Source: Perkinsus marinus ATCC 50983 (taxonomy: Eukaryota; Perkinsozoa; Perkinsida; Perkinsidae). From it: a DNA stretch of 64,000 nt. Below the pieces are notes generated by a model. That model had not been told where the DNA came from. It did no database searches and saw only the letters and a program-made list of their open reading frames with translations. Made by a program: the position numbers and the translations under genes. The DNA lies in NCBI RefSeq assembly GCF_000006405.1, contig NW_003211319.1, positions 64,459 to 128,458 of the forward strand. The letters run 5' to 3'. Below, one piece after another: positions 1 through 64,000 of the stretch (position 1 is its first letter; each line of letters begins with the position of its first letter).

Positions 1-867
1 AATCCAGAATCTGGATAGTGTACAGAGATCGCTGATACGCATCGACTTTCTAGACAGTGAGTAGTACGCACCGGATTCGGATAATGATGAAATGTCGCAA
101 ACAGCTCTGACAAGCAAATTGTATTTGCCAAATACAGCATTCCGGATGACGAGTAACTTGAGAAATCAAGGCCACCATTGCACGATACCTGAGTTCTCGC
201 AGACTAAAGTAAACAGGATACAACGACAACTGGGAACCCCAGAACGTCCACCCTTTTTGGAATAAGGGGAAAGGAAGATAACAAGAAGACCATATCAAGC
301 TACTCTCAAATTGAGAATCTCAATATGCTCTAAAGACAGTTGTTTCCATTTTCACTGTGATTCCACTGGTTATCAGAAAGTGCAGGTGAAAGCTTCTCGG
401 ACTATACAGGTGAATCTCGTCGAAGCACCGGCTGTCAATGGCTATCTGGACGAATAAAATAACTCAGCCGACCATCAAAGTCGTGACACCAAATCTACTG
501 AGTAGATCCTAGCATGATAACACGTATAACAAGTGGATCAAGATGAACCCGGCGACCGATACTCAATTTCATCACTATCTCCTACTATTGCACTTGAAAC
601 CAATAGACCAGGAACTCGACTAGAGCAATTCAGTGGAAGCGTTGAGAACGCTGGGGATGGATCTACCAACCGCGCTAAAGGTACTAAACTACGCTAAGAA
701 ATATAATAATGATAATCGTACTTCACAAAACTCAGCTTGGGAACTATCAACCTTGTTGACAAAATGTTGAAAACTTATATATGCTAACTCCATTCGGAGC
801 TTCCTTCTAATGCCGCTTGAGGCGTTTCAAAATCGAATAAGCAACAACTGATGCTTCCACAAAACTT
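1..867. other. No gene recognised
   Basis: I see no convincing coding exon, splice pattern or repeat in this stretch. It lies downstream of the minus-strand RING-finger gene. Confidence 0.4.
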
Positions 868-1750
868 TCATGTCAATGACCACGTTCGGACAGTAGAGCG
901 ACCACTGACATTGTGGCGACACAATGGACAAGAGCCGTCTTTTTTCAACCACGCCGCGATGCAGTCATGATGGTACGTATGGCCACACCTTAGCCGAGCG
1001 GCCCAACTTCGAGGGAACTCCCTAGTGACGGGGTTGTAGCCCTCTAGACAAATAGCACACTCGAGGTCTGTGCGGATCTGAACAGGAATGGCTACTGTGA
1101 CGACCACATACAAGGTCATTCAAAATTCAATGAACACTAGTCACGAATGTGAACGGATCCGAGCTTTGCTATTTGCATATACGTGACAGTTATTTGGGTA
1201 GAATCGTCAGTTTTTCAGTAGCAGCAACGACAACTCAGTGATAGTAACAATTCATAAATGAATCAATAGTGGTTTTCATGTTATATACTACCATTATGAA
1301 ACGCAAACAATTGACGAAGTTATAGTGCCTTCACACCAGATCGATTCTTTTCAACAGTCTCGATAGCTCATAAAACCAAGCGGTCGAGATCAAAATCACT
1401 TCATACGTCCGAAGCATTCCTCACTAGAGAATTAAGTTCCGTATACGGGTGACAAAACGATACGGAGTCATCTAGCTAAGCTATTATCATATTCTGATCC
1501 TGGCCGAACTCTCGCGTACCCCAAAAAATATCACAAAAGTCTCTCCCGCATTTTCCGGAATTTCTATTTGCCAATAAACTCATAAGTCGTGTATTTCCTC
1601 ATCGGCGATTACGCGCGATCACCAATGACCACGCCGCTTTGCCCGACTAGCTCCACCGACTCGAACTCCCTGTGTGAGACGAAAATGACTCACCTCCACT
1701 TCGGGAGACGTGTGTAACCGCAAATACTCTATCACGTTGGGTTCATTCAT
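868..1750 (-). CDS. Small RING-H2 finger protein (putative E3 ubiquitin ligase), two exons
   Basis: The downstream exon (868-1077) encodes a RING-H2 domain. It shows C-x2-C (CAIC), then C-x-H-x2-H-x2-C (CGHTYHHDC) and C-x2-C (CPLC). Proteins of this type bind E2 enzymes and promote ubiquitin transfer. A good acceptor (tgttcag) precedes the exon at 1078. The best first exon is 1694-1750: it opens with ATG, encodes MNEPNVIEYLRLHTSPEVE and ends in GAG|GTGAGT. Both junctions are phase 0, giving a protein of about 88 residues. The 616-bp intron holds nothing I recognise. The RING is clear; joining the two exons is inference, and the substrate cannot be predicted. Confidence 0.55.
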
Positions 1751-2217
1751 CTTACTTACTGAACTCAGGGAGTGCTGAAATGAAATGGTACAGTATCCCA
1801 TAATTCACACGGAGCGTTAACAACGAGAACAATACTCAATCAACACTCTAGGTAGCCATCGCGAGGATCTCTGTCAAGCATCGACGAGTTCATGTGCGTG
1901 TGAGGCAATGGCCATTCAAAGGTTGAGCGTCTGACCTACTATCATTTCCATACCGCTAGTGAGTGTAGAGTCTGTGCCAGTCGGCGACAATCCAGCCTGA
2001 ATGACAACCCGTACCATTCGCTTCCATCAAATGCTTTATCATATAGAAGTTATGAAGCCCCTACAGTTGGACAAAGTGAGTTCATCTTCAGAATTCGCAA
2101 CTTTAATTGGCCAACAAATTCACTGCAGATTAAGTGTTCTTTTAATTCGACAAGCACATACTCGAACGAGAAGCTACCGTAGTAAGCGCGAGACCCCATG
2201 TCATGGTCTACCGATCA

Positions 2218-2679
2218 TCACTGCGAATACATAATAACTAGGCTTACTTCTAGATCTACGACTGCGTTGGCTTCTGCGTATCGCCGTGCTGATGGAGCTA
2301 CGGGGCTGCCTGCATGCACTGCTTCACCTAGAGTGAATACTATATTCCGAACAATAATCAAATTAGCAACGACAACAACACCAACTATGAATGGCGAATA
2401 AAGTAGAGGCTCGAGATATTCATCAGTTAATGGTGGGACTTGATCATCAACAGTTCCCATGCCTAGTCCAGAGTTGATTTATGTGATTGACGAGAATTCA
2501 CGAGGAAGAATCTCTTCGGAGGAATCAATCGTACCACCTATTCTCAGGTTCAGTGCTGTTGGCCGTTCAGTATCTTCACGTTCTTTCCGGCTCTTGAATA
2601 AAACAATAGCAAGTACTAACCCAATGGGGATCAACAGCAGTACTAGATAAATCGCTGGAGTCACCATGAAGCGGTTCAC
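2218..2679 (-). CDS. One or two small single-span membrane proteins, unknown
   Basis: Two adjacent minus-strand reading frames (2479-2679 and 2218-2460) each encode one hydrophobic segment. The first contains YLVLLLIPIGLVLAIVLF followed by a basic stretch (KSRKERE), as expected for one membrane span with the positive side in the cytosol. The second contains FIVGVVVVANLIIV. They may be two exons of one gene, but I found no convincing donor between them. No family was recognised. Confidence 0.28.
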
Positions 2680-3071
2680 TGAAAACGTATGTCGAGTCGG
2701 AGATCAGTGGACTCAATTGTACACCATTGTGCACTTATATATCCGCAAGACTACTTTTATTGGCCAAAACGACTTACAATTCGACCGCTCGAGTGATGAC
2801 CTAATACTAACTTCCACAAGTTCCGAAAAATAAAGTGAAATATTCCGAACATTTCCCATTCATTTTTCGAATAAATTAGTATAATATTCAACTATATTAT
2901 ATTCGGAGCTCAATCTTGACTTAGATGATTACACGGTTCGCAGAGGAGTCTTTACAACAGGGCAACTATATGCACATGATTTCAAAGGTCCCCTTTCCCT
3001 GCTTGACACTATTCAAACACAAGAAGGATGGTGTCAATAACAAGCAGTAACGAAACCTCTGCTTTCCTCCT
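2680..3071. other. Intergenic, AT-rich
   Basis: Lies between the small membrane ORFs and the Rpt6 stop codon. No exon or repeat family was identified. Confidence 0.35.
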
Positions 3072-5769
<2,698 letters not shown>

Positions 5770-5833
5770 AGTTGAGAAAATTAACACAGGTATCTCTAAT
5801 ACGATGAAAAATATTCATCATCCCATCTTTTCA

Positions 5834-6055
5834 TCAACTTCCCAAAACGCAGCGCTCACTAAACCCTCTAAGTAACAGCATGCAGCGGTAGAAAAACCAA
5901 TTATGAAAATACTGCACTATGATTGCAAGACGAATATACAATTCGAAAACCCACCGGTTCACGTATTCAACACAAACATTGTCTCTCATGATACGAACCA
6001 TCTTCGGCACCTTCCTGTTGGGTTCGCGAGAAATCTGATAGAATTCTAGTCGAAC
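5834..6055 (-). CDS. Possible orphan exon, unknown protein
   Basis: A good acceptor (ctctcag at 6056) is followed by an open frame beginning VRLEFYQISREPNRK and continuing to a stop at 5834. The first half looks like coding sequence and has a possible donor at CG|GTGGGT. I could not find partner exons between it and Rab18, nor assign a family. It may be an alternative upstream exon of Rpt6 or the end of a broken gene. Confidence 0.22.
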   Translation of the reverse strand, partial: VRLEFYQISREPNRKVPKMVRIMRDNVCVEYVNRWVFELYIRLAIIVQYFHNWFFYRCMLLLRGFSERCVLGS

Positions 6056-6319
6056 CTGAGAGACATCAAAGCATACACACTCCTACCCAGATCTGTTGAA
6101 TTGTAAGTATTTCCTTGCATGACTTTCGAGCAACGAGACGTTACCACAATTTCCCCAAACTGAGACCGAGATTGATCTTAGACGAATTAGTTAAAACGCT
6201 TGATCAGATAATAGCAACTTCTAAAGTAACGCTGATCATCATACATAGCGATCAGCACTCAACAGACATATATAGGGCCATTCACAGTAACCTCTTGCCA
6301 AGCGAATGGGGTATACACA

Positions 6320-6444
6320 TTGGAGGTTCACCCGTTTGACGTGAGGTGACATACTACTGTGTGAAAAATGCAATCTTGCGATATGCAGTGGTTTGTGAAA
6401 TATGTTTTTTCACTAGTGTTTTTCATATCACGGGGGAAAACTCT
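6320..6444 (+). repeat. Family A repeat copy
   Basis: Begins TGGAGGTTCACCCG and ends near CGGGGGAAAACTCTG. Internal hallmarks CACTAGTGTTTTTCATATCAC are intact. Lies just downstream of Rab18. Confidence 0.7.
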
Positions 6445-6597
6445 GTTTAGCTGCTTCTCACCGTAGGAGACAATCCAGACGGGGAAAAACTCATAAATTC
6501 TGAATCGCTTTATTCTGTTACATATGTGGAAATCTACCAGCCGGAGCTCATCCCACTATTTCCTATCAATTTCACATCCGTGAAACCATCGAAAAAG

Positions 6598-7690
<1,093 letters not shown>

Positions 7691-7859
7691 TGACAGTGAT
7701 AATACTAACAGAATCGAATACAGCAACAACCCAGAGTTAAGTAGAGAGAGTAAGTTAACGCTCATTTGGTGATAGTTAGCACAACACTGCGGCCACATGA
7801 TGGTTCTGCTACTGAACGGCCCTACAACTAAGTTCACTCTGGAGTTAGACGCTGAAGAC

Positions 7860-8150
7860 CATCATCAGTAACAACAACAGTAACAACAATAGTAGCAACA
7901 ACAGTATCAACAACAGTAACAACAGCCGACAGTAATAACCGTAACAACAGCAGCAATACCAGCAGCAACAACAGTAATAACAGCAGCAACAACAGTAATA
8001 ACAGCAGCAACAACAGCAATAACAACAGCAACATCAACAATAACAACAGTAACAGTAACAACAACAGTAACAACAACAGTAACATCAGTAACGACAGTAA
8101 CAACAACAATAACAACAGTAACAGTAACAACAACAGTAACAATAAATCCT
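7860..8150 (+). repeat. Interrupted CAACAGTAA-type microsatellite, about 290 bp
   Basis: Mixed AAC, AGT and CAG triplets repeat imperfectly throughout. It creates long leucine-, valine- or threonine-rich open frames on both strands that should not be read as proteins. Lies upstream of Rab18. Confidence 0.9.
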
Positions 8151-8355
8151 CTACTCGCTTTCCTCATCATAAACACAACACATTAGATTGCCATCAGCAG
8201 TTGTGTCGTAATCATAGGTATAAACGTACATCCTCGCTCATCGTCGTCGTCGTGGTCGCAGTCGTGATGCTACTACGACATCGTAGACACCCGAGGTAGC
8301 TATAAAACTAGGTATTATGTAGCACGAATGGGGAGAGCATTCTAGATCTTCCAGC

Positions 8356-11300
8356 CTAGTCATCTAAACTCACGACATTCTCCCCATCACTAGCAGCAGC
8401 AGCATCAGGACTAGCATCCTCACCAGGACTCCCTAGTACTGGGTTAGAGACACCTACCACAAGAAGGCGAGGAAGATAGAAGCACGTTATGAGGGTAACA
8501 ATATTCAAGACTAGGTCGTAAACGTGATGAACACATAATGGTTCTACTCTTGCACGGTCGTCCTATTAAGCTCAAATATCAGCAACAACAACAACATATA
8601 CAACGACAACATATACAACAACAACATATACAACAACAACAACAACATATACAACAACATATACAACAACAACATATCCAACAACAACATATACGACAAC
8701 ATATACAACAACAACATATACAACATATACAACAACAGCAACAACAGCAACAACAACAACAACAACAACAACTTACCATCAGTAGAAGGAGCTGTTTCCG
8801 GCGGCATCGGGACGTCACTCGGAGGCTTATCTTCTTCACTTTCACTCTCCTCGCCCTCCAACTAAGATAACAGCAAATTATTCCTACTACGACTACACCA
8901 GTGCGGGCAGAAAAATATCGACATATGCTGTTGACAATATGAAAATTCCGAGGAAACTTAGGAAAATTCCCATTAATTTCTCTACATTTCTACCCTGATT
9001 TCTACGTAAACTTCTATATTCAATGGGGAAACTCCCAAGCTCAGCAAACATATATTCCTCCAACGCTCAACACTCCACAACGACGACAAGTAACCCCATT
9101 CCAGCTCACGTCCTCATCTGGTAGAACTTCCCATCGACCCTGTCCGTCCAGCCTCATCCGTTTGTTAAACCATTCTTCGTCATCCGAAGCAGCTACAGAT
9201 GAAAAACACTAGTGAAAAACACATTTCACATTGAAAATTGTGTTATTTTTCTAGTGAAAATTCCAAGTGAAACTCCAACAAAACATTCCTTTTCTTCCAG
9301 TACTACCAGTATCAGCAGCAACTCGGCCGTTCTTCAAGGCCTCCAGAGCGAACTTGTCCAGAACTAGTTGACTCGGCAAACAAGGCTTCGAACATATTGG
9401 ACAATGCCACCTACAAAAGCCAGTCTGCACCCCAGGACTCGACCCCGCGCGGCGAACTACCGTTTATCCACGTTAGCAGTTAACTTATTAATGTCTATAT
9501 ACGCCTTCGCATCGAAAGTTTGTAAATGTTCACAATCAACTCCTATAGAATAACATCACTCAAGCAGGAAAAGCAGAACCGACAGACCCACCGCGAGCCG
9601 GCAGCTCTATTTCGCATAGCGATATCGGGCATTTAGTTTGCAGTATGTCGTGAACCTCACGAGTGTTAATCTGAGCTTCGAAAACTAGAGATGATCGAGG
9701 AAACTCACAACCTACTTGGAGATCTTCATCTTGTAATTCCCGAGCTCTTTTCCGACCGAGCCTGAAAAGACACGAAAATGGTAAAATAGTAGAGAAAAAG
9801 CAATGAGAGAAGTATATGAAAAAACTGGGAAATTTATTGGGAAAATCGGAAAAGTAACGGGAAAATCACAAAATTGATGGGAAAGTCGGAAAAGTAACGG
9901 GGGGATTGGGAAAATTAATAAAAAATGGGGAAGATAGGGGGTATTCGGAAATCGGAAAAGTAATGGGGAGATGAGAAGAGTAATGGGAAAAAAGGAAAAG
10001 TATGTGAAGAACATAGGAAAATGGTCAAGTTATAATTCATTTTCTCCTCTAATAATCCCACACCTTATTCGTATTCCACCGGCAAGCTGACAAGGATGCC
10101 ATTGCTAACCATTGTTGTTAGTAACCAACAACTTGTTGAATATAAAAAACACTGACCACGTGTACGCTTCCCCACATCGCATTACATGACTATGTCCAGG
10201 TCTTGTCTGCGGCACTCTTCCAACGAGGGTTTCACAACACTCGCTAAGAGCTCCTCAGGTGACACAGGCTTAGTCACAACAACACCAAAGAAGAACCTGC
10301 GATAACACTGGAGTTTCATCCCTTAAAAAACGCATGTGACGAGTGACACGGGGTGATGCACCATTACACCACTTCACGTGAACTCCATTTTATACCGTAA
10401 AACGTTCATCTCGGTTACCTCGGGGGCTGTGCCGCAACGGACTGTGCGCCCTGATTAGGATCATAACCAGTCTTATAAGTAATATGTACAACATTGTTGT
10501 TAGGACGGAGGACATCATCAATATATTTGCCTGAAAATAATACCATAAACTCGTCAACCATAATAAAACTCATACATCACACCATCTAGCCCCATACACT
10601 TACTCGTCACTTCTCGTCGCACATGCCCGTACTTCCCAGGGGAGATCCGGAAAACATCACGATAGTTATTCACACTTGCTCGCACCTCCAACGGCCAAAG
10701 AGGACCATTAGTAACATGACTTCTCTTATTCGCCACTGCCACGCAGCGAACAGCAACATTATACTTCCTGATATAATCAATCAATCCACCATCATTCAAA
10801 GGGAAAGCGTATGCAGCTATTACTTCGCTTGCCACTCCCTTATTTGATTACTCGTCACGTTGAGCCGCATACTCAGAGTGGACTCCACTGCACTAGGTGC
10901 CGTCATATTCCGAGCAGACGCCACAAACCCCAAAAGCTGAAAATTAACTCATCATAATATGAAGAAAACACTAGTGGAAAAATCCGACGCCACTTCACGT
11001 ACATCCAGGCCAACCTCGAACGGGTCCATATTCAGCATCCTGCAAAAAGGGCACACGAAGTCCCTGGCATCAGCATCCGCTCTCACACACCTAACAGGGA
11101 AGTCCTACACCAGCGAAAGCGTCACCAAAGCTTACTACTACTTGCAATGACTTTTGCGACAGCACGAGGAACATGTGACGAACTCAGAATCACCAACGCC
11201 AGCTCCACCAAAACAAATGCATTTTACCTGAGAACGGATCCACAAGAGTATATCATTCGAAGTGAACAACTATGTATGATATAACAATGGAGTTTCACCA

Positions 11301-12150
11301 CCCTAGTGATATGAAAAACATACTCTACGACTACTGCATATCACCGCGAATATCGCGTTTTTCACCGAGTTTTACGCCACTTCAAGTAAAACGGGTGAAA
11401 CTCCAATACATATAGCGAGCAAAATAAGTTTGAATATCACACGGGAAAAGGCAGTGTCGACATATATGTTCGCTTTACTCATCTGAGTTTCGTCACTACT
11501 ATGGCAAATAGTTCATATACGAATTAGGTTAGAAATGTACAGATATCAATGAAAATTCCTCAAAGTTGCCTCGAAACTTTAATATTGTCACCAAAATATG
11601 TGGTTGATTATGTACATATTTCCCACTCTGAAAAAATCTGGTATGAAAATCATCAAGAATAGATCTCATTTTTTCTCATCATCACTAAGTCAAAATATGT
11701 ATATACCATACTACTACCTGTGCAGTGTTCCCCACACCGAATGCAGCACCAAGACGTGCAGCTCCCACGCCCCCCGTCGTAGCATTCAACTGCTGCTGGG
11801 CCAATGTGAGACGACGTTGTCTATTCGGCAGAGCTCCAGTATGGCCTGTAAGAACTCCGATGATGCCAAGTTGAGTGAAAGACTATGGACATTCTACCAG
11901 TAGCACTACTGCCAACTCCATGTAGACTATCCATCGCTGATCCAGGTTGACCCGAGCCAGGAGCATCCAGTTGGGCACGCAGTTTTTGCGATTGATCTTG
12001 CTGCTGTTGATACCTAGTAATGACAATTTCTCACAATACCACTCCAATCTGAGGTTACCTAATTTTAGCAGTAGCCATATCCTGCTTATATTGTCCACCT
12101 ATAGCGAATGGTGCCACCCACTTCACCCCTCTACCGTGAGGATATTCAAC
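8356..12150 (-). CDS. SIZ/PIAS-type SUMO E3 ligase (PHD, PINIT, SP-RING); 5' end not resolved
   Basis: SIZ/PIAS proteins transfer SUMO from Ubc9 to nuclear targets. In coding order: Gln-rich exons (12150-12059 and next); PHD-like zinc finger (about 11230-11010: CICF, CSSC, CVRADADARDFVCPFC, then MDPFEV as in plant SIZ1); PINIT region (10835-10190, ending before KRARELQDEDLQ); SP-RING (9684-9592 CPISLCEIELPARG, 9542-9461 CEHLQTFDAKAYIDIN, 9410-9307 RWHCPICSKPC); acidic tail (9192-9110, 8861-8777, 8453-8356, with ESESEED as a likely SUMO-binding stretch). Exons from 10298 to the stop join in phase. The order matches plant SIZ1 rather than animal PIAS. The N-terminal exons and one PINIT junction near 10850 are unresolved. 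Confidence 0.88.
8580..8776 (-). repeat. Microsatellite forming most of a SIZ/PIAS intron
   Basis: Variable TATATGTTGTTG units (CAACAACATATA on plus) start directly after the donor at 8776 and fill the 5' half of the 323-nt intron between exons 8861-8777 and 8453-8356. Glutamine- or leucine-rich frames here are spurious. Confidence 0.85.
8925..9064 (+). repeat. Family B repeat copy
   Basis: TGTTGACAATATGAAAATT to CATATATTCCTCCAAC, with a 6-nt loss in the GAGCTCAGCTGAG block. In a SIZ/PIAS intron, antisense to the gene. Confidence 0.7.
9411..9460 (-). other. 50-nt SIZ/PIAS intron with a T-arm-like core
   Basis: Splits the SP-RING between KR and WHCPIC; both ends are fixed by the reading frame. 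Core GCGGGGTCGAGTCCTGGGG gives up to four T-stem-like pairs, and GTCGAGTCC resembles the B-box. Sense orientation. Confidence 0.5.
9762..10020 (+). repeat. Degenerate purine-rich tandem repeat in a SIZ/PIAS intron
   Basis: GGGAAAATCGGAAAAGTAA-like units recur about every 20-25 bp with heavy divergence. The long minus-strand open frame across it (Phe- and Pro-rich) is intron sequence. Confidence 0.6.
10309..10388 (-). repeat. Family A repeat, internally deleted
   Basis: Both ends remain (TGGAGTTTCATCCC and ACTTCACGTGAACTCCA) but the central hairpin is missing. In a SIZ/PIAS intron. Confidence 0.5.
11288..11405 (-). repeat. Family A repeat, near-intact 118-bp copy
   Basis: Begins TGGAGTTTCACCACC and ends ACGGGTGAAACTCCA, giving clear terminal inverted repeats. 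In a SIZ/PIAS intron. Confidence 0.85.
11453..11632 (-). repeat. Family B repeat copy, long form
   Basis: Includes the extra outer segment equivalent to CACATGGTCAACTACATG, which several copies lack. Directly follows a family-A copy in the same intron. Confidence 0.65.
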
Positions 12151-12180
12151 CTGAAAGTTCTGAGATTGTGTCAACTCGTG

Positions 12181-12318
12181 TATGCGTATATGTGCGCTTT
12201 CCTCACACGAATTCGGGTATTGATGTACTGGTACCAATAAGAATCTCCTTAAATTTCCTCAAAATTTTTCATAGTGTCACCAACATTTGTAGTTGACCAT
12301 GTGCATGTTTCCCTACAC
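12181..12318 (-). repeat. Family B repeat, internally deleted
   Basis: Lies just upstream of the VEYPHGRGVKW exon of SIZ/PIAS, so it probably makes up most of that intron. The GAGCTCAGCTGAG block is largely gone. Confidence 0.55.
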
Positions 12319-14724
12319 TAGTGAAAACTCCGCGCACATCATACTTCTCAAGAATCTATTATTCCAGAGCGTCGTCTATACGATTTGAGTAAATTCAACT
12401 CATAGTTGATCAGCGATGCAATCAGAGTATGACCTGATATCTCTCTTTTCCATTTTCTATCTTATAGTCCAATATCCGTATAGTTGAGGACATAAAGAGC
12501 AGAAGCCTAGGCACAAGGTAACTGAACCCCACACGGCTCTTTACCCATTGGCCCCCGACTGCAACGACAAGACACATACTTTCGATGAATAAGATGTAAC
12601 GAATTAGTAGCAGCAGCACTTAGCATACACCTGAACTACGCATCGGACTAGGGGTTCGCGCTTGCATGAGAGGTTGGGTTCAACACTTCGTGCTGAATTA
12701 TCCGCGACAAGATCGATCAGATGGGCGCGCGTTACTTTTAGTGATACAGTAGACCAACTTTAGTGACTCCGTCTGTTTGATCTAATTAGCATAACCTACG
12801 GCTGATCGGGACGAATGTCGTAACTTTCAGGGGTGAGTGTCGTAACTTACTCGGGTGGCCACTGGCGATGCCAGAACGCGGGCTTCCGGCCCGCTTTTCG
12901 TCCAACCATAGTGCTTAGGCCTAACCTTAGTTTACGCTGAGCTCCGAACTCGACACGTGACTAAACCCATGATTCCGCAACAAGAGGCTGTTACAATATT
13001 AATCAGGTCGATCCTCGAGAAGGCGGAAATTGGTTGCTAGGACAGTGAATGGCGGGCCGCCATTGGCGGCCAGTTGTCCAATCCAGCAACGCGTGGTTTT
13101 ACGGACCTAGGCCCGCCGGCCTAGTGAGCTCGGCGCCTGCAATGAACTCTCCCCGGATCCAACCCTGGCGTTGACGTTATATCTCATGTCGAGCTGGTAG
13201 CGTTTACAGTGTAAACTTTACACTAGTAGGGCTGCACAATGAGCCGTATTGCAAATCTCGCTTAGTCGAAGCAGGAGGTGAACAGGGTCTTTATGTTGCT
13301 GGTAGAACAATTCTCCTTGGGTTATGTGGTGTCGTTTCGCTAGAACTCTAGATTGAGGTAAATTGAGTCCGGTTGAAGTACTCCAAGTTCCTGAACATGT
13401 ATCGGCAAGTCCGCTGAATTGGTAAAGGTTATCCGAGCGAGCGAGATGTGAGAAATTCTCACTGAGAATCTTCCTACCTGTCACACCCCAAGTTTTTGAT
13501 TCTGATCAGAGTGTTGCTGAAATACAAGATATGAAGCATCCGAGGCTCAAGATGAGTCCATTGAAATAGCGACCCGTATGCTAGCCGTTAAGGAGAAATT
13601 TTTGCACCCCGGAGCTGTACCTGGGACACTTTCTCGGGCTTCTTCGGATAGTATTGACGTATATGGAGTTTATATTATGGACTCAAGATTTCGGTGATCT
13701 TGACATGAGGTATTTTGAGATATCTACTAGCTTCCCCCAATGTGCTTCCGCGCTGCGCTTATTTTCGACGAGCACTGCACGCAAGCTAGGTATTCGCGTG
13801 CAATGTTCGCCGAAGCGAGGAAGACTGTATGAAGGTCAATTTATTGGGCTAGGTCAACAAACGATCGAATGGTTTGCGTTGTGGATGGGGGAGGGGTGTT
13901 GGATCGATTAACATCCAGTTACCATTTAGATAATGGGGACTTTTCTGAACCCACCCACCCGCATCCGGTTGAAGTTGGTTTGCGAGGCATGAGTAGTCAA
14001 ACGAGGGTCATCATCCAGAGGCTCTGGCCCAGAGAGCACCGGAATTGACTCTCTGTGGCAGTCTGCCACAGAGAGTCAATTCGGTGCCACTGGCAGATGA
14101 GAGTATCCCCTAACCTCGCCGCTACTTATGCGGAGCGAAGCATCCAGCGTTGCAAGTTTCGGAAAGTTTTCGACAGAACTTCGAGGTTGAGACCTTCGGA
14201 TCTCACACGTTCTGTAGCAACGTATCATGCTTTCGCACCACTACCCACTACTCCCAACTAACTAAATGAATGTATGTTATTGGACAACAACTATTTAACA
14301 ATAGTATGGTAGAGTGTTCGGGGTGAACCAGCGAGCGAGTAAAGTTGAACTTATCTATTTGTGAGGGTCACTAGGTGACTACATTTTTTAAAGGCATATT
14401 TATCCAATTCCATTGAGTGGCGCACCTATGCCCTAACCCCAAGATACGCCTTGGTACAATCAATTTCGCGGGAGCACTTGATGGGCCAAAACGACGGGTT
14501 CGAAACGTTCGAATCGGTAACACAACGCTTAATCTCGAGTGGAAATAGCCATCGATCTTCAAGAACGAATAGCTCAAAGAATGAAAAATTCTATGCGACC
14601 AAACCTGTTCATACCACTATTGAGCTATCTCTAACTAAGCTTGGTGACCTAACTCGATTGTGGTGTCAAGTATGGTATGGAATGCCAACACAGAGTGTAG
14701 CAAAGGTGACTGGTCACCCTTGCA
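12319..14724. other. 2.4 kb with no recognised gene
   Basis: GC-rich blocks (around 12890 and 13050-13130) alternate with AT-rich ones. Short open frames exist (for example 13654-13911 plus and 13218-13484 minus) but lack splice or family support. The only strong structure is the inverted repeat at 14037-14089. Confidence 0.4.
14037..14089. repeat. Near-perfect 25-bp inverted repeat, 3-nt loop
   Basis: Left arm caccggaattgactctctgt... and right arm ...acagagagtcaattcggtg are complementary, with one extra G on the left and a GTC spacer. As RNA it would form a stable hairpin. Confidence 0.85.
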
Positions 14725-15512
14725 TCACGAGTCCAATTGCGAAGGCTGGAATTGGATGATCTTGTCTACGAAAGTTAGATTGGTGTAGTGATGGCCCATT
14801 GTAGTCGAGTACATATCAAAGCTCATTCTTTCGAGAATATGCCATGTTAAGACGGAACCGTTCACTGTAGTCATTGTGTTGGGAAATTCTAGAGTCAGCT
14901 GAAGGCTCTTCGGGTCTCCGGTAGAGGAAATCACAGTCGCGTCGAAGCCAATGTCGAAATGAGGTTTGAGCCACGCCTTACCAACAGCACTGAAATTTAC
15001 CCCGAAATAGATGGCTCTTTTCACCCTGGAGTAAAATCCAGCCTCACCTGAAATCTTGAACTCAGCCAAGTAGCTTCTAGTCTTCGGATCATACTTCCCT
15101 GGACCGCCTCCTGATGTGCAGATCTCAATGGCTCCATCTAGTAGATGTGTTATAGGTTTCGGTATCAGATCCACCACGATAGGGGTCGCACAACCACCAG
15201 TTTTAACCTCGAGGGACTCCGGGATACCTTTATTAATAGTAGCATTGAGTCCAAAGAGAACAGTTTTGGTTGGATCGAACGCATCGAAGAAATAAGTATC
15301 GATATTGACACCCATTTCAGTCCGAGATCGAGCTCCCCAGTAGCACAGAAGGGCTTGTCCTTCGGCTTGGCATTCTTCGAGCAGTTCGGGGGATAGGAGA
15401 AGTTAGAAGGACCCGCAAGTATGCGCTGTGCCATACTACTACCAGGGTGTGCCCGAATCACCTCAGCTTCGACTTGTGCGATACTGAGGAGAAGAAGATA
15501 GGCTGAGTTCAT
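14725..15512 (-). pseudogene. Secreted protein of unknown family, with a frameshift near 15312
   Basis: The frame opens at 15512 with MNSAYLLLLSIAQVEA, a signal peptide, then continues through CATGELDLGLK. It then runs out of frame, while a second frame (from 15315, stop at 14725) continues as GVNIDTYFFDAFDPTK and about 190 further residues. Inserting one G in the AAATGGGTG stretch would restore K-W-G-V-N. Cysteines and N-x-S/T sites (NATI, NFSA, NGSV, NLTF) fit an extracellular protein. I recognise no family; perkinsids encode many such secreted proteins (inference). The break is either a real frameshift (pseudogene) or a one-base sequencing error; no splice sites explain it. Confidence 0.6.
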
Positions 15513-15728
15513 CGTGGGATAAATCAGAAACACGAACTACGAAGTTTGCAGCGAAAAATGTGTAAGAATGGCGGCGTAAATTCGGTAGGAGTAGTATGTG
15601 GAATCCCCAATACTGCGCATAGATAGCTGGGCTCTGTTCTGTATATGCGTACGGAGAGCATGCGCACGTGAACCATTGAATACGGTGGGAAGCTTGTTCC
15701 TGGCGAACAGCTCTGACCGAATTTATCA

Positions 15729-15852
15729 GGCATCACCCGTTTTACGTTAAGTGGTGTAATCTTCTCCAAAAAACGCGATATTCGCGGTGATATGCAGTAG
15801 TCGTGAAATATATTTTTCACTAGTGTTTTTCATATCACTAGATTGAAACTTC
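15729..15852 (+). repeat. Family A repeat copy
   Basis: Left terminus eroded (CATCACCCGTTTTACG), right end CACTAGATTGAAACTTC. Intergenic, upstream of the secreted-protein gene. Confidence 0.65.
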
Positions 15853-16200
15853 ATCGTCCCCGACCGTGCATCTTCTAGTTGACTCTAGGTATGAAAGTTT
15901 TGTTCTATCGTGTTTGTTATTGCTCCAACAGAGTGAAGTTTGCGACTATAACAGCTCAGGGCACAGACGTTTCTGACGAGGTGGGGGATACCTTTTTTCG
16001 TTGATATCGGATATCATGTGCATAACAAAATTAGATTCGCGTCCATTATGGTCACCATCTCGAAAATAAAACCAATACATGGCCAATTACAGTGCGTGCC
16101 AATTTGATATGCAAATGTGCGGTTTTTCTTGAGATTAATGGTAATCGCTTTGATAGTTCACCGATACAATGTAAACATTGCTACGAACATGTACTGTATG

Positions 16201-16319
16201 CGTTGGTAATAGTATGGGAAATTTTTGGAGATTCTTATTGGTTCTGTACACTTCTACTCTAATTCGTGTGTAAACTTCTATGATAAGTGAGAGAACTCTC
16301 GAACTCAGCTGAGGACAGA
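16201..16319 (+). repeat. Family B repeat copy
   Basis: GTTGGTAATAGTATGGG to GAACTCAGCTGAGG. Intergenic, upstream of riboflavin kinase. Confidence 0.6.
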
Positions 16320-16889
16320 GTACCTGTCTTAATTCACTCGATCATGGATCTGCTTCGCTCCGCGATTTTGGCGTTTTAGATTGTTCTCTCCAGCAAGTGG
16401 GATTACCAGAGATGGATCACCATCGAGATAGCTCAAACGCTTGGTTCTAGTAGGTAGAGCTACTTCAGATGTATCACACACTTAAACGGTGTGAATGTTG
16501 AGTCACTCGCATTAACAGAATTTCTTACAGTTTTTGACATTGTGTTAAGAGTAGTGCAAGGAAGAGTTTTTGGTGTGGGAAGCGCTCGAGCCATGGTAAA
16601 GTGAGCGAAAGCTCATAATAATTTCCTCATATTTGTTATCAACAACCGCAGTTGATGACATTTCCCCTACGTAGTTTTGCGAATCTTGCATTGTGTCGAT
16701 TGCTAGTTCTCTATTGTGATGCAATTTGATCATAATAAAGTATCATGAATAGAAAAAATTTTTTTCTCAAAATTTACACATCATTACGCAATATACATTT
16801 TTCCATGTATACTCCAGAAAATCTGTTCTCCGTCCTCTCACGATTGGGCCGGGCAGATCGTAGGTTGAACTAGTTTTCAAGTATCGTCA

Positions 16890-18622
16890 ATGAATCCAGC
16901 CAAGGAGAGTATTACTCGCGTATTGCATCTTCTAGAGCCTCCAGCGCGACTAACAGGAATAGTGGCATCTGGGTGCGGCAGAGGCTCTAAGCTGTTGGGG
17001 TACCCTACGGCTAACATCACTTCAGATAGCCCTGCAGTTGCTCAGTTCTTGGAGGCAGCGGAAACTGGTAATTCTGGGAGACAAATGGACACGATTTTGA
17101 TCAGCTCGCATTTCACTGTGAGTTGAAGTCTAGCACCATCATGAAGAAATTCCACACGTCTTGATGTGAAGGTTTTTGGGGGCTTTACGTATACTGGTTT
17201 TTATAGTATATAAATCAGGGGTGGTCTCGGCAACGCTGTGTAAAACTCCTTGATCACTGTGTTGTAGGAGTTAACAGACTTGCACGATCATACATCTCGA
17301 CGAGTTTTATAGTAGTATTATACGTATGGATGGTATGACATATATCTACAATGGAGTGTCACCCGTTTTACGTGAATTGCTGTAATACTCTACGTGAAAA
17401 ACGGAATATTTGCGAGCCAGAGGCTTTTGCCCACGAAGTGAAGTGTGAAATATATTTTTCACAAGTATTTTTCATATCACGGGTGAAACTCTAATATATC
17501 ATGACATATGTACGCAAAGTGGCGTAATACTTGGTGAAAAACCCGAATTTCGCACTATGTAGTAGTCGTGAAATCTGTTTCTCACTAGTGTTTTTCATAT
17601 CACTAGAGTGAAACTTCAATGTATATCAAAGTTTGGTATTACATCTTTTCATGTGCATCAAATGTACACAATATAATACCGAGAAACTGAAGACCACCGT
17701 AGAGTAGCGCTCAGATCCTTCAAAACTTTTTTGCTATGCATCCACAGTGAATGTGATTACGATGTGTCGAGTTCTTCACGTCTCAACGGATTGTAGCTTC
17801 ATCAGGTGTCTACCTTGGTTTCGCCCAAGTCCGATATGCTAAGGAGTGCTCTGCATCAAAGGGCGACCGCGAGGTTCACCCGACAGCGCTGAGTGTAGGG
17901 GTAAATCCAAGCTTCAATGATGTCAAGGAGAAGCTGGTGGAAGCCTATATAATGCATCAGTAGGGGTGGTCACTGCTCAGGGGGTGTCTCCATCGTTTTC
18001 AGGTTCACTTCGGATTTTTACGGTACTGAACTGCGACTGCTAGTACTGGGCAGATTCCGTCCAGAACTTCCGTTCGAATCGATCGAGCAGTTGAAAGCTG
18101 AGATGAAGGTACTAAACGAAGGAAAATTGTGAAGTTGCGTCGGATGTGTGTCTGTTGGATAAGTAAACGCGGATTAGGAAAGTTACTTACAGCGCTGTGA
18201 TTTGAGGAAACTTGAAGTTTTTGGTGCTATCCATTTTACGGGTTTGATGGTTTGTATATGATGTAACGGGTCAGAAACGTTGTCAATCGATTTTTACTAT
18301 TTTTACTATTTTGCTTATAAAAGGTCGGTCATGAAATTTTTCTAATTCAGCAAAGGTTATTTGCATAACGGTTTGGTTAGTACGTTAGAGTAGCTCTGCT
18401 CAGTGTGCTAGACTAAGACGTCAATTAGATTTCCTGCTACCTGAAAAGTATAGATAATCACCTCTTTATGGTTCTCATGCTGTAATATTGTAGATTTATT
18501 CTCTTCAGATTGACTGCGATTTCACAATGCACGAGCTGTCAACGGAAAGGTTGAAGGCATTCCGTGATGATGCTCTGTTCCAGGCTACTTCTACTGCTAG
18601 TGCTACTCCTTCAAATATGTGA
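16890..18622 (+). CDS. RFK: Riboflavin kinase, four exons
   Basis: Riboflavin kinase phosphorylates riboflavin to FMN, the first step in making flavin cofactors. Exons 16890-17067, 17806-17959, 18003-18108 and 18509-18622 join in phase to give 183 residues. Visible family features are GRGSKLLGYPTANI (nucleotide-binding N-terminal part), TALSVGVNPSFND and DFYGTELRLLVLGRFRPE (the flavokinase core). The ATG at 16890 is the first in frame and leaves about 20 residues before the conserved domain. There is no FAD synthetase domain, so this is the monofunctional eukaryotic type. Intron 1 (738 bp) carries two family-A copies in a row; intron 2 is only 43 nt. Confidence 0.95.
17352..17493 (+). repeat. 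Family A repeat copy (first of an adjacent pair)
   Basis: TGGAGTGTCACCCG to GGGTGAAACTCTA, with a short internal insertion (GAGCCAGAGGCTTTTGCCC). In RFK intron 1. Confidence 0.75.
17509..17619 (+). repeat. Family A repeat copy (second of an adjacent pair)
   Basis: Same orientation as the preceding copy, 15 bp away. Left terminus missing; ends CACTAGAGTGAAACTTCA. Confidence 0.65.
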
Positions 18623-18719
18623 TACAACCTCCTCTGTTGTGTTCGCGTCAATGATGCTCGAGTGATGAGCATGCGTAACCCTTCTACCCGTTCATTGTCG
18701 AAATCTGAATGCGTTCACT

Positions 18720-18764
18720 AAATGTCATTTCCTCGAGCACTACGAGGACTACGAAATGACATTT
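18720..18764. repeat. Inverted repeat about 100 bp downstream of RFK
   Basis: AAATGTCATTTC and GAAATGACATTT are perfect 12-bp arms around a smaller CTCG/CGAG stem. Could be a 3'-end structure or a small transposon end. Confidence 0.6.
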
Positions 18765-18896
18765 CAGAAATTTGGTTTTATTGGGGTTTCCGATTTGGGC
18801 AAAACACTGCTCGTGAAATTTAGACTTTTGTGACTTTAATGTGTTGAATGTGTAATGTGTTTATGTGTTTAATGTGTAACTCGTGAAATTTAGACC

Positions 18897-19254
18897 TCGC
18901 AACGTGCACAGAGAGTATTCCGGTACACCCTCGAGAGGAGAGTCTGAACTTTTCACCGGAACATACATATGTTGATATCGCGACTGATGAGAATCTGCTT
19001 CGTAAATTCGGAGATCTTAATAACATCGGACTCCATGTGTTAGTAAGGATATGGAAATCTGAGAAAATTTTTAAATGTTTTTGCCGGTTTCTGTACACTT
19101 CTACGACGATTGGTATATGAGCTTCTATATTTGATGAGGAAACTCCTGAGATACGCTGAGGGAAGCAGACAGTTTTTCCAAAACTGACCGGAGATAGTGC
19201 CAATTCTCTGTGGAGGTGGACGTGACGCTGACCTGCTCAAGTGGACGACATTTT
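18897..19254 (+). CDS. Possible two-exon fragment, unknown
   Basis: An open frame reads LNFSPEHTYVDIATDENLL then RKFGDLNNIGLHVL up to a good donor (TTA|GTAAGG near 19045). After a family-B repeat, an acceptor near 19216 leads to VDVTLTCSSGRHFRDEI and a stop. Composition looks coding, but start, frame continuity and family are unknown. Upstream, an 18-bp sequence (CTCGTGAAATTTAGAC) is repeated 70 bp apart. Confidence 0.28.
19052..19171 (+). repeat. Family B repeat copy
   Basis: GGTTTCTGTACACTTCTACG and GAAACTCCTGAGATACGCTG mark the family. Would lie in the intron of the preceding candidate gene. Confidence 0.6.
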
Positions 19255-20701
19255 CGCGACGAGATCTAACATGGTCGAATTCCTTATTGTAGCCTCGCAT
19301 CGCTCCTCTCAATCTCAGTCGATGTGCTGTTCTCAGTTCGCAGGATGTACTCATATTTCCTACTGTCCATCCTACTAGACTTCGTGCTTATATCAATACT
19401 CTTGTCCTCCACTACCATGAGTTGTTATGTTCCCTAATACTATTGAATCCAAGTTGAAATCAATGCGCATCACATTCATCCTATCCGAGAACGTTCGAGG
19501 TCATCCTGGTCGAAATGGATTGTATTCAAACTTGAACTTAAACGCCCCTTTTGATTGGTCTTAGGATTTTCATCACTAAATTCAGAGACGGCGCGGAACT
19601 GAGCTTCTCTGTGTGACGCCGCTTGAGGAAGTCAACACAACGTGGTGCAACATCAAATGCTCAGCTATCCGAAAAAGCTGCGAACGCTGGACAGCAACAG
19701 ACTATTGTGCATCGCAGTTGGACGAGCATTCTTGCCGAGAGCCAACTACACTACTGCTGAACGATTTCGGCGATCCTGGGAAGTGCCGAGAATAACACAA
19801 CTCGAAGAATAGTCAGAAATTTGCTTCTGAGGGACGCGTGGCCGCCTCAGTAAAGCTACGTACAATGACTTCCTTGAAACGAAGACGAAGTTAGACGCAT
19901 CAGTGGGCGTTAAGCCCTTAACAGAAATGGCGATCTAGCCTCAACCACAACACACGTCTTGTAACAAGACCAATATATTCCACAAAAGAACTCGCTCACG
20001 GCAATGCGTGTCGAGAACGGTATGTCTGAGCACTCAAGGCAAGGGAGAAAGCTTTACAGTATAGTATTGCACGGTGATCAGACCGTCTCAACCAAAAAAT
20101 TCGGGCGTTCTTTCCGAAATCCTCCTCCGAGTTGGTGAAGTCCTGACAATGAACAACCATTGACAATCATTCGGGAATACCCAGAGACGCCTTAGGTCTG
20201 AGTCGCGGAGAGATGCTGAGAAGAGCTGTCACAATGTGGATGGGAATATGATGCTCAGCAATATGGACATACGAATATGGAAATCACAGATATATCAAGG
20301 CATGGACTTTCGCACTTGAGATGATACAACTCTACTTACTCCAGAGAGAACAGTGACACGTCTATAGGCTCGTCTTGGGCAGACATCTGAAAGGAACCAA
20401 AGCTGTATTCCAAGAGTTATGGAGTTATCTACCCACCCGGTTGGTCGAAAAAGTGCTGCTCGGATAGTCTGTGGCGTCCCCGAAGAGTCTGACAGAGAGA
20501 GCGCAGTAACCCGCATGAACCGACAAGTACGGGAAGATGGGCGATAAACATTCATGTGAACGTAGGGAGGGTGGCCGAAGATTGATAGAAAATCCCCGAG
20601 TTGCTATGCAAGAAAAAAGTTCACACACGAGGCACTCTCTTGGTAGAATCAACACTCAATTTGGTGATATAGAGTTAATCAATGACAGGAAACCTCAAGA
20701 A

Positions 20702-20703
<2 letters not shown>

Positions 20704-20774
<71 letters not shown>

Positions 20775-20775
20775 A
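20704..20775 (+). repeat. GTA trinucleotide microsatellite, about 24 units
   Basis: Almost pure GTA/AGT. The valine-rich frame through it is not a gene. Confidence 0.95.
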
Positions 20776-21597
20776 CTTACTCGCTCTGTGAGAGAATGAG
20801 TAAGGCAAGATACTGGACATAACTAGGTGGCAGAGAGAAAGCTGGAGGGTCGGGCGGAGAGGGCAGTGGGTGTAGCTTTGGGGTAGAAGGCGGTGAGAGC
20901 CTGAGTAGGGAAGTGAGAGAGGGAAAGGAGGAGGAAGAGAAAGCTCTTACGGGGTAGACGATTGTTGAGAGACGAAGCTCTCAATTGGACTCAAGGATGG
21001 CAGAATTGATTCGAACATTATGAAAAAAGGTGGAAATGTAACTGCCGAAAAATGTAACGCTAGCGAACCTATTTTGTATCTTGCACGGTCGACATCAAGA
21101 TACCCTCCAAGCAGTCGCATAACTCATCATAATATCATACACTGCGCAGAGTCTAGAATCTCCGTGCCGTCCTCAAGATAGAATTTGCTTCTATGAGAAT
21201 AGAAGCATGTACATAATACGTGTACATAGTGGGCATATAACTTCGGAAGTGCTCCTTGAGGAGAGGCGAACCTCGCAAGTAGGAGTTCCTAACGCTGCTT
21301 CCTCAAGAACGGCTTCCGAAAGTTATACCGCAGATATGTTTTATCAACCAAAGCAAGCGAACCGTTATAGACACAACGAAGGTAGGCAACGTAGGACTCC
21401 ATCACGAACATTGACGTTCGGGGCTAGTGATAGTTAGCACTAGGCCTTTAATTTTCGTCGGTTTTCGGAGCAGCTGCTGACGAGTTGGTCGAGTATGCAG
21501 GGTTTCATATTCTTTGCAAGATCCCCAGACCGGAAGCTTTCGAGTGATGGTTCATACGTTTTCATATCTATTCTGGATCGGGCTGGACAATTACATA

Positions 21598-21625
21598 TGC
21601 ACGCACGCACGCACGCACGCACAAA
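21598..21625 (+). repeat. ACGC tetranucleotide microsatellite, about 7 units
   Basis: Uninterrupted GCAC/ACGC array. Confidence 0.95.
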
Positions 21626-21828
21626 GTTATCGTGAAGTGCACTTGTGGTTGATCATGTGCAAATTAAACCACACTGGTGTCCCCTCAACTCTCTGTAGTA
21701 ACTCGGTGATCTATCCCGAAGTGTCGATCATGAATATTCAGGGTTGTTGAGTGATTGTGAAGCTCATAACCAACTGTGGGTTCGAATTTGTCGCATTCTT
21801 ACTAACAATGAAAACCATTCATCAGACC

Positions 21829-22120
21829 GGTGGAGCCGACGGGAGAGGATCAGCGAGGATATGATTCGAAAGATCCTAGTGCGAAGACCACGACCGATTT
21901 ACTGGAGGAGCTATTGTATCATGCTCCCAGTAGTAGAGGGATGATTATTCGGCAGGGTCGTTGGAATATTTTGGTCGAGTGGTTAGAGCGCTGGTGTATT
22001 GATCCGTCGGGCCTGAAAGCTATCTGTGGAGGGAGGGAAGTCATTTCCCTGGATAGAACCAGAGTCAGTCCCCATGAAGTCTTTGGTACAAATATCCTCA
22101 CTATAATCCAACTCATCTAA
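21829..22120 (+). CDS. Possible exon of unknown protein
   Basis: An acceptor-like site (ttcatcag) is followed by an open frame encoding TTDLLEELLYHAPSS, then GRWNILVEWLERWCIDPSG, and ending at a stop at 22120. Hydrophobic-charged periodicity suggests helices. No family, no donor and no partner exon were found. Confidence 0.22.
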
Positions 22121-22827
22121 ATCATTGATATCATAACCAGAATACATTAGCAAGATAAGCCAGCAGACAAAAGTGCAATAAGCTTCAACAGAGGTGACAT
22201 AAAATGTGACAATTATCGTCTCTGACAACGATTGAACCACTTCATTGAGTAACAACTATGAGACACCCTAGCTATGAGAAAATTACACAAAGTTCACGAC
22301 TATCGAGCGATCAGTTTATCAGGCCTCACTCGTGGATGTTCAAATCCTAGAGCCGTCGTGTTCTCTGTTCGGGTATAGTGCTTCGAGTAATCCCTATTAT
22401 TTCTGTGGGGTTCTCAGTGCGAGCTTATAGAATAAGCGGTCCTCTCACTAACACTCATGCGTGCATGTATCCAGGAACTCGTTGATTTGTCGAGCTGGGA
22501 ATCCGAGTGTGTCGTTGCTGAGGTAACTCGGCTACAACTTCTGTTTTGGCCCTTGGAACACTATTGCAGAGGCATGGTGCATCAACTGTATCAACTGTAT
22601 CAATAAACGTTTGGAAGGTGCCGGATTGTATCGTTGGTTGTGGATTAGTGTGTACTGATGGAGTTTCCTGTGCCACAACTTGTGGCCCACAAGTCATGTG
22701 AGTGCTGTTGATTGACTGAATGGGTGGTGTTAAGTCAAAGCGAAGGTCGGCGGGAAGCTTGGATGGGCTCGATGAGGCTCTTTGGAAAGTTTTATCAGAC
22801 GATGGTGGAGCATTCCTACTCAGAGGG

Positions 22828-25746
22828 TCGATGTGAAGTCTATATTTACGCTGGCAGAGGTGCTGGGAAAGAGAGCATCAGACGTAGTAGTTGGGCGAGG
22901 CGAGTGACCCTGATCGTTGTCAAGGGCACTCCCTGATTCCTGAGTATGTGCATCCGTTCAGTTCATCGCTTGCTATGAGGCATTCTTTATGCAGCTATCG
23001 CAGAAAGACAGTAAATCTGCAGTTATTCGTTGCATTGCATAAACCTCTTATCACTAATATGGGGTTTACGTGGTTCAGTTCGTGATGTAGAAATATCTAA
23101 AGTACCCATCTTTGTTAGCCGCCTGGAGTGCTCATGCGGCTCGAATCTTTGCGATTAACGTTACACCGGTCTCGCTGTCGAACATGCCATACTTCTCTAG
23201 GTACTGAAGAACTGGCCAAAGATGTTTTGGGTCCCCTGGGATTCACAGTATTCCGACTCAGCTGTCGAGAGCTTCTCGATGGGGGATGGACGAATAATTG
23301 CCGTCTTCTGATCATACCCGGAGGAGCAGATTCACCGTGAGTGGACTCGAATATTGTTGATTTATTAGTTTAATACCTTATCCGCGCGGAATTTGGCTTA
23401 AGTGGCTATGATATCACTATCTTTGGGACGATGCGCTTCCTGCGATGCCCAGGGGGTTCGTCGCTCCTTGTGTTATCTGAATATTACATGAGCTTGTGTT
23501 TTGTTTGCTGCCTCGGACTTAAACGTTGGATCTTCCTAGCTGTGTATCATAGTTATTTCGGTGGAGTTGTGCGACTCCTATTTGCAAAAATTCGGATTTC
23601 ACTCCGAGAGAAGTTGCCTTAGCGGCTCTGGGTGTATCTGACTTGTGTCGCCCTCAGATGGGTTCAGGATCTTAATGGGAAAGGCTGCCGATTAATCCGC
23701 ACCTTCGTTGAAGATGGTGGATCATTCCTCGGGACATGTGCAGGATCCTACTTCGGCTCTAGTGCGTAAGTTCATCAAAAGTGGTTACATATCTCCTAGC
23801 CAAGTCGCCGAATGAAAATATGGAGTCGGAAGAGCTTTTCCCGACCCTCACCCTGGGTCTTGGTCAATCATTCACTGGTGGTCTTATTGATTCAGTGTGA
23901 ACGGGAATACGCATGGTGGTGTATGTTCCACGAATAAAACAATTTTCTCATGGAGATCTTGCGGTAGATTTTCAAGACATGGCACATTCCAGTTCTACGG
24001 TGAGAGTCCTACCGCACCATCCAAAAAGGCTGAGAGACTGTCCACGAGGAGTCTACAATGCGGATCGAATCGATTCGCTCAATGGATCAGCCACCTCGAT
24101 GGGTCGATTCAATCGGTTTATCGAGCTGGCTGACGCACACTGTGCCTGCCCTGGCTTTCCCCAAGTACGCGTTACGGCGTACAGGTGCTGTCTGTCTGTC
24201 TTTCTTTCGATTGTTTATTCACTACTTATCTGCTATGTTTATCGCATACACGGATGGACTGTTCTTGCCGTTGTTGCGATTGTACTAATTGATAATGTTT
24301 TTCGAGGGTCAACGTCCAGAGAATATAATGTTCTTGTGGGTTGTGCGCCAATTTTATTATTGGTGGTCATGTTGTTTGCCCTTGCGAACATTACTGATCA
24401 TCACAACCGCAACACGGACCATGTTAGAATGCTTGTCAAGCATTCTAACACGGTCCGTGCTTCAAGCATTGTTTGGAGGACATAGTAGTCCACGTTCACT
24501 GACGAGTTCTGCCCCGATAACTTCATATGTGGTAGAATGTACCTCTGCTGCGACAACTGGTAGTGAAGCATTTGCATCGACGGTATCGGAATCGAAGAAG
24601 GACTGGCACACATCTTCTCCCTTAGACACCGTGTCGTACGGGAGAACAGCACGTTACACATAGCTTCATTCACTTGTGATATATGCGTCGTATCATACGA
24701 CTTGTCCATGCAATCTATACTGGTCATTGAGTGAGAACGAATTCGTTCCACGGACTTACTGACACGGATGCGCTACGTGTATCTATCACAACTTGTGATT
24801 CACGAGTAGCTATTCAGTCTTATGAAATATAGGGTATAATCTCTGTCCATTCGTTGTGTTCGCTGTGTTTCTATAACCGTTGCTTCGTGACACGAAGTTC
24901 GTGTGCAAAGAACGTATCGAAAATCTAACCTCAACCGTCTCGCATTTTCCTAGCCCAGTCGGTTATTTTCGAAAGGCTCATGATTGAGTAGGAACGCGCA
25001 TTTTTCAGTTGCGTGTTTGACAAGGGTGGGCCTTTAGAAGTGCTCGGCCCCAGAGAGCTCGCCTTCCACACAGGCAAGATATCTCATTCGGGATTCTCCG
25101 TCAACATGGTAAAATGTAGCCGTTATCAGGTCCGGCGGTGGGTCCTCATTTGGCGGCATACGAATATGATTCAAATTGTGGCGCACGAGCAGCTGAGCTG
25201 GTCGATGAGGGCAGTGATGACTCTGAGTTTCCTAGAGGACCCATATTTGCGTAAGTGCATGGTACTCAGACGCTTTCGTTCACCAGATAACTACTTCCTT
25301 TTTGGAAGCATTTCCTGCTGCTGAATTCGTTTCTGTCGCAGGTATTTCAACGGTGGGCCGAGTTTTCCCTCCTCGCAGTTTCCTCGAGACTGTCGTAGTG
25401 AAGTCCTCTACCGCTACGCCTCTAGTGGTGAGCCTGCTATATTGAGGTGCCCTGTTGGGAGTGGGAAGGTGAGGATCTATCTAAGACATATCACCTATTA
25501 TAATCGTCTCCGGGCTGTCTTTGTTCTACTCAGAAGTTGAGACTCTATAGCTCACGGGTTCTGCTCCCTTCTCAGGCCATACTCTCCGGAGTCCACTTTG
25601 AGGTGCTGCCCGAGGAGCTCGCAGAGTTGAATGACGAGGATCTCACGAAACATGGAGTATGCGAATCCATGTTCCGCACAGAGAAGAAATTGAAGATACT
25701 TGCCCGCCAGTTGCTTCTTGATCTTGTTCATAATCCTACCAAGTAG
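22828..25746 (+). CDS. Stand-alone biotin-protein-ligase N-terminal (GATase-like) domain protein
   Basis: Exons encode CEVYIYAGRGAGKES (22828-22912), ELLDGGWTNNCRLLIIPGGADSP (ends 23336), WVQDLNGKGCRLIRTFVE then GGSFLGTCAGSYFGSS (23658-23765), CVFDKGGPLEVLGPRELAF (25009-25108), AAYEYDSNCGARAAELVDE (25130-25253), AYFNGGPSFP (from 25337) and AILSGVHFEV onward to a stop at 25746. This is the BPL_N pattern: a class-I glutamine-amidotransferase-like fold with a cysteine in the TCAGSY turn. In known biotin ligases this domain precedes the catalytic domain, but no ligase domain follows here. Its biochemical role is unknown. The first exon and the phase of the 25108/25130 junction are unresolved. One intron is 1.24 kb. 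Confidence 0.8.
24413..24459. repeat. Near-perfect 22-bp inverted repeat, 3-nt loop
   Basis: CACGGACC-A-TGTTAGAATGCTT and its complement are separated by GTC, with one mismatch in 22 pairs. Inside the long intron of the preceding gene. Confidence 0.85.
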
Positions 25747-25800
25747 CACAGAAGTATTTCACAGCTTTTCTCACCTCTACGAGTTTTTTGTAGTCTTTCA

Positions 25801-26129
25801 ATGAGGATGGGCTGGTCCATGGTCAATTGTGAGTATCGTCTCGACTGGGGTCGTTTATTTACAAGTTCGCATGTTCAGAACTGTGGGCTGGCTTGTGAAG
25901 AGTTAGTTCTCTCTTCCTCCAGTTTACATCATCACGCATGATTCCCCTCCTCTGTTGCCTATGTGCTGTTATCTTATGGGTTTGGCTCACCAAGACAAAG
26001 AGCTTGCTGGAGGTCAGTTGTGAGCCGTGGAAATATCTAAAATATCGATTAGGATTACACATCAGTTTGTATTGTTTTCAGGATGTGGTTCTTGCGGTGA
26101 TATATCTCTGGTATTTGAGTCGGCTAAGT
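25801..26129 (+). CDS. Possible small three-exon gene, unknown
   Basis: Reads MRMGWSMVN, then after a donor (T|GTGAGT) FYIITHDSPPLLPMCCYL with acceptor tcctccag at 25922, then after another junction CGSCGDISLVFESAK and a stop. About 55 residues, with four cysteines near the end. The splice sites are reasonable but I recognise no family. Confidence 0.25.
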
Positions 26130-26538
26130 AGAAGAGCTCTACGCTTTTGCTGCTCGTCCATAATAGCAGCTGTCATCTATCACTGACCTTCGCTCTGATT
26201 CACTCTTGTAGATCAATTTGATATGAACTCGCCTATCCATGATTTTTGTCTTTTAACGCAATCCATTTCCAAGTGTAATTGTTTTGTACTTCCGCCAAGT
26301 AAGAAGACAAGGTTCTCTCGCGGTGTTTCCCAAGAACTTCATCGTTGAATTCTAATTATGAATTGAGGTGTGAATATTATATTAATATTTATGATTAATA
26401 ATAGACCTGCAGTATTTATTCGTTTTGATTATTACATTATAACAACCGGTAATATGTTTTGATAAGGATATACCTAGCTAATAAAAGGGGGAACCTTCAT
26501 CACCTTCACGAAACGGTTTCGTAGTCTCAGTTGACACT

Positions 26539-26757
26539 ATGTGGTCTCTAGGCATCAGAACCGCACGGCGGCTTGATATCATCGGTAAGGCTGCGTCGAC
26601 TGTGGTCAAGGCCTCGACGACGACTCCTCAGCCACTAGCTATCTATGCTTGTGAGTTACTGTATTGATGATTTGGAAGTATGCAACGGTTGTTTTCAGTT
26701 GAGACGAATAAGAAGTTTCGACGGTGGAAGTTCATGCGAATGAAGAAGAAAAAGTAG
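26539..26757 (+). CDS. Small basic protein with mitochondrial-type N-terminus, two exons
   Basis: Exons 26539-26650 and 26699-26757 join in phase through a 48-nt GT-AG intron to give 56 residues. The N-terminus (MWSLGIRTARRLDIIGKAAS) is rich in arginine and hydroxylated residues with no acidic patch, like a mitochondrial presequence. The C-terminus (KKFRRWKFMRMKKKK) is strongly basic, as in very small mitoribosomal proteins such as the mS38/AURKAIP1 group. That assignment is only a suggestion from composition. Confidence 0.55.
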
Positions 26758-27400
26758 GTTGTGTTGAGCTGTGCTTCTTGCCGGTTCTCTTTCGTGTTTG
26801 TTGGAAATTTCTCGAGTCGTTTTTGGAACTTGAAATTATTAACTTCATGTAGCCCCACTTGTTAGCTCGAGGTGGTAAATCAGGCGGTATTGGCGTTCAG
26901 AAGCTTTTTTGAGACCTTTCGAGAAAGCAGAAATCCAAAGAAAAATCCTTTGCTGATACCGGGACATGTTGAGAAATATTGTATTGCAGGTACAACAAGT
27001 ACTAATTGTACCATGGCGATATTTAAGTTTCTTATTCCAGCAATGGTTGTTGAGTGGTTAAGGAATGTTCTCCTGCCGGTGGGGGACAATCAAACTGCAG
27101 AGGGGGACAACCAAACTGCAGAGTATGTACCGGGCTCCTTGATGATGGAGTTTAGAATTTTGGGTCGTACATTGTCATACGCGTCACTTGCATCCAGTTT
27201 ACCGCTTCCCTTCAGGGGACCATTACTCGACTGTTCATGGCCCGAGAACGATCGATATCTCTATCGAGTGTTCCTCTTGGGTCTAAGGTAACGGTAAGCG
27301 TTGGACATGCGTGCATTGCACGCAGGCGAGCGAGAACCGTTCATCGCTGCTAGCTCCGAGGTGAACTGATTTGAAGTTGATTCTCTTGTGTTTCCCCGAT

Positions 27401-28027
27401 ATGGTAATCGCTGTTGGTTCCCCGCTCCCCGACACCGTACTCTTCGAGACCAGCCCGGACGATAAGAAGACTTTGAATGACGTTTTCGGGAAGAAGACCG
27501 GTATCCTTTTTGGAGTCCCAGGAGCCTTCACACCTACTTGTGACCAGACCCACTTGCCCAGGTAGATTACTATGATGACTCTCTACGGTAAGTCTGTTTG
27601 CTCAGCTATCTCAAAGACTACGATCAGCTGAAGGCCAAGGGCGTCGAGGTTATTGCCTGCATGGCCGTCAATGACAGTTTCGTGATGCAAGCTTGGGGTA
27701 AAACCACAGGGGCCGAGGGCAAGATACACATGCTCGCCGACATTAAAGCTGATACCGCTAAGGTCAGTTTCTCACCATCCTAGTGCTCGCTGTTTGCACG
27801 ATATCCCATCAGGCTCTGGGAGTTGATTTCGATGTGACTCCGGTCCTCGGAAACGTCAGATGCAAGCGATTCGCTGCTATCATCAGGGACGGTAGGCTCC
27901 TTAGAAAGGTATACTTGTTAGTGTTGAGCCATTCTTGCTGTCAGGGAGCATCGCAGCTATCGAGGTCGAGCCCGATAACGTAGGCGCCTCCTGCACTCTG
28001 GCCAAGGATATATTGAAATATCTCTGA
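27401..28027 (+). CDS. PRDX5: Peroxiredoxin of the Prx5 type, four exons
   Basis: Reduces hydrogen peroxide, alkyl peroxides and peroxynitrite through a peroxidatic cysteine. Exons 27401-27561, 27606-27762, 27813-27908 and about 27965-28027, with introns of 44-56 nt, give about 158 residues. The catalytic motif PGAFTPTCDQTHLP is intact; GVEVIACMAVNDSFVMQAW and RFAAIIRDG are typical of Prx5. A cysteine in GASCTLA near the end sits where Prx5 has its resolving cysteine. The ATG at 27401 leaves no targeting peptide, so a cytosolic form is likely. The last junction is ambiguous: the acceptor at 27964 keeps the frame, while AIEVEPDN just upstream also looks conserved. Confidence 0.93.
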
Positions 28028-28351
28028 GAATTTTTATGTCCGAGAATTTTTCAAGAGTGACCGAGGTCATTTAAACATATCTGAGTTCTTTTCACATGTC
28101 GTGATGTTTCGTTCTCCAAGTGTAATATGACTTGATGTAAAGCGGGAAATTGCCGTGGAAGAAAATGCCATGCATAGAAATGGCTTCTAGCATTCGACGC
28201 GTTCCCTTGTCGTGTACACTGAACTCTATACTCGGTAACGCATTGTGAAACTGCAAGTAAATAAAGGCTTACACACCACCGCTGACACCCTCAACGAACA
28301 AGCGCGCATTTATAGGTCGGGCTGATTCTACTACCTGTGGAAGAAACTACA
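28028..28351. other. Space between convergent PRDX5 and EMC4
   Basis: AATAAA occurs near 28260. No exon or listed repeat seen. Confidence 0.4.
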
Positions 28352-28882
28352 TCATTCAAAGAGACAGTGCTTGGAGGTTACTCGTTGCTCGGGTATGAAC
28401 TGAATCCAGTCCCCACTGGCAATCGGTAGGATACCCATGTTCGCGGCATGATTCCCCAAGTATCTGATCAAAGACTTGATCTCATCCCTGAGTAAACTAT
28501 CGACAGTTTGTTACGCTAGGATAGCGACGTTGATGCCGATGTAGGCTAGCTTTTGGAGCAACACGTTGGCAGCTGCAAACTGGTCGAAAACTGACAAGTG
28601 GAACGATAAGCACACCGAAATCGATTTCAAGTATTAAAGGGAGTTCACGGCATCGCTTCGTGACTCACTTACCTTGGTTGCATTTAGCAAGACTCTTCAC
28701 GGTATTCATCGTAGCATAGCCGACGATGAGGATACTGAACAAACCTGAGGGGGGGATGGTATAACTGCTAGCTCAAACATGAGATATTCACCAGGGCCGG
28801 AACCGCTCATCCATAGCATGAACAGATTCATGAATATTGACTTGGCTGGGCTGATCGCGGTCTCCCATGCACCTGATAGTAC

Positions 28883-28914
<32 letters not shown>

Positions 28915-28960
28915 ATAGTAGTAATAGTAGTAATAGTAGTAATAGTAGTAGTAGTAGTAA

Positions 28961-29017
<57 letters not shown>

Positions 29018-29265
29018 GGATCGCAAGAACAGCTACGCTTTTCCAGAATAGCCTTTTGTTGAGCAAGCTTCTGAATGGCCTGTTGCCCTGCAGCCTCTCC
29101 CGATTGCTGTAGTTTCCACTTGAACCCGGTGGGGTCCGGAAGGGCTGATGAGCGTCCGAGTACAAAGGAAATAAACGATGAGTTTATACCCTCTTTTTTC
29201 GTGGTCTTTTCTGGGAAGGTCAAATCCCACTTCTCGAAGAGTTCACCAGCGAGACTAGCCGACAT
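28352..29265 (-). CDS. EMC4: ER membrane protein complex subunit 4 (EMC4), five exons
   Basis: EMC4 is a membrane subunit of the EMC insertase, which inserts tail-anchored and multipass proteins into the ER. Exons 29265-29037, 28872-28792, 28744-28673, 28590-28515 and 28496-28352 join in phase to 200 residues. Family landmarks are GFKWKL near the N-terminus, ILEKRAWETAISPAKSIFMN (human EKRCWDIALGPLKQIPMN), LFMLWMSGSGPG and ILPIASGDWIQFI near the end (human LLPTHASDWLAFI). Two or three hydrophobic spans are visible. Within exon 1 a 45-nt in-frame stretch bounded by GTATAA and CATCAG could be an optional intron; removing it gives 185 residues. Intron 1 is mostly an AGT microsatellite. Confidence 0.93.
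28879..29018 (+). repeat. AGT/AAT trinucleotide array filling EMC4 intron 1
   Basis: About 46 triplets, mostly AGT with interspersed AAT. The intron is 164 nt, so the array is about 85% of it. Serine-, leucine- and tyrosine-rich frames across it are spurious. Confidence 0.93.
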
Positions 29266-29351
29266 TCACACTGGGAATTGAGAAACTGTGGAGAAACTAC
29301 ACATCCGACGGCCATGATGATTCGGCGGCTCAATTGTTTCCGAAAAACGAC

Positions 29352-29374
29352 CGGTCCCGGGATCGAACCCGGGT
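29352..29374 (-). other. Isolated perfect T-arm-like hairpin between EMC4 and the next gene
   Basis: CCCGGGTTCGATCCCGGG (minus) is a perfect B-box with a fully paired T-stem. Upstream is GAAGAC...GTCTTC, a second stem. No A-box was found, so this is not an intact tRNA gene. Confidence 0.5.
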
Positions 29375-29638
29375 CGAAGCTGAAGACGTCAATGATTAGT
29401 CTTCGTTCTGGGTCTTGTTTGATAGGATGTCAGATATGCGATACAGAAGTGTTAAAGGAGTGGTATGATATAACTACATTGTGCCTGGGGGTCGTCAACA
29501 AGCCGATCTCGGAACTTAGCATCGATTCCATAATCGCTTTTACACGTATAATACGATGCTCGCATCGATCCTGAATTTCACATCCGATTCAATGACCATG
29601 AGGATAGTGTCTTTAGTTTGTTGGTTTTGCTTCCCCAT

Positions 29639-29836
29639 ATGTCAAGATTGCTTTCTCGTTCCTGCACAGCGGCACCTAAATGGGTTCGGACTACCTTCAC
29701 TATGCCCCTTCCCAAGAAGTTAAACGAGATCGTAAGATTGCCGCTGTTCGAGCGTGAGGATCCAGTCAAGATAAGTAGTGACAGTCCTCTATCACATAAA
29801 ATGAAACACTTCGTGGTTCCCGAAAAGGAAGAATAA
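29639..29836 (+). CDS. Small protein with mitochondrial-type N-terminus, unknown
   Basis: ATG at 29639 opens a 65-codon frame reading MSRLLSRSCTAAPKWVRTTF, then PLPKKLNEIVRLPLFERED and ending VVPEKEE. Residues 1-20 look like a presequence. KLNEIVRLPLF faintly resembles the start of ATP synthase assembly factor 1 (ATPAF1), but nothing else of that family follows. A donor-like GTAGTG after DPVKI may mean the gene continues. No partner exon was identified. Confidence 0.35.
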   Translation: MSRLLSRSCTAAPKWVRTTFTMPLPKKLNEIVRLPLFEREDPVKISSDSPLSHKMKHFVVPEKEE

Positions 29837-30391
29837 TTTGCGAGTCGAATCGTGTTGTTCCCCATGTAGTTGAAATTCTGCCATTTACTGATCTTAAACT
29901 TCATCCTAGTCCTCGTATAGCTGAGATCAGAGTATTATATAAGGATTAAAAAACTTCTTTTAAAGGCGTAAAACCAACTGAAAATTTCTGTCAGCTCCGT
30001 GTGGAATTAAACGACTTTGGTATATTTCGCTACTCTAAGACTTATTGTAAACACGATAGGAAAAATGTGTAGATAATCGGGAAAGGTTTCCGGTTTTTGA
30101 AAAACCTGCCTAAATTTGGGGAGAACTTCTCAATTTTCGTCAAAACTCACTTATCGAGTATTGTGGCTGAGATTACATATGAAAAGTCTCCCTATTCGTT
30201 TCATTCGGATCCCATTAGAAAACTAATTTCACGAATACCAAGTCCTTGAGTACTATCGATTTGTTCGGTAGTAACTTTCTGAAATCTCTACTAATAATTT
30301 GCGACGTGGAGGTTCTCAATGGGAATTGAGGAAATTCTTTCCTCGACGTGGACTGTTTAGCCATCATTTGCATATATTCTACTTGTAAACA

Positions 30392-30583
30392 GGGTGAGAG
30401 AATATGCACATGATAAACTACATATTTTGGTGACATCCAAATTCTGAGCCTCAGAGTCTGAGGGCAATTGGGGAATTTTTTAGTGGTATCCTCATATTTC
30501 TACCCTAGTTCGTATATGAACTTTTATGGTTTGTAAGGGAACTTTTTAATGCAGTTGAAGAAAGCGAGCATATTTTTCAACAC
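30392..30583 (+). repeat. Family B repeat copy, long form
   Basis: Starts GAATATGCACATGATAAACT and ends GCATATTTTTCAACACG. Intergenic. Confidence 0.6.
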
Positions 30584-30715
30584 GGATTCAAGTGGACTCC
30601 GAGGCGAAACTTTCGTGAAATTCCCGAATGTTTCCGAGAAGAGTCGTCTCAGTGGTATAAAAAGTCAAAGTCGAACTCGACTCCCATTTAGGATCGATGT
30701 GGTTGGAGCACATCA

Positions 30716-30913
30716 ATGAGAAGTCTCGGTCGATCGGTGCAGTTATGGCCAAACCAGAGTGGGATATTTTCCATAAAAAGTACTTCCTGTGTGATAATCT
30801 GGGTCTTCATTCTGTTTGCCAGTGCGTTGGCGTGCCCTATGTTCATCATACCAGTACAGAAACCCGAAGGCTATTTCAATATGGTGTCCCAAATACAGGA
30901 TGGGAAGTACTAA
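30716..30913 (+). CDS. Possible small secreted protein exon
   Basis: 65 codons with a hydrophobic stretch (VIIWVFILFASALACP) that looks like a signal peptide cleaved after ALA-C, preceded by an unusually long basic N-terminus. The rest (VQKPEGYFNMVSQIQDGKY) could be the start of a secreted protein continuing past a GTACTA donor. No family support. Confidence 0.3.
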   Translation: MRSLGRSVQLWPNQSGIFSIKSTSCVIIWVFILFASALACPMFIIPVQKPEGYFNMVSQIQDGKY

Positions 30914-32095
30914 ACGATAGGTTATGAGTAAGGTGCTGGTTTATGATGATAATTTTAGTTTTTAAATTTATTATGAACTTAATGTATCGGTATCTTATAC
31001 TTTAGTCGGTAGAAATTATGTTCAGGACAAACATGTTATACCGTAAATTGGTGGATATATATGCGATTATACTGAATCACCTCATATCACATGTCGTCAT
31101 ATTGTATGCGTGTATACTATGATCATCATAATAATGATAGTGCATATTGACGTGGCCATTCTACAGCGGTCATTAGGATTGTGTACTGTGTACTCGACGG
31201 TTGCCTCGCTCTGCTGTGCGAGATTTCGAGATGGGTTCTCAGCGGTCGCATTCTTCTCTTCTCATTTACAGCACTTTTTGTATATGCTATACATACGTGA
31301 TGGAAGAACTATCATATACAGTAGATGGAATAATTTTGTATTGACGTCGCAGATACTGTCTTATGACATTCCTCGATCACTTCCGAAGCAACCCGACAGA
31401 CGCTCATCCTTTCATGGTGATGAATTTCTATGATGATTTGCTCAAGTCTAAAGTACTAAGTCGATTTTCCCACTCTCTAGGAAGCGTGTTTTTAGGGCTT
31501 GACACTTTTGCGAGCCGATTTGGTGGCACCGGACTTGTCGAAATCGGAAGGGGAAGCGGTCGTTAGAATGCTGAGAGAAGTAGTGAAGAGCATACAGAGA
31601 ATCATCCAGGAATCTATAATGTTTCCAATGGGAGTTCATTCAAAATTTTGCAGGGTCCTCGAACAGTCTGCCATGTAAATGTCATCACACTAGGAACGTC
31701 TTCTTCATTTCTATCGAACCCTGAGGGGACGTTATTTCTCAAAGATGTCTTGTTGTCCTCAGTTTTATGGTCAGCCAACACTTTTCAAGAAGTGGGTTGA
31801 AACTTTCAATCTGAGACCGAGAGAGTTTGACTTTGGGGAGTTCACTAGAGCAAACGATAGGTAGTAGTTTGCTGGTCGGGTTGAGCGTAGATGGTAATCC
31901 TCAGTTTCATACGTGAGATCTTCGGGAAGGCAGTGAGCGAGAGGATCCGGCAGCAAACAGAAAATGCACCACAGATGTCGATACCAACACGTTCCTAGTC
32001 TACAATGTTCGTTTGGTTGTTGAAAGTGTGGGAAAACATGCACAATATGGGAGCTCGGCGGAAATATGGGGAATCTAGTCGAAATTGAGTGTACA

Positions 32096-32195
32096 NNNNN
32101 NNNNNNNNNNNNNNNNNNNNNNNNNNNNNNNNNNNNNNNNNNNNNNNNNNNNNNNNNNNNNNNNNNNNNNNNNNNNNNNNNNNNNNNNNNNNNNN
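32096..32195. other. Assembly gap (100 N)
   Basis: Exactly 100 N, the usual placeholder for a gap of unknown size. Confidence 0.99.
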
Positions 32196-32539
32196 AAGAT
32201 GAACTCGATATTCATCCTGGACCCATGCGCCGCGAGGATGGGATTTCAATGCTGCTCTATTGCTCTCATTCAGAAATAACTCAGATCTCTCAAAAGGTTT
32301 GTTACATCTCTCATTCAACCTTCTCTCACTTTCATCACTGTATAAACGCGACAATGAATAAAGCGAACTGTAATGGATCAACAAATGTCACAAGCCAGAA
32401 GCACTTGATGCTACGGCCAAGAGATGACCGTTCTTCTCGTACCTTGATAACGAGGGGATTATTCCTTACAACAAAGATAAAACTGTGAATTACAGAGCTC
32501 TCAACTCCTTGGCAACTGGTAGGAGTACTTCATCGAGAC

Positions 32540-33740
32540 CTAACGAACATGATACTGCGCTGATAGCTGAGCGGTCCCACATTCTCCGAAGCTCAACTCA
32601 TCCCCATTGATGATCTTTTCAGTGGTATCGAATATTGCTCCGAGGGTCTTCTCGGCCTCGCGCTCGTACTCCTCGAATGTGAAGCCAACCTCACTGCCAC
32701 TTGATGAGGACGAAGGTGTGGAGTGATAGCCTCGTACGGGACTGCTATTACGGCTTGATGATCCAGATGCGGGCGATGACGGATCCATCAGAAAGGCGTC
32801 CGCACTTCGACGAGTCGATTTTCGAATCTGTTTTCGCTTATAAGATGCTGATTTAGAACCCAGCTCGGGTTCTGGAATGAATTTACCACTACGAAGAGAA
32901 CGATGGCCTTGTATAGAGAAATCGTCATCATCATTGCAACAAGCAAGAGTGTCCATCTGGATTATCATCAGTAACACGCTTGAGAACGTCGCCGTCCCAA
33001 ACTCAACATAGCATCTTAGCTCACGCGGGTCGGCTTGGTGATCCCCGACGATCTGAAGCTGCGGAAGGCTCCGGCCTCGCTGTGCCACTAACACCATCTG
33101 GAACCAATATGAACACTCTCTGATGATGCACTGGATGCCCCACCATGAACTGGTGATACTGTTTGCACAGCAGGAGATTCATCAACAGAACGGGGCGAGC
33201 TCGGCGACGTCGGGAGAATCCTTCCCTCACCCAGGACCGGTACATCTCGATACTCTGAGTTAGGATATGCACACCCATCAATAGTTCATTCGAGGAGGCT
33301 CACCTGGCGCACGCGTAGTTGGGGTCCCTTCAGCTTCCGACTCGTCCTTTTGTTCTTCTGTTAACCCTTCCAATATCTTCGCTCGTTCCTTCGGCCTGAC
33401 ACAGCAAAGGATGCTGATAGGTACCCAAAAAGAGGCAACCTAATGAAGTGGCAGACCGTGAGCTCGTCAGCCTCATTGTACATCATGGTGACAGCATTCG
33501 CCACTCGGTGAATGAAGAACATCGGACTGATACTGCACAGTACGTGTTACGCTGACCTTATCTCTTCGTTCGACATGAGTCATCTCGAGTCTGTCTCTAT
33601 CGCCGAGCAGAACTTCCCCGTAATGGTTTGCCCGTAATATGGATTGATTAAACTCAACATTCTTGACGATATCTGAGCTCCGTTTACAGAGCTTATTATT
33701 ATTAAGTGCACAGTCATGCAACGCCGACGCTAGCTACACT
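32540..33740 (-). CDS. Ser/Pro-rich protein of unknown function, several exons
   Basis: Coding-like exons, 5' to 3': VKNVEFNQSILRANHYGEV then RDRLEMTHVERRDK (about 33740-33565); ISPMFFIHRVANAVTMMYNE then ADELTVCHFI (about 33540-33442); RPKERAKILEGLTEEQKDE (about 33396-33303); a Ser/Pro-rich part (GRILPTSPSSPRSVDESPAV, about 33230-33100); and a C-terminal exon with SPASGSSSRNSSPVRG and FTFEEYEREAEKTLGAIFD, ending at 32540. Junctions near 33442/33397 join in frame. The middle is low complexity and the ends look folded. I recognise no domain. Exact splice sites between 33300 and 32960 are uncertain. Confidence 0.5.
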
Positions 33741-33826
33741 AGTACCAACTTTAGTATTGTCGATGATAGGATACAAAAGTATAGCAACTGTTGCCTCATA
33801 AGCGATCTATGAAGAACCTTTCTTGG

Positions 33827-33860
33827 CACGCCGGGTACCGGAGCGAACCCGGGACTTCTT
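33827..33860 (-). other. T-arm-like sequence downstream of the coiled-coil gene
   Basis: GTCCCGGGTTCGCTCCGG resembles a B-box (one substitution). No A-box found. About 50 bp past a stop codon, so probably in a 3' UTR or spacer. Confidence 0.35.
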
Positions 33861-33911
33861 CGGGCTCGTCCTGCAGACTCATCAGTAGAGACTAGCGAAG
33901 TGGATGCGAGC

Positions 33912-36380
33912 TCACTTCTCAGATGACGAGTGGCCAGTCATTCGCTTCCATAGGGAGCCCAAGGAAGAAGTAACACCGTTGTATAGTCCCTGGGAGGTAC
34001 CTGAATGTCAATGCTTTAACGACTTCATCGGAGATATCAACTGGGAGACAAACAACACGACCGACTGAGTACTATCATCGATACCATGAAAGACCAATGA
34101 AAGGCTGAAGAAGCCCGGAACCGCATGGCGCACACCAAAGGTATGTGAGAGGCCCTCTCGGAGCGCGTTCTCACCTCCTTGGGCCGTCTCTCGAACTGCG
34201 CTTTTCCTTCGGCCAAGACGGATAACTCTGATACCCTTTCTCCGCGCCGCTCGCTGTCGTCTCTTATCAGACGAGGTGCTCGGCGACGACCTCAGACTCA
34301 CAGGCCGAGAGGATGCTGCCGATTGAGAGAATACTGTACGAGAGCTCGCGTCCAATGTTTGACTCAGGACACTATTGCTGCTGCAGGAGCTAGCAAAGCT
34401 CGAACGGCCCAGGGAGGAACTAAGACAGACTGTCATTCCACACCCGCTAACTTCGAACTGACCTTTGTGAATTCTGCTGTTGCTCCTGCTGATCACTCTG
34501 AAGAGCACCCAGACCCTAAATACTCCCTTCATGCCACTGACCAGAACATTAACTTACAGAAGTATCTCCTCTAATCCTGTGAAGATCTTGCTCGAGATTC
34601 TCAATGAGGGTTCTATTGTAGTTCAACTCGTCCTGGCTTTGGTTGAACAGCGTCTTCCAGTACTCTACATCGCATTCCAGTGATTCCATCTCACATTCTG
34701 ACAACACGATACATCTCAATATATTATGGGGCAGCTATGCCACCCTAACATATGCCTCAATTATTGAGGATGGGGCAGCTATGCCACCTCAACATATACC
34801 ACAATTATTGAGGATGGGGCAGCTATGCCACCTCAACATATACCTCAATTATTGAGGATGGGGCAGCTATGCCACCTCAACATATACCTCAATTATTGAG
34901 GATGGGGCAGCTATGCCATCGCAGCATATATCTCAATTATTGAGGATGGGGCAGCTATGCCATCGCAGCATATATCTCAATTATTGAGGATGGGGCAGCT
35001 ATGCCACCTAAACATATACCTCAATTATTCAGGATGGGGCCGCTATGCCACCTCAACATATGCCTCAATTATTGAGGATGGGGCAGCTATGCCACCTTAA
35101 CATATACCTCAATTATTCAGGATGGGGCAGCTATGCCACCTCGACATATACCTCAATTATTCAGGATGGGGCAGCTATGCCACCTCAACATATACCTCAA
35201 TTATTCAGGATGGGGCAGCTATGCCACCTCAACACATACCTCAATTATTGAGAATGGGGCAGCTATGCCACCTCAACACATACCTCAATTATTGAGGATG
35301 GGGCAGCTATGCCACCTCAACACATACCTCAATTATTGAGGATGGGGCAGCTATGCCACCTCAACATATACCTCAATTATTGAGGATGGGGCCGCTATGC
35401 CACCTCAACATATGCCTCAATTATTGAGGATGGGGCAGCTATGCCACCTTAACATATACCTCAATTATTCAGGATGGGGCAGCTATGCCACCTCGACATA
35501 TACCTCAATTATTCAGGATGGGGCAGGTATGCCACCTCAACATATACCTCAATTATTCAGAATGGGGCAGCTATGCCACCTCAACACATACCCCAATTAT
35601 TGAGGATGGGGCAGCTATGCCACCTCAACATATACCTCAATTATTGAGGATGGGGCAGCGGCAGCTATGCCACCTCAACACATACCTCAATTATTGAGGA
35701 TGGGGCAGCTATGCCACCTCAACACATACCTCAATTATTGAGGATGGGGCAGCTATGCTACCTCAACACATACCTCAATTATTGAGGATGGGGCAGCTAT
35801 GCTACCTCAACACATACCTCAATTATTGAGGATGGGGCAGCTATGCTACCTCAACACATACCTCAATTATTGAGGATGGGGCAGCTATGCCACCTACCAC
35901 CTCGGACCGGGAAAGTCGCCAACTACGTGTTTCGATGAGGATGAGGGAATTTCTTCGAAGATAATTCTTGTTGGATTTTCTACACTTCTACTAACTCAAG
36001 TTTTGCGTACATTATGGAGCTGTAGAAACTCTTGAGTTCAGCTGAGCAAGCCATATATATATTCCAATACTGCTAAGAGCGCGTCTACGCCTCGAGAGAG
36101 CGTAGTATAATGACCGACATCCGATCGACCACAACAACTCACCCATCAAATCGATAAGGTCATCAACTTCTTCTTTTCCATAGTATCCCTTTCCGCTTTG
36201 GCTGCTCACCAAATCACACGGTGCAAGCCTCACCATACACGAGAAGGCACTACCGCTGCTACTACTACCACTACCAGTAGCTCGCTCCACTGTGTCTCCG
36301 GACGTGGAAGCACATCTAGCACAAATCATTGTGGACTTATATCACCAATACACCCACTCGTCTGCCTGCATCTCCTCCAT
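33912..36380 (-). CDS. Serine-rich coiled-coil protein of unknown function; 44-bp minisatellite in its intron
   Basis: Starts MEEMQADE at 36380, splices through a 47-nt intron to CASTSGDTVERATGSGSSSS, then through a 45-nt intron to GYYGKEEVDDLIDLM (ends 36143). A 1,445-bp intron (36142-34698) follows. The next exon (from 34697) is coiled coil: ECEMESLECDVEYWKTLFNQ then SQDELNYNRTLIENLEQDLH. Later exons are Gln- and Ser-rich (SSLGRSSFASS, VSLRSSPSTSSDKRRQR), and the last reads LYNGVTSSLGSLWKRM to a stop at 33912. All junctions down to the coiled coil are in phase; the junction before the last exon is less sure. It could be a scaffold or cytoskeletal protein. Confidence 0.55.
34723..35897 (+). 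repeat. 44-bp minisatellite, about 26 copies, inside an intron
   Basis: Unit: ATTGAGGATGGGGCAGCTAT followed by GCCACCTCAACATATACCTCAATT. Copies differ at a few positions (CATATA or CACATA, TTGAGG or TTCAGG), and one has a 6-bp GGCAGC duplication (near 35657). Each junction contains the palindrome CCTCAATTATTGAGG. Because 44 is not a multiple of 3, all three frames stay open across it; the resulting MPPQH-type peptides are artefacts. Confidence 0.97.
35945..36070 (+). repeat. Family B repeat copy
   Basis: Shares the intron with the 44-bp minisatellite; ends GAGTTCAGCTGAGCAAGCC then ATATATATTCC. Confidence 0.6.
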
Positions 36381-37125
36381 GACAGAGAGGGAATACCTTA
36401 GAGTGGTCGGCTCGGATTTCCGTCGACTCGCTCCCCCGACCTTTTTCCCGCTGCCCTCAGTGTTGTCTCGAGGCTGCCAAATTGTGAAACGGGACAGAGT
36501 AAATCCTAATGCCCTTGCTAACGCTGCACAACACCACAACAACATGAACGAGGACATCCATAAAAATCATAACATGGATTATAAGATTGCCCTAGACATC
36601 TATGAGTAACCATTCAGTCACTCTCACTGACATGTGGCATTCTACAATCGCATGCGCCGTAATCCTGACGTGTTGTCGCTCATGTTCTCCCTTCTGCTGC
36701 CTTATAACCATTGCACGTCGCAACCTCCTATAAGCGACTTCAACCGTGCCCGGCATAGCTCAGCTGAATACATCTTAGATACTCAACCAGGCGTCAAACA
36801 GCATATATTTCGATCGCACCAGGGTGCTCTACGAAGTGACACACTCCTGATGACATCATTCGCACACTTCTACAGCTGGATGGATGCACCGAATTCGTCG
36901 CTAAATTGTGAAGGGAAAATGAAGCACATCCAGAAATTGACAAGACTCGAAAACCCAAGAACCCGATGACGCTTTCTCAAACGTCCATAACAATGCAGCA
37001 GCGTAATCGATCCCATTGGGAGCAGCATCAGCAGTTTTCCAAACCGCAACTACGACTACAGCAAGAATAGTAATAATATAGAGTACTGCGGTAATCCATC
37101 TATGATGGTCATCTGGTTTCTGAAA
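36381..37125. other. Space upstream of the coiled-coil gene
   Basis: A minus-strand frame (36557-36381) reads FTLSRFTIWQPRDNTEG and could be an upstream exon. The plus-strand open frames at 36292-36969 have no support. Confidence 0.3.
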
Positions 37126-40100
37126 CTAATGACGCCGACTTCTCTCTCTACTACGGCTCCGACTTGAGCGTCGTGAACGGCGGCGAGGAGGGGAGTCTTG
37201 ACGAGGCTCTGGAGGGACTCCACAAATCTGCATGTGCTTGTAGATCAGCAATTTCCACATCTTCAGAACAAAAGTCTGAAATAACATCACATTCCTCCGA
37301 AAATGAGATACTTCACCACACTAAAACGCTATCACTACCGCAGTGGCTATCGGATTCGACAATAACTCCGTATAGTAAATGTCTTCTATAAAAATCATAA
37401 GAGCGAGACTTTACTCAAGGGGAGCATCCACAAAATAAGTATCCTATTATGAGCATCACTAAGAGAAAATAATCTGAGCCACTGTCAATAGCTACACAGC
37501 TCAAATGCATCTACCATCTATACAGAAACAGAGGAGCGTCCAATCTTTATGATAGAGCGTCCTATCTCCATCTCAATACCCACCTCAGTTTCATCGTCCA
37601 GGAAAGGCTTGAGGTCAGTGATACACTGCTGGACAGGCGTCTCAGCGTCCATCCTCTCAAGAATTAAGTTTAACATACGAGGTTCCATCACTCCTAACAG
37701 CATGCACGTACATACCAACCTGATCAGCCTTAATGTCACTACCGAAATACTCCGTCAACTTCTTCTCTAGCCAAGGCTTCAACTGCAACCGGAGAACATC
37801 ACACTCCTTGAGAGCATGCCAGTCCAGTTCGAAAGCCATGATAGCATTCCTGCACAACAACATCATCATCACCATAACACCCAATCTCCCCCTCGTACCT
37901 AGATCTGGGCATCGCTCGCAACAGAGCTTGGGATTGCCGTAAAGCTGCTTCCTTGGCTGCAGGATCGCGAGGCGCTGAAATAAGTTAACCAAATACAAGG
38001 CTCCTGTTCCCGTCTTAAAAATGCATATTCCCTCCAGATGAAAACAATGTGGATGATAATATGACAATTCTCACGTTCAACAACCTGTCGTTGACGTGCT
38101 TGATCCTCAGCCCTGGTCTGAGCGAACATCTCCTTGGTTTTCTCTATCGACGAACCTGAACAACGAAGATGGGGAAATCCGCTATCACCATTTTATAATA
38201 CTATTTCTGTCTACTGTTACTATATACACCTACATAACAAAGATAGACAATTTTAAGCGCGGAAACTCCATCTCCTCCTCCCATTCCAGGTAGATCCCGA
38301 AGTACTGTTATACTACAACGACATGATTTCCCCGCATACACTGCTGACAATAGATATACTCTAAACTAAGATCTAATAACTAATCAAACCATAAGTAAAC
38401 CCATAAATATTGCATGAATATCAAGCTTCTTCTGAGACAATGCACCCTCTACGATGTAATGGATCCACTAGCGTCATCAACTTATCACCACGACATCATC
38501 ATTATCATTTATATCTGTATTCCCAGTCAGATCAGTGCTGCCCAGAATGAACCCACAATAGGTAAACCGCAACGCACAAAACCGACATATGCGGGCGAAT
38601 CCTCCCTGATGATAAAGCCCGACAGGGTTTACTACCGCTCTTTCGTTCAGGTTCACCGCCGAACCCCATCCGGGATCGCTGGTCAACGCTCTGTTTCTTT
38701 CGCCTCCTCAATTCCTGCATTTCCTCAAGCAGTTGACGTCTAGCTTCCTCTTCTCGCCGTTTACGCTCCTCCTCTTCCTTCCGTCGACGTTCCTCCTCTT
38801 CCTTCACCTCCCTAGCCTCTTCAGCTCTATCCCTGAGGACAACAACAACAATCACAACATCCCAATACATCTCTGCTACCCTCAACTGAGCTTAGAAAAT
38901 TTACGCATACTTTGTATTATAACTCTACGAGAATCAACACACGTTCGAGCAAATTTTCCACACCGAAATCGCCATTACTCATCATCAAGCTCTTCCTCCC
39001 TCCTTCTATCCAGTCGTCTTGAACACCGTACCGGGCCTTCGTTCGGATTACCATCCTAAACCCAAATCCATCAAGTCCCTCCCTAAAGGCGCTCCCACCT
39101 GATCAATGAGCTCAAACCTTTCACTTTCCTCCTGCATTTCCTCATCATTTCGCCTCTCACATTCCATCTCCCTCTCACGCTCTGTCCTCTCCCAGTTGCC
39201 TTTCCGACGCTTATACCTACACCACCACAACAACAATAACAATCACACCAACAACAACATGGGAGTACTACTCTTTCCTTATAGACTCCCGCAAGTCAGC
39301 CCTGCGCCTGAGCCTCGCCATTTCCCTATTAGAATCTCTATAACGCTTCGACAGAGCCGATACTGCAGCACCGCCATCCTCCCGCACACTACGCCCTTCC
39401 GACGACGCCCGACTCTTCTTATCCCGGGCCCTGGACGCATCCTAATAATGACAAATTGTCGCCGATGAAAAATCTTCCCAGTGCGCACCCTAGAAGATGT
39501 CAGCTTATCCTTCTCGAGTTTATCCTTCCACTCCTTGTTAGCCTCACTCACCAGCGCCTCCACCGCTGCCGCAGTCTCCTTCTCCCGTTTAATATCGATA
39601 TCCTCCTACAAACAAATGCTCATCATCACTTCAGAGATGATAGCATCAACCCTTACCCTAGCAGTGTAATCATCAACCAGTTTCTGAGCCCTCTCGTCAC
39701 ATTTGACCAATATACTTTTACCACCCAGTTCACGCCCATCCAAGAGCTCGATCGCCCTCCATAGTCCTCCAGCATCCGCGAACTCACAGTAACCAAAGTT
39801 CAGCGCCTTCCCAGTCGAAGGGTCAACTTGGCGGCTCCAGTTGATGACTGATCATAACGACCAACATCAACACGCTCATCCACCCCTCTCCTCCCTCCTC
39901 ACCAGTTCCGCACTGATCCAACAGTTTACGAACCACCGAATCACTGATGTCAGCGCACAGTCTACCAACGTAAGCCCGACATGTTTCCTTCCTTAAAGTC
40001 GTTCTAACCTCCTTAAGCTCGATAGTAGTGCTACTGCTAGGAAGAACAGGAGGAGGAGAAGGACCTCCTCCCACTGATGCGGCAGGGGTCGTCGTCGAAG

Positions 40101-40497
40101 TAGTAGGGGGACGCGGGAGTGTAGGCGGGAACATTCCCGCGGGAGCTCCAGCGAATAGTCCTGGTGGGGGCGTTGGGGGTTGGGGGAATCCAGGTAGTTC
40201 TGAGATAACAACATAGTGTGCTACTCTTATGGTGTATCTTACACTACCCATTCCAGGCATCGGCATCATTCCTGGTATCATACCTGGCATCATACCGGGC
40301 ACTGGGGAGGCACCAGGGAACGAACCCGGGCCGCCCGGTGGGACCCCAGGTGGGGGAGGAGGAGGTGGGAAGAACTGTTGTTGTTGTTGCTGTTGTTGGT
40401 CACCTGTTGGCACCGGGAATCCACCTCCTGCTCCTCCTGCAGCTGGTGCAAAACCTGGGTTGGGCGGCGGAAAGCCCATGCCTGGCGGTGGTAGCAT
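37126..40497 (-). CDS. RBM25: RBM25-like splicing factor (Pro-rich, RRM, coiled coil, PWI, RS tail)
   Basis: RBM25 associates with U1 snRNP and SR-related factors and modulates splice-site choice. From ATG at 40497: Pro/Gly/Met-rich N-terminus (MLPPPGMGFPPP, then poly-Q and poly-P); RRM split over exons (CRAYVGRLC as RNP2; ALNFGYCEF as RNP1; GKSILVKCDE); a charged coiled coil (about 39570-38700, EEEERRRKEEEERKRREEE); then a PWI domain (LKPWLEKKLTEYFG, LILERMDAETPVQQ, KPFLDDETE, TFVLKMWKLLIYKH). It ends in an RS tail (RRRSRRSSRSRSRERSRRH) with stop at 37126. Domain order equals human RBM25. The junction from DDETE (37584) to TFVLKMWK (37275) is GT-AG. The poly-Q in the N-terminus is a short CAG/CAA tract. 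Confidence 0.92.
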
Positions 40498-40630
40498 ATT
40501 ACGATCAACGGCGAACAAGGAAAACTGCACCCACACAGCAGACGATGGGTAAAAACAACACAAATATAAGTTATCATTGATGGAGAAACCAACTTGGGAG
40601 GAGGAATGAATGATCCAGTGTCTTAAGCTC

Positions 40631-43026
40631 TTACTCCCTCAACCACTCTAAGAAAGGCTCCAGGGTAATCTCGAGGACCGAAGCTGGGAAGCTCATATCG
40701 AAGTTTTCGAGAACCTACAAATGACCCGAGTTCGATCCCTGCATCCAACACTTCTACCTCACCTCAGGGTGCAACACACCGAGGATGCCTATGCAGACAT
40801 CGCCAACCATGACCTTAGCCTGCCGGCCAGGGAACATAGCCGCATCATCGATCTCCTCCAGATGGTAACGCCTTTGAACCCTCTTATTAACGTTCTCCGC
40901 GAAATCAGCCGCAAGGTTGAGTGACCACATTATTTGGTTTAATAAACCATGGATAGTCTCAAAGCCACTATTCGTGCCTACTCCCATAATCATCAACACC
41001 AACAACACCAACACTCAGCTACCCGCTATAAGTGCCGCCAATCTCCGCTCATTTCGGGCGCCAGTCTCAGCGAGAGACGATTGCACTACCACATCCGAAA
41101 CCTGATAATATCTAAGTCAGTGGTGAAAGGGCCTCACTCGAGTACCTCGAATAGCTTGATCGGAGGAGGATTATGCTTGTTGGACTGCAGGACCTTGAGG
41201 AGGCAAGGGATCAGACTAGTACGGCAGATCTCGAAATCCTTCGTCTTAGGGTTTGACAGTTGCACAGGAACCGGATTGAGCTCATACGAGTAGTATTGGG
41301 ATACAGCATCTGTTTGGGAATATCAAACATGTCATCGATATAGGGAAGGTACCATGAGCAGCAAGCTTAGACTTGGGGCTCTTACCGCCAGTTGGAGGGT
41401 GCTTTTGGAAGACCCTAGGAATAGGCTCCTTGCCAGTCAGCTCGAGATTCACATCTCTAAAATAGCCAAATGGTAAAAGCTCGCGCCATCCATCGAACAA
41501 CCGCGAGTTCGATTCCCACCACCTACCTTCTAAGATAATCGTAGTTCTCCTTAGTGTTCAGGAGCACCCACGTAAGACACTCGCAGAAGCCAGCCATTGC
41601 ACACTCCGACCTGACCACAAAGAGACACTCCACACATCAACAGCCATTCTCCTCCGATCCGACCTCATCATATCAGATAGTCTATTGATCGGTTGCTCCT
41701 TCGGAAAGGTAACAGTCAGAGGGACGGTAGCCTCGAGATTATTATAACCATAACTACCATAGAAACAATCCAGTCGATCACATGAGCCTAGCAAGGGCCT
41801 ACGAGATAGCAAGATCCTCAATAAGGTCACATTCGTGCATAACATCACTCCTCGTCACTGGTACAGTAACTTCTATAGTGTTCTTCGCGGCATCCACCAC
41901 CTTCGATGGTAAGAACCTAGATAAACATAAATCACCAAAACAATGCCAGGATAGATCCCAAAGTCTACATTCTCGTAAGGTCACTTGCCACTTGCTTATC
42001 ACCAATCTTATCCTCGATCGCTAGGGCCTTGCGTAGCCTCAACCCCGAGACCTCGATAACCCGCGAGGTAAGGTCAGGGGTGACCATAGTACGGCCCGCC
42101 CATCTCGAGGCGTGGGCCGGCGAGTAAGTCACTGGTACGGGCTCGATGGTGAAAGGCTTTGCTGAGTACTGCGAAAAAGCTGTCACCTGAGCGGAGCGGT
42201 GCTAACTCTCTCCTACAGACGATCGAGGAGCTCCTACCAGCATGTTAACAGCCGTCTTTCCCTTAGTGAGGTCAGTACAAGTACACTCGATGAACACGTC
42301 ATGAGTGTCCAGAGTGATCTTAGAGAAATCAGAATTGATAATAGGAGGCAAGGACAAGATACGCCTACAAATATGCAGATTAATAAGCAATAATAGCAAA
42401 CGTAACTATACTACTTCTGAGCATCCCTAATAACAGGATACAACGGGGCGTCTTTTATGATGGNNNNNNNNNNNNNNNNNNNNNNNNNNNNNNNNNNNNN
42501 NNNNNNNNNNNNNNNNNNNNNNNNNNNNNNNNNNNNNNNNNNNNNNNNNNNNNNNNNNNNNNNAGAAGACCTTCTCCTCCAAGACGTTATTACAGTCATG
42601 GTCAGTGCCTTATCGGTCTGCACAGCGGGCTCGAGAGTGTAAGTGGGTGGAGCCATAAGCCCCTTGAACACCTAAACAGAGGCCACTACATGCCTATTAC
42701 TACTACCTATAATATTACCTGTAGAGCAGTAGTGAGGCCTTCTAGACACAGGAGATCATAACGGTTAGCAGGGACGTCAACTTTATAGATTACACGCTTA
42801 GACTTCTTATCGGCCTCTTTGGCGTCATAACCACGTTCCCTAGTGTACATTTCGTATCTGAACGGCCCCTTTGAGTGATGCCATAATTAGACCGGCGTTG
42901 TTACTCGCTGGTGACCTCATCCAATTCAAGGCCGAATTCGAAACATAGCTGATCGAAGGATTCCTCTGTGAGGTCCTGACCTAGAACTGCCTTTAGCTCG
43001 TCCTCGAAAACAGATACGGTCGGCAT
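40631..43026 (-). CDS. FARSB: Cytosolic phenylalanyl-tRNA synthetase beta subunit, interrupted by an assembly gap
   Basis: FARSB pairs with FARSA to charge tRNA-Phe; the beta chain carries B3/B4 editing and tRNA-binding domains. It begins [16 protein letters not shown] at 43026 and continues LCFELGLELDE-like, [16 protein letters not shown], then the gap, then [121 protein letters not shown] and [14 protein letters not shown] with stop at 40631. At least nine introns of 43-70 nt were mapped in phase. Two (40715-40762 and 41457-41526) are tRNA-like and antisense. The 100-N gap replaces roughly 100 residues present in other FARSB proteins. Confidence 0.95.
40715..40762 (+). other. 48-nt FARSB intron with an antisense T-arm/B-box
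   Basis: On plus, opposite to the gene, it reads GACCCGAGTTCGATCCCTGC. Splice sites are fixed by GVLHPE on one side and [10 protein letters not shown] on the other. Confidence 0.6.
41457..41526 (+). other. 70-nt FARSB intron that resembles a whole tRNA in antisense
   Basis: On plus it reads TAGCCAAATGGTAAAAGC (D-arm/A-box-like), then CTCGCG...CGCGAG, then GAGTTCGATTCCC (perfect B-box) and CCACCACCTAC. The gene's donor GTAGGTGG is the complement of the tRNA-like 3' end, and the acceptor GGCTATTTTAG overlaps the complement of the A-box. The T-stem itself does not pair well, so it is not a functional tRNA. Confidence 0.65.
42464..42563. other. Assembly gap (100 N) inside FARSB
   Basis: Exactly 100 N. 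Judged from the missing FARSB residues, the true gap is at least 300 bp. Confidence 0.99.
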
Positions 43027-44014
43027 GGTACTAGTGAGTGATTACCCAGAAAACAGAGGGAGAGAAAACTGAGGCGACTCATGGTCCCCAAACTAACCTG
43101 TTTCGTATCTTCCAACAGTCAACCTAAGATTCCTTCCCTTCGCATTTACCTCCGCAACGAAATCCTCTACCACTCCTCCAGCAAATCACTATTCCCATAG
43201 CAACAATTCTCAATGGCAAACTAGCGACCGCCTCACAGGCCTTCCTCATAGTAGTCTTCTCCTCCCCAGCTGCATGAAGGAGTGTTAGGAGTCAGCCCCA
43301 ATATCGATTACAATGGCGAGCGCTAAATCACGGCGCAACTTTGGTATGATCCGTCAAGTCGTTGAATTTAGGGAATTCTTCTATGACTTACTACCCTTCC
43401 TTTCGCGATCGCTCCACCGCTCACAAAGCGGAAATCCTGCGAAAGTAACTTCAACACTTTCCGCGACCACCACATGCGCCCACCTCATCATCATCCTCAG
43501 GACCCTCGCAAGCACTCGTCTACACAGAGCCCCTCTTAGTCATTCTGAACGCCGTTACTATCAACCCAAGATGAACACCGATCCCCCTCCACTGCTCAGG
43601 GCATGGCGTAACCAGGTACAGCTCTCATCGCTTTATCACGTTACAATGTTGATCGAATGACAGTATAAAATTATACTGGTGTAGCTTCACTGGGATCGAA
43701 TCGATCTTTGCGTGAATTCATCACTGTAAGTTCAACTAACTGAGTGGTGCCTCAGACATTCCTCCATAAGACGTCAATAGGCCTGTACCCGCCCATTCCC
43801 GTACTGGCTAGACACAAGGCTGATACTATTCATGGCAACATTGAGGGAGATCATCACTCCAAGAATACGAACCCTGGCTATTCTCGCAATATTCTCGGAG
43901 GCTTCTTCACCTCATGAGGCACTTCTTATCGCTGTGTAACTCACTATGATGTTAATACAGCTCCTTCGACTTGCGCTGGGAGTATTTCCCGCTCGGACAA
44001 CAGTTCGCATTCAA
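43027..44014. other. Space upstream of FARSB and the EF-hand gene
   Basis: A plus-strand open frame at 43313-43660 lacks family or splice support. I saw no repeat-family copy. These two genes diverge, so both promoters should be here. Confidence 0.35.
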
Positions 44015-44670
44015 ATGTCCGATTCTGTTAAGGCTCTCTTGACACCCCAACAGATCAGTGAGCTCAAGGGCGCTTTTGATATATTCGATGAGGGCCGAAG
44101 TGGGACGATCGACTCCGAAGACTTCCAAGTGAGAGATGTGCATCACTTTCTTCATATCGGTTGTCATTGCATTAACGACGTTAATACCCACATCGGCCAA
44201 GTGAGTTCCTTTTCAGACGTTACTCAAAATGTTCGGCCTGCGTTTGACCGAACAAGAGATATCACAATTATTACAAGAGATTGATCAGGACGAATCTGGG
44301 CGGATCGAATTCGACAAGTTACTCAGTGTGTTGGTATGTGGTTTGATGTCCTCGCAGACTACCGAGTGTTCACTGTAGGCCACCAACATGCAAGAAACAA
44401 CCATTGAAGAGCAGATGACTGAAGCCTATGGGTTGCTCGATCGTGACGGCAAAGGTTACATCAACAGTGATGACCTCAGGAGAGTTATGGGACAATTGGT
44501 AGGCACATTTTATCAGGTGATTTATGAGCTTCCCTTTGTTACAGGGCGAGGCTGGGGTGACTCTCACAGATGCCACTGCTCTCATGAGGAATGCTCTTGA
44601 TGGTCGAGATAAGGTCACTAGGCGTGAGTTCATGATTATGCTGAAAATGCATGGTGAATCACCAACTTGA
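44015..44670 (+). CDS. Centrin/calmodulin-like EF-hand protein, four exons
   Basis: Exons 44015-44128, 44217-44333, 44379-44498 and 44545-44670 join in phase to 158 residues. The N-terminus LTPQQISELKGAFDIFD and the dumbbell-like four-EF layout fit the centrin/calmodulin/myosin-light-chain superfamily. Loop 1 (DEGRSGTIDSED) is altered at calcium ligands; loop 2 (DQDESGRIEFDK) and loop 3 (DRDGKGYINSDD) look competent; loop 4 (NALDGRDKVTRREF) is degenerate. Regulation by calcium through loops 2 and 3 is plausible. No N-terminal basic extension typical of many centrins is present, so the subfamily is open. Introns are 45-88 nt. Confidence 0.9.
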
Positions 44671-45752
44671 ACATTTCTGCCGTGTTTGTGTTGTTAGAGT
44701 GAATATCATTGTGTTTGGTTGTGCATCAGCAATAGCTACTAGCGGAATGGAAGTCGCCTATTCGTTCAGCACAGTGAAGTGGGGTAACTTGGACACAATT
44801 TCTGGACAATACTACAACTTGGATTATGTTGAGAACATCATTCATGTTCTCCCATCACAGCTCGTTGTCGAGGCCACTTCGTTATCAACATGCACTGATT
44901 ATAGTAAACACAAGTTCCCAATATAAACCGACAACTTCACGGTGTGTAGACTTAACAGTGCAGAAAAAATGGATCGTACCGGGAAGAGTCGAACATGGAT
45001 ACAAAATTGACCTAGTCTGTGAGACTCTCGAGTCGGAAAGTAGTTGCGCAATATACTCATAACAACAGATTCGTCTTCCCTAGCCAACGCGATGACCTCC
45101 TATAGAGACACGCACGGAATGAAAAGTGCTCCTCACAGTGAGTGAGCTATATCAATCATATCTTGTATCGAATATCAGGCAGATTCTAATGGTTGTAAGC
45201 GCCACCGAGCTGACCATCATCGTCCTCGCCAATGTGATCATCGAATTCGTCTTGAATAGTTGAAAATCCAAATAAACTCCAACAAACAAGCGCCTATACA
45301 CTACAAAGAAAGCAGTTAACTAAACTCAAAGTTCAAGGGAATCAGCGAACTGTTTCGTGTTGTTGTCGCCGCCTCACCACAGAGACGTGATTGAGTATTT
45401 CCCGTGGCTGTATGAGAATGAGCATTTCTCTACACTGCTCAAAAATTCCTCATCAACAACAGTTTTCGGTACTTTCCACTCGCCATCCACAGTTCAAAAT
45501 TACGTTCCTAGCGTTCTCTGAGCAAAAAAAAAACCGTGTGCGAATGTGAGCGGATCCTCATTCCCTCCAAGTATGACTGAAGTATGCCCACAGTGCACTC
45601 AGACAAAGCGGTTTTGACAACCGCTTTTGTGACAAGCTGTGACTACGACCCACTCATATCAATAACAAGCTGATATTGAGAACTCGTTTCCGAATAAGAA
45701 GTATTTGAAAATGAAACATCAAACTGTTTACAGTAGTAAAATAATAAAAGGG
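44671..45752. other. No gene recognised
   Basis: No exon, repeat-family copy or strong structure was found. Lies between the convergent EF-hand gene and the minus-strand membrane-protein gene. Confidence 0.35.
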
Positions 45753-47110
45753 TCATTCGCGTCCACTCGGTGAGATGCCCGTATGAGAATCCACAACCGG
45801 AAAACCAGGAGGTGGTGCACCAGATGCGACCTGATTCACATACGTATAATTTCGTGGCGCGTGACAAAATTCCTCCCCCTTACCGTGTTCTCAAGTTGCA
45901 TCTGTCTGTCGAGAAGCTCTTGATCGAGTTGCTGCCGCTGTGAGTGATACCTGTACTGCGCAAATACACATGCGCAAAATGAAGTGAACTGCTTACCGTA
46001 TTGCTCTCATCCTTCTTTTACACCTCTTCAGCTTCGCCGCATGCAGTAGTATCGTAACCATGCAGCTCAACGGCATTCCAATGCCCATCAATATAACAAA
46101 TGCTACCTGTATAATGGAGTTTAACCACCCTAGTGATATGAAAAACATATTTCACAAACAGCTGTCTTTCACCGCGAATTTCACAGAGTATTACTCCACT
46201 TCACGTAAAACGGATAGAATTCCGATAATCAAACAGGAATGTCCACAACACGAGGACTTCCACCACTCACGAAAGCTTGCGCGTCTGCTGACGATACTTG
46301 AAATTCCACAGTACCTGTCGTAGAACAATCAAGGCATCTCGAGGATGCCATAAAAACTTTCTGCGTCGAAAAGCATCAAAAAAGGACTCAGTTCAATGAA
46401 AACGGTCCTTAATAACGAGCAATACAACAATCACGTTCTCCTGCTCAAAGAGCTCAGTTGAGTCACTTTTCTAAATCCGAAAGAGGACCGCAAGTAATCC
46501 TATCACTTCCACATCTCTATACACTCTCAATAGCCCCCCTAGTTCAACGCTCCTTCTCGCGAATTCTCTTCGAACACAGTCCATTAGAAAATGTCCAGAA
46601 CTGATCTGAATTCTTGAAGTGTGAGAGGAGACAAATCTCCATTTTTCATACCACACTGTCATCGAATCGTCTTTCGTGTCACCACAGCTAGCTTCTACTC
46701 ACCAATGAGTTTCCCACTCCTAGCCATTGAGCTTTCATAAAAGCAAAGATAGAACGTATTGCGGTAAAACTGGCGTCGTTCTTGACCAGAAACATGCTCC
46801 GAACCTAAGTGCCACTTCTAGTTTCACGACCATGAAAACCTCCCCGTTACTTTGTAGCCAAAAACGAGCTGAATCAACAGTAATCTCTGTCAGCTCATTT
46901 TCGTCTCCTGCCATGTTTGCCGGCAACGCGTATTGATCCACGAATCTGCTCAGGAAAACTTCGCCGGAAAAACACTATTCAAGAAAATACCCGTCACACC
47001 GATCAACGCCCTCCTTAAACTGCGGCACTTTTACAACTAAGCGATTCACAGTAGAGCAATTCCGACATGGAATGTCAAAACGCTCGAGCCAACCTGAATT
47101 CGAAGAGAAT
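45753..47110 (-). CDS. Membrane protein, C-terminal part (ectodomain, one span, cytosolic coiled tail)
   Basis: In coding order: a cysteine-containing segment (FDIPCRNCSTVNRLVVKV, VDRCDGYF), a segment FVDQYALPANMAGDENEL then TEITVDSARFWLQSNGEVFM, a further exon (RIQISSGHFLMDCVRREF), a membrane span (FVILMGIGMPLSCMVTILLH) followed by a basic stop-transfer (KLKRCKRRMR), then a Gln-rich helix (YHSQRQQLDQELLDRQMQ) and a short tail (APPPGFPVVDS) ending at 45753. The last three exons join in phase; earlier junctions are uncertain. It may be continuous with the secretory N-terminus encoded at 49514. I recognise no family. Confidence 0.42.
46114..46223 (-). repeat. Family A repeat copy
   Basis: TGGAGTTTAACCACC to ACGGATAGAATTCC. 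In an intron just 5' of the membrane-span exon of the preceding gene. Confidence 0.75.
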
Positions 47111-47343
47111 TGCCTCTATGCAAAGTTCTAGCAATTGCCTCCTACCTGGATTCAATACGACTCGTACAAATATTTTCCTCTTCGGCAAGAGACCTTCTAG
47201 TTTCAACACCTAGTGACACACAGAGAGCCGTCAAATTAGAGCATACTGTGAACATGTGTGGAGAAAAACCAATACAAAAATGGAATGCGACTAACGGCTA
47301 CTATTCTAGCTAGTTACTAGTTACCTATACTCCTCTGTTACTA

Positions 47344-49514
47344 TTAGTAACACTTAAATGAAACTGTTACCGCGATGCAATAACAGAAAAACAATAACAA
47401 TTTCAATGCTGCAATAACAAGTGCCGACTCAGACACCTTATAGCGTTCGGCTAAGTGGTAGAATACTACAAGCAGCAGTACGGCCGAAGTCAGAATATGC
47501 TTCTAAATTACTGTATGAATATACACACATTCATACCAAGATGAGCTCCAGAGAGCTACGACTAGCATCCGCACCAACACCACCAAAACCACTCTCCGAT
47601 GTCCATAAAAATAATAACACACAAACCACCAAAACAACAAATTGCATAAAGTTCAACTCACCGGTGGATCATAAAACTGCACTTCTCCCAGTGATCGCGA
47701 TATCCCTGTTAGAGTTCGATTACTCTGACGTAGACAAACATACAGCGACGGGGTCCCTCGGAAACCACCGGTCAGCTCAGGTGAGCGATCCAACGCGAAA
47801 TACTAACAACAAATAGTTACCACTGTAAGTAACAGATATATACATAGACTCACATAATGTGATGAGGAATTATCAGCTTTTATTGACTCATGTATACACA
47901 CTCCACAAGTTTCTGTATCAACTGCTCGGCTACATGCCACGTTTGGGGCCTCACTAGCACTCTGTGCTACAGCTAAATGCACGCAGGCTTCGGAACACTT
48001 TTGGGGACCGATCAAGGACTCGGATATCTGACAATGTAAGGAATTATGGTAATCGTGGTTAATACAGTAGTTACACAGTTAATACATCATGCTTAACCAT
48101 AGTAATCGTGGTTAATACAGTAGTTACACAGTTAATACATCATGCTTAACCATAGTAATCGTGGTTAATACAGTAGTTACACAGTTAATACATCATGCTT
48201 AACCATAGTAATCGTGGTTAATACAGTAGTTACACAGTTAATACATCATGCTTAACCATAGTAATCGTGGTTAATACAGTAGTTACACAGTTAATACATC
48301 ATGCTTAACCATAGTAATCGTGGTTAATACAGTAGTTACACAGTTAATACATCATGCTTAACCATAGTAATCGTGGTTAATACAGTAGTTACACAGTTAA
48401 TACATCATGCTTAACCATAGTAATCGTGGTTAATACAGTAGTTACACAGTTAATACATCATGCTTAACCATAGTAATCGTGGTTAATACAGTAGTTACAC
48501 AGTTAATACATCATGCTTAACCATAGTAATCGTGGTTAATACAGTAGTTACACAGTTAATACATCATGCTTAACCATAGTAATCGTGGTTAATACAGTAG
48601 TTACACAGTTAATACATCATGCTTAACCATAGTAATCGTGGTTAATACAGTAGTTACACAGTTAATACATCATGCTGAACCATAGTAATCGTGGTTAATA
48701 CAGTAGTTACACAGTTAATACATCATGCTTAACCATAGTAATCGTGGTTAATACAGTAGTTACACAGTTAATACATCATGCTTAACCATAGTAATCGTGG
48801 TTAATACAGTAGTTACACAGTTAATACATCATGCTTAACCATAGTAATCGTGGTTAATACAGTAGTTACACAGTTAATACATCATGCTGAACCATAGTAA
48901 TCGTGGTTAATACAGTAGTTACACAGTTAATACATCATGCTTAACCATAGTAATCGTGGTTAATACAGTAGTTACACAGTTAATACATCATGCTGAACCA
49001 TAGTAATCGTGGTTAATACAGTAGTTACACAGTTAATACATCATGCTGAACCATAGTAATCGTGGTTAATACAGTAGTTACACAGTTAATACATCATGCT
49101 GAACCATAGTAATCGTGGTTAATACAGTAGTTACACAGTTAATACATCATGCTTAACCATAGTAATCGTGGTTAATACAGTAGTTACACAGTTAATACAT
49201 CATGCTGAACCATAGTAATCGTGGTTAATACAGTAGTTACACAGTTAATACATCATGCTGAACCAATCATCTATCATGTAGCAACCTATAACGTTTTCCC
49301 ACATGGCTAGGGATCGATTTATCAATAAATCTTCCATATAAATCCATCACATTAGAAACACACACCACGCGGTTTCCCTTACCCCAAGTGTGATATTCCC
49401 CACAAGTTTATCAGAGAACTTCTGGTAGACTACAGGAACGGGGAACTCCAGCAAACCGTCAATTCCGACGATGCTCGCGAAAACCACTGCTACCACAAAC
49501 CGCCACCGAACCAT
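47344..49514 (-). CDS. Signal-peptide, cysteine-rich type I membrane protein; 53-bp minisatellite in intron 1
   Basis: Exon 1 (49514-49383) encodes a signal peptide (MVRWRFVVAVVFASIVGIDG) then LLEFPVPVVYQKFSDK and an N-glycosylation site (NITL). Exon 2 (48027-47854) has CSEACVHLAV, NVACSRAVDTETCGVCI. Exon 3 (47802-47662) has LTGGFRGTPSLYVCLRQSN. Exon 4 is 47593-47537. The last frame has a hydrophobic span (ILTSAVLLLVVFYHL) and reaches a stop at 47344. Junctions 1-4 are GT-AG and phase 0. Intron 1 (1,355 bp) is almost entirely the 53-bp minisatellite. It may continue into the membrane protein ending at 45753. Function unknown. Confidence 0.5.
48046..49264 (+). repeat. 53-bp minisatellite, about 23 nearly identical copies, inside an intron
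   Basis: Unit: TAATCGTGGTTAATACAGTA, then GTTACACAGTTAATACATCA, then TGCTTAACCATAG. The only recurrent variant is TTAACC versus TGAACC, clustered toward the distal end. Near-identity implies recent expansion or gene conversion. Each unit is flanked by GGTTAA and TTAACC, a short inverted pair. Confidence 0.98.
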
Positions 49515-49551
49515 TCAAATGCGGAGGAGTAAGAACTATAATCGATCGAAT

Positions 49552-49699
49552 CTCCAATATTATAAAATTTTGCCAAAATTTACGAAAATTTTTCTCCGGT
49601 TTCTGAACATTTCTACCCTACTTCGTATATAAACCCCTATAATTTTTCACAAGAACTCCTGACCTCAGGCGAGAAAAGCGAACATATATTCCAACACTA
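49552..49699 (+). repeat. Family B repeat copy
   Basis: Between the membrane-protein gene and SCYL2. Ends GCGAACATATATTCCAACAC. Confidence 0.7.
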
Positions 49700-49832
49700 G
49701 TATTAGTATATTATTAGTATTATTTGTTATTAGTATTAAATAACTCAAAACCACCCGAGAAACTCGATAATACGACAGTCTACGATGGTCAATAACACAG
49801 CCTTAGCAATAATACGAAGTGTGAATACTCTC

Positions 49833-52800
49833 TCACAAAAGCCCAGCAAAGGGGTCTTCATCACCCAAATTTCGAACACCAAACCGCTTCGGATCAGCGC
49901 CAGTCTTCGTCCCATTAGCTGATACAAACCGAGACATGCCAGTGTCGAAATTCTGAGATATTTTCGTGGGAGCATTTTGACTATAGAGATTAGCCAAATC
50001 AATTGTAGCCAACTGAGACGATTGCTTAGGCGGAGCGAAGCAGAAATCATCCGCGCCAGAGCTGAGCAGATCGACACTGGTATTCTTAGTCGCACCACCC
50101 AACAAGTCGTTCTGTGGGATCTCTGGTGACGAACTTGATGTAAAACTGCTCGTTGAACTAGGCGGAGCGAAGTTCTCATTTTTCCGATTTTTCATCGGAG
50201 CAAACGGGAACTCATCAACTGGTCGAATCGGCTGCACAGGTGGTGGCGGCGCAGCTCGAGATGGCCTGAGTTATTCAAACGATAACTTCAATCTTGTATT
50301 AACGCTAAACAACAAATTTCCAGCGCTCTCCTAGATAAAACTACGCATATATATACCTGTGAAAATTCGAGTCTCAAAGCTTTATATACAAGTTGTGTCA
50401 CTGATATGCTTCGCAATCTTTATGATATTCATACGATACCCACGCTCAGCTTGAGCGGCTCAAGTGAGTTAAATTCAACATGTTTATCAATTCCATAACT
50501 CTAAGAAATATTCCTACTCGAACCGTAATTTTGCAATTTCGAATTTAGTTCCGCAACGAGCGAGACCTAGCTACAGCACGGCAAGAAGAAGTACATGAAA
50601 AAATCCCCAAAATTTATATATTATAAATCACGAGATGCACGACCAGTGTTGGACGAACTCATATCTGCTTTCTCCAGCTCAGCTCGGAAATTTCCTCACT
50701 AATTATAGGAAATCCCATATGAATTCAGGTAGAAGTGTACAAAAACTATCAAAATTTCCTCAGCATTTTCATATTATCGCCAACACAGATATTTCCCCAC
50801 ACTCACCGATGCGATGATAATGATGCCCCCGAGGGCACAGCAGCCCCCATAAGAAGCGTGTCGAAGTCCACCGGCCCCGATGAACCCGCTGATGAAGTTG
50901 ATTTCCGACTAGACAGTGGAGGAGGAGGCGGAGCGGAGCCGCCAAGCGCAGCAGATGCTTCCCGGCCGGCATCAGTTCGGTGTCGGTAACTGCACAAAGA
51001 GAAATCACCAACAGTGTTGAAGGAATATACCTTCCCTTTCCTCAGCTCAGCTCAGTAGTTTCTACACTTACTATGAAAGTTTACACATGAATTCAAGCAT
51101 GTGTGTTTGGAAAACACCAATAATTTCATCATAATTTTTCACACATGTAGTTCACTATGTGCATATTCTCATCGGGGACCTCCACCTTACTCTTTTTCTC
51201 GCCAATTCGCAACTCTTTCAACCATACCACTAACAATTGTATTTATGCGCGACCACTGTTCGTACGATAGATTCTCATTCGCCATAAGAGGCAGCGCACA
51301 CGGTAAAACCTAGGAGAACAACAAATTCATAACAATTCTAATCCTAGTATACACCCTCACGAAAAGTACAAATATTATCAAAGACTCTCGTGCGAACGAA
51401 GGTCTTCTGCATGCATATATTGGAGTTTCACCCGTTTTACGTGAAGTGGCGTAATACTGTGTGAAAACCCCACTATTCGCGGTAGTCGTGAAATATATTT
51501 TTTCGCCAATGTTTTTCACATCACTAGGGTAAAACTCCAATGATAAATCCTTCCCGGTTAACTTACCTTAGTCGCCGACAGTTTAGCGCCCAAATTTTCA
51601 CTTATCTTCTCGTAAATGTCTCCTAACGCTGCTACTATCTGCAATGTGAAAAATCATACGATAAAGAAAATCAACTGATTCCATAACTCCAGTGTTCGCT
51701 TCCCTCAGCTGAGCTCAATAATTTCCTCATCAATTTAGGAATTTACATACAAATTCGGAAATTTTTATATTATCACCAACACATGTGATTGTATATTCTC
51801 CCACGCTTCATAACTCACTTGCGCAGAACCATCCGTCCCAGTAGTCTCAGTAAGCGCCTTCAACAGAACACCAACAACAGTCGTATTGTCCAGAACCTGA
51901 GGAGAACAACCGTCCCTCCTCAGTGAAGTTTTGGAATATATGTTCGCCTTCCTTGAGAATTTCCTCACTAAAATCCTAGGAAAAAATGTACAAGAATCAA
52001 CAATAATTTTCATAATTTTCACATAGTCACCAACATATAGAATTGACTATCCAGAGAATATATATTTGGTTTCCTCAACTGAGCTCGTGAACTCTCTCAC
52101 TACATTAAAAAAATCAACACACGAAGTGCACAAAAACCAACGATAATTTCTCACATATTTCCAACATATGTAGTTGACCATGTGCACATATTTCCACACA
52201 GTGAGAAAAATAGTAAGCTCACCGGAAGCATTTCTTGAATGCATTTTATGATCAAACATCGGATTCTGGTGGAGACACCCTCATTAGCGTCAGTCAGCAT
52301 CCTCAACATTCTCGGCAACAAGACGTGCTGCAAAGTAGTATACTCGAATCGTCGTTGTAGTAGAGGCAAACGAGTAAACACCTAAAACGATTCATAATGA
52401 AATACGTAATATACCCCCAAGCGGTATAGGAACTCATCAGCATCTCCCAAATGAGCTCTCTTGCTGAGCATCCCAAGAAACCAAACCGCGCTGCTGAACA
52501 TATGCAATGATTGGATACAAACTCATGTAGAACTCGAAGAAAAGGCGTTCTTATGGTATATGATTAATCGTATAACTCTAGTTATTCAAAATTAGGGGGA
52601 CGGGCAGGTGGACCTTTTTCTAGTCGGCAAGAAAGACCTCTTATAATGATATTGTTATTTCAATATCTGTTCACATCCATATAAAACAATTCTCGATAAA
52701 ATATAATTATATAACATTTCATACAAGTTTCAACCATTTGACATGAAGTGGCGTAATACTCCATGTTAATTCCGTGTATATTTCCGCGACCGATAACACA

Positions 52801-55800
52801 ATCGTTTTCCACGAGTTTTTACTAGTGTTTTCCACATCGCAAATGAAACTCCATTACACCACTAACCAGAAGCACGTGTTACCTCCTGAATGATAGTATC
52901 CTCCTTCAACTCGATACACCTTAACACAAAGGGTACTAGAACCTCACTAGCGTCATTTGCTGTTATGTTGTTGATAAACAGATCAAGATTCCGGATTAGA
53001 ATCGTTACACATTCTGAAATGACAATGCTAATACACCAGCAGCATCAGAATCCTAACGATACGATACGTGCCAACTTGATATGCAACTGCGTGTTAGGAA
53101 TTAATGATAATGAACAATATGTCGCAATAACAACCTCGAGAGGTTACTTTTATCATATCACATGTTCAACAATGGAGTTTCACGACCCGTTTTACGTGAA
53201 GTGGCGTCGTAAAACTCGGTGAAAAATGCGATATTCGCGGTGATATGCAGTAGTCGTGAAATACGTTTTTCATATCACTAGGGTGGTGAAACTCCAATGT
53301 TAACATAGTTTATGAGAGTCTACGCATATTTCCTACATTTGCATATCAAATTCACACGCACTATAATAACATACAAAAACTCCTTTTTCCTAAACTCACC
53401 AACTGATATCTCCTTCGCGCTGAATAGTGGCTTCACTCGAGGCCATATTCTCGCCTGAAAATACTGCGGGTCGCAAACTCCTTCGTATTTCAACGCCATC
53501 AACAAACACGGTAATGTCGCCGACCACAATGCGGAGAAGGAAAGGGCGAGCTGAGAATTACCATATAACAACGACAACTACTGCTGCTGTTGCACGCATG
53601 CACAAAAGATTCTCACATCTGCAAGTGGAGGTAATATTCGTTCCCTTACAAGATGTGGACTAGCAACAAGCGGACACGTTTTATCGCTCAGCAGTCGAGG
53701 GAGTCCTGAAAAGCCATAACTACTCAACAAACTCATCCTACCAGAAGCACCCCGAAGTGATTACGATAAACCAGCACCACCACGACAAATCCACGTCAAT
53801 GTTGTCTTCGCTTCGCTACATTTTTAAGAAGATAATTCAAATTTCCAGTAGTTCGTTAAAACCAATCGGAAAAAACGTTACAAAAATTCCATTTTTACAC
53901 AAAAAGTTGGTAAATTATCAAAAAATTTTGGGGAAAAATGTAAGTGACTTCCAAGTGCTGTATTTCTCCCATCAGATGTTTACCTCTCAAGAATGCTATC
54001 CGAGCCGCATCGTCCTTCTCCGAAAGCGTTTCTAGGAACCTCAGGGCCTGCAATAAATTCACAAATTCGCGACAAATTTACCACCACTACAAGGGTCTGC
54101 TTATCCATCAGTTTTGAAATATACGTTCGCTTTCCTTAGCTGCAAAGCTCAAGAGTTTCTCCGCTATAGCAGTTCACATACGAGTTAAAACAAGAGTTTT
54201 CAGAAACCACCAATGATTTTCCCAAAATTTTTATATTGGCAGCGACACATGTGCACATTTTCGCATAAAAACAACTCGTGCAATAGCAACACCAACAACT
54301 ATTCATCCCTCGCTGCTCGCCATCCTCCCCAGGTTACCTTTATATTAATATCATTGAAATATTCCGAGCTTAGGAATGCTTCCATCGTACACCTCCTAGT
54401 TGGCTCCAACACCGTCATCGACTGGAGTAACTAACACACACACAGAGGAGATCAAATTCGGAGAGTCTTCCTAGTATTATTAGAATCTATGCTCGCTTTC
54501 TTCACCCGAGCACAAGTTCACATACATAAAGTTTCTGTCTACTTCTACTCGAACTTAGAAACCAACAATAATTTTCCTAAATTTCCTCACTAATCATCTA
54601 GTTCAACCGAAAACCACCCCCCCCCCATCACAGTAAACTACAGTGAAAAGCAGTGCGTTGTCAATTTGATTATCTCCTTGCTTCAGCGGCAGTGCTCTCC
54701 TAACACTCAAAAGCTGCATAGTAGAGTGATGTGAAATAAGCCTTACTGAATTTCCCTTTGGTGAACAGTGGGATCAGCCCCAGGAGTGACTCGCGAGAGC
54801 AGAGGTTGACGATCCCTAGAAAAGAGCTCGTACCTGAGGAAAATATAACCTCGATAATGTGCATATAAATATGAGAAGAAAGGGTATCGGTTTATGCATG
54901 TGTTAGTGAGCAGGTCCGAAAGAGATAGAGTAAAGGACAACCAACGATAAGCTCGGAGGCTTTATCCTCTCCCAAAGAAAGGAACAACAAGCAACGAAAA
55001 AATTCGAAAAAAACAGAAAAAAACAGAAAAAACAGAAAAATAAGAAAAAAAAACAGAAAAAAGAGAAAAAACAAAGAAGCAGAAAAAATAAGAAAAAAAA
55101 TTCACACACGACAGGAATTCGAATCAGCGTGGTATGTACTTACGCTATGAGGCCGAAACTAAACACGTCACTGCACTGCCCACAAGAACTGCTGTAGCCG
55201 GTGGTCATCTCAGGAGCCGCATATCTGTGGATAAAAATGCACCCCCCAGGGATCGAACCCGGGTGTACCTTATGGGAGGCTCGTTTAATACCATTCCACC
55301 AGCCATCCCTCCTATTCCTCTAAACTTCACTTGGCACGGCACCATCTTACCCGGCTCTACTGGTGATTGACTATACGCCATTCCACCCAACACCCATCGA
55401 CCATTTGGAGTGATGAAGATCTGAATTATTACACTCACATGAACTAAATCATATTATAAACATCACTTACCGCACTAGGGCACAGACCAAGGTGACAAGT
55501 ATTAGCATGATGAAGAAACTCTAGAGCCGACGCAACATCCAGTAAACCTGAGACCATATTCCCGGTATTGCTGATGATCGAATGACCGATACAATATATG
55601 CGCATATATTTAAAACTACATGTGTTGTTAATAATATGAAAATTCTGAAAAAAATTTCGGCAAATTCTTGTTGGTTTCTATACACTTCTACTCGAATTCA
55701 TATGTAAACTTGTATAATTAACAAGGAAACTCCCGAGCTGAGCTGAGGAAAGCGAACATATATTCCTCCAACACATGATATCAGCATTGTACGTCCTGGC

Positions 55801-56756
55801 GTCCACGTGATTAGCCGGCTGACACTACCTGTTTGTATCTCTATCACTGACAATTGTTTCCTATCAGTTGCCAAAATGGTGCCCAGAGTTTGAGTAACAC
55901 GTCTCGTAACAAACGCCATACTCTGACGATCGTCGCTCAGTGGATCTGATAAAATTACGCTCATACCACACCTCTAGAACATCATAGGAGCTCTTACCAA
56001 TCACAGATAGGATATTTGGATGCCGTAGTCGCTGTAGGACGGTTGCTTCTTTATTTAACGATGATAATATCTGATGATGACATGTGCAGGGATCGAACCC
56101 GGGATCTCTCCGACCCACCCTATTCCTGTAATCCTTAGGGTACTGCTTCGTATCAAGCGTTTTCTTCTCGAATAGGAACACTGTTAGACAAGTATCATCT
56201 CCAGCCGGGCCTCCCCCCATCGGTGCTGTTACACTAGACTTTGGTCGCTTCGCGTTATACAACTGAAAATTAAAACTTTACTAGGGACACTTCCTTCCTA
56301 TTGAAAACATGAATACCGGTGCAACCAAAGAAGATCGATTTACCGCAAACTGACAATAGAAATGATATATATAAACGATGATGAAAAATAATGGAGTTTC
56401 ACCACCCTAGTGATATGAAAAACGCTAGTGAAAAATTTATTTCACGACTACTACATACCGCGAATGTTGGCTTTTTCCGCAGGGTATTGAGTCACTTCCC
56501 GTGAAACGAGTGAAACTGCAATATATAAATCTATGAAAATAGCAATAATATATAAATCTATGGAGTGAAACCCTATACATAGTGCTTGGAGTTTCCCACT
56601 GTCACCACTCGGAAAATTCTTAATAAATTTACGATATCTCTCTTAAACTAGTACCTTCCAACGCAGCTCATTTCCATAGCAGGCCGGGTCCTTATCTACT
56701 TGATAGGAACTTACTAGTTTGTTACTAGTGAGGTAATTCAGCACGTTGTTAAACAT
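49833..56756 (-). CDS. SCYL2: SCYL2-like (SCY1 family) pseudokinase, about 15 exons
   Basis: SCYL2 (CVAK104) is a catalytically weak kinase-like protein with HEAT repeats that works with clathrin adaptors at endosomes and the Golgi. It starts MFNNVLNYLTSNKLVSSYQV (56756), then DPACYGNELRWKLYNAKRP, CLTVFLFEKKTLDTKQYPKD, SLNKEATVLQRLRHPNIL, GRWVLGGMAYSQSPVEPG, YAAPEMTT. HEAT-like exons follow (FTRLPLLQRRFEYTTLQHVL at about 52360-52222; VLDNTTVVGVLLKALTETTG; IVAALGDIYEKISENLGAKL). The C-terminus is low complexity with adaptor-type motifs (FAPMKNRK, DLLSSGADDF, DEDPFAGLL) and stops at 49833. No catalytic HRD or DFG was seen, as expected for SCYL2. Introns are crowded with family A and B repeats, and two mini-introns carry T-arm motifs. 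Confidence 0.9.
50646..50800 (-). repeat. Family B repeat copy
   Basis: Fills most of a SCYL2 intron downstream of the exon ending SGASLSSHR; the boundaries TGTTGG and CCAACA are both intact. Confidence 0.75.
51009..51170 (-). repeat. Family B repeat copy, long form
   Basis: Occupies about 160 of the 199 nt of one SCYL2 intron (about 50989-51187). Confidence 0.75.
51421..51539 (+). repeat. Family A repeat, near-intact 119-bp copy
   Basis: TGGAGTTTCACCCGTTTTAC to CTAGGGTAAAACTCCA. In the SCYL2 intron 51311-51564. Confidence 0.85.
51704..51808 (-). repeat. Family B repeat, partial
   Basis: Centre deleted. In the SCYL2 intron just upstream of the IVAALGDIYEK exon. Confidence 0.6.
51925..52050 (-). 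repeat. Family B repeat copy (first of a pair)
   Basis: Together with the next copy it fills the 322-nt SCYL2 intron 51900-52221. Confidence 0.65.
52059..52200 (-). repeat. Family B repeat copy (second of a pair)
   Basis: Tandem with the preceding copy but clearly diverged, so probably a separate insertion or an old duplication. Confidence 0.65.
52725..52853 (+). repeat. Family A repeat, subtype II
   Basis: Shares TTCCGCG and GATAACACAATCG with the Rab18-intron copy. In a SCYL2 intron. Confidence 0.7.
53173..53296 (+). repeat. Family A repeat, near-intact 124-bp copy
   Basis: TGGAGTTTCACGACCCG to GGGTGGTGAAACTCCA. In a SCYL2 intron. Confidence 0.85.
54113..54265 (-). repeat. Family B repeat, diverged copy
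   Basis: GCAAAGCTCAAGAGTTTCTC and TATATTGGCAGCGACACATG identify it. In a SCYL2 intron. Confidence 0.55.
54490..54600 (-). repeat. Family B repeat, diverged copy
   Basis: CTCGCTTTCTTCACCCGAGC, GTCTACTTCTACTCGAA and ACCAACAATAATTTTCC remain. In a SCYL2 intron. Confidence 0.5.
55010..55105 (+). repeat. A-rich (AGAAAAAAC) tract
   Basis: Imperfect CAGAAAAAA units. The Phe-rich minus-strand frame here is intronic noise in SCYL2. Confidence 0.7.
55225..55268 (-). other. 44-nt SCYL2 intron that is essentially a tRNA T-arm
   Basis: Between donor GTACA and acceptor CCACAG lies CCCGGGTTCGATCCCTGGGG: a perfect B-box and a T-stem of five pairs (one G-U). Ends are fixed by the exon beginning YAAPEMTT. 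Confidence 0.7.
55617..55775 (+). repeat. Family B repeat copy
   Basis: TGTGTTGTTAATAATATG to ATTCCTCCAACACATG. In a SCYL2 intron, antisense to the gene. Confidence 0.75.
56071..56118 (-). other. 48-nt SCYL2 intron containing a T-arm/B-box
   Basis: GTGGGTCGGAGAG, then CCCGGGTTCGATCCCTG (identical over 17 nt to the other SCYL2 mini-intron), then CACATGTCATCATCAG. It splits KDYRNR from ILSSLNKEA, both phase 0. Confidence 0.7.
56392..56520 (-). repeat. Family A repeat, near-intact copy
   Basis: TGGAGTTTCACCACCCTAG to ACGAGTGAAACTGCA. In the SCYL2 intron between the first two exons. Confidence 0.8.
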
Positions 56757-56863
56757 CTCAAAGAGATGAAAACTACGTAACCATGAAGACTACAACGCGA
56801 CTCAACTTGTGAGAGAATAGGAAGCATGTGGTTGTATACATATCACTGGGAAATCAAATACAT

Positions 56864-57015
56864 GTGTTGGTGACACTATGAAAATTCTGAAGAAATTTTG
56901 AGAAATTCTCGTTGGTTTCTGTACACTCCTACCTGAATTCGTACGTAAACTTCTATAATTAGTGGTGAAACTCCTGAGCTCAGCTGAGGAATGTGAACAT
57001 ATATTCCTCCACCAC
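56864..57015 (+). repeat. Family B repeat, best-preserved copy
   Basis: TGTTGGTGACACTATGAAAA to GAACATATATTCCTCCACCA with an intact CCTGAGCTCAGCTGAGG palindrome. Upstream of SCYL2. Confidence 0.8.
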
Positions 57016-57199
57016 TGTAACCAATTTACTGCTAGAGTACACTGCTCCGTTACAAACCAGTGACAAGAGGCACAGAGCTCCCGTATAGTGCTGCAATACA
57101 TAGACTGACTATACAAACCCTAAAGGTGTGGAAAACACCACAACCCGCATCAGGTTTCGAACAGTGGCGCCGTACACAGTACTCAACTGAGAGAGGATT

Positions 57200-57436
57200 T
57201 TAAGCAAGTTTAGTATTGTATAGGACCACCCAGTGGCTGGTATGAAACTCCATTAACAAGACATAGTACTCGCCGTTGAAGACACTCTTAATCTCCGAAA
57301 TCATTGTGTGTGTCTGGAGCTGGGTTGTCGAAGTAACGCCGCAAGGGCTTATGATCAAAGGCAAGGTAGCATGAGAACCCTCACTGTGATTTGAGATCCA
57401 CCTTAAGGAGCCTTTCTGGTGTAATAGGTCCGACAT
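57200..57436 (-). CDS. Hypothetical ORF, weak
   Basis: A 78-codon frame whose C-terminal half (IKSVFNGEYYVLLMEFHTSH) looks protein-like. No signal peptide, no splice support and no family; it may be part of a decayed gene. Confidence 0.2.
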   Translation of the reverse strand: MSDLLHQKGSLRWISNHSEGSHATLPLIISPCGVTSTTQLQTHTMISEIKSVFNGEYYVLLMEFHTSHWVVLYNTKLA

Positions 57437-57606
57437 TAACCCAGGGTTTCAATAACTACTCTTGGTGTAGTGGAGGAGATACTATTTTGAGATGAGGTTC
57501 CTTAACTGCAACCTTGTGTAGTATACCGTTGAGAATTTGCAGACGATTTCTGATCAGTGAGGGTCAGACTAGTAGCATACCTCGGATGTGAAGGAAGCCA
57601 GATTGC

Positions 57607-57697
57607 CAAGATGGATGGCATAGTGGTGTAGCATCGATCTGCAATTCTGGAATTTATGAACCGCACCAGTTCGATCCGCGCACATGATGTTTTTATG
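57607..57697 (+). other. tRNA-like sequence (A-box and B-box)
   Basis: GATGGCATAGTGGTGTAGCA matches the A-box pattern TRGCNNAGTGG. After a plausible interval, CAGTTCGATCCGCGCAC resembles a B-box missing one base. Arms do not fold cleanly, so it is a tRNA pseudogene or SINE head. It lies between SCYL2 and the MULE. Confidence 0.45.
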
Positions 57698-58005
57698 TTA
57701 TTTCATTACGTGCTGATATCACTCCCGCTGACAGGGAAAATTTTCGCGCGCGCCACAAAAAAATCTCATTTTTAGCACAAAAATCTTTCTTGTCCGCAAC
57801 AAAAAATTCTTGCTCGCCACAAATCTCTGTGGGCGTGCAAGAAAGACACAGGGTCCCTGCCGCGAGGATAGATGGGGAATAGCTATCGCCAGTTTTCGTG
57901 GGTTTTTGGATTATCTGTTTCTTTGTCTACTTCTTCGACTGTTGAGTTGGCACAAGGCATCAATGGGGAATACAAGGATGAAGGTTATTTTGCATCGCAC
58001 TTGTA

Positions 58006-61000
58006 ATGTCTGGAGGTAAAGACCGTGAGAAATTCAAGGTCTTCATGAAAGCTATGGCGGATGTGGCCGAACGTGCGTTCGGTATAGAATCGAGTAGCGG
58101 CACTCGTGCTAACTTGGCTTTGGAGGCTAGTTCCTTGGCTACTTCTTTGTTAAACACGGAGGCGGAGGTTACGGACGCTGATGATCCTCAGCACCGTCAA
58201 ATTCAGAAGAAAGGACGTACTGCTGCGGTGAAGTATCGGGTTGTTGAGGTTCTTCAATGTGATGAGTTGTCGGATGCTGAGGTCAGACTTAATGAAATCG
58301 TTGGCTCTAAGATGTGTAAGCGTAACTCGTATGTAAGGAAGAAGACGGTCGATGTCACTCGAGACTATCGCTGTGCCTTCAAGGAACGTAGAGGATACGC
58401 TTCGTGTAGTTATACCGCCCAGATATCCTGGTCATCTCGTGGTATCTACAAGATCCTACTCCCATACTCAGAACACGAGGAACACACGAGACTTGAGACT
58501 GCAACCGGCAATCAGCCCTTCTCACGGAGACCTATACCCCTTAGTCAAGAATGCAAGAGAATAATCGATGATCATGTCCTTGATGGTACTCCAGCTTGCC
58601 GCACTGAGAGAAAGCTGATCAAACTGAAGCTCATCAAGAAGCTTACACCGGCTGTGAAACAACAAATATTTAGAAGACGATACACAGTTAAAAAAGCTAT
58701 GCGGGGCGAAGATCGCGTACAGTCTGGCGACACTCTATTGGAAATTGAGGAGTTCTGTAAGCAGAATAGTATCATTCCATCTGACGAGGACCAACCGTAC
58801 TGTATAGGCTACTGTAATGCCTCAAGATTCGAGGCATTTTTCTCTACAAAGCGTTTAATCCAAGAAAATGGAAACACTACAATGGTAGATACTATGGTTA
58901 TCGATTATACACATAAACTGAACTGGCTGGGCCTTGTTGTGGTAGTCTGTGGATGTTTACGTCCACCTTCCCGGTTCGGACTGTTAAGTATTGGCTACGT
59001 TTTGAGCGAGGACAGCACATCGGCCGAGTCGCTCTTCATTGCAGTAAGAGACGCAGCCCGGTCATTGGGTGTTCACCATCAGCCGAGGGTTCTGCTAGCC
59101 GATGGAGCAAGCAGCATCACCCGAGGATGGAGAAGAGTGAGATAGAATTCAGCTCGGGACATTTCTCTGTATTCTTTTTCCTCAGGCTCATGGCCCAACT
59201 AGACCACGAGGACTCATCAAGATGGGCGCGACATTGGAATGGCCAAGCGAGGATCCCGCGGAGGTCTCGAGAACTATTCGCCTAGTGTGCTTTGTACACA
59301 TGTTGAGAGCTGTGGATAAGCGGGCGCGTTCGGACATCACAGCATCAGCCGTGGGAAGCGATTCCGAGGCAACGGATCTTCGCTCGCAGCTGCGAGCTGA
59401 TCTGCGAATCCTCCAGCAAGCACCTACACATAACATGTTTGCCGTGGCATCCCAGATGATGGTATCATACTGGCGTACGCGATTCCCATCGCTTATGAGC
59501 TACTTCGTCAAGCAGTGGCTCGTAAAGCGAGGGTGTTGGAGCCAAGCCGTCTATGGCTTGCGAAAGGATTTAGCTAAACATAATAATTCTCTGGAAGGAG
59601 TAAATTCCGGCCTCAAACGTGGTATGTAGTACAGCGGTTGCTTCTCTGTATACATGGGAGCAATCCACCTTATGTCTCCATTTTTCAGGTAAAATAATTG
59701 CGGGAACCCGACCGTCACAGTTGATCCACGATATCATCGATACATGCCGTGATTTTTCATATTCTACTGATGATGACACCGCTTACGATGGCGCTCCGTC
59801 TCGAGCACAATTGCTCGCTGCGTCAAGATGGATAAACTCTAAAAGCTCTAAACATATCTTCACTGATCGTGATGGGGAAAACTATTATATCCCGAGTGAT
59901 TTCCTTATCGAGCTCGTAGGAGGAGGAGATCGATTAGATCAGCTCGTCAGTGCTTTCCACGAAAAGTGGATAAGATGCTCCCAGGATAGTGCAGTATGGG
60001 GAAACTGGGAGTCCTACAAAAGAGCAATGAAACAAATCCGGGTCGTTTCACGTACAGAGAACGGTTATCCCTGTACGTGTTTCGACTCAAGATTCGGCAA
60101 TTGTCGACATAGTGTCGGAATTCGCTTACTCGAGAACACCTTAGAAGAAAGCTTGGAGAAAGTCCAGCAATTAGGATCTGCTCCCGCTGGTCGACCCAAG
60201 TGAATGACCTTCTCTTTGTGGAGCGTATCTACCGCTTTTCTGCTCTCAGATTCACAACCAGCACAGCACTCGAAGTGGATAAAGACTACAATCGACGCCG
60301 TCGCGCCCTCGTGGATATGGTTCGCGCTACGGCTGGCCCCCGTAAACGACAACTTCCAGCAGGAGCACGAGTAATCGCCCCCTTTTATGATGACATGTCG
60401 GAGAGCTTACTACCTGAGGATTCTCTAGCTGTCGAGCCGGATTCCAGTGGAGATGAAGCCAGTAAGTTTTCGTTCATCATGGACGGCTCATGCACAAAAT
60501 GAGGATACATACATTTTTACCACAAATTCAGGTTTCGATAGAGTACATGATCGTACGGTGCTGGACGATTCAGCTAGTAGCTGGTGCAGTGAATCGGATG
60601 ATGATTCTGATTCGTCCGATTCGGAAGCAGTTTCAGACGGGGAACCTTGTGCGCATAATGATGCCATCCTTCAACAGAGCTTCGAAGGTAAGACCATGTG
60701 CAGAGGGGACCCGGGCGATCACTTTATTCAGGAGTGGATGGCGATCATGGCACGGAGCATAATGGTAGATTTCCTTCTTTATCATCCCTAATGTTGCCTA
60801 TATAGGCTTGGATTCATCCGCTGGATTCTTCATTCACGATGCCGGATCTCAAGAGAGGTCTGCTATAATGGGGGACACGGAAATCACAGGCACACCTCGA
60901 GCTGAATGTGGAATGATGCAGTCACTTGATGTATCGCCAATCGAGCCTGTGACAAACCATTCACCTTGGTCCGGTTCGCAGAGCCTATTAGAGGTAGCAG

Positions 61001-61020
61001 AGAATCTTCCATGTCGTTGA
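58006..61020 (+). mobile_element. MULE-type transposase gene, six exons, intact frame
   Basis: Mutator-like transposases cut and paste DNA by a DDE mechanism. Exons about 58006-59137, 59187-59610, 59689-60201, 60251-60459, 60533-60689 and 60806-61020, all GT-AG. N-terminus: a zinc-binding region (DYRCAFKERRGYASC ... SEHEEH). Catalytic region: DYTHKLNWLGLVVVV (first D), VLLADGASS (second D), then CFVHML and NNSLEGVNSG (E). C-terminal SWIM finger: CTCFDSRFGNCRH (CxCx7CxH). The last exons are acidic and Ser-rich. The frame is open throughout and not strongly different in composition from neighbours, so it could be recent or domesticated. TTTCGCGCGC occurs in inverted orientation near 57742 and 61104, a weak candidate for terminal repeats. 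Confidence 0.85.
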
Positions 61021-61150
61021 CAACGACTCAATGTATTAAGGCAGATCTATCAGGCGTTACGGAGTTCCCCGTTTACCGCGCCTCTGTCGTATAAGATGGA
61101 GAAGCGCGCGAAACTTCGACGGTGAAAGATTCAGGCCGCCAATTACGTAC

Positions 61151-61427
61151 GTGTTCTGCCATGAATCCAAAACTAGGCTCTGGACTATGGATACATTGAC
61201 TCCGAGACGGTTATGGAAACTGCCGCAATCGCGGCAAAGGAAGACGCCCAAGTTGACGCTTGCCCAGCGGGGGCTGTCCCGGCCGCAATCTACTCTCACA
61301 AAAACATCAAGCCCGACACACACAATGCTCTTCTACCAGCGCAATGTCGATTTCCTGGCCTTGCCAGTAACTCATCGAGCTCCGGAAGACAACTGGCGCG
61401 ATGGGGTTCCGCACTACTCGATGACAT
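61151..61427 (-). CDS. ArfGAP zinc-finger protein, first two exons only (partial)
   Basis: ArfGAPs stimulate GTP hydrolysis by Arf GTPases on coated vesicles. Exon 1 (61427-61337) starts MSSSSAEPHRASCLPELDEL and ends RHCA. A 47-nt intron leads to exon 2 (61289-61151): DCGRDSPRWASVNLGVFLC, RDCGSFHNRLGVNVS and VQSLVLDSW. The join makes CADCG, so the zinc finger is C-x2-C-x16-C-x2-C, with W and an arginine after it as required for catalysis. After a good donor (AC|GTACGT at 61150) no further exon is found: the next sequence is the end of the MULE gene on the other strand. The remainder may lie beyond the MULE in a large intron, or be lost. Confidence 0.85.
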
Positions 61428-61783
61428 TTTAGGAGAAAAGCCTAGCTCAACCTACTGGAAGCGAGCTCTATGGGATAGCATAACTTGATCATAACTGGAA
61501 AATCTTCATTCTTCACTCTGCCGCGAGGAGTGACAGGCCCCATGCCCATTGACTCGCGTCGTATTATGCGTATGAGAAGCGATTATGAGATTTCGGAATC
61601 TGTAAACTGAATGGCCTTAGGTAGGGAGCCTTTCCATGTCTCAGAGTTAAACTCGAATCGAAATTACTCTGGGATCAACTTTCATGGAGTTATTCACTTG
61701 AACCCAAGTGACTGTGGTCGTCGATATGTGGTATGGGAAGTGTTTCTCTTTAGTGTCGTAAAGGCTCTTCCACTATAATACAA

Positions 61784-64000
61784 TGTATGGTAACAACAAC
61801 GCATATGCTCATCCACAACAACAACAACAAGAAAGGCTTCCCATCGGATCTTGTTCGCATCGCAACATGTCCCCCCCAACCAGGCACCCCCATGTCCCAG
61901 CCTGGTACCCCTGTACCATACTACCAAACTTTATATCATCATCCGGGCACACCACAGATGACCCCACAGGTAGTTTAGAGGAATAGGGGGGAGTAAGTGA
62001 AGTTTAATTTCAGTCACCCGCCAGCTCGGTGCGTTCAGTAGGAAGCTTCGCTCCTATAGGCTATGTAAGTTTGCCGAGGAGTGGTATGTAAAAACTGTTT
62101 GTGGTCCCTTCTCAGCCACAGGCTTATGCGGCGCCGATACAGTCACCAGTCTACACTGGAGTGGGAGCGCCTTATGCATCACCTCTTTCACAATCTGTAG
62201 GGTATACAACACGACGACTCGATTATATACATACTGTCATCACTCTTGCTTTCTTATTGTGAACCTGTTATGAAATATATTATGTTCTACGTGTTATTAT
62301 GGATGTGTTCAGGTCCCTCAGCAACAAGGATCTATGGGGGAGTATGCTCCTCCAGTTTACCAGCTACCATATGGCGCGATACCCCCGCAACAACAGCAGG
62401 CATATGTAATACAGGGGGCTGTATTATGATGGCTTACAAGGCTTCAAACGAGTCTAACTGGAGGCTAACAGGGGAGGGCCTATGGGATGTTTATCGTCTA
62501 TGGACTCATATTGGAGTGCTACTCGTTATATAGTAGTATCATATTCTTGTTGTTGTCATTATAGCGTTACCCGTCCCCATCACCCGTAGCAGCCGCGGCA
62601 GCCTACTATGGTGGTGCCTATCATCCTGGTATGATACGTAGTGGAGGAGGAGGATCACCAACCAACAGTATACGCTCATTATCATCTGATGGAAGGGGAA
62701 TGCCGCAGTCACCGATGAATATGGGTGATAATGGGGTTAGTTATTTTACCGCGCTTTTTTCAGCTGAGCTTTTTCAGCAGACTTACTACTGCAGGAGTTA
62801 ACATACCAATTCGGGTAGAAATGTATAGCCACCAAAAGGAACTTTTTAAAATTTCCTCAATTTTTATATTGTTACCATGCAGATGCAATCACCGATGAAA
62901 ATGGGTGATTTTAGCACGTAGACTTTGATAAAGAGGAGTTATACCCGCCTCACGTGAAGTGGCGTAAAACTCTGTGAAAAGGTGATATGCAATAGTCGTG
63001 AAATATATTTTTCACTAGTGTTTTTCATATCACTAGGGTGGTGGAACTCCATTATTTTGTAACACATGTTTGCTTTTTCCTGCTATTCCTAGCGCTTTTT
63101 TTCATATTGTTCAGGACCTTTTTACGGGAAAATTCTTCTTGAAAATACTAAGATGGACTGAATTTTCCGCGAGAAACACTTGAGAATTTTGGATTTTAGA
63201 AATTCGATATGGGAAACTTTTTTTAAAACTCCGAAACTGGTTTTCACCGGAAAGTTTTTAAAGTGGGACCGTTCCCTATTCTCACTATTGGTCCAACACA
63301 TGCATCAGTTTTATATCATAAAATGGCATGGTATGAAGCTAAAAATCTAATAGTACAGTATTATCGCGTGATGGATAGCGCACGGGAGAAGGTTGTTTCT
63401 ATCGAGTTGTATTGGAGTTTAGCGGGTTTAACGTGAAGTGGTGTAAAACTCCATGTATATAGGTTTTCATTCCCGATAACACGATTGTTTTCTGCAGGGT
63501 GAAATGTGTTTTTCATATCACGGCATGTGAATGCGTAGAATTTTGGTGGGAAGGGACTTCGTCGTGTGTCAGGAGCACCAATGGTCCTTCAAAGAGATCC
63601 GTCTGGGAATATGATATTACCACCGGTCGGGTATTTCGTAAGGGACGCGGAAAACGTGATAAGAATGGTGGAAGTTATGGTATGGGAAAATTAATTTCAG
63701 GTTGATCCTGATAATCTATGTTACGCTGACATCCGTCACAACAAGCCGGAGCCATCTGGCACTGGGGACAGCCTAGGATCGGCAGCGTCTACGTATAGGA
63801 GTCCACCTGAAAGACGATTCCAATCTGGCTATGCTAATGCAGAGCACCAGCAACGTGGAGAAGGACCGAGCCGTCATCATCACCATCGTAAACATGTTCA
63901 CCAAACGACGATTCAACAAGAGCAGCAGGGGCACGAAGAGAGCGGAAACACTTTAAGGTGAGCTGGGGTATCTTTCATAGTGCGTAACATGTTTGGTCAG
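61784..64000 (+). CDS. Pro/Gln-rich protein, unknown; 3' end outside the window
   Basis: Exons read MYGNNNAYAHPQQQQQERLP (start about 61783), QPGTPMSQPGTPVPYYQ then HHPGTPQMTPQ (to about 61970), SPASSVRSVGSFAPIGY (62013-62064), PQAYAAPIQSPVYTGVGAPY (62117-62197), QQQGSMGEYAPPVYQLPYGA (62313-62405), RYPSPSPVAAAAAYYGGAYH (62569-62737) and, near the end, VDPDNLCYADIRHNKPEPSG to HHHHRKHVHQTTIQQEQQGH (63703-63958). The first exon changes frame in a C7 run at about 61869. Composition resembles an RNA-binding or ataxin-2-like disordered protein, but no folded domain is in the window. Introns contain family A and B repeats. Confidence 0.6.
62757..62880 (-). repeat. Family B repeat copy flanked by a near-duplication
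   Basis: Starts about 20 bp after the donor of a Pro/Gln-gene intron. The same coding block (TCACCGATGAATATGGGTGA) recurs just after the repeat as TCACCGATGAAAATGGGTGA. Confidence 0.7.
62934..63052 (+). repeat. Family A repeat copy
   Basis: GGAGTTATACCCGCC to GGGTGGTGGAACTCCA. In the same intron region as the preceding family-B copy. Confidence 0.75.
63413..63521 (+). repeat. Family A repeat, subtype II, rearranged
   Basis: TGGAGTTTAGCGGGTTTAACG start, CCCGATAACACGATTG interior, right end replaced. In an intron of the Pro/Gln-rich gene. Confidence 0.55.

What the first reader, a model, noticed from the sequence alone, without database searches (positions are those of the whole stretch)
55225..56118. 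Two SCYL2 mini-introns (44 and 48 nt) are built on the same tRNA T-arm
Seen: in both introns the reading frame fixes the splice sites, and both contain CCCGGGTTCGATCCCTG, 17 identical nt, which is a perfect Pol III B-box (GGTTCGATCCC). In the 44-nt intron the T-stem pairs fully. Almost nothing else is in these introns. Established: TTCGATCC with flanking stems is the tRNA T-arm. Inference: introns were created from, or captured, tRNA 3'-end fragments, a route of intron gain I do not know to be described.
Basis: partly seen in the sequence, partly recalled or inferred. Interest (0 to 1): 0.88.

Follow-up and report, generated by a model that had tools for sequence, protein, structure and literature searches.

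The report
Introns built from tRNA tails
In a Perkinsus (shellfish-parasite) genome, many of the tiny introns cut out of gene messages consist mostly of a short stretch that looks like the back end of a transfer-RNA gene, which suggests that pieces of tRNA genes have been turned into new introns over and over.

Summary
The shared 17-mer is real and belongs to a genome-wide family in a Perkinsus species. CCCGGGTTCGATCCC occurs 98 times (reversed control 0); GGTTCGANYCC followed at fixed spacing by RYATTTTT occurs 225 times (control 0; spacer one base longer 0). The 35-nt core reads like a tRNA gene from variable loop AGGTC through B box and acceptor strand to A73 and terminator T5, but it is no tRNA gene: no acceptor partner, no A-box excess, no T-stem covariation. 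Eleven of 32 elements tested in sense give protein matches across the spliced junction, one of 19 in antisense. Ten of eleven measured introns have only 11-24 nt outside the core. Paralogues differ in intron presence, and three paralogous introns not picked by the 15-mer have lost or changed it. Best reading: an introner-like family from tRNA 3' ends, whose A73-T5 end may double as branch A and polypyrimidine tract. Correction: the 48-nt intron is in frame without a stop. Mobilisation, RNA evidence and sister species are untested.

The parts
55225..55268 (-). 44-nt GT...AG intron of the SCYL2-like gene, made mostly of the tRNA-3'-end-like core
   Evidence: frame requires its removal; paralogue L007 has the same intron with 2 of 44 differences; PDB alignment runs across the junction with a two-residue gap
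55247..55263 (-). 17-mer CCCGGGTTCGATCCCTG, B-box/T-arm-like, in the 44-nt intron
   Evidence: profile match 35.7 bits
55233..55238 (-). A73-like A and T5 at the fixed distance from the B box
   Evidence: read from the sequence; fixed spacing shown
56071..56118 (-). 48-nt GT...AG segment of the same gene, probable intron, in frame and without stop
56087..56103 (-). second 17-mer; this copy has no T5 (CATCATCAG instead)
   Evidence: profile match 27.7 bits
29343..29375 (-). third exact 15-mer copy in the window (23.7 bits), context not resolved; has a 93% paralogue L058
40720..40755 (+). weaker core match (16.8 bits), context not resolved
4015..4140 (-). 126-nt intron of a proteasomal-ATPase-like gene holding a longer tRNA-like stretch (A-box-like and B-box-like by eye)
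   Evidence: not matched by the Rfam tRNA model at E up to 10; no stable fold (z -0.87)

Best explanation
A repeat-derived (introner-like) class of spliceosomal introns. Each consists mostly of a ~35-nt core with the sequence and spacing of a tRNA gene's 3' end: AGGTC (positions 44-48), B box GGTTCGANYCC (52-62), ten bases, A73, T5. Shown: the family exists genome-wide; a good part of the tested copies are introns by protein homology, with the core in sense; paralogues differ in having them. Inferred: the copies came from short tRNA-3'-end-like units that lack (or have lost) the 5' half, entered genes, and could be spliced at once because the core often brings AG|GT near its start and, at its end, an A followed by T5 that can serve as branch A and polypyrimidine tract, so that only a nearby AG is needed. 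After insertion they drift. How they move (reverse transcription of Pol III transcripts, DNA transposition, repair capture) is not known.
For: 98 copies of the 15-mer vs 0; 225 of the spaced pattern vs 0, and 0 with the spacer one base longer; 168 profile hits above 6 bits (building copies included) in about 335 kb vs 0 reversed and 3 on Markov sequence. In the 92 distinct 15-mer copies, not chosen for what follows, the 73-like base is A in 71 and T stands in 61-72 at each of the next five positions. Junction-spanning matches in 11 of 32 elements tested in sense and 1 of 19 in antisense; matched by open-frame rank (without near-duplicates) 5 of the first 20 in sense vs that 1 of 19. The core leaves 11-24 nt in ten of eleven measured introns, 40 in L085; shortest P. 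marinus intron in print 39 bp (PMC3101222, passages). 91 of 133 copies have no collinear BLAST match of 60 nt or more to another copy. Glutaminase: the core intron at PKT^GERVF is in two of four gene copies, the other two read through. P4-ATPase: intron at the site in three close paralogues, read through at eight other places.
Against: No clear target-site duplication: the downstream exon starts with GT in 3 of the 11, by eye; one case (L034) has AGGTGA at both ends; no formal test. The 5' half of a tRNA is absent, so descent from tRNA genes rests on the 3' end alone. The open-frame test gave a small excess: 71 of 92 at 20 codons or more vs 65.8 at random positions and 56 antisense; 22 vs 14.8 and 18 at 50 codons. 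Sense peptides were partly picked by eye; the ten gave no clear case. One of three close P4 paralogues has an intron at the site with no core (L172). Roughly 40% of the high-scoring hits that are not the 15-mer are not obviously intronic (by eye), and one hit is a real tRNA-Ile gene (L022). One copy lies antisense in an apparent adaptin intron (L031). No RNA data.
Confidence: 0.55

Rival explanations
1. The core is a mobile tRNA-like fragment that inserted into, or replaced part of, introns that already existed; it did not create them.
For: L172 has an intron at the P4-ATPase site without a core; in glutaminase the L060 core intron lies about four codons from a core-less intron of L049; some copies look intergenic (by eye).
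Against: Ten of eleven measured introns have only 11-24 nt outside the core, too short to have been an intron by the 39-bp minimum in print (PMC3101222, passages); glutaminase site PKT^GERVF has no intron in two of four copies.
Confidence: 0.22
2. The core is a functional DNA site, a stand-alone B box for TFIIIC (ETC-like), which sits in introns because the genome is compact.
For: The C before the B box is kept in copies not selected for it while the T-stem is free to vary, as for a protein-binding site; fixed distance to T5.
Against: Paralogous introns that were not chosen by the 15-mer differ inside it: L173 two of 15 including TTCGA to TTCTA, L171 one of 15, L172 lacks it. Sense excess (5 of the first 20 by rank vs 1 of 19) is not expected for a DNA site. 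Only three unselected paralogous introns were seen.
Confidence: 0.13
3. The core is a splicing signal of this lineage that converged on a tRNA-like sequence.
For: Sense orientation in the introns backed by homology; A-T5 before AG fits a 3' splice site.
Against: No splicing role of GGTTCGANYCC at a fixed distance is known to me; two other introns of the same SCYL2-like gene (50 and 52 nt) lack it; RNA folds are not consistent.
Confidence: 0.06

Closest known systems
Introners (introner elements), e.g. Micromonas (PMC3488318, passages) and the survey of 3,325 genomes (PMC9860276, passages)
   Same: Many introns of one genome share sequence at unrelated sites; short; mobile-element origin; presence/absence among relatives.
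   Different: Most families of that survey are said to fit DNA transposition; here the shared part is a tRNA 3' end, and no TSD or TIR was seen (by eye). The main text of the survey has no occurrence of Perkins, tRNA or SINE; its supplements were not seen, so a Perkinsus family may be listed there.
Introner elements of Amoebophrya (PMC7789003, passages)
   Same: Alveolate relative; intron families spreading in genes.
   Different: There mostly non-canonical introns with inverted and direct repeats; here GT-AG, and no end repeats seen by eye.
tRNA-derived SINEs, and the p-SINE1-like intron of rice catalase genes
   Same: B box and T-rich terminator; precedent for a SINE-like intron.
   Different: No A-box excess and no SINE body in the small introns. 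The rice case was seen only as a title in a reference list (PMC3151243); the rest is recalled.
Extra TFIIIC (ETC) sites of yeast
   Same: Stand-alone B boxes without a tRNA gene.
   Different: Here inside apparent spliced introns and changing between paralogues. Recalled, not looked up.
Permuted tRNA genes (PMC3978253, search listing only)
   Same: The 3' half stands without a 5' half before it.
   Different: No 5' half downstream: perfect acceptor partner within 100 nt in 14 of 151 vs 14.5 shuffled.

Membership tests
Introner | Similar intron sequences at non-homologous sites of one genome | tested here: met
   same core in unrelated genes; 91 of 133 copies without a collinear match of 60 nt or more to another copy
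Introner | Copies are spliced introns in coding genes | tested here: met
   by protein homology in 11 of 32 elements tested in sense; no RNA evidence
Introner | Recent gain: presence/absence between relatives | tested here: inconclusive
   met between paralogues (glutaminase 2 of 4 copies with; P4-ATPase 3 with, 8 places read through; ion channel 2 with, 2 read through); orthologues in other species not available; loss not excluded
Introner | Mobility signature (TSD, TIR) | tested here: inconclusive
   by eye only: no TIR, GT at the start of the next exon in 3 of 11, AGGTGA at both ends of L034 (sequences)
Introner | Sequence similarity reaches the splice sites | tested here: inconclusive
   core is 35 nt of 46-59 nt in ten of eleven measured introns; ends vary
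tRNA gene or pseudogene | Cloverleaf with acceptor stem | tested here: not met
   2 of 92 with 6 or more of 7 pairs at the tRNA distance vs 1 shuffled; 15 of 150 perfect partners upstream vs 15.05 shuffled; ARAGORN on 30 of 90 loci finds one tRNA, not at the core
tRNA gene or pseudogene | Paired T-stem | tested here: not met
   1.76 of 3 outer pairs vs 1.83 shuffled in 66 copies; 3.22 of 5 vs 3.28 in 55
tRNA-derived SINE | A box and B box | tested here: not met
   B box present by selection; A-box-like score of 8 or more in 7 of 93 seeds and 7 of 55 non-seeds vs 48 of 1000 random
tRNA-derived SINE | Pol III terminator or tail at the 3' end | tested here: met
   T5 at fixed spacing
ETC (TFIIIC) site | Bound by TFIIIC without Pol III | not testable with these tools
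   no occupancy data
ETC (TFIIIC) site | B box kept by selection | tested here: inconclusive
   three unselected paralogous introns: one change, two changes, no core

The most novel reading that the evidence does not exclude
A tRNA gene's 3' end is a ready-made proto-intron: its variable loop holds AG|GT, and its A73 with the Pol III terminator T5 acts as branch A plus polypyrimidine tract. In Perkinsus, fragments of this kind have spread and created perhaps thousands of introns of near-minimum size, a route of intron gain through Pol III signals that I found described in none of my library searches.
Probability: 0.4. Interest if true: 0.82.

Novelty: new variant of a known kind. Interest (0 to 1): 0.7.

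Why it matters
Where new spliceosomal introns come from is a long-standing question. If these introns are born from tRNA 3' ends, the source sequence, the splice signals and the mode of spread would all be visible in one compact genome, and presence/absence in the related Perkinsus genomes would test it directly. It would also link Pol III termination signals to splice signals.

Tried and rejected
Rejected: a conserved RNA hairpin (no covariation; folds not consistent). Rejected: complete or permuted tRNA genes. Rejected: a longer transposon that carries the core everywhere; among 133 copies BLAST clusters gave one 10-member longer repeat and otherwise pairs or singletons. Weak tests: open frames around the core; a hexamer coding score (56 of 92 higher in sense; difference over 10 in favour of sense 21, of antisense 17). 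A profile iteration drifted to the antisense echo of the near-palindromic B box and was discarded; strand-resolved hits were used. Rfam: window in two pieces and 17 of 90 loci gave nothing relevant. A PDB search for the L034 peptide found nothing at E 0.001, so that case rests on Pfam alone. Literature: nine searches (introner with tRNA; Perkinsus with introner, 21; Perkinsus intron splice, 22; Perkinsus SINE, 56; SINE with intron gain, 57; introners with dinoflagellate, 58; Perkinsus genome repeats, 62; p-SINE1 with intron gain, 83; six terms, 84): no title or abstract start in their listings describes tRNA-3'-end introns; I read passages of some papers only. Most subscription journals and all supplements were out of reach.

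Rows dropped: 5 of the 98 places (C329, two on C333, C341, C345) were not fetched; L003 and L066 share one stretch, hence 92 distinct of 93. Of only the first 100 of 225 places were listed, and 40 of them were fetched on their own. Profile A1 (79 sequences) left out the longer-repeat loci, near-duplicates, and 15-mer copies without the A or without TT after it, so A1 and its hits lean towards A and T there; the counts do not. Of the 20 highest antisense peptides 19 were searched (one near-copy left out).
Full report
What was given. Two small introns of a SCYL2-like gene were said to be built on the same tRNA T-arm. The window is part of a 54.46 Mb assembly in 347 contigs. One ORF of the window is 73% identical to a P. 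marinus protein and at best 62% over a like stretch to the best full-length P. olseni protein, so the host is a Perkinsus; the species is not settled.

The observation. The 17-mer CCCGGGTTCGATCCCTG is at 55247-55263 and 56087-56103 on the minus strand, inside GT...AG segments of 44 and 48 nt. The 44-nt one has to be removed to join the upstream frame (...NEPPI) to RYAAPEM. The 48-nt one is 16 open codons, so the frame does not force it; spliced out, the best kinase match is 40.1 bits and starts upstream of the junction, read through it is 38.0 bits and starts at the end of the insert. Two other introns of the same gene as I read it (50 and 52 nt) do not carry the core.

How common. CCCGGGTTCGATCCC occurs 98 times in the genome, 0 times reversed. 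GGTTCGATCCC occurs 924 times against 5. GGTTCGANYCC-N8-RYATTTTT occurs 225 times against 0; with N9 it occurs 0 times. That spacing is the one of a tRNA gene: T-stem 61-65, acceptor 66-72, base 73, then the terminator. In 92 distinct copies of the 15-mer, not selected for their flanks, the 73-like base is A in 71, and T stands at each of the next five positions in 61 to 72 copies; just before the 15-mer, A, G, G and T are the commonest bases (55, 62, 63 and 53 of 92). A profile from 79 copies gives 168 hits above 6 bits in about 335 kb, building copies included, against 0 on reversed and 3 on Markov sequence. Strand-resolved, 63 of 156 hits above 4 bits are not the 15-mer, 59 of them above 6 bits in about 332 kb; 6 of the non-redundant ones are in the window (one elsewhere is a real tRNA-Ile gene in L022). 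From this I infer several thousand copies in the genome; the loci were chosen around known copies and some hits are weak, so this is rough.

What it is not. By coordinates none of the 98 places lies in the 63 tRNA genes that the tRNA model listed (that list is a lower bound, and the 40 loci that I fetched cover only some anticodons). Of those 40, 39 were called by ARAGORN; none has the 15-mer, four have GGTTCGATCC. The acceptor strand of the copies has no partner at the tRNA distance (2 of 92 vs 1 shuffled), nor within 100 nt upstream (15 of 150 vs 15.05) or downstream (14 of 151 vs 14.5). The outer T-stem pairs do not covary. An A box is not enriched (7 of 93 and 7 of 55 vs 48 of 1000). So the family is kept, or was recently copied, as sequence, not as a cloverleaf.

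Are they introns. I spliced candidate GT...AG pairs in scripts and searched the joined peptides. Of 33 peptides from 32 elements in sense, 11 elements gave matches that run across the junction: L075 P4-ATPase, L030 coatomer beta', L061 topoisomerase I, L087 ion channel and L060 glutaminase, L025 HATPase, L074 AAA helicase-like, L049 glutaminase, L034 dihydrouridine synthase, L085 GAS/DRC4 and a kinase in L078 (L049, L060 and L085 also against the PDB; L034 found nothing there). L080 (SAM) stayed below its cut-off, and L003 matched only up to about the junction. The elements were partly picked by eye; the ten came by open-frame rank and gave one kinase match below its cut-off (L078, 1639). Taken by rank alone (near-duplicates left out), 5 of the first 20 sense elements span (L087, L030, L075, L061, L074), against 1 of 19 antisense peptides (L031 adaptin). 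Three of the eleven (L034, L085, L078) are not copies of the 15-mer. The open-frame test on its own was weak. The eleven introns are 46-59 nt, except L085 (75) and L078 (78). Outside the 35-nt core ten of eleven measured introns (L171 in place of L078) have 11-24 nt. Introns of P. marinus in print range from 39 bp, most below 100 bp, GT/AG (PMC3101222, passages).

Gain or loss. Glutaminase: four gene copies on two contigs. L049 and L173 have the core-type intron at PKT^GERVF; the other two genes (in L048 and L060) read straight through that site. L060 has a core intron about four codons from a core-less intron of L049, which is ambiguous. P4-ATPases: L075 and L171 share the site and the core, L172 has an intron there without a core, and eight other places, three of them with identical scores, read through the site without a stop. 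L075 and L171 are nearly identical from the core into the next exon while the upstream exon differs, which looks like gene conversion. Ion channels: two copies with, two distant ones read through. Introns that were not selected by the 15-mer differ in it: L173 in two bases (one turns TTCGA into TTCTA), L171 in one, L172 wholly. That speaks for decay after birth, but on three introns only.

Mechanism. Shown: core, geometry, splicing by homology, paralogue differences, and a sense excess in the tests made. Inferred: the core enters genes as a tRNA-3'-end-like fragment and is spliceable at once because it brings an A and T5 before the acceptor AG and often AG|GT near its start. I saw no consistent target-site duplication (GT starts the next exon in 3 of 11, by eye; L034 has AGGTGA at both ends). 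Whether the fragments move by reverse transcription of Pol III transcripts, by DNA transposition or by repair is open. Longer tRNA-like stretches exist too: the 126-nt intron of a proteasomal-ATPase-like gene in this window (4015-4140) holds A-box-like and B-box-like parts; a 6-of-7 acceptor partner is there, but so is a second one at another distance, so that says little, and neither the Rfam tRNA model nor folding supports a cloverleaf.

Known kinds. [quoted passage not shown] Its main text has no mention of Perkins, tRNA or SINE. Amoebophrya introners have inverted repeats and odd splice sites (PMC7789003, passages). A p-SINE1-like intron of rice catalase is cited in PMC3151243 (reference list only). 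My searches of the open library listed no paper on tRNA-3'-end introns.

Verdict. The finding is real and larger than first read. Filing: an introner-like family, new in its tRNA-3'-end sequence. Interest 0.7. The main gaps are RNA evidence, sister species and a genome-wide intron annotation.

Noticed in passing
window 4015-4140 (-): Intron of a proteasomal-ATPase-like gene (spliced reading GSELVQKYIGEGSRM^VRELFVMAREHAPS) that contains a longer tRNA-like stretch with A-box-like and B-box-like parts by eye.
   Followed up: partly
L057 2571, L051 2592, L025 2730, L033 554, window 41493 and 57655 (+, zero-based profile starts): Other longer tRNA-like stretches with an A-box-like part upstream of the B box (by eye); possibly the fuller relatives of the small core.
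   Followed up: partly
L002, L004, L024, L052, L064, L131, L132, L143, L145, L153: A longer dispersed repeat (10 members by BLAST) that includes the core; several members go on downstream with CCGTCATTAAAG-like sequence.
   Followed up: partly
window about 55640-55780 and 56880-57010: Another interspersed repeat (GAAAATTCTGAA...GTTGGTTTCT...ACTCGAATTC...) twice near the SCYL2-like gene, and by reading also in other loci such as L003 and L087.
   Followed up: no
L075 and L171: Two P4-ATPase paralogues are nearly identical from inside the core intron onward but not upstream, as after gene conversion with an end near the core.
   Followed up: no
L031 1492 (+): A core copy that lies antisense in an apparent intron of an adaptin gene; it lacks the T5.
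   Followed up: partly
window 57982-60203 (+): Consecutive open frames that look by eye like a MULE-type transposase with a SWIM-like motif; not tested.
   Followed up: no
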